Positions 1 to 30,377 of a stretch of 30,377 nt of DNA are shown here, one piece after another (positions within the stretch are counted from its first letter, which is position 1; the number at the start of each line of letters is the position of its first letter). The position numbers were made by a program, and so were the translations under genes. The notes under the pieces were generated by a model. It had not been told where the DNA came from. It saw only the letters and a program-made list of their open reading frames with translations, and did no database searches. The stretch spans positions 1 to 30,377 of the IMG/VR virus record IMGVR_UViG_3300009422_000029; one strand, written 5' to 3'. This DNA is from a virus.

Positions 1-25
1 AACCGGCTCTTCGGGGTCGGTTTTT
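1..25 (+). terminator. Rho-independent terminator with UUCG tetraloop
   Basis: Bases 1-9 (AACCGGCTC) pair with 14-22 (GGGTCGGTT) around a TTCG loop, giving a nine-pair stem with two G-U wobbles, followed by a T-rich run to about base 30. The stem, the stable C(UUCG)G loop and the T tract are read directly. It most likely ends a transcript of a gene lying before the window. Only 20 nt separate the stem from the next start codon. Confidence 0.8.
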
Positions 26-42
26 AATTTAATATATAACAA
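23..42 (+). promoter_or_regulatory. AT-rich leader, possible late promoter element
   Basis: TTTAATTTAATATATAA lies between the terminator and the ATG at 43. It resembles the A/T blocks after the two other strong hairpins (11567-11582 and 12395-12409). It may be a -10-type late promoter element, or simply the unstructured A/T leader that Bacteroidota use for translation initiation. No -33/-7 Bacteroidota promoter (TTG / TAnnTTTG) is seen here. Confidence 0.25.
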
Positions 43-1434
43 ATGTCTAAATTTTTAACAGATTCAACTTTCTCAGGAAAAGTTAACGTTGCTGGTTCTC
101 AGAACAACGCAAGCGCATTAAACGTTAGAACAGCAGATGGTAGTACTGGATCTATTGGTTTTGAAACTGGTTCTGAAATAACAGGTATCATAAGCAGCGC
201 AACTGAAACAATGGATTTTAGAGTTGGTGATGGAGTTGGCATGAGCAGTGCTAAAAGTCTAAGAATAGATACTGGTGGTATTGAAGTAACAGGTAATATT
301 GATTTAACCGGAGGTATTGTTTGCCCTAGCGTTCTTGCTATAACTACCGCATCGAGTTATGTTCAAATAAATACAGCTAGTGGTTATATTCAAATAGGGG
401 CAATGAACACGAGTCACGCTCATATATACTCAGATAGACCTAGTTTTTATTTTAATAAAAACATCCTTGTTAATGGAACTACTTTAACAGGAGCTCAAAC
501 AACTGTATCAGGTAACGCAGGTTCTGCTACTGTATTGCAAACAGCAAGAACTATAGCTGGTGTAAGTTTCAATGGTTCAGCAAACATATCTTTAAACAAC
601 AACGCTATTACTAACGGTGCTGGGTATACAACCAACGTAGGTACGGTAACTAAATCAGGAACAATAAATGCTAATGAATTTCCACAATGGAAATCCGCAT
701 CAGATTTAGGAGCATTAACTGCTGCTGAAATGAGATCTGCATTAAATGTACCTAATACTACAACTGTTATTACCAATAACAATCAATTAACAAACGGATC
801 AGGATATACAACCAATACAGGAACGGTTACACAAGTTAACGTAGGAACTGGTTTAGATGTTTCTAACGCAACAACAACACCAACTGTTAGCTTAGATTTT
901 ACAGAATTAAACAACATTGATGGAGATGATCCACAAATAACAGATTTTGTTGTAGTTTCTAATGAAGGTGAAAGTGCTAGGTGTAATTTATCGGACACTA
1001 AAATAGCATTGGGAGCTAATAAAAGTCAATTCGTATTAAATAGTAATTTCTCAGATGACTCATCTACTATTAGTTATATTTATATGCCATTTAATACTAC
1101 ATCAGATACTACGTCTGCTCAGTATTATGTTCACTGGGCTGCTCCATGTACAGGTAGAATTAAAAGAATAGTAATGCAACATGTTTATGGAACTATGAGT
1201 AGTAGTTTTACTACACAGCTACAAGTCTATAAAGGTGGTTCAACTTTTACAACATCAGGTGAATTAACAGCTACTTCAACAAACGATGGTGGTTACATAG
1301 AATACAATCCAACTGGAAGCAATGTTGAATTTGTAAAAGGAGATAGAATTAGAATTAGATATAGTAAAAGTGCAACTAGTAAATACTGGAGAGGCGTTGC
1401 CGCTTCTATAATAATGGAATTAGATCAAGTATAA
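43..1434 (+). CDS. Tail fibre / adhesin with C-terminal jelly-roll-like domain
   Basis: This 463-residue protein has the composition of a phage fibre: rich in Thr, Ser, Asn and Gly, with short beta-prone repeats and few charged residues. Residues 1-180 carry repeated strand-turn units (for example SGKVNVAG, TGNIDLTGGI). Two copies of an (I/L)TNG(A/S)GYTTNxGTVT unit start near residues 188 and 248, a pattern common in fibres of Bacteroidota phages and prophages. Residues about 330-463 form a separate region with alternating hydrophobic strands and a VKGDRIRIRYSKS segment, resembling jelly-roll receptor-binding heads. I infer surface recognition; no enzymatic motif is visible. The gene directly follows a terminator and is separated by 2 nt from the collagen-like fibre gene, so the two are probably co-expressed. 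The host receptor cannot be deduced. Confidence 0.7.
   Translation: MSKFLTDSTFSGKVNVAGSQNNASALNVRTADGSTGSIGFETGSEITGIISSATETMDFRVGDGVGMSSAKSLRIDTGGIEVTGNIDLTGGIVCPSVLAITTASSYVQINTASGYIQIGAMNTSHAHIYSDRPSFYFNKNILVNGTTLTGAQTTVSGNAGSATVLQTARTIAGVSFNGSANISLNNNAITNGAGYTTNVGTVTKSGTINANEFPQWKSASDLGALTAAEMRSALNVPNTTTVITNNNQLTNGSGYTTNTGTVTQVNVGTGLDVSNATTTPTVSLDFTELNNIDGDDPQITDFVVVSNEGESARCNLSDTKIALGANKSQFVLNSNFSDDSSTISYIYMPFNTTSDTTSAQYYVHWAAPCTGRIKRIVMQHVYGTMSSSFTTQLQVYKGGSTFTTSGELTATSTNDGGYIEYNPTGSNVEFVKGDRIRIRYSKSATSKYWRGVAASIIMELDQV
604..831 (+). repeat. Two copies of a fibre repeat, 180 nt apart
   Basis: The segments 604-651 and 784-831 encode related 16-residue units, AITNGAGYTTNVGTVT and QLTNGSGYTTNTGTVT. 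They are diverged in DNA but conserved in protein, so they look like an old duplication inside the fibre shaft rather than a recent tandem repeat. Confidence 0.7.
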
Positions 1435-1436
1435 TT

Positions 1437-2861
1437 ATGGCAAATATAAATGATAACATAAGAGGCAAGAAGCTATTTAAACAAGGATCGACTGGGGCTA
1501 GAGCCTCTAAAGGTAGCGATGGAGAGTTTACTGTTTCAAAAGAAATATCTGATGATCTTAATGCTCTTACGGATATTAGCGATATATTTAATGACGATGG
1601 TTTATATCAAATAAATAGATATTTAATAAAACAATTAGAAGATGTTAGAGCTGACGTAGAAGAATTACACGCGTTTATAAAAGACGCTTTTGGTAGTGAT
1701 TCATCTTCAGCTGCTTCAAGAGGAGGTACTGGTGCAAAAGGTGATACTGGTTCTACTGGTGGCAAAGGTAACAAAGGTGATACAGGTTCAGCAGGTTCTA
1801 ATGGATCTAATGGATTAAAAGGTAATACTGGAGCAGCAGGTAGTGCAGGAGCAGCCGGTCCTCAAGGACTTAAGGGTAATACTGGATCTGGAGGTTCAAA
1901 TGGTGCTAAGGGTGACCAAGGAATACAGGGCATCCAAGGTGAAGAGGGTGATGAGGGTAGTGATGGAGATAGAGGTCCTCGAGGTTCTACAGGTTCTACA
2001 GGAACTAAAGGAGACCAAGGAATACAAGGTAATACAGGAAGTACCGGGTCACAAGGACCTAAGGGAGACGCTGGTGCAACAGGAGGCGTTGGTCCAAAAG
2101 GTAGCACAGGTTCTGCGGGATCTGACGGAGACGATGGGGCTAAAGGTGATAAAGGTTCTACTGGATCACAAGGCGCGAAAGGTGATACTGGTGCGGCTGG
2201 ATCAAATGGAAGCAACGGGTTAGCAGGTGCAAAAGGTAGTACAGGATCAACTGGGGCTAAAGGAGATGCTGGTGACGCAGGTGGAACAGGACCAGCTGGA
2301 GCAAAAGGCGCTACAGGTAGTGCTGGAAGCAATGGATCAAATGGTGGAAAAGGCGACAAAGGTGATACCGGAGCTGCTGGCTCTGCTGGTGGTAAAGGAG
2401 ATAAGGGTGACACCGGGTCAGCCGGAGCCGAGGGTGGTAAAGGAGATACTGGTTCAGCAGGACCAACGGGGCCAAAAGGTAGTACGGGTTCAACCGGTGC
2501 CGCTGGAAGTAATGGCTCAAACGGTGGTGCTGGTGCTAAAGGTAGTACAGGTTCAGCAGGACCAACAGGGCCAGCTGGCGCAAAGGGTGACACTGGTAAC
2601 GCTGGAAGTAACGGATCAAATGGATCAGCTGGAGCTAAAGGAGGCACAGGATCAACAGGACCACAAGGACCTGCTGGAGCCGCTGGAGCCGCGGGAGCCG
2701 CAGGAGCAAAAGGAAATACTGGATCACAAGGATCAACTGGACCACAAGGAGCAACCGGTGCAGCGGGTAGTGATGCCTCAGTAAGCGGTGCAACAGCTAG
2801 CTTTGCTGTAGGTAAAGTAACGTATACATTTAAAAACGGGTTGCTAACAACCGCTAAGTAA
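1437..2861 (+). CDS. Collagen-like phage fibre protein
   Basis: The 474-residue protein has three parts. Residues 1-95 are non-repetitive, with a helical segment (about 57-85, IKQLEDVRADVEELHAFIKD) that could be a trimerising coiled coil. Residues 96-444 are an uninterrupted Gly-X-Y collagen tract with 117 glycines in register, rich in KGD, STG and SAG triplets. Residues 445-474 end in VTYTFKNGLLTTAK, a strand-rich cap similar to the ends of other phage collagen-like fibres. Phage collagen proteins generally form trimeric fibres or spacers. The gene follows the other fibre gene by 2 nt and ends at a small hairpin. Long open frames in the other frames and on the opposite strand here are by-products of the GGN repeat. 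The exact role (fibre shaft or capsid decoration) is inference. Confidence 0.85.
   Translation: MANINDNIRGKKLFKQGSTGARASKGSDGEFTVSKEISDDLNALTDISDIFNDDGLYQINRYLIKQLEDVRADVEELHAFIKDAFGSDSSSAASRGGTGAKGDTGSTGGKGNKGDTGSAGSNGSNGLKGNTGAAGSAGAAGPQGLKGNTGSGGSNGAKGDQGIQGIQGEEGDEGSDGDRGPRGSTGSTGTKGDQGIQGNTGSTGSQGPKGDAGATGGVGPKGSTGSAGSDGDDGAKGDKGSTGSQGAKGDTGAAGSNGSNGLAGAKGSTGSTGAKGDAGDAGGTGPAGAKGATGSAGSNGSNGGKGDKGDTGAAGSAGGKGDKGDTGSAGAEGGKGDTGSAGPTGPKGSTGSTGAAGSNGSNGGAGAKGSTGSAGPTGPAGAKGDTGNAGSNGSNGSAGAKGGTGSTGPQGPAGAAGAAGAAGAKGNTGSQGSTGPQGATGAAGSDASVSGATASFAVGKVTYTFKNGLLTTAK
1722..2768 (+). repeat. Gly-X-Y coding repeat (116 triplets)
   Basis: Nine-nucleotide-periodic coding repeat with a glycine codon every third position from residue 96 to 444 and no break. 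A higher-order unit, SNGSNG, occurs five times at residues 121, 256, 298, 358 and 391 at unequal spacing. Synonymous codons vary widely between copies, so few long exact DNA repeats remain. Confidence 0.9.
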
Positions 2862-2867
2862 TTTACA

Positions 2868-2888
2868 AATCACTATAAATAAGTGATT
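2868..2888 (+). other. Small hairpin after the collagen-like gene
   Basis: AATCACT (2868-2874) and AGTGATT (2882-2888) form a perfect seven-pair stem with a seven-base A/T loop. There is no T tract, so this is a weak terminator at best and may instead be a processing or stability element. It sits in the 61-nt gap before the next gene, which is otherwise A/T-rich (TTAATATATATAGG) and may hold a promoter. Confidence 0.4.
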
Positions 2889-2922
2889 AATATATATAGG
2901 ATTAATAATTAAATATAATAAA

Positions 2923-3177
2923 ATGGCAAAAAAAATTAAAAAACAAGAATTAGAAGAATTACAGGGTGTAATTGGTAAGTTAAATCAAATAAAATTAAGA
3001 ATAGGAGACGTGGAAGTGCAAAAGCATCAACTACTACATCAAGCAGCTATAATTGAATCTGAAGAACTTAAAAAAATTCAAGATGATTTAGAAAATACTT
3101 ACGGAAAAGTTAGTATAAATGTTACTGATGGTTCTATAGAGAAAATAAAAGAAGATGAGCCTAGTAAGAAAGATTAG
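2923..3177 (+). CDS. Small coiled-coil protein, conserved in Bacteroidota phages
   Basis: An 84-residue, highly charged protein. Residues 5-65 have heptad-like spacing of Leu and Ile (ELEELQGVIGKLNQIKLRIGDVE, then a KHQLLHQAA helix), predicting a long coiled coil or helical hairpin. The end, YGKVSINVTDGSIEKIKED, looks like a short beta pair. I recall similar small proteins upstream of the packaging genes in crAss-like and marine Bacteroidota phages, but no function is established that I know of. Its last 23 nt overlap the start of the next gene, suggesting translational coupling. A scaffold, assembly or DNA-modulating accessory role is possible but not shown. Confidence 0.75.
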   Translation: MAKKIKKQELEELQGVIGKLNQIKLRIGDVEVQKHQLLHQAAIIESEELKKIQDDLENTYGKVSINVTDGSIEKIKEDEPSKKD

Positions 3178-3373
3178 TATAGGTAAAGATTATAAAAATG
3201 ACTCGATGCACTACTCTGTAGGGCAAGAGGTTTATGGTGGTCACACTATAGATTGCATTGTTGAAAACAAAGATAAATACTCTGTATTTATAAAGAAGGG
3301 TGTAAATGTTTTACCTTGGAAAGACTTCAACAAAAACATGGCCATATCAGTTGAGTATAACTTGGACTATTAA
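3155..3373 (+). CDS. 72-aa conserved phage protein of unknown function
   Basis: A short, probably mostly beta protein: MSLVRKISIGKDYKN, MHYSVGQEVYGG and VLPWKDFNKNM are its memorable segments. Proteins with a RKISIGxDYK start and a WKxFN segment are, to my memory, recurrent in Bacteroidota phage assembly regions, without assigned function. The start codon lies inside the previous gene (23-nt overlap, different frame) and the stop codon overlaps the next start by one base (TAATG). This arrangement suggests coupled translation of a small-gene cluster. No catalytic motif or membrane segment is seen. Confidence 0.72.
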   Translation: MSLVRKISIGKDYKNDSMHYSVGQEVYGGHTIDCIVENKDKYSVFIKKGVNVLPWKDFNKNMAISVEYNLDY

Positions 3374-3969
3374 TGAAAAGTGTAACCAATTTTATAATCA
3401 AACCAAAAGAAACCCGATACAACAATATTAAAAAAGTAGGTGATAAAGATCTTATATTAAACACTGAGATCTTTACTCACCAAAACGTTAGTAGAAATGC
3501 TATAGTTTTAGAGGCACCTACAGTAGGTTGTACAGAGGTTAGACAAGGTGACGAAGTTATAGTACATCACAATGTCTTTAGAAGATGGAAAGATATTAAG
3601 AATAGAGAACAAAACTCAAAGTCTTTTTATAAAGAAGACATGTATTTTGTTATGCCAGATCAAATATTCGCTTATAAAAGAAATGACGTCTGGAGAGCTG
3701 TTAAAGGCTTTAGCTTTATACAACCATTAGAAAATACAGATAAGTTCTCTATAGACAAGGAAGCACCTCTAAAAGGTGTTATAAAACATATAGATCCAGA
3801 CTTGATGGATAAAGATATATATTTAAACTCTTTGGTTGGGTTTGCACCTAATTCAGAATATGAGTTTATAATAGACGGGCAGAGGTTATACCGAGTTCCC
3901 ACTAATGCAATTACAATTAAATATGAATATCAAGGAAACGAAAAAGAGTATAATCCAAGCTGGGCATAA
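3373..3969 (+). CDS. Protein with two GroES-like (co-chaperonin-like) signatures
   Basis: A 198-residue protein I do not recognise by name, but it carries two sequences resembling the conserved end of GroES/Cpn10 (pattern xEYLVxRExDILAxI). The first is EDMYFVMPDQIFAYK at residues 88-102, preceded by VRQGDEVIVHH, which resembles the GroES VGDxVLF strand. The second is GQRLYRVPTNAITIK at 169-183, preceded by LVGFAPNSEYEFIID. GroES is about 95 residues and T4 gp31 about 111, so two barrel-like units could fit. A phage co-chaperonin would help the host GroEL fold capsid protein, and this gene lies about 6 kb before the capsid gene. This is inference from motif shape only; an unrelated beta barrel is possible. 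It overlaps its neighbours at both ends. Confidence 0.6.
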   Translation: MKSVTNFIIKPKETRYNNIKKVGDKDLILNTEIFTHQNVSRNAIVLEAPTVGCTEVRQGDEVIVHHNVFRRWKDIKNREQNSKSFYKEDMYFVMPDQIFAYKRNDVWRAVKGFSFIQPLENTDKFSIDKEAPLKGVIKHIDPDLMDKDIYLNSLVGFAPNSEYEFIIDGQRLYRVPTNAITIKYEYQGNEKEYNPSWA

Positions 3970-4198
3970 AGCAGTTGAGGAACTTATCAAAGTAGCTAAA
4001 GAAGCTATTGTAGATTCAGGAGATGATATAACAGCTGATAGACTTAAGAATGCTGCTGCAACAAAAAAACTAGCTATATTCGATGCTTTTGAAATATTGA
4101 ATAGAATACAGGACGAAGAAGATATGTTAAACAATAAAACTAAAGAGGTTGTTGAAGAAACATCTTTTGGTGGATTTGCTGAAAGAAGATCTAAGTAA
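3923..4198 (+). CDS. Probable terminase small subunit
   Basis: A 91-residue helical protein directly before the large terminase, sharing the TAATG stop-start junction with it. Segments such as GHKAVEELIKVAKEAI, DITADRLKNAAATKKLAIFDAFEIL and the end GGFAERRSK match what I remember of small proteins before terL in crAss-like and marine Bacteroidota phages. Small terminase subunits recognise viral DNA and regulate the motor, but I see no clear helix-turn-helix, so the role rests on position and size. I chose the ATG at 3923 (A/T-rich leader ACAATTAAAT, 47-nt overlap with the preceding gene). An ATG at 3905 would add six residues and a 65-nt overlap. Confidence 0.65.
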   Translation: MNIKETKKSIIQAGHKAVEELIKVAKEAIVDSGDDITADRLKNAAATKKLAIFDAFEILNRIQDEEDMLNNKTKEVVEETSFGGFAERRSK

Positions 4199-6411
4199 TG
4201 TACAAGCAAACTTTATTTAAGGTTGTAGAACCTATAAAAATAAATACCATAAAAAGACTTAATAAGTCTAAAAAATGGAAATATGGTTATAACAAAGAAC
4301 ATGACGTTGTTGTTATAAGCAAGACGGGTGAAATAGGTGAGATATATGAAATACAAAATTTTAAAATAGCTTTACCTAAATTAACAAGCCCTCATAAGTT
4401 TAGTGAAAATAAATGGGAAGTAACTGAGTATCCTAAAGAACTTAAAAGAATAAAAACAATATTTGATTGGAAGAATTATCCAGATGATTTCAAGAAAAAA
4501 TATATAGACTACATAGAAAATGAGTTCAAAAAAAGAGATGAAGGTTTTTGGTACATTAACAAAGGTGTTCCTACTTACATTACTGGCACTCATTACATGT
4601 ACCTGCAGTGGTCCAAGATTGATGTTGGGCAACCAGACTTTAGAGAAGCAAATAGATTATTCTACATATTCTGGGAAGCTTGCAAAGCAGATACAAGATG
4701 TTACGGAATGTGCTACCTTAAAAACAGACGTTCAGGATTCTCTTTTATGGCTTCTGGAGAAACAGTCAACCAAGCCACAATATCATCTGATGCTAGATTT
4801 GGTATCTTATCAAAGTCAGGACCAGATGCTAAAAAAATGTTTACCGACAAGGTCGTACCAATATCCATCAACTACCCTTTCTTTTTCAAACCAATACAAG
4901 ACGGTATGGACCGTCCAAAAACAGAACTTGCCTATAGAGTACCTGCGAGTAAACTTACAAGACGAAGTATTGTTAGCTCTGAAAAACCAGAAGAATTAGA
5001 AGGTCTTGATACAACTATAGATTGGAAAAACACAGGTGACAACAGTTACGATGGTGAAAAACTAAAGCTCTTAGTGCATGATGAGTCAGGTAAGTGGGAA
5101 AGACCTAATAATATATTAAACAACTGGAGAGTCACAAAAACAACATTAAGATTAGGTTCTAGGATTATAGGTAAATGTATGATGGGATCAACATCAAACG
5201 CCTTAGATAAAGGTGGTGATAATTTTAAGAAACTATACAGAAACTCAGATGTTACAAAAAGAAACCGCAATGGACAGACTAGCTCAGGATTATATAGTTT
5301 GTTCATACCTATGGAATGGAACTACGAAGGATTCATTGACTCTAATGGCATACCTGTATTCGACACACCCGAGCAAGAAAGTTTTGGACCGCATGGTGAA
5401 TCTATAAACAGTGGCATATTAGAGCACTGGCAAAATGAAGTTGATGGTTTAAAAGAAGATGGAGATGCTTTAAACGAGTTCTACAGACAATTTCCTAGAA
5501 CAGAAGAACACGCGTTTAGGGACGAAACTAAAAACAGTATATTTAATTTAGCAAAAATATACGAACAAATAGATTTTAACGAGGATCTTAATAATGATTC
5601 TCAAGTAACAGTTGGTAGCTTTCAATGGGTTAATGGTATAAAAGATTCAACAGTAATGTTTTATCCAAATCCAGCTGGTAGATTTAAAATTAGCTGGGTA
5701 CCACCTGGAAATAGGCAAAACGCTAGTATAGTTAAAAATGGTATGAGATACCCAGGCAACGAACACATGGGTGCTTTTGGTTGTGATAGTTATGACATAT
5801 CAGGAACTGTTGATGGTAAAGGTTCTAACGGAGCTTTACACGGGTTAACAAAGTTTAGTATGGAAGATTGTCCACCAAACCAATTTTTTTTAGAATACGT
5901 AGCAAGACCACAAACCGCTGAGATATTCTTTGAAGATGTTTTAATGGCTTTAGTTTTTTACGGTATGCCATTATTAGCTGAAAACAATAAGCCTCGTTTA
6001 TTATATTATTTAAGAAGACGTGGATATAGAGGTTACTCAATGAATAGGCCTGATAGAATTTGGAATAAATTATCAGTTGCTGAAAAAGAAGTAGGTGGAA
6101 TACCAAACTCAAGTGAAGATATTAAGCAAGCACACGCTGCTGCTATTGAAATGTATATACAAGATCATGTTGGAATGAAGTCTGATAATACATATGGAAC
6201 ATGTTATTTTAACGAAACGTTGCAAGACTGGGCAAAGTTTGACATTAATAATCGTACAAAGTTTGATGCGGCTATTAGTTCAGGTTTAGCTGTTATGGCT
6301 TGTAACAGACATTTGTACAGAGCAAACCCAATTATGAAAAAAGAAAAATTAAACTTAAGCATAGCTAAATACGGACAATCCGGTATGCAATCAAAACTAA
6401 TAGAAAATTAA
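4198..6411 (+). CDS. terL: Terminase large subunit (packaging ATPase and nuclease)
   Basis: The 737-residue protein has the two-part TerL layout. The ATPase half contains a deviant Walker A, YLKNRRSGFSF (residues 173-183), of the Arg-rich type seen in many Bacteroidota and marine phages. It also has a Walker B, LLVHDE (291-296), with E296 as probable catalytic glutamate, followed by a GSTSN segment that fits the coupling motif. The nuclease half (RNase H-like) shows GAFGCDSYDISG with D530 and D533, and a distal Asp in KFDAAISSGLAVMA (D690), the expected metal ligands. The protein powers DNA entry through the portal and cuts concatemers. Its length is typical of crAss-like relatives. It starts on the last base of the small-terminase stop codon and is followed after 1 nt by the portal gene. 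Confidence 0.9.
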   Translation: MYKQTLFKVVEPIKINTIKRLNKSKKWKYGYNKEHDVVVISKTGEIGEIYEIQNFKIALPKLTSPHKFSENKWEVTEYPKELKRIKTIFDWKNYPDDFKKKYIDYIENEFKKRDEGFWYINKGVPTYITGTHYMYLQWSKIDVGQPDFREANRLFYIFWEACKADTRCYGMCYLKNRRSGFSFMASGETVNQATISSDARFGILSKSGPDAKKMFTDKVVPISINYPFFFKPIQDGMDRPKTELAYRVPASKLTRRSIVSSEKPEELEGLDTTIDWKNTGDNSYDGEKLKLLVHDESGKWERPNNILNNWRVTKTTLRLGSRIIGKCMMGSTSNALDKGGDNFKKLYRNSDVTKRNRNGQTSSGLYSLFIPMEWNYEGFIDSNGIPVFDTPEQESFGPHGESINSGILEHWQNEVDGLKEDGDALNEFYRQFPRTEEHAFRDETKNSIFNLAKIYEQIDFNEDLNNDSQVTVGSFQWVNGIKDSTVMFYPNPAGRFKISWVPPGNRQNASIVKNGMRYPGNEHMGAFGCDSYDISGTVDGKGSNGALHGLTKFSMEDCPPNQFFLEYVARPQTAEIFFEDVLMALVFYGMPLLAENNKPRLLYYLRRRGYRGYSMNRPDRIWNKLSVAEKEVGGIPNSSEDIKQAHAAAIEMYIQDHVGMKSDNTYGTCYFNETLQDWAKFDINNRTKFDAAISSGLAVMACNRHLYRANPIMKKEKLNLSIAKYGQSGMQSKLIEN

Positions 6412-6412
6412 T

Positions 6413-8836
6413 ATGGCTGAGTCAGTTGTAAAAGGTTATTTTCCGAGTCAAGTTGTACCTGACGCAGAGAAATTAAGTGCTGAGTATGGATTACAAGTAG
6501 GTAAGGCCATTGAGTACGAGTGGTTTGATGGATCTACGTCTAATCAAAGATACAATCAGCACCAAGCTGAGTTTCATAAACTAAGGCTTTATGCTAGAGG
6601 TGAACAACCTATTCAAAAATACAAAGATGAATTATCTGTAAACGGTGACTTAAGCTACTTAAACTTAGATTGGAAACCAGTACCTGTTGTTCCTAAATTT
6701 GTAGATATAGTAGTTAACGGTATATCAGAAAGATCATTTGATATAAAATGTTACTCTCAAGATCCTTACGGTATAAGTAAGAGAACAAAGTACATGGAAT
6801 CTATAATGAGAGACATGCAGACACAAGAGTTAAGTGCTTTTGCACAAGAAGCTTTTGGCATTGCATTATTTGAAAACGCTCCAGACAAACTACCTGACAG
6901 TCAAGAAGAGTTAGATCTTCATATGCAATTAAGTTACAAGCAAGGTATAGAGTTAGCTGAAGAGCAAGCTATAAACGTATTGCTTAAAGGTAACAGATAT
7001 GATCTAACAAAAAGAAGAGTTAACTACGATCTAGCTACAATAGGTATAGGCTGCGTGAAAAATACTTTTACACAATCAGAAGGAGTTAAAGTTGAATATG
7101 TGGATCCAGCTAATATAGTTTATTCTTATACAGAAGATCCAGACTTTCAAGATATATATTACGTAGGTGAAATAAAAACAATACCTATAAACGAACTTAA
7201 AAAAGAATTTCCAAATCTAACTGATGAGGATTTAAAATCTATACAAAGTCAAAGCATACATCAGAATAGTTACTCTAGCAATAGATACAACTCTTCTTAT
7301 TACGACGATAAAAACCAGATTCAAGTTTTATATTTTAACTACAAAACCTATATGAACGAGGTTTACAAGGTTAAAGAAACTTCAACTGGTGCAGAAAAAA
7401 TAATACTAAGAGACGATACATTTGATCCACCTATAAATGAAATGACAGGTAACTTTGGTAAAATATCAAGGTCATTAGAAGTTTTATATGAAGGTTGTTT
7501 AATTTTAGGAACAGACTACTTATTAAAGTGGGAGTTAGCTAAAAACATGATGAGACCTAAAAGCGACTATAGTAAAGTTAAAATGAACTACGCTATTAAT
7601 GCTCCTAGAATGTATAAGGGTAGAATTGATTCATTAGTAAAACGTATAACAGGTTTTGCTGACATGATACAGTTGACTCATTTAAAACTACAACAAGTAA
7701 TGTCTAGAATGGTACCAGACGGTGTTTATTTAGACGCTGATGGTTTAGCTGAGGTTGATTTAGGCAATGGAACTAATTATAATCCACAAGAAGCGTTAAA
7801 TATGTTCTTTCAGACGGGATCTATAATAGGTAGATCTTTTACTTCTGAAGGAGACATGAACCCAGGTAAAGTACCTATTCAAGAAATACAATCAGGATCT
7901 GGTGGTCAAAAAATACAAACTTTAATAACCAACTACAACTATTACATGCAAATGATAAGAGATGTAACTGGTTTAAACGAAGCTAGAGATGGTAGCACTC
8001 CTGATAGTAGAGCGTTAGTTGGGGTTCAAAAGCTAGCTGCTGCTAACTCAAACACGGCTACTAGACATATATTAAATTCTGGTTTAGCTTTGACACAAGA
8101 GCTTGCGGAAGGTTTGTCTCTTAGAATATCTGATATATTAGAGTTTTCACCAACAAAAGAAGCTTTTATACAAAAAATAGGTAATCAAAATGTTGGAGTG
8201 CTAGAAGATATAGCTAAATTACATTTACATGATTTTGGAATATTCATAGAGCTTACTCCTGATGAAGAACAAAAAGCTATATTAGAACAAAACATACAAG
8301 TTGCTATAGCTCAAGGATTAATTGATCTAGAAGATGCTATTGATCTTAGAGAGTTAAAAAATATAAAACTTGCAAATCAACTGTTAAAAATACGTAGAAA
8401 GAAAAAGCAAGAAAGAGAGCAGAAGATGCAACAAGAAAATATGCAGGCTCAAGCACAGGCAAATGCACAAGCTCAACAAGTTGCAGCTCAAGCTGAGGTT
8501 CAAAAAGCTCAACAACTGTTTCAAATAGAAACACAGATGGAGCAAATGAAAGGTGAAATAGCTAATCAAAAAATGCAAACAGAAGCAATGCTAAAGAAAG
8601 AGTTAATGGCATTGGAGTTTCAGTTTAACATGGAATTAAAAAATGCTGAGGTTGATAATGCTAAGGGAAAAGAACAATACAAAGAAGATCGTAAAGACGA
8701 GAGAACAAAAATACAGGCTAGTCAACAAAGTGAGTTGATAAACCAAAGACAGAACGACGCGCCACCAAAGAAATTTGAGTCATCTGGAAATGATAATATG
8801 AGTGGTTTTGACTTAGGTTCGTTTGGACCTATGTAA
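6413..8836 (+). CDS. Portal protein
   Basis: An 807-residue protein immediately after terL. The N-terminal block around residues 57-107 (LYARGEQPIQKYKDEL, then GDLSYLNLDWKPVPVVPKFVD) is the signature I associate with portals of crAss-like and related Bacteroidota phages. The middle holds portal-type core segments such as YVDPANIVYSYTEDPDFQD and a region near residues 520-560 (MIRDVTGLNEARDGSTPDSRALVGVQKL) that fits the stem/tunnel helices. Residues about 658-776 are a long Gln/Ala/Met/Lys-rich coiled coil, comparable to a portal barrel that projects into the head. Twelve copies would form the DNA channel at one capsid vertex, binding terminase and then the neck. The start is ATG-GCT with the usual A/T leader, 1 nt after terL. 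Confidence 0.9.
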   Translation: MAESVVKGYFPSQVVPDAEKLSAEYGLQVGKAIEYEWFDGSTSNQRYNQHQAEFHKLRLYARGEQPIQKYKDELSVNGDLSYLNLDWKPVPVVPKFVDIVVNGISERSFDIKCYSQDPYGISKRTKYMESIMRDMQTQELSAFAQEAFGIALFENAPDKLPDSQEELDLHMQLSYKQGIELAEEQAINVLLKGNRYDLTKRRVNYDLATIGIGCVKNTFTQSEGVKVEYVDPANIVYSYTEDPDFQDIYYVGEIKTIPINELKKEFPNLTDEDLKSIQSQSIHQNSYSSNRYNSSYYDDKNQIQVLYFNYKTYMNEVYKVKETSTGAEKIILRDDTFDPPINEMTGNFGKISRSLEVLYEGCLILGTDYLLKWELAKNMMRPKSDYSKVKMNYAINAPRMYKGRIDSLVKRITGFADMIQLTHLKLQQVMSRMVPDGVYLDADGLAEVDLGNGTNYNPQEALNMFFQTGSIIGRSFTSEGDMNPGKVPIQEIQSGSGGQKIQTLITNYNYYMQMIRDVTGLNEARDGSTPDSRALVGVQKLAAANSNTATRHILNSGLALTQELAEGLSLRISDILEFSPTKEAFIQKIGNQNVGVLEDIAKLHLHDFGIFIELTPDEEQKAILEQNIQVAIAQGLIDLEDAIDLRELKNIKLANQLLKIRRKKKQEREQKMQQENMQAQAQANAQAQQVAAQAEVQKAQQLFQIETQMEQMKGEIANQKMQTEAMLKKELMALEFQFNMELKNAEVDNAKGKEQYKEDRKDERTKIQASQQSELINQRQNDAPPKKFESSGNDNMSGFDLGSFGPM

Positions 8837-8865
8837 TTAATTTTATAATTTTATAATATTTTATT

Positions 8866-10014
8866 ATGGCTAAAGAAGAAAAAGTAGTCGAAGAGGTAGT
8901 GGAAGAAATAACTCCGCAGGCTCAAGAGACTGAAAAAGGTGATCTAGTACCTGAAGTTACTGTCAAAGAAGATGGTACACATAAAATAGATTTTGACAAA
9001 TTAGTAACTAAGCCAGAAAAAGGCAAGGTTGCTGAAGAAGTTAAAGAAGAAGTAAAGGTTGAAGAACCTGTAGCTGTTATTGAAGAAGAGGTTGCTCCTA
9101 AAGAGCCTACTGTTTTAGAAGAAATAACAGAAGAAGAGGTTGTTGAGAAAGCTGAGGAGATTGCAGAAGCAGTTGTTGAAGCTCAAGAAACTGGAAAACC
9201 TTTACCAGAAAACATTCAAAAAGTTGTAGACTTTATAGATGAGACTGGTGGAAGTTTAGAAGACTATGTTAAACTTAACCAAGACGTGGATGCTTTAAAT
9301 GAAGATCAATTGCTAGTTGAGTATTATCAAAACACAAGACCTCATTTAGATCTATCGGAGATAAACTTTTTGATAGAAGATAAGTTTTCTATTGAAGAAG
9401 ATACTGAAGATGAAAGAGATATTAAAAGAAAAAAATTAGCTAGAAAAGAAGAATTAGCATACGCTAAAAATCATCTTAATAGCTTAAAAGATAAATACTA
9501 TGAAGAAATCAAAGGCGGCTCTAGGTTAGCTCCTGAGCAAAAAAAGGCTGTAGATTTTTTCAACAGATATAATAAAAATCAAGAGGTTGCTGAAAAGCAA
9601 ACTCAAACTTTCAACAATAAAACTAACCAAGTTTTTAATGACGAATTCAAAGGTTTTGAATATAAAGTCGGAGACAAGAGGTATAGGTTTAATGTTAAAA
9701 ACCCGAATGAGGTTAAAGATACACAAGGTAACATCAATAATTTTGTTAAGAAGTTTCTTAATAAAAACAATGAGATGGAAGACGCTGCGGGTTATCACAA
9801 ATCTTTATTCACCGCAATGAATCCCGATGCAATTGCAAACCATTTTTACGAACAAGGAAAGTCTGATGCTATGAGACAGAGTATTTCTCAAACAAAAAAC
9901 ATTAGTATGGATCCTAGAAAAGCTCAAGGAGAAGCACCTAAATCAGGTACTACTTACAGAGCTGTCGATGCAGATGGTTCATCTTTTAAGTGGGGTTTCA
10001 AAAAAAATAAATAA
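8866..10014 (+). CDS. Acidic scaffold-like protein before the capsid gene
   Basis: The 382-residue protein sits between portal and major capsid genes, the usual place of scaffold or protease-scaffold genes. Residues 1-110 are extremely rich in Glu, Val and Lys (VVEEVVEEI, VAEEVKEEVKVEEP, EEITEEEVVEKAEEI) and are probably disordered or helical. Residues 115-360 are more conserved-looking: a helical core (DFIDETGGSLEDYVKLNQD, ARKEELAYAKNHLNSLKDKYYEE, KKAVDFFNRYNKNQ) and a segment GYHKSLFTAMNPDAIANHFYEQGK. The end is basic (SSFKWGFKKNK), as in scaffolds that bind coat protein through a basic C-terminal segment. I see no protease motif. The scaffold role is inferred from position, charge pattern and helicity. 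Confidence 0.7.
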   Translation: MAKEEKVVEEVVEEITPQAQETEKGDLVPEVTVKEDGTHKIDFDKLVTKPEKGKVAEEVKEEVKVEEPVAVIEEEVAPKEPTVLEEITEEEVVEKAEEIAEAVVEAQETGKPLPENIQKVVDFIDETGGSLEDYVKLNQDVDALNEDQLLVEYYQNTRPHLDLSEINFLIEDKFSIEEDTEDERDIKRKKLARKEELAYAKNHLNSLKDKYYEEIKGGSRLAPEQKKAVDFFNRYNKNQEVAEKQTQTFNNKTNQVFNDEFKGFEYKVGDKRYRFNVKNPNEVKDTQGNINNFVKKFLNKNNEMEDAAGYHKSLFTAMNPDAIANHFYEQGKSDAMRQSISQTKNISMDPRKAQGEAPKSGTTYRAVDADGSSFKWGFKKNK

Positions 10015-10039
10015 TTAATAAAACTAAAAATTAAAAATT

Positions 10040-11500
10040 ATGGCTTTAGCTGGAACTGGCGCTGAGTTATCACATGTGGTACCTCGCCCAAACAAACTTG
10101 CATTTGACAATAACTATTTGTCAATTGCTGATAATGATTTTAACTTTGCTAAGCAATTCTTACCAGAAGTTTACGAGAAAGAAGTAGAAAGATACGGTAA
10201 CCGTACTATCTCTGGTTTCTTAAGAATGGTTGGTGCTGAAATGCCAATGGCTTCTGATCAAGTAGTTTGGTCTGAACAAGGTAGAATTCACGTAGCATCT
10301 AATAACGCTACAATCGCAAACACAAACGCAACAAGCGATACAATTACACTAGTTGCTGATCCCGTTGGAAATGGTGACGGATTAACTGCTGCTCAACAAT
10401 GGGCGTTATATTCTGTAGGTGACACTTTAGTTGTTTCTCAAGGGAATTTAACTGTAAAAGCAAGAGTACAAAGCAAACCTGCTGGAACTGTTACTTTAGT
10501 AGTATCTGCTTACGATTTTGCTGGTATTGTACTAGGTGGTGCTAATGATGCTGGATTTTCTGCTGCTGCAGTAAAACTATTCATCTTTGGTTCTGAATAC
10601 GGAAAAGGAACAGACAACGCGTCTCAACAATCTGTAGATTCTCCATTCACTAAATTTGATAACAAACCTATCATTATGAAAGGTAAGTATGAAATTAGTG
10701 GATCTGATACTGCACAAATTGGATGGGTTGAAGTTGCTACTGAAGCTGGTGCTTCTGGGTACCTTTGGTATTTAAAATCTGAAAGTGAAACTAGAATTAG
10801 ATTTGAAGATAAATTAGAGATGGCAATGATTGAAGCTGAAAAAGCTGTTGCTGCATCTGGATTATCTGCTACTTTTACTGGATCTGAAGGATTATTTGCT
10901 GCTATTGAATCAAGAGGATTAGTATATAACAATCAAGGATTTGCTAACGCTTGCGTTGGTGGTGGAATTGATGAGTTTGATGCTATCTTACAAGAGCTTG
11001 ATAAGCAAGGAGCTATCGAAGAGAACATGATGTTCTTAGATAGATCTACTGCTTTAAGCATTGACAAAATGTTAGCTAATCAAAATTCTTACGGAGCTGG
11101 TGGTACATCTTACGGTGTATTTGACAATTCTGAGGATATGGCTTTAAATTTAGGTTTCTCTGGATTTAGACGTGGATCTTACGATTTCTACAAGTCTGAC
11201 TGGAAATACTTAAACGATGCTACTACTCGTGGATTAATAGCTGACGTAGAAGGTGTTATTGTACCAGCTGGTACTTCAACAGTATATGACCAATCAATGG
11301 GGAAAAATATTTCAAGACCATTCTTACACATCCGTTACAGAGCTTCTGAAGCAGATGATAGAAAAATGAAATCTTGGATTACAGGATCTGTTGGTGGAAG
11401 TTATACTTCTGACTTAGATAGCATGACTGTAAACTTCTTATCAGAAAGATGTTTATGTGTACAAGCTGCTAACAACTTCGTATTATTGAAAAAATCATAA
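10040..11500 (+). CDS. Major capsid protein (probably HK97 fold)
   Basis: A 486-residue protein after the scaffold-like gene. The block at residues 40-85 (FLPEVYEKEVERYGNRTISG, FLRMVGAEMPMASDQVVWSE, QGRIHV) matches what I recall of major capsid proteins from Bacteroidota and marine podoviruses. The middle (about 100-190) is beta-rich and may be an inserted surface domain. Residues 250-300 (SETRIRFEDKLEMAMIEAEKAVAASG) look like the spine helix, and 310-370 like P-domain strands. Codon use fits high expression: Arg is partly CGT, unlike the AGA-dominated neighbours, and TTC, AAC and TAC are frequent. A strong hairpin follows directly, so the transcript level is likely set apart from downstream genes. 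The start is ATG-GCT after an A-rich leader. Confidence 0.87.
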   Translation: MALAGTGAELSHVVPRPNKLAFDNNYLSIADNDFNFAKQFLPEVYEKEVERYGNRTISGFLRMVGAEMPMASDQVVWSEQGRIHVASNNATIANTNATSDTITLVADPVGNGDGLTAAQQWALYSVGDTLVVSQGNLTVKARVQSKPAGTVTLVVSAYDFAGIVLGGANDAGFSAAAVKLFIFGSEYGKGTDNASQQSVDSPFTKFDNKPIIMKGKYEISGSDTAQIGWVEVATEAGASGYLWYLKSESETRIRFEDKLEMAMIEAEKAVAASGLSATFTGSEGLFAAIESRGLVYNNQGFANACVGGGIDEFDAILQELDKQGAIEENMMFLDRSTALSIDKMLANQNSYGAGGTSYGVFDNSEDMALNLGFSGFRRGSYDFYKSDWKYLNDATTRGLIADVEGVIVPAGTSTVYDQSMGKNISRPFLHIRYRASEADDRKMKSWITGSVGGSYTSDLDSMTVNFLSERCLCVQAANNFVLLKKS

Positions 11501-11510
11501 TACAAAACTA

Positions 11511-11560
11511 AGTAATTCTTACCCTCGTTATATCAACGGGGGTAACTATTACTTTTATTT
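11511..11560 (+). terminator. Long hairpin terminator after the capsid gene
   Basis: Bases 11511-11529 pair with 11535-11553 around the loop ATATC. The stem has 19 positions, with one 2-base internal mismatch and one G-U pair, and contains ACCCTCGTT against AACGGGGGT. It is followed by TTTATTT. The position just after the capsid stop codon and the T-rich tail favour an intrinsic terminator. It may also protect the 3' end of the capsid mRNA. Confidence 0.8.
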
Positions 11561-11566
11561 AAACTA

Positions 11567-11583
11567 TTTAATTATATTATATC
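11567..11583 (+). promoter_or_regulatory. AT-rich leader, possible late promoter element
   Basis: TTTAATTATATTATAT (11567-11582) is nearly identical to the block at 12395-12409 (TTAAATATATTATAT) and similar to 23-39. All three follow a hairpin and directly precede an ATG. A phage-specific -10-like element is possible, though an A/T-rich ribosome-loading leader would look the same. Confidence 0.3.
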
Positions 11584-12354
11584 ATGGAAAAAACAAAAAG
11601 AAAAACTCCAACCAAAATAGACGGTTGGGAAATCAAAGATAGATTATATGAACTAAACGGTAGACACAAGCCTATTGTTTTTTCAATACCTTCTTTACAT
11701 ACATCAGAAAGACCTTTACTTTATTTTGACGAAGTAGAAGGTTATAATAGGAAACTTAAATACGCAACAAACCATTGGTCTCCATTTGTGGACGAACAAG
11801 ATGGTAATGCTACTTTAGGTAGAATTATAATGAGAAACGGTAAACTATTTGTTCCAAAATCGGATCAGAGTTTACAAAAACTGTTATCACTATATCACCC
11901 TATGAAAGATCGTACTTATAGCGAATACAACAAAATAGAAGAAGCAACAGATGATTTAGCTTACATGGAATACGAGATTAACGCTCTTATTGCTGCTAAG
12001 TCCTTAGATGTAGACGCTGCTGAAGCTATACTGAGATCAGAAATTGGTAGTGAAGTAAACAACATGACAAGTAAGGAAATTAAAAGAGATGTTCTTTTAA
12101 TGGCTAGGAGAAATCCAGGAATGTTCTTACAACTAGCAAATGATGAAAATGTAGAATTAAAAAACATTGGAGCAAAGTTTGTTGAAAACAACTTAATTAA
12201 ACTTTCAGCCGATCAAAGAGTTTTTAGTTATCCTAATGGCAAGAAAATATGTGCTGTTCCTTACGATGAACACCCTATGAATGCTTTAGCTGCTTTCTTT
12301 AAAACTGACGATGGAATGGAACTGTTTAAAAACTTATCCAAAAAATTAAAATAA
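11584..12354 (+). CDS. Conserved phage protein next to the capsid gene, function unknown
   Basis: A 256-residue protein. Residues 1-20 are basic (MEKTKRKTPTKIDGWEIKDR). Residues 25-105 look beta-rich, with PLLYFDEVEGYNRKL, SPFVDEQDGNATLGRIIMRN and LFVPKSDQSLQKLLSLYHP. Residues 115-205 are helical (DDLAYMEYEINALIAAKS, DVDAAEAILRSEIGSEV, SKEIKRDVLLMARRNPGMFL). The C-terminal segment includes KKICAVPYDEHPMNALAAFF and FKNLSKKLK. I remember related proteins directly after the capsid gene in Bacteroidota phages, without a function. The FVPK...LLSLYHP and helical halves do not suggest a known enzyme. The gene lies between two strong hairpins, effectively its own transcription segment. Virion component, assembly factor and transcription accessory are all possible. 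Confidence 0.75.
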   Translation: MEKTKRKTPTKIDGWEIKDRLYELNGRHKPIVFSIPSLHTSERPLLYFDEVEGYNRKLKYATNHWSPFVDEQDGNATLGRIIMRNGKLFVPKSDQSLQKLLSLYHPMKDRTYSEYNKIEEATDDLAYMEYEINALIAAKSLDVDAAEAILRSEIGSEVNNMTSKEIKRDVLLMARRNPGMFLQLANDENVELKNIGAKFVENNLIKLSADQRVFSYPNGKKICAVPYDEHPMNALAAFFKTDDGMELFKNLSKKLK

Positions 12355-12361
12355 AAACAAT

Positions 12362-12400
12362 GTAAAGTGACCGCCTTCGGGCGGTTACATTTACTTAAAT
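12362..12400 (+). terminator. Hairpin with UUCG loop, terminator or attenuator
   Basis: GTAAA plus GTGACCGCC (12362-12375) pair with GGCGGTTAC plus TTTAC (12380-12394) around TTCG. One A is bulged and one pair is G-U. The stem is very stable, but the following bases (TTAAAT) give a poor T tract. Only 13 nt separate it from the next start codon, so it may act as an attenuator or processing site rather than a complete terminator. Confidence 0.7.
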
Positions 12401-12407
12401 ATATTAT
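12395..12407 (+). promoter_or_regulatory. Short AT-rich leader before the 53-aa gene
   Basis: TTAAATATATTAT lies between the hairpin and the ATG. It matches the block before 11584 at nearly every position when aligned at its 3' end. It is too short for a complete -33/-7 promoter downstream of the hairpin. Confidence 0.25.
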
Positions 12408-12569
12408 ATGGCCTTTAACATGAAACATAAAGGTTTCGGCGATACGGTTGAAGCCATCACAAAAGCGACTGGAATAAAAAAAGTCGTAGATAAAGTTAGC
12501 GAAATCACGGGCATAGACTGCGGATGTGACGCTAGAAAACAAGCATTAAATAAAAAATTCCCTTATTAA
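12408..12569 (+). CDS. 53-aa Cys-Gly-Cys mini-protein
   Basis: A small gene with start ATG-GCC and stop TAA two nt before the next ATG. Residues 8-36 read KGFGDTVEAITKATGIKKVV then DKVSEITGI, an amphipathic helix-rich stretch. It is followed by D37-C38-G39-C40-D41 and a C-terminal RKQALNKKFPY. The combination GFGDxVExxTKATGIKKVV, CGC and a final FPY is one I have seen in small proteins of Bacteroidota phages, with no assigned function. The two cysteines could form a vicinal-type disulphide or bind a metal together with another chain. Codon periodicity, spacing and leader fit a real gene. An internal ATG at 12420 would shorten it by four residues. It is preceded by a strong hairpin. Confidence 0.82.
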   Translation: MAFNMKHKGFGDTVEAITKATGIKKVVDKVSEITGIDCGCDARKQALNKKFPY

Positions 12570-12571
12570 TT

Positions 12572-13273
12572 ATGGCTGTAAGTGTAGATACTGTTTATCA
12601 AACTGTTTTAAGTACATTAAACAAAGAGCAACGTGGTTACGTTACACCTCAAGAGTTTAATTTATTTGCAGAGCAAGCTCAATTAGATATATTCGAACAA
12701 TATTTCTATGACATAAATCAATTCGGTAGACTGCACGGTAACAGTACAGAATACTCAGACATGCTAGATATACTTGAAGAAAAGTTAAGTATATTTGAAT
12801 CACCGCCTGTAGCTGTGGTTATGGCTAACACAGGTGTAGGAACTCTTCCTGCTAATTACAGACTGGGTAATGTAATTCATACTACTAGCGGAGTAGCTAG
12901 AATAGTAGAAAAGTTAAACAAAAAAGACATACAAGTTCTTGAGATGTCTCCACTAACAACTCCAAACTTAATTAGACCCGCTTACACTAGAACAAGCGAG
13001 ACTACAATACAGCTTTATCCTGCAACTATAATATCAGCTATAACTTGCGATACTGTTGCTAGACCAACAGCTCCAAACTGGGGTTACGTAATGGTTTATG
13101 GTGAAGCTTTATATAATGCAGCTACTAGTGTAAACTTTCAACTACATCAATCAGAAGAGATTGCTTTAGTAGAAAAAATATTAGAATTAGCTGGCTTATC
13201 TACTAAGGAAGTTCAAATGTATCAAATTGCAAATCAAGAAGAAATGCAAACAATCCAACAAGAAAAACAATAA
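12572..13273 (+). CDS. Head-tail connector / ring protein (probable)
   Basis: A 233-residue protein two nt after the mini-protein gene. Residues 5-50 are helical: TVYQTVLSTLNKEQRGYVTP then FNLFAEQAQLDIFEQYFYDI. Such NKEQRGYxTPxEFNxxAxxAQ starts recur in neck genes of crAss-like and marine Bacteroidota phages. The centre (about 75-170) is beta-rich (VGTLPANYRLGNVI, TTIQLYPATI). The end returns to helices (SEEIALVEKILELAGLS, then a Gln-rich tail). Helix-beta-helix architecture and location after the capsid region fit adaptor proteins that stack under the portal, such as P22 gp4 or crAss-like ring proteins. Assignment is by order and remembered family resemblance; no motif proves it. Confidence 0.68.
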   Translation: MAVSVDTVYQTVLSTLNKEQRGYVTPQEFNLFAEQAQLDIFEQYFYDINQFGRLHGNSTEYSDMLDILEEKLSIFESPPVAVVMANTGVGTLPANYRLGNVIHTTSGVARIVEKLNKKDIQVLEMSPLTTPNLIRPAYTRTSETTIQLYPATIISAITCDTVARPTAPNWGYVMVYGEALYNAATSVNFQLHQSEEIALVEKILELAGLSTKEVQMYQIANQEEMQTIQQEKQ

Positions 13274-13276
13274 GAT

Positions 13277-14443
13277 ATGCCATTATTTCAAGGAACACAA
13301 CAAGGTTATTACGAGCAGAGTCAAAGCTTTATTGGAGCTGGTTCTGGAAACCTAACGGTTGGCCCAGTTACAGTGGCTTATTTTGCAACTAGACCTACTC
13401 AGCAAGTTGATATAATAATATTTATAAACAACATAGAGGTAAGCAAGAATAGTTATTCTTATAATGGTACTAGCCCAGGTGACGTTACTCCTAATAATAG
13501 TTACAATTTAGTATTTAATAACACTAACATAAACGCTAACATACAAGCTGCCGATGGCTCACCTTTATTAGGTCTACCTATATTACTTAGAGAAGTATTA
13601 GCTACAGAGCAGTTTGGAAACTACCAGTATGTTTCATTAGAAAACATAATAAACAATTTCATTATATCTTACGTAGGTGAAGACAAGATAATAAGTAAAA
13701 TAAGAAGAGCAGATATTGCTTTCCACGCACAAAGAGGCTTAGCAGAGCTTAGTTACGATACTTTAAAATCTTTTAAATCACAAGAAATAGAGATACCACC
13801 TTCGTTATCAATGAAGTTACCTCATGACTTTGTTAACTACGTTAAACTATCTTGGTTAGATAATGATGGTATAGAAAGAATATTAATGCCAACTAGAAAA
13901 ACTAGTAATCCAGAAGCCTTAATACAGGATAGTAGCTATGATTACACTTTTGACACTGACGGAACTTTATTAACCGCAGCTAACTCAGAAACATGGGATA
14001 AGTTTAGAGACGCTACAAATAGAAACACAACAAATTCAGATAGTTTAGATGAGTTTGAAAGATATAAAGGAGCTCAAGGGGCTAGATATGGATTAGAGCC
14101 TGAGTTTGCTAATAGTAATGGTGTTTATTTTATAGACAATCTAAGAGGTAGAATATTTTTTGACTCCAGCTTATCTGGCAAAATAATTACTTTAAAATAT
14201 GTAAGTGATTCTCTTGGTACAGATGGTGAGATGATTGTACACAAATTTGCTGAAGAGGCAATGTACAAGCACATAGCTTATGCGATACTAGCAACAAGAG
14301 CAAACACACAAGAGTACTTAGTAATGAGATTTAAAAAAGAAAAGTTTGCGGCTACTCGTCAAGCTAAGTTAAGATTATCAAATTTAAAATCAGAAGAGTT
14401 AACTCAAGTAATGAGAGGTAAGTCTAAGATTATAAAACACTAA
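13277..14443 (+). CDS. Neck/ring protein with N-terminal beta domain
   Basis: A 388-residue protein. Residues 1-115 form a beta-rich domain (VTVAYFATRPTQQVDIIIFI, SPLLGLPILLREVL) whose pattern loosely resembles the N-terminal, virion-binding domain of T7-type tail fibre proteins. From residue 117 on it has a block typical of Bacteroidota podovirus neck proteins: YVSLENIINNFIISYVGE, ADIAFHAQRGLAELSYDTLK, SQEIEIPPSLSMKLPHDFVN, YVKLSWLDNDGIERILMPTR. A helical end (residues 335-388, including KEKFAATRQAKLRLSNLKSE) is strongly basic. I infer a ring or collar protein between portal and tail, with an extra domain that may dock fibres. It starts 3 nt after the previous gene and ends 3 nt before the next. 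Confidence 0.68.
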   Translation: MPLFQGTQQGYYEQSQSFIGAGSGNLTVGPVTVAYFATRPTQQVDIIIFINNIEVSKNSYSYNGTSPGDVTPNNSYNLVFNNTNINANIQAADGSPLLGLPILLREVLATEQFGNYQYVSLENIINNFIISYVGEDKIISKIRRADIAFHAQRGLAELSYDTLKSFKSQEIEIPPSLSMKLPHDFVNYVKLSWLDNDGIERILMPTRKTSNPEALIQDSSYDYTFDTDGTLLTAANSETWDKFRDATNRNTTNSDSLDEFERYKGAQGARYGLEPEFANSNGVYFIDNLRGRIFFDSSLSGKIITLKYVSDSLGTDGEMIVHKFAEEAMYKHIAYAILATRANTQEYLVMRFKKEKFAATRQAKLRLSNLKSEELTQVMRGKSKIIKH

Positions 14444-14446
14444 AAT

Positions 14447-17400
14447 ATGCCAGAATTTATTCATAACTTTACTAAGGGGAAGATGAATCATGATCTCGAT
14501 GAGAGAATGGTTCCAAACGGTCAATACAGAGATGCTTTGAACGTTACCGTGTCAACTTCTGAATCTAGCAATGTTGGTGCTTTACAAAATTTAAAAGGTA
14601 ACACCGAGCTAAAAGGCAACCCTTCCTCTACTGGTGATTGGTCATCTAATTACATAAGCAATTTATACAACCCTATATGTATTGGCTCAATAAGACACGA
14701 GCCTACAGAGTGTATATATTGGTTTATAGCTACTGATGCAGATTCTGGAAAAAACGCTCTCAGTATAATAGCTGAGTTTGATCAAAAAACAGGTGACGTA
14801 ACACCAGTTTTAGTAGACACTGAAAATATATTAAAATTTAGCAAAGACTATTTAATTACAGGTATAAATATAATAGACGATCTATTATTCTTCACAGACA
14901 ATAATACAGAACCTAAAAAAATAAACATTAAAAAGTTTAAAGCAGGATCTGTAAATTTTGTTACCCACACGTTAATTCCAACGTACTACAAATCAAGTAA
15001 AACATACTCAACACCTTTAACTTCATCTTTCTCAGAGCAAGATGTTACTGTTATAAAAAAATCTCCATTGAGCGCGCCTTACTTAGGGATGTCAACAACT
15101 ATAGTTGGCGGACCAGGTACGGGTATAACACCTGTGTCAACTACTTTTTCTGCTAACAACTACTATAACTTTACTTACATACAAGAAGCAGAAACAGCTA
15201 ATGACGCAGCGGTTTACGCTCCATTACCTACGTATGGTGAGTGGTATGAAGACTCTTTATTAGATACACCAACGTACGCTGCTAACATGGCTAGCGTTAA
15301 TATAATAGTTTCAGAATCTCCTACTGGTTGGACAATAGGTGATACTATAATTTTAACGGGTAGTGCTATAGACGACTACAATAATGTTGACGAATACACT
15401 ATAAGACTAACGGTAGTTACAGTAAACAATCAAAGTATTACATGTCAAATACAGTCTATACCTTCTAAAATAAACAGATTTGGAGAAACTGGGACAGATT
15501 TAATAGTTTGGGATGCTTTACTAGAAGAAAAAGATCCTATGTTTGAATTTGATTTTCCTAGGTTTGCTTACAGATGGAAGTATGAAAACGGAGAATACTC
15601 TTGCTTTTCACCATTTTCAGGTCCAGCTTTTTTAGGTGACGATTTTGAATACCTATCATCAGATGGTTATAATGAGGGAATGATCAATAATTTAAGAGAT
15701 CTTAATATAGGTACAACAAGCGTTCCTTTAGATTGGGGTAGCCATGAAGTTGTTGAATTAGATGTGTTATACAAAAAAGCAACATCAAACAATATATATG
15801 TAGTTGACACTTTAAAAGATAGAAACGTTACAACTTTAAATATAAAAAGCGAACTTATAGGCGCTGTTGTAGAATCTAATCAATTATTAAGACCATGGGA
15901 TAATGTTCCTAGAAAAGCTAAGGCTCAAGAGGTTACAGCAAACAGATTAATATTTGCAAACTATTTACAGAATTTTACACCTCCTGAAGTTGTAGTTAAT
16001 TTAAGAGTTACAACAAGTGTTCATCAGGCGAATATAAATAGTATATCCGATGACCCAGAAGAAAATCCTTATAAAGATAATCCTATTGCTTCAATAAAGT
16101 CAATAAGAAATTATCAATTAGGTATTGTTTTTCAAGATGCCTACGGTAGACAAACACCTGTGTTTACTAGCCCAACAGCTACGGTTAAACTAGACAAAGA
16201 TAGTTCTAACGGAATAAATAAATTTATCGGAGAGGTACCACCTATCACAACGGCTATACCTGACTGGGTAACTCATTACAAATATTTCATTAAAGATATA
16301 TCTAACGAATACTATAATCTAGCTTTAGATAGATTTTACTTTGGCGAAGACGGAAACGTTTGGTTGAGTTTTCCTTCTTCTGAGGTAAGCAAAGTACAAA
16401 TAGACAGTTACTTAATACTTAAAAAGCAGCACGATGTTAGTAAGCCTTCAATTGGGCCTTGTAGATATAAAGTATTAGACGTTCAGTCTCAAGCACCAGA
16501 ATTTATAGCTAGATCTAAGAAGATTATAGCATCTGCTGATGTTACTGTATTAAATGGATTTAAGGTTGGTTTTAGTAAGATAAATTTTAACGGTCCTTCT
16601 GCTGATGAAAACAATCAATTTAAAATCTCTTTTAACGGTGATAGTTTTTTAACTATATCAGATGGCACAAATACAACAGATATAATTGGTGTTAAGTTTG
16701 GTGGCCCAACTGGTTCTGGTGATGAGTACGAAATAAATTTAGACGATATTCTAGACTCTACAGCTTCTTGGATGGGAACTGCTGGGCTTGATTCTGGAGA
16801 CAGCGTAAAAATAAACGTATATAAAAACGAAGAAGAAAGACTACCTGAATTTGAAGGTAGGTTTTTTGTTAAAATAAATAGAGATACAGATTTTGAGGTT
16901 AACATTGTAAAACCTTTTGCATCATTAAATAAAAGATACGGTATAGTTAGTAACTTGCTAATGCAAAGTACTCCAGGCACTGCAGCCAGCGTTAAGCAAA
17001 GTACTAATACTTGTCGAACTAGCGGTGATAGAGGAAGATGGGGTATTAAATTTACCGACGACGCCGAGCAACAAGGCGCAACGTGTGGTCAAGGTAATTA
17101 CAAATGTAATGGCTTAGAGACTGGAGGAAATGGTTCGCACTGGTATAATGAAGATAAGCAATGGACAGGGCAACCAGCTAATTCAAATAGCGAGCTATTT
17201 GGTAGCGTGTATTACGCGGGTGCTAAAACAGGTAGAAGTTTTATAGGTATAAGCTACGTCGGTGGTGGAGGATTTGATTCTGCTGGGCCAAGAGGTGGAG
17301 GTTTATACGGTGATTTTATGTCAAAAGCAGCTAACGCCGGTGCGTTAATAAGAGTGATAATGAGTGATGGCTCAACCACTAAACCCTATGAGATAAAAAA

Positions 17401-19996
17401 CATATACCGCATGTTTGGTAAAAGAGGTAAAAAGAAAGGCGGTTACGTAGGAAGCAAATGCTATAGTGTTCAAGCTGGGATAGGTTGTAATAGCGCTAAC
17501 AGACTTGCTATAGAATTAGAAACACCTATATCTGAGGACTTTGTTGGTAACGGTGGCCTTTTAGCGTTGAGTTACATACAAGGTTTTGAAATAGTAGAAG
17601 AAGTAATAAGCGATGACAATAAAATACTATCATCTACTAATCCTGCTGTTTTTGAAACAGAACCTAAAGAAGCTGTTGATATAGATATATATTACGAAGC
17701 TAGTAACGCGATTGCTATTGCAAACATAAATACACAGTCTACTTTATTAAACTATTTTAATTGTTACTCTTTTGGTAACGGTGTTGAGTCTGATAGAATA
17801 AGAGATGATTTTAACGCGCCTAAGATTGGCAAAGGTGTAAAAGTGTCTACTATATTAGATGAACCATACATGGAGGAAAGAAGATCTAATGGTCTTATAT
17901 TTTCTCAAATATACAACTCAACATCTGGTATTAATAGATTAAACCAATTTATACAAGCTGAACCTATAACTAAAGATGTTAATCCAGAGTATGGTTCAAT
18001 ACAGAAACTGCACTCTAGAAACACTAACTTAGTTACATTGTGTGAAGATAAGTGTTTAAGTATATTAGCCAACAAAGACGCTCTATTTAACGCTGACGGC
18101 AGTGCTAATATAACTTCTAACAAAGCTGTGTTAGGGCAAGCGCAAGCATACGCTGGTGAATTTGGTATTAGCAAAAACCCAGAATCTTTTGCTGCTTATG
18201 GCTTTAGAAGTTATTTTTCAGACAAAAACAGAGGAGCTATAATTAGATTATCGCAAGATGGTATAACTAACATAGCTTTAAAAGGCATGACTGATTTCTT
18301 TGCAGACAACTTACCTAGCTGTGTAAAAATAATAGGTAGTTATAATGATGATAAAGAAAACTATAATATAACTTTAGACAACTTAACACAAGAGTGGCAA
18401 GATAAGTTTTCTAAAACACCAAAAGATAGAACACATTGTGAGGTACCTAATGACGAGTCAGATGATATAGAAACAACTACAGTTTCATTCAAAGAAACGG
18501 TTGGTGGTTGGACTAGTAGAAAATCATACTACTCTAAAGCAGGTTCTATATTCTATCCTCTAGAAAGTGGTGTATCTTTAAACGATAAGTACTACACTTT
18601 TAATACAGGCTTGATATGGGAACATGCTTCTAACAGTGTGCACAATAATTTCTACGGTGATCAATACGATAGCTCTGTTAATGTTATAATTAATGATGTA
18701 ACAGAATCTATAAAAGGTTTTAAAACTTTAAACTACTCTGGTTCTGATTCAAGAAAATACACTTACGGAACTACGTCTGGCTTAAGTGGTTTAAGCATAG
18801 CTCAAGTTATTGATCAACAAATAACTCCTTCTATAATAAACAGTGAAACTTTTACGCCAGGTTGGTATACTAATTATATTAACACTGACATGGAAGAAGG
18901 TCAGATAAAAGAGTTTGTTAAGAAAGAAAATAAATATTTTAACAAAATAAAAGGTTTAACAACTTATTACAACGACAATTGTGATAACAATATAGACTCT
19001 AGTGCTTTTCCAACACAAGGTTTAGGTAACGCTGTTATCAGTGGTGGCGCAACAACTGACTATAGTTTAACTGTCAATATTAGCACTGCTTGTAGCACTG
19101 GAGGAGATTTAGTACCTGATACTACTAAAAAGTTTTGGTATAACTGGAGTTGTAACTCAAGTGGTGGAGGTGTAACTACTGACATTAGACAGGTAACATC
19201 AGATCAATTAGTTAAATGTGCTATAGAGGATTTCTATAATCAATTTCCTAATGGAGACACAAGTGTTGTGAAAAATTACATAGATTTTAAGTTCTTTGCT
19301 AGTCAAGGGGTTAATGTTAATACTACTTTATTTGATGAAAATAATGAGCAATCAGCTTACACTGGAAGATTTTTATACATAGATCCAGCAAGCACGCCTA
19401 GTAACGATGCTTTAAACGCTAACGTTTCTGGCACAAGCGTACCTAACACTTACTACATAATAACAGTTACTAACGGAACTATATCTGCAAAAACTCAATA
19501 TAACACTTTATCTGGATGTGGTACTGTATCACCTAAGACTAAATTTCAAGCGTTTTTAGGCTGGTTCAAAAGCATTGCTGGACAAGGTAGTTACTTTATA
19601 AATATAAGAACCGTTGGAGGAGCAATATCAAACCCAGCCTCAAGAGCAGCTGCGATGAAGTCAGCTATAGTAAGTTGGTTAAACAGCAACGCTATAACTA
19701 AAATACCAACAAACCAACTAGGTAGATATACAGATCAATATACTTATAACGCTGGTCAAGGAATAGTTGTTGGCGCTACTTTGTTTGGCGATGGCGGTAC
19801 TACTTTATCACCAGCTAATGGTATATTAATATACAGAAGCGATCAAACGTACAACGGAACGAACTATAGTGACGCTAGCGTCTGTACTCCTTGTTTAAAA
19901 ACAAACGCTGGCTGGGCTGCTTTACCCGCTACGTACAAATTTGTGACATATCAAAATAGTGTAATAACTCAAATAACTAACATGAACACATTATAA
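14447..19996 (+). CDS. Giant tail stabilisation / muzzle-like protein
   Basis: An 1849-residue, beta-rich protein. Its start, MPEFIHNFTKGKMNHDLDER followed by MVPNGQYRDALNVTVSTSES, is the hallmark of tail stabilisation (P22 gp10-type) proteins of crAss-like and marine podoviruses. In crAss-like phages I believe the corresponding protein forms the tail 'muzzle'. Residues 1-700 carry propeller-like strand repeats (IYWFIATDADSG, LLFFTDNNTEPKKI). An insertion at about 850-1015 is unusual: it is rich in Gly and contains Cys (C856, C1005, C1014), with a basic patch GKRGKKKGG. The C-terminal third is Ser/Thr/Asn-rich, like an adhesive appendage. It probably closes the portal channel and forms the tail tip. 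The next gene overlaps by one base. It is long for the family as I remember it, suggesting added domains. Confidence 0.78.
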   Translation: MPEFIHNFTKGKMNHDLDERMVPNGQYRDALNVTVSTSESSNVGALQNLKGNTELKGNPSSTGDWSSNYISNLYNPICIGSIRHEPTECIYWFIATDADSGKNALSIIAEFDQKTGDVTPVLVDTENILKFSKDYLITGINIIDDLLFFTDNNTEPKKINIKKFKAGSVNFVTHTLIPTYYKSSKTYSTPLTSSFSEQDVTVIKKSPLSAPYLGMSTTIVGGPGTGITPVSTTFSANNYYNFTYIQEAETANDAAVYAPLPTYGEWYEDSLLDTPTYAANMASVNIIVSESPTGWTIGDTIILTGSAIDDYNNVDEYTIRLTVVTVNNQSITCQIQSIPSKINRFGETGTDLIVWDALLEEKDPMFEFDFPRFAYRWKYENGEYSCFSPFSGPAFLGDDFEYLSSDGYNEGMINNLRDLNIGTTSVPLDWGSHEVVELDVLYKKATSNNIYVVDTLKDRNVTTLNIKSELIGAVVESNQLLRPWDNVPRKAKAQEVTANRLIFANYLQNFTPPEVVVNLRVTTSVHQANINSISDDPEENPYKDNPIASIKSIRNYQLGIVFQDAYGRQTPVFTSPTATVKLDKDSSNGINKFIGEVPPITTAIPDWVTHYKYFIKDISNEYYNLALDRFYFGEDGNVWLSFPSSEVSKVQIDSYLILKKQHDVSKPSIGPCRYKVLDVQSQAPEFIARSKKIIASADVTVLNGFKVGFSKINFNGPSADENNQFKISFNGDSFLTISDGTNTTDIIGVKFGGPTGSGDEYEINLDDILDSTASWMGTAGLDSGDSVKINVYKNEEERLPEFEGRFFVKINRDTDFEVNIVKPFASLNKRYGIVSNLLMQSTPGTAASVKQSTNTCRTSGDRGRWGIKFTDDAEQQGATCGQGNYKCNGLETGGNGSHWYNEDKQWTGQPANSNSELFGSVYYAGAKTGRSFIGISYVGGGGFDSAGPRGGGLYGDFMSKAANAGALIRVIMSDGSTTKPYEIKNIYRMFGKRGKKKGGYVGSKCYSVQAGIGCNSANRLAIELETPISEDFVGNGGLLALSYIQGFEIVEEVISDDNKILSSTNPAVFETEPKEAVDIDIYYEASNAIAIANINTQSTLLNYFNCYSFGNGVESDRIRDDFNAPKIGKGVKVSTILDEPYMEERRSNGLIFSQIYNSTSGINRLNQFIQAEPITKDVNPEYGSIQKLHSRNTNLVTLCEDKCLSILANKDALFNADGSANITSNKAVLGQAQAYAGEFGISKNPESFAAYGFRSYFSDKNRGAIIRLSQDGITNIALKGMTDFFADNLPSCVKIIGSYNDDKENYNITLDNLTQEWQDKFSKTPKDRTHCEVPNDESDDIETTTVSFKETVGGWTSRKSYYSKAGSIFYPLESGVSLNDKYYTFNTGLIWEHASNSVHNNFYGDQYDSSVNVIINDVTESIKGFKTLNYSGSDSRKYTYGTTSGLSGLSIAQVIDQQITPSIINSETFTPGWYTNYINTDMEEGQIKEFVKKENKYFNKIKGLTTYYNDNCDNNIDSSAFPTQGLGNAVISGGATTDYSLTVNISTACSTGGDLVPDTTKKFWYNWSCNSSGGGVTTDIRQVTSDQLVKCAIEDFYNQFPNGDTSVVKNYIDFKFFASQGVNVNTTLFDENNEQSAYTGRFLYIDPASTPSNDALNANVSGTSVPNTYYIITVTNGTISAKTQYNTLSGCGTVSPKTKFQAFLGWFKSIAGQGSYFINIRTVGGAISNPASRAAAMKSAIVSWLNSNAITKIPTNQLGRYTDQYTYNAGQGIVVGATLFGDGGTTLSPANGILIYRSDQTYNGTNYSDASVCTPCLKTNAGWAALPATYKFVTYQNSVITQITNMNTL

Positions 19997-22029
19997 TGGC
20001 TACACAAACTCATAATAATTATACTATAACAAACGTAACTTATTCTGTTACAGGTGGAGCAAACGTGTTTGCAAGTTTTCAAACAGCAGTACTAACTATA
20101 ACTCCAGACTTAGGTTACGTAGTTAATGCAGAGGATTTTGCTTGGATCAATACTACTTTAGCAAATATAGCTACAGTTGTTTTTACTCAAAGCGGAGTTA
20201 ACGTGACTTGCACTGTAACGTTTGATAATCCTTTTGCAATGCCTTCAGCTAATACTGTTAAAAGCTTATGTATAAGTGGATCTGCTGTTAAGCAAAGGCT
20301 AACAGTAGAAGGTTCTTTTAAAGTTACTGGAGTTAGTACAAACATGTCTATAGTAGCTGATAGTCCAGTTCCTGAAGAAATAAGTTTTTCTGCATTTGGA
20401 CTACAAGGGCAAGAGGTATTACTTTTAGAAAAAACATATACTGTTTCTTCTGGTTATAAGTTTGAAACAGATTTCAATGTAGTAAGTACAAATGACTTAG
20501 ATTACTACAATATAATTTACACTAAAACACTAGATGCTTCAGGTAACTTAACAAGTATAAACATAAAAATTTATTACACTTTTCCTAACGTTAGTGTATA
20601 CAACAATAATCTTTCGTTGGCTATTCCTGTTAAAGTTTTAATATTTGTACCTCTAGTAAAAATAAATAACTATAGAGTTGATAACTCTTTAGCTCCTTAC
20701 TCTGGCGCTTCAAGAGTTCTTAGAGTATATGGAGCCGCTGGTGCTAGTTTCACAGTTGCTTCTAGTAATGGTCAAATACTTTATTACGCTGCATCTATAA
20801 GCGCTGTGGGTGTTATAACATATTATGCCACCACGCCTACTTTAACAATACCAGCTGCAGGTTACTTTGATATAAACATAGATATACCAGTTGTTACAAG
20901 TAACGCTACTTACGCTTTTACTATAGGTGGTGGAAATCTAGTAAATCCTTTTCCTTTAGCTAATCCTTTTTACATATATCAAAAAACAGATACCGTATTA
21001 ACGTTTACAGCTACTGGATCAGGTATGACTATAGCTAATTTAGCTGGCGCGGTTAACCAATTGAAAACGTATCCAGCAAATAGTGTACCTACTGTTGGTT
21101 CTTCTGCTTATACTGTTGGTTGGACTTGGACTGTTTCTGCAGCTAACGGTAATGATTTAAGTATAGATGCAGTGCCAGACGTTTCGGCCTGGTCTAACAC
21201 TGCGGTTATTCAAGCAGCCACATCTTCTGCTATAAATAATGCTAATGTTATACCCGTTGTATCAGCTACAGGTATAGCAACAGGTATGAGAGTTGCAGGT
21301 TTTGGCGTGCCAATTGGCGCAACATACGTAGTGACTGGTGTTAGCGGTACTAATATAACTGTTAGTGGCGGTAATTTAACTTTAATAAGTGGTGCTGGTT
21401 TACAATTCACAACCTCTGGTGGAAGCGAAGTTAGTCTTGGATATGAAGTTACTCTTAATGAGTCTTCAACAATTGCCTCTGTTACCACGATTGGCTCTGT
21501 CGATAAGTATGGAGACGAAAACAAAACTTTTAATTTAGATCTTGCTCAAGTTTTAACTATATCTGGAACCTCAAACGAATGTAGAAGCTGGAATATAGCT
21601 GGCGCAGGGTCAGGAGTTTTCAATCAAGGTGGACTTTTACAGTATTATGACTGTGTAACTAAAAATACAAGAACAGTGTATCCAGTTAAAGGAGAAGCTG
21701 ACTTTGCAATCTGCGCTCTTCAAACACCTGTACCTGTTGTAAAAGGAGATGTTACTGCAACTTTAACTTCTACTGTTTGTAACGATGGGACCGACCAAGC
21801 GTGTTATCAGTACTCTGTGGTATACAATCCACTTGCAACCGTAAAAAATCCTTCTAAAACAGTTAAAGTTTCTTACATAGACTGTGCTACAAACGCTTTA
21901 GCTAGCATAACAATAGCTATTAGCTCAACCGCTACTACTTTCTGTGCTAATAGATTTGATCCAACAGTAGTTGATCCAACAGGTTCAACAACAATAACAA
22001 GAGCAGTTGATAGCGGAAACTGTCCATAA
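19996..22029 (+). CDS. Beta-rich tail/appendage protein with Cys-rich C-terminus
   Basis: A 677-residue protein, dominated by Thr, Val, Ser, Asn and Ala strands. The N-terminal 100 residues (TYSVTGGANVFASFQTAVLT, then ITPDLGYVVNAEDFAW) resemble an Ig-like or fibronectin-like sandwich. Residues 416-472 contain VIPVVSATGIATGMRVAGFG followed by VPIGATYVVTGVSGTNITVS, a strand-turn unit common in phage structural proteins. The last 150 residues hold eight cysteines. Two related units there (QYYDCVTKN and SYIDCATNA) suggest tandem disulphide-rich modules. No enzymatic motif is visible. The one-base overlap with the stabilisation gene points to an associated tail tip or appendage component. Receptor binding is possible but unproven. 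Confidence 0.7.
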   Translation: MATQTHNNYTITNVTYSVTGGANVFASFQTAVLTITPDLGYVVNAEDFAWINTTLANIATVVFTQSGVNVTCTVTFDNPFAMPSANTVKSLCISGSAVKQRLTVEGSFKVTGVSTNMSIVADSPVPEEISFSAFGLQGQEVLLLEKTYTVSSGYKFETDFNVVSTNDLDYYNIIYTKTLDASGNLTSINIKIYYTFPNVSVYNNNLSLAIPVKVLIFVPLVKINNYRVDNSLAPYSGASRVLRVYGAAGASFTVASSNGQILYYAASISAVGVITYYATTPTLTIPAAGYFDINIDIPVVTSNATYAFTIGGGNLVNPFPLANPFYIYQKTDTVLTFTATGSGMTIANLAGAVNQLKTYPANSVPTVGSSAYTVGWTWTVSAANGNDLSIDAVPDVSAWSNTAVIQAATSSAINNANVIPVVSATGIATGMRVAGFGVPIGATYVVTGVSGTNITVSGGNLTLISGAGLQFTTSGGSEVSLGYEVTLNESSTIASVTTIGSVDKYGDENKTFNLDLAQVLTISGTSNECRSWNIAGAGSGVFNQGGLLQYYDCVTKNTRTVYPVKGEADFAICALQTPVPVVKGDVTATLTSTVCNDGTDQACYQYSVVYNPLATVKNPSKTVKVSYIDCATNALASITIAISSTATTFCANRFDPTVVDPTGSTTITRAVDSGNCP

Positions 22030-22039
22030 AAATTAAAAT

Positions 22040-22381
22040 ATGCCTACACAAGCAATAACACTAACTTTCCCAACAGCAGTTAACGTGTCTTTACAAATTG
22101 GAGACACGTTGTATTACGCTGGAGCAAATGATACAGTAATAGAAATTGGTTTAGTTACGGCTATAGCTATTCAAGCCAACGGCACAGTTCTTGTGACAGC
22201 TCAAATAGACGTCACAACAGTTCCACCTGGAAACTCTAGTTATATATTCTTTACTAAAGAAGCTATAGGCAATACTTCTAATTTAAAAGGCTATTATGCG
22301 GAGGCTCAATTTAGAAACGACAAGACAACAGAGGTTGAATTATTTTCAGTTGGATCAGAAATATTTGAAAGTAGTAAATAA
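22040..22381 (+). CDS. Small structural protein (113 aa)
   Basis: A compact beta-rich protein. Residues 1-75 alternate hydrophobic strands (ITLTFPTAVNVSLQIGDTLY, VIEIGLVTAIAIQANGTVLV). Residues 76-113 hold NTSNLKGYYAEAQFRNDKTT followed by EVELFSVGSEIFESSK. An LKGYYAExxFxN...AELFSVGSE end is one I recognise from virion proteins of many marine phages, where it is annotated as structural without a fixed role. It lies between the tail appendage and the internal-protein genes, ten nt after the former. Small decoration, tail-tip or neck component are all plausible. Its start is preceded by AAAATTAAAAT, the usual leader type. Confidence 0.72.
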   Translation: MPTQAITLTFPTAVNVSLQIGDTLYYAGANDTVIEIGLVTAIAIQANGTVLVTAQIDVTTVPPGNSSYIFFTKEAIGNTSNLKGYYAEAQFRNDKTTEVELFSVGSEIFESSK

Positions 22382-22414
22382 CCTGTAATTATAATAAGAT
22401 AAACAATAAATAAA

Positions 22415-23065
22415 ATGGCACAAGGATTATACAAAAAATCACCACTAAAACAGATAGGAGGCGCAATGGCTCAAGGGCTAGGCGGGCTTATGGGTGTTGC
22501 TGGCGGGATTATCGGTAGTGGTAAAAGAAAAAAAGAGCAAAGAGCTGCTCAAGCAGAAATGTCTAGAAACAAAGCTAGATACGAAAACTTAGACACATCA
22601 AACTTAGCCGCTAATTTAGATAACGCTTATGAAGATCTTTCAGTAAACACTGGCGCTGCTGATTTTGCTAGAGAGCAAGCTCAACAAGGCCAAGCAAACG
22701 TAATGGGTAGTATGGGAGCCGCGGCTGGAGGTTCTGGAATAGCTGCTATGGCTCAGGCTTTAGCTGGTTCTAGTAATCAACAAGCTCAACAATCATCAGT
22801 TAGCATAGGTCAACAAGAATCTCAAAACCAAATGAAAGCTGCAGGTGGTAGAATGAGTCTTCAAAACGCTGAATTAGCTGGTGCTCAAGAATCTAGAGCT
22901 TCAGAAAAAGACAAAACAGAAACAATGCTTGGTATGTCTCAATCAAGACTTGGCGCTGCTAATGCTGCTAGAGACGCAGCCACAAACTCAATAACAGGTG
23001 GGGTTGGTCAAATAGCTGGGGCTACCGGTGATCTTATTGACTCTGGCGTAATAAACATAGACTAA
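22415..23065 (+). CDS. Internal virion (ejection) protein, 216 aa
   Basis: The N-terminus (residues 7-13, KKSPLKQ) is followed by a Gly-rich hydrophobic stretch at 15-35 (GGAMAQGLGGLMGVAGGIIG) that could enter a membrane. The rest is Ala/Gln/Ser-rich and helical: ENLDTSNLAANLDNAYEDLS, AAAGGSGIAAMAQALAGSSN and QQSSVSIGQQESQNQMKAAG. Proteins of this composition at this place are internal core or ejection proteins in podoviruses (compare the role of T7 gp14), and the SxxSxGQQES segment recurs in Bacteroidota phage relatives. I infer that it is packaged inside the capsid and moves into the host envelope with the DNA. It ends 1 nt before the next internal-protein gene. Confidence 0.72.
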   Translation: MAQGLYKKSPLKQIGGAMAQGLGGLMGVAGGIIGSGKRKKEQRAAQAEMSRNKARYENLDTSNLAANLDNAYEDLSVNTGAADFAREQAQQGQANVMGSMGAAAGGSGIAAMAQALAGSSNQQAQQSSVSIGQQESQNQMKAAGGRMSLQNAELAGAQESRASEKDKTETMLGMSQSRLGAANAARDAATNSITGGVGQIAGATGDLIDSGVINID

Positions 23066-23066
23066 C

Positions 23067-24218
23067 ATGGCGAATAAATCTTTAATACTAGGCGCAGGAC
23101 AAGCTGCAGGTACTTTTAACAACGCTCAGTCAGGTTTCAATGCAGGTATGGCCCAATCAGGCCCAACAGAAATAGCTATGATGTCTATGAGAGACGCAAT
23201 GTATAAAGCTAGACAAGATGAAGTAGAGCTTAAAAACTACGTTGGCAGTATGGAAACCATAGATGTGTCTAAGGTAGAAGAATCCATGCGTCCAGAAGTT
23301 AATCAATTCTTAATAAAAAACAGAAATGATTATGCTGCGGCTGCTAAAAAAGCTTCAGAGCTAGATGCTAGTGACCCTGGATACTTAGAAGCTGTTAATA
23401 AAATGAATTCAATAGACGCTGCTTTTAAAAACCTTAGCGCTAACATGGACGGCTTTAAAAACAAAAGAGACCAATACTACGAAGACGATAGAAACAACTC
23501 TATAAGCCAAGCCTCAAACCGTGAGTCTTTAGACGCTATGTTTAAAAACAGTGAATATGATATTGTAATAAACCCAACTGGAGGTTTTTCCATAGGTACT
23601 GGTGAAAATTATGTAGATTATTCAGAATTTGACAAAGACGGAGATTATAATTATTTTCTTGTAAACAACGAAGGTTTTAATAATATAATGACTCTTACTA
23701 ATAAGGCTCAAAATGGCGCTGCTAAAATAGAAGGTGGATTAGAAGACAACTATAGATATCAATTAAACCAAATGTTTAATACTATGGGCAGAGAAGATAT
23801 GGAGTCTATGGTTTATGACACTGTAATATCTGATGTTCCATTAAACATGGTTCGTGATGAAGATGGAAAATCTACAAACGGCTGGAATGATGATTTATTA
23901 TTAATGGAGAACGATTCGGAACTAAGAAAGTGGCTATCTGAAAATTATTTAAAAGGCTTAAAGCAAGTTGCTGCGGGATCTTATGCACAAAAAAGAGCTG
24001 AAGCTAATCGAAAAATAAGTGACGCGGCTAGAAGATCTAGAAAAATAGCAGAAGCTAAACAAGAAGTTGAAGAATCTTCAACATCAAATTTTGATTTATC
24101 AACACCCCAAGGTGAAGCAGCAGCAATTTTATACTTGCAGCAAAAGAACCAACTCGCAGCAGGTGGAGGAGGAGAAGATGTAACAGAAGAGGTAACTTTG
24201 CCAGTAGATCCAAAATAA
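23067..24218 (+). CDS. Second internal virion protein, 383 aa
   Basis: A mostly helical, charged protein between the two internal-protein genes. Residues 1-40 are small-residue-rich (LILGAGQAAGTFNNAQSGFN) and may pack against a membrane or the partner protein. Residues 40-160 are predicted helices (MSMRDAMYKARQDEVELKNY, FKNLSANMDGFKNKRDQYYE). A short beta segment follows near 175-190 (DIVINPTGGFSIGTGENYVD). Residues 305-345 are a basic helix (AQKRAEANRKISDAARRSRK). The tail is Glu- and Gly-rich. I do not know a named family, but order and composition fit the ejection-protein trio of podoviruses (compare T7 gp14, gp15, gp16). No catalytic motif is seen. Confidence 0.68.
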   Translation: MANKSLILGAGQAAGTFNNAQSGFNAGMAQSGPTEIAMMSMRDAMYKARQDEVELKNYVGSMETIDVSKVEESMRPEVNQFLIKNRNDYAAAAKKASELDASDPGYLEAVNKMNSIDAAFKNLSANMDGFKNKRDQYYEDDRNNSISQASNRESLDAMFKNSEYDIVINPTGGFSIGTGENYVDYSEFDKDGDYNYFLVNNEGFNNIMTLTNKAQNGAAKIEGGLEDNYRYQLNQMFNTMGREDMESMVYDTVISDVPLNMVRDEDGKSTNGWNDDLLLMENDSELRKWLSENYLKGLKQVAAGSYAQKRAEANRKISDAARRSRKIAEAKQEVEESSTSNFDLSTPQGEAAAILYLQQKNQLAAGGGGEDVTEEVTLPVDPK

Positions 24219-24235
24219 CAATAAAATATAAATAT

Positions 24236-27200
24236 ATGAAAAGCACACCATTAAAGCAAGCTTCAGCCGCTTTAGAAAGTCAGACTTATAACTATAAAGG
24301 TAAATCATTTACTAGACAAGAGATAGACGATGCTAGAGGTAAAACATCTTTTGATGATTACTTGTCTAAAAACAGTATAGATCTAGTACCTGAATCTGAG
24401 TTTAACACAACTTCCTTAGAAAAATACTCTGAGGAAAATTTTCAAAACGATCCTGCAAATGTGGAGACCAGCCCAGGATCGAATCAAGACGATACGGTTT
24501 CCAGTGGGGAAGATATTTCTTTGGATATGATAGTGTTTCCAGGGAATGTAGAATACGCAAGTAAAGATATAGTAGCTAACATGAAAGATTTTGGCAGCGA
24601 TAATCATATTATGATTACTGGTAGAGCCAGCACTGCTTTGTATGACTTTGAAAATGGTCAGGCTTATAAAGTAAAAGACAATGTAACAGATGATCAGCTA
24701 ATAGAACAGTATTTAAAAGTACACCCAAAAGCTTATTTAGAAACTTACGAAGATTTTGTAGGCGCCGGTGGTGGTGAAGTAGGAGACGAAGCTGCAGTTG
24801 CAAACATTGATGTTATGAACATGGAGCTTGATCTAGAAATTAAAGAAATAAATACTAATCAAGACGAAAAGTTAGAAGAGATATTACCTCTTTTCTTGAA
24901 TAGAGACCAAGATCCACTTACTGGTGAAACCCTAGAAGGATACTCTGATGTAGTAGGTAATGACATGAAAACGTTGTTTTCTATGGACGAAGAAGAAGGA
25001 GTAGATTTTTTAGAAGATTTATTTGTAGGAACTAATATAAAATTTGAAGAATCAACAGCGCCTGGTCAAGCTTTTGGAAAAGGAGGAGATCACACCTCTG
25101 GTTATAATGTTATTAAGGTAAGTATACCTGGAGGCAGGTATGATAGAGATGGAGATCCAAATAAAGGACGTGGTAAAGGTGCTGGACACATATATTTAGA
25201 TTTTAACACAGATGTTAATTGGGGTGATGGGGACAAAGTTGCTAACAGCGCTAATATTAAAATATTAAGAGAATTTATAGAACAAAACATTGAGTTTATA
25301 AAAGTTGACAAAAGCTTTAGACAAAAAAAAGAAGATGTAAAGCTACAGTCAATAAAACTTAAAAATCAAGTATTTGAATCACCTGGTCATATTTTAGAGG
25401 AAAAGTTATTAAAAGAAAAGCTTAACAGAAAAAACTTACAAGACGCCAACTCCGAGGCGAGTAAATTATTCGAAGCACCTGTATACGGTCATCATGGTCA
25501 TACGGATCTTACGGGCAATAAGGTAATGTCTAGATCAGAAGGAGGAGCTTTACACGCGGCTAGACAAGCTCAAGTAAAAGATCTTCAAAAAAGGTTTACA
25601 ACAGAGGAATTACAAACCCTAATAACCAACAACAAGGTTGATAATTTAGAGCAATTAGCCGAGGTGCTTGTTTTAGAAAGCTACAAAACAAACGAAGTAT
25701 CAGGTCTTAGAGTAAAAAACTTAAACTTAGCCATAGGAGCTGTTGAGGGTCAACTTTCTGGTAGAGATGAACAAAAAGCAATTCAAAGCATTATATTTTC
25801 AGGTGATAGGTTTCAGAGTATTGAAAACAAAGATCTTATTTACAACTCTGAACAGAAAACAAATGAGATAACTGCTATTGCAACTGGAGATGTTGAAACG
25901 ATGGAGTTATTGCAAAAATACGCTGTTCAAGGTGGGTTATCATTAGAAGAAATGGAACGCTTAAAGCAAGCTTATATAGACAACGGTATAATGTTAAACC
26001 CTGGAAGCGATGATTACGTTGAACAATATCAACAAAATATTGATGAAAACGGAATCGAAACCTCTATGGTTTATGATAGTGAAACTGCTAAAAATGCTAA
26101 AGAGCTTTATAGTAAATTAGGTATAAACACCATGGTCTACAATAAACTTCTTAACGAAGAAAATGAGCTTAGACTGCAAGCTGCAAAACAAAACAACGAC
26201 CTTAGCCTTACAATGAGTGTAGCCGCTGCCAATTATGATTTAGGAGAAAAATACCTAGCTAACGTAGGTTTAGGTGCTACAGATATTGTTATGGGTGCTG
26301 GTAATTTACTGTTCAATGTAGCAACCCTTGGTACTCAAATGGACGAAGACACTTTTTTTACATCATATCAAAAAACAGTAACTAGAACTAGAAACAATTT
26401 TGTTAGAGATGTTTCTTTTGACGACGCTTTTAGTAGTTTAGATAATTTTGTTGGGTTTGCGTTTCAAGAGATTTCAAATCAAGCACCTATAATAGCAACT
26501 ATGGTCGCTACTGGTGGGTATGGTGGTTTAGTCATAGGTGTTCAATCAGCAGGTCAAAAGCAAATGGATTTAAACCAACAGCTTTTACTAGGTGATCCAA
26601 GCACAGAAGGTTATGACGAAGACTTTTTACATTATAGTATGTGGATGAAAAGTATAGGTTATGGATTAGCTGAAGGTGGTTTTGCTCATTTAACAACGGT
26701 ACCTATCATTGCTAGAAGTAAAAAAATATGGAGATCTAGTTCTAAAGATTTAGATTTACTAGATAATACTTTTAAATCTTTTGCTAAAAAAGAATCTGAG
26801 TTTCTTATAACAGCTCCTTTAGCTGAAATGACAGGTGAGATTCTTACGATAGGTGCTCAAAATTTTATTGATGATAGAGATTTTACAGAAGGTATGGATC
26901 ACGCTGGTTTTAGTGGGTTTGCTTTTGGTTTAGGTTTTTCTGTTATTCCTTTTATGAGAGGAGCTTACAACTCTAAGTTCTCTACTTATAACGATTACTC
27001 AGATATAAGAAATGATCAAAAAAAATTACAAGAGCTTCAGACACAGTACAACGTTATAAAAGACAAAAGAACAAAAGCTGCTAAAGCTCTAGAAAAACAA
27101 ATATCAACTACTAGCGTAGATATATTTAATAAGATAGAAAGAGTAGAAAAAGTAATAAAAAATAGACTTAGAGGCGGTGGTGGTCAAGCTATTGTTAACG

Positions 27201-30200
27201 CAAGACAAAGACAAGTACAACTTCAAAACGAAGCTAATGACATTTTAAATATTCCAGATTCTGAAATGTCTAGAGAAACAAAGCAAAAAGCCTTAGCTAG
27301 CTTGCAAGCAACTTTTAATGCAAACAAAGCTATTATAGACAACGCTTTATCTCAAGGATCTACACAAAAGCTCAAAACAGAATTTGATGCCTTAGAAATA
27401 AACGACAAAGAATCTTACAATAATTATATAGCTAGAGCCAAAGACGTGGTTGATAGCAACAAAAACGTAGAAGACAGTGACAATAACGTGCAATCAGTTG
27501 CTTATGAGTTTTTTTTAGAAGATAAAATAAAAAAATCTAACAAAAAAACAATGTCTAATGGTTTAAGTCTTACAGAGGTTGAAACAAAAGACGATGCTAA
27601 AGATTATGCGGATAATCTTTTAGAAACAGAGCAAATTAACGACGACCAGCACAAGGCTATAATAAAAGGTATTGATGAGAACGCTGACGGTTTTGCAATT
27701 CCAAACACGGACGTGACTGTGGCAATTGTTGAAAATCAAATTTTAAACCAACAAGAATTTGTCGGAACTCATGAAATAGGTCATCAAGCTTACTGGAAAA
27801 TATTTGGCTCTGATTTTAATTTTGACCCTATATCTAGTCAGCTTTTAGATTCTATGAAAAAATTAGATAAAGGTACTTACGATGAATTTATGAAAGACAC
27901 GCGTATATATCTTGAAGACAATGTCACTGTTGATCCTAAAGAGGTTATATCTGTGTTCTTAGAGTATGTAGCGGCTAATAAATTTACTACTAAGGAAAAA
28001 GCGTCTGGTTTAGCTGGTTTGTTTGGTTCAATGACGCAAAAAAGCTTAGAAAGCTATCATGACTTTGACTTTGCAGGCGAGGCTGATATGTATAACTTTG
28101 CTGTTGGATTAGGTAAAAAAATATCAAGTGGTACTTTAACTATGGAAGATATTTCTAAAGCTAAAGAAAACAAAACTACAAATGAAGTTGTTGCTAAAAA
28201 TAAAACAGCACCTGGTGATATTGCTCTATCGGCTAGTACAAACCTAGACGGCATGCTAAATGATTTTGCTAACCAAAAAGCAAATGTTGATAGACGTAAA
28301 AAAGGGTTACCACTACTACCTAAAGGCTTTGAGTTAAAACCAGAAAGAAAAAGACAATACATAAGAGGCTTTGTTAACGACATGCTTTCTAGAGATGTTA
28401 ACGGCAATATTGTTAACGATTTTATGAAATCAAAACTAGTTGCTGAATCTAATACAATGGGTCCTTATATAACTACTATATCTAATAGAATATGGAACGG
28501 CTTAGACCCTATGAACAGAGAGGGTCAAACTCTAGACACGTGGAAGCAATTAGTTGCTACAGAGTTATCTACAATGATACAGCAAGAGTATTTAAAGCCA
28601 AACAAAGATGGTGTAACTAAATATCAAGACTTAGATAAGTTTGTAAGAAACAGAGGTTATTTTAGAGTATTTGAACTAGCTACTAACACGTTTAAGCAAA
28701 CGGCAGCTAGCTTAGGCTTAGAAACAGTTGGGAATGTTGCTGACACAGAATTAGATTTAGATTCTCAAAAAGCAGATTTAGATGCTGCTAAGAAATTAAG
28801 AGACAGTAAGGTTGATTTTGTAAACAAAGTTAAATTTATAGACAGCAATAACAAAGCTGTAAACCTACCGAACAGTGTAGTTAGTGCAATAACTAACAAC
28901 ATTGTAAAAACATTTAAAACTAAAAAATTCAAAAACAAACTAGGTACTAATAAATTTAGAACAGAGTTAGCTAATGAGTACGGTGGTAGTATAGGTACTA
29001 TGTTTAAAAATGTTATGCAACGTGGTGAAAACTTTGATAACAGTATACAACTAACAAATGAAGACAAAAGAGCTAATTACTCTCAGTTTTTATCAGAAAA
29101 CTTTGATCTAATATACGATCTACCTATAGATGTGTTAAATAAGAAATACCCTTTCTTAGTTAATAATACAGGTGTTAGAATGAACGCTGAGCAAATAAGA
29201 GGCCATAACGATGCTATAGATAAAGGATTAATTGTTGGTAAAAAAATTACTGACATAAAATCTGGACCTTTTATATTTGAAAAAGTTAAAGATAAGAAAA
29301 AAGCTAAAATAGATTATTTAAACTATTTTGAAGGAGCTAACATGGCTGCTAATACAAAAGGAGCTAGACAGCTTTCTTTAGCAGACACCATGGGTCAAGA
29401 GTCTGCTTACGACATGCAGGGAGACGTTCTTAAAGACGCTGGTTTTAAAACAGAAGCTTTTATACAAGAATTAAATAAAAACGTAGGTAGAGTAGCTTTT
29501 AGCTCAGTGCGTAGTTTAACACCTGCTAAACGAAATTCTTTTTACGCTAGTATACCTGGTCTTGTTTCAAAGCTAACCCCTGGCTCAACAAATTGGGGTA
29601 GTCAAGAAACAATACAAAAAACATTTAAGTCTATACTAACTGACTTATTACCTGATTTTACTCCTGGAGAAATTTCTAAGATATCTACTGAGCTAGCTAA
29701 ATACGCTATGAGGTTTAATTTAATAGATCCGGTTGTTAAGAAAGACGCAAAAGACAGTGGTTATTTAGAAGAATACTTTGAGAATAATGTTTTAGAAGCA
29801 GAGAACAAAGCTTTAAAAGCGTTTTTAAACCTAGAAGAATCTATTGTTCAAGGATTTGAAAATGACATTAGAATACAAAAACATCGAGCTATACCTTTAG
29901 ATTACATAAGACAGTTTGATAATGATCCCGTAAAACAAAGACAAGCTATCATTGACGTCATACAAAATAGCTCAATGTACGCAGGTGCTGGTAAAATTGG
30001 AGATGGTAGATATCAAGTTTTTGCAGGTATAAGTGATTTTTACAAGCATTTAAATACGTTACCGGGTGTTGAAATAGATATAGCTAATTCAAGAAAGAAA
30101 TTTGTTAAAACTATCAATAGCGTTCAAAAATGGACAGGAGATTCTTGGTTAAAAATTGATGGTAAAGCTATAAACCCAAGCGAAGTAACCTTAATACCAG

Positions 30201-30377
30201 AAACAAGTGAATCTGGTTTAAAAGACAATGATTTTGCGGGAAGATTAAAACAAGCTAACAACGCAAGAAGATACGTTAAAGACATGGTCAAAATGGTTGT
30301 TGACGGAAACTACGACAACATGGATATAGCTATGTTAATGAAACAGTTAGACTCTCAAATGAGTGCTCCTTTAAAGA
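24236..30377 (+). CDS. Giant internal virion protein with zinc-metallopeptidase motif (partial)
   Basis: The reading frame is open from the ATG at 24236 to the window edge, over 2047 codons with no stop, so the 3' end is missing. The start MKSTPLKQ repeats the KSPLKQ motif of the 216-aa ejection protein. Hydrophobic stretches lie near residues 678-700, 738-775 and 888-912 (for example QAPIIATMVATGGYGGLVIG). A charged coiled coil follows (about 925-1075). At 1155-1250 a strand (GFAIPNTDVTVAIVENQ) precedes THEIGHQAYWKIFG, an HExxH zinc-binding motif (H1179, E1180, H1183), with possible third ligands E1236 or E1243 in EVISVFLEYVAA. The remaining 800 residues are unassigned. Size and place fit a T7 gp16-like or polyvalent ejection protein. 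The peptidase could cut a host or virion protein; this is inference. Confidence 0.82.
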   Translation, partial: MKSTPLKQASAALESQTYNYKGKSFTRQEIDDARGKTSFDDYLSKNSIDLVPESEFNTTSLEKYSEENFQNDPANVETSPGSNQDDTVSSGEDISLDMIVFPGNVEYASKDIVANMKDFGSDNHIMITGRASTALYDFENGQAYKVKDNVTDDQLIEQYLKVHPKAYLETYEDFVGAGGGEVGDEAAVANIDVMNMELDLEIKEINTNQDEKLEEILPLFLNRDQDPLTGETLEGYSDVVGNDMKTLFSMDEEEGVDFLEDLFVGTNIKFEESTAPGQAFGKGGDHTSGYNVIKVSIPGGRYDRDGDPNKGRGKGAGHIYLDFNTDVNWGDGDKVANSANIKILREFIEQNIEFIKVDKSFRQKKEDVKLQSIKLKNQVFESPGHILEEKLLKEKLNRKNLQDANSEASKLFEAPVYGHHGHTDLTGNKVMSRSEGGALHAARQAQVKDLQKRFTTEELQTLITNNKVDNLEQLAEVLVLESYKTNEVSGLRVKNLNLAIGAVEGQLSGRDEQKAIQSIIFSGDRFQSIENKDLIYNSEQKTNEITAIATGDVETMELLQKYAVQGGLSLEEMERLKQAYIDNGIMLNPGSDDYVEQYQQNIDENGIETSMVYDSETAKNAKELYSKLGINTMVYNKLLNEENELRLQAAKQNNDLSLTMSVAAANYDLGEKYLANVGLGATDIVMGAGNLLFNVATLGTQMDEDTFFTSYQKTVTRTRNNFVRDVSFDDAFSSLDNFVGFAFQEISNQAPIIATMVATGGYGGLVIGVQSAGQKQMDLNQQLLLGDPSTEGYDEDFLHYSMWMKSIGYGLAEGGFAHLTTVPIIARSKKIWRSSSKDLDLLDNTFKSFAKKESEFLITAPLAEMTGEILTIGAQNFIDDRDFTEGMDHAGFSGFAFGLGFSVIPFMRGAYNSKFSTYNDYSDIRNDQKKLQELQTQYNVIKDKRTKAAKALEKQISTTSVDIFNKIERVEKVIKNRLRGGGGQAIVNARQRQVQLQNEANDILNIPDSEMSRETKQKALASLQATFNANKAIIDNALSQGSTQKLKTEFDALEINDKESYNNYIARAKDVVDSNKNVEDSDNNVQSVAYEFFLEDKIKKSNKKTMSNGLSLTEVETKDDAKDYADNLLETEQINDDQHKAIIKGIDENADGFAIPNTDVTVAIVENQILNQQEFVGTHEIGHQAYWKIFGSDFNFDPISSQLLDSMKKLDKGTYDEFMKDTRIYLEDNVTVDPKEVISVFLEYVAANKFTTKEKASGLAGLFGSMTQKSLESYHDFDFAGEADMYNFAVGLGKKISSGTLTMEDISKAKENKTTNEVVAKNKTAPGDIALSASTNLDGMLNDFANQKANVDRRKKGLPLLPKGFELKPERKRQYIRGFVNDMLSRDVNGNIVNDFMKSKLVAESNTMGPYITTISNRIWNGLDPMNREGQTLDTWKQLVATELSTMIQQEYLKPNKDGVTKYQDLDKFVRNRGYFRVFELATNTFKQTAASLGLETVGNVADTELDLDSQKADLDAAKKLRDSKVDFVNKVKFIDSNNKAVNLPNSVVSAITNNIVKTFKTKKFKNKLGTNKFRTELANEYGGSIGTMFKNVMQRGENFDNSIQLTNEDKRANYSQFLSENFDLIYDLPIDVLNKKYPFLVNNTGVRMNAEQIRGHNDAIDKGLIVGKKITDIKSGPFIFEKVKDKKKAKIDYLNYFEGANMAANTKGARQLSLADTMGQESAYDMQGDVLKDAGFKTEAFIQELNKNVGRVAFSSVRSLTPAKRNSFYASIPGLVSKLTPGSTNWGSQETIQKTFKSILTDLLPDFTPGEISKISTELAKYAMRFNLIDPVVKKDAKDSGYLEEYFENNVLEAENKALKAFLNLEESIVQGFENDIRIQKHRAIPLDYIRQFDNDPVKQRQAIIDVIQNSSMYAGAGKIGDGRYQVFAGISDFYKHLNTLPGVEIDIANSRKKFVKTINSVQKWTGDSWLKIDGKAINPSEVTLIPETSESGLKDNDFAGRLKQANNARRYVKDMVKMVVDGNYDNMDIAMLMKQLDSQMSAPLK

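Follow-up and report, generated by a model that had tools for sequence, protein, structure and literature searches.

Zincin MPTases are the commonest domain of polyvalent proteins, residues 2130-2448 of the N4 vRNAP and P1 DdrB included, and both autoprocessing and effector roles have been proposed for them (Iyer et al. 2017, PMC5512222). Of these, P1 DdrB undergoes processing ahead of packaging (PMC5512222). The N4 vRNAP, which among virion proteins with a zincin has been studied best, is packaged full length (PMC5512222), so the presence of a zincin does not in itself imply cleavage. A 2025 structure of the N4 vRNAP shows the HExxH in subdomain C1 of the full-length enzyme, a single chain of 383 kDa, and the sections of that report available to us assign no protease role to C1 and describe the CTD as inhibiting the polymerase (PMC12633501). 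Zincins in large phage virion proteins are already known; the domain described here would add to them a sequence family that is near-universal in one phage group. A literature search for a crAss-like precedent of the zincin found none. The predicted domain described below resembles the polyvalent MPTases (N4 vRNAP C1, P1 DdrB) in joining an HExxH zincin to a Glu on the next helix, and in being set, alongside further enzymatic domains, in a very large protein that is probably delivered by the virion. Unlike them, it belongs to a different phage family and has no match to Pfam MPTase-PolyVal (PF18818), a model that matched none of 39 records at an E-value of 1.

The window, that is, the whole stretch of DNA analysed, is the 30,377-base virus record IMGVR_UViG_3300009422_000029. 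Its genes include those for the terminase large subunit (4198..6411, + strand; match to phrog_6681), the portal protein (6413..8836, +; phrog_6547) and a structural protein of the virion that is probably the major capsid protein (10040..11500, +; phrog_13704). Upstream of the terminase, positions 1437-2861 encode a 474-aa collagen-like protein of Gly-X-Y repeats. The named terminases closest to that of the window are those of an uncultured Manatee Spring virus and then of Elemovirus, Pachyviridae and Pervagoviridae phages of flavobacteria; the phage is placed by the sequence of its terminase large subunit near Pachyviridae, Pervagoviridae and Elemovirus. Giants of the kind described here occur in a large family of uncultured, mostly marine relatives. 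The MAG bins that contain relatives (L190-L199) are assigned to Aliivibrio, Maricaulis, Woesearchaeota, Ilumatobacteraceae, Flavobacteriaceae and others, Bacteroidota included, a mixture that is probably due to binning contamination and is too broad for a host to be assigned from the bins.

The last gene of the window is a giant open reading frame of 2047 aa (24236..30376, +), which runs off the contig end, so that only relatives show the C-terminal third of the protein, among them L002, a full-length giant of 3098 aa that is 49% identical to the window giant in the best segment and keeps its HEIGH motif. The full-length relatives range from 2251 to 3853 aa. The window giant had no match in Pfam or PHROGs, and because tblastn searches of named phages with the giant and with its C-terminal region were also empty, relatives were taken from IMG/VR. 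The family was built with a profile of the C-terminal region that its members share, which recovered 535 confirmed IMG/VR relatives; 80 loci were retained from these. Neither the C-terminal nor an N-terminal profile matched the cultured relatives.

An HExxH motif had been read at residues 1179-1183 of the frame that starts at 24236, and HEIGH is present exactly there (27770..27784, +), supplying two predicted metal ligands and a predicted general base. HExxH occurs in 76 of 76 giants longer than 2000 aa from the 80 loci, in exactly one copy in 75 of them, as against 0.9% of sequences after residue shuffling, which rules out a chance origin of the motif. This count is unbiased, since the loci were picked by their C-terminal region rather than by HExxH, and long giants fetched via the terminase carry the motif in nearly all cases. 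Across an alignment of 68 sequences, which are 10-47% identical to the window, no columns are invariant except H1179, E1180, H1183 and E1236, a set that reads as the gluzincin pattern. Since HExxH was required of all 68 rows, the independent evidence lies in E1236, the predicted third metal ligand (27941..27943, +; 68/68), in E1243, a probable second-shell acid (27962..27964, +; E/D in 63/68), in Y1225, possibly the transition-state tyrosine (27908..27910, +; Tyr in 45/68), and in G1152 (59/68). The conservation that the original prediction expected of H1179, E1180, H1183 and E1236/E1243 is therefore complete for the first four residues and nearly so for the fifth. The giant of the Manatee Spring virus (L003, MW202828) has two HEFGH motifs, at residues 1615 and 2500, the second of which aligns with the window zincin (hhalign probability 61).

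The alignment, an AlphaFold2 (AF2) model and structural re-ranking delimit a predicted gluzincin-type zincin peptidase domain at residues 1057-1313 (27404..28174, +). The AF2 model, built on the 68-sequence alignment, has a pLDDT of 85.7 and a pTM of 0.85, and in it residues 1152-1154 and 1161-1164 form strands, HExxH sits on a helix that spans 1176-1190, and the Glu on one that spans 1234-1246. These elements agree with the order read earlier from the letters, namely a strand (GFAIPNTDVTVAIVE, residues 1152-1166), the HExxH helix and an acidic helix (EVISVFLEYVAA, residues 1236-1247). As in gluzincin clan MA(E), HExxH lies on a helix that follows an edge strand, and the invariant E1236, a putative ligand, lies on the following helix. 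Foldseek alone found no significant match to the model in the PDB and BFVD. After re-ranking with VIA-align, all of the first 14 rows are M34-type zincins that span most of the model, those of PPEP-1 and of the lethal factor protease domain covering the HExxH and Glu helices; their Z scores are 4.8-6.6, a Z below 8 being no proof of fold membership, with an rmsd of 4.3-7.7 over 139-186 residues and a sequence identity of 7-14%. Other zincins (M30, M13, collagenase G) stand lower in the list, at Z 3.0-3.5, among short helical matches. That one functional class should head the re-ranked list is difficult to account for unless the model has the zincin fold, and the structural side of the original prediction, a zincin-like fold whose helices carry the motifs as expected, is to that extent upheld. 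Judged on conservation and model together, the domain is very likely a gluzincin-type peptidase that is catalytically active, and we have high confidence in the assignment of an active peptidase to residues from about 1057 to 1313.

Sequence searches with the domain returned little. No relative of it emerged when PDB sequences were searched with a profile; Pfam found no family in the window, M34 (ATLF, PPEP) included, and ATLF appeared in only 2 of the 68 members, with a best E-value of 0.057. The sub-threshold Pfam matches of other members include the zincin families M91, M78 and ATLF among much noise, and the window has none. N4 gp50 aligns weakly with the window domain (hhalign probability 7, P 0.005), with the HExxH in the correct register. 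As far as sequence allows us to judge, the domain is a family that has no Pfam model and is near-universal in this phage group. The zincin would then be a near-universal, not an optional, part of the giant virion proteins of an abundant marine phage group, with at least 535 related stretches in IMG/VR and with cultured relatives.

Among the latter, Elemovirus gp18 (Flavobacterium phages) is like the window giant in its position after structural genes, in a homologous membrane block and in a homologous zincin, which in gp18 of the cultured phage elemoE aligns with that of the window at an hhalign probability of 96.4 and an E-value of 1.1e-9. In the elemo phages (host Flavobacterium sp. BAL314) gp18 is 3694 aa long and its motif is HEIFH, at 1543. 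Unlike the window family, elemoE gp18 has no match to the C-terminal profile and no strict form of the linker motif described below. The block in question, a helical membrane-like region at residues 659-916 (26210..26983, +), was delimited by a model and by homology to phi18:3 gp123, phi38:1 gp101 and elemoE gp18, and all four hydrophobic segments of the window giant fall within residues 677-907. A block profile made of uncultured relatives only, with phi18:3 gp123 excluded, matched elemoE gp18 (E 2e-33), phi38:1 gp101 (2e-32) and phi18:3 gp123 (3.9e-20), and no shuffled or reversed control is among the matches listed. The model of the block, a helical membrane-like bundle of moderate pLDDT (72.5), drew mostly unspecific membrane and helical proteins as structural rows, with no T7 or N4 ejection proteins among them. 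In the uncultured giants that have the block, HExxH follows it at a distance of 189-321 residues.

The giants of phi18:3 (gp123, Pachyviridae, 1935 aa) and phi38:1 (gp101, Pervagoviridae, 1691 aa) share the membrane block, the genomic position and a structural or virion annotation with the window giant; unlike it, they are shorter and lack HExxH. The gene for phi18:3 gp123 occupies the same genomic place as the giant, and its GenBank note cites virion MS/MS proteomics. The homology of residues 659-916 to this protein, together with synteny, supports the earlier description of the giant as an ejection-type virion protein. It very probably rides in the virion; we infer packaging strongly from these comparisons, and ejection with the DNA more weakly. 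The parallel once drawn with a lytic transglycosylase like that of T7 gp16 found no Pfam support in P0001 and P0002, although a divergent domain could escape Pfam, and the same two gave no Pfam match to a single-subunit RNA polymerase domain (N4-type vRNAP), the N4 RNAP being itself divergent.

Beyond the point at which the window ends, L002 carries HAD-like motifs (WDFDDTLAQT, LTARP, FADDA) at residues of about 2180-2340, which are kept in the C-terminal region of the family; the HAD-like assignment is by motifs, with no profile match behind it. With the zincin and these motifs, L002 is a very long protein that joins unrelated enzymatic domains, as polyvalent proteins do. The L098 giant has, from about residue 2259, a HAD-like motif and after it an insert with a P-loop, FVAGGAGSGKSNVIKQL, which resembles a zeta-toxin-type kinase, and the L094 giant has an insert at the same place.

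A short linker pattern, [ILVM]x[FY]S[KR], recurs in the giants and, counted outside masked domains (the zincin and the conserved C-terminal domain), is found 39 times downstream and never upstream of the zincin HExxH (p 7e-12); counted by 15 flank contexts, many of which may share ancestry, the downstream bias has a p of 7e-5. The strict form, [ILVM][QKRN][FY]S[KR], occurs 27 times in the giants against 4.0 expected, a 6.7-fold enrichment of a motif that was found post hoc, and shows no enrichment in 145 further long ORFs from these contigs (1 against 1.55); no more than 21 of 69 giants carry it. Copies within one protein tend to agree in the residue that precedes F/Y (11 pairs against 5.2, p 0.012; 46 against 24, p 0.0004, with the C-terminal domain included), and a control motif with T gave a p of 0.95 for the same agreement. 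Among giants L105-L184 the recurrent linker stands C-terminal of the zincin, as at residues 586, 1003 and 1456 of L167. In the lineage of the window, VAFS stands on either side of the HAD-like region in relatives, and again at residues 1753-1756 of the window giant (29492..29503, +), where it is a relaxed match to the pattern and a candidate cut site. Such linkers could be cut by the resident peptidase, or they could be ordinary linkers at module ends, or a module-border signal.

The data support a domain that is real, near-universal in its family, under strict selection on its catalytic residues and C-terminal of the membrane-like block. On this basis we propose that H1179, H1183 and E1236 would bind the metal, with E1180 as the general base, in a zincin that forms part of a polyvalent giant, which the virion would carry and eject along with its DNA. 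The main substrate may be the giant itself: the zincin would cut linkers between the modules C-terminal of itself, in head assembly or after ejection, and the cuts would separate the enzymatic cargo, the HAD-like domain among other modules, from the N-terminal part inserted in the membrane. Taken as a whole, this reading of a competent gluzincin in a packaged and ejected giant, mainly processing that giant, appears to us evenly balanced, and self-processing as the main role of the zincin a little less than that. A more specific version is doubtful, namely that the giant is a self-processing polyprotein whose zincin recognises hydrophobic-x-[FY]-S-[KR] (VAFS in the window lineage) and frees the C-terminal cargo, the cut sites co-evolving with their own peptidase. 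The constancy of the zincin amid varying flanking modules points to a substrate that is likewise constant, the giant itself being the simplest candidate, and the universality of the zincin in the long relatives suggests that it has an essential task, for instance to divide the giant into working pieces. In favour of self-processing also speak the confinement of the linker pattern to the side C-terminal of the zincin, the agreement of its copies within one protein and the precedent of P1 DdrB. Against self-processing count the giants of phi18:3 and phi38:1, which work without HExxH, the full-length packaging of the N4 vRNAP, and the strict linker's restriction to 21 of 69 giants and its absence from elemoE gp18 in spite of the zincin there.

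The same variable neighbourhood can be read in another way, as effector-like modules (the P-loop and other inserts) flank the zincin in relatives, zincins occur as effectors of conflict systems, and an effector role has been proposed for some polyvalent MPTases (Iyer et al., PMC5512222). The zincin might then be injected to cleave a conserved host protein of defence, transcription or the envelope right after entry. Effectors usually come and go, however, and a zincin found in 76 of 76 giants of highly divergent phages fits a constant viral substrate better than a host target, unless that target is universal; we consider this role unlikely. The position of HExxH after the block, and the helical membrane-like bundle that the block forms in its model, would suit a role in entry, in which the zincin locally opens the envelope or trims the membrane block for ejectosome assembly or cargo exit. 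We regard that as distinctly improbable, given that the cultured phi18:3 and phi38:1 retain the block but lack HExxH, and that HExxH gluzincins cut proteins, not peptidoglycan.

Least probable of the roles considered is a structural or regulatory fold, serving C-terminal packing or metal binding, with proteolysis minor or absent. This may hold for the N4 vRNAP C1, to which the available part of the 2025 report gives no protease role while describing polymerase inhibition by the CTD (PMC12633501), but in the present family E1180, needed for catalysis and not for the fold, is found in all members, and the motif has been lost in no giant longer than 2000 aa. The role of virion-borne metallopeptidases becomes directly testable in Elemovirus, with named predicted catalytic residues and candidate cut sites.

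The giant (24236) and the neighbouring product (22415) share with L172, L113 and L146 a short N-terminal motif, TPLKQ, SPLKQ or similar, which could be a packaging signal.
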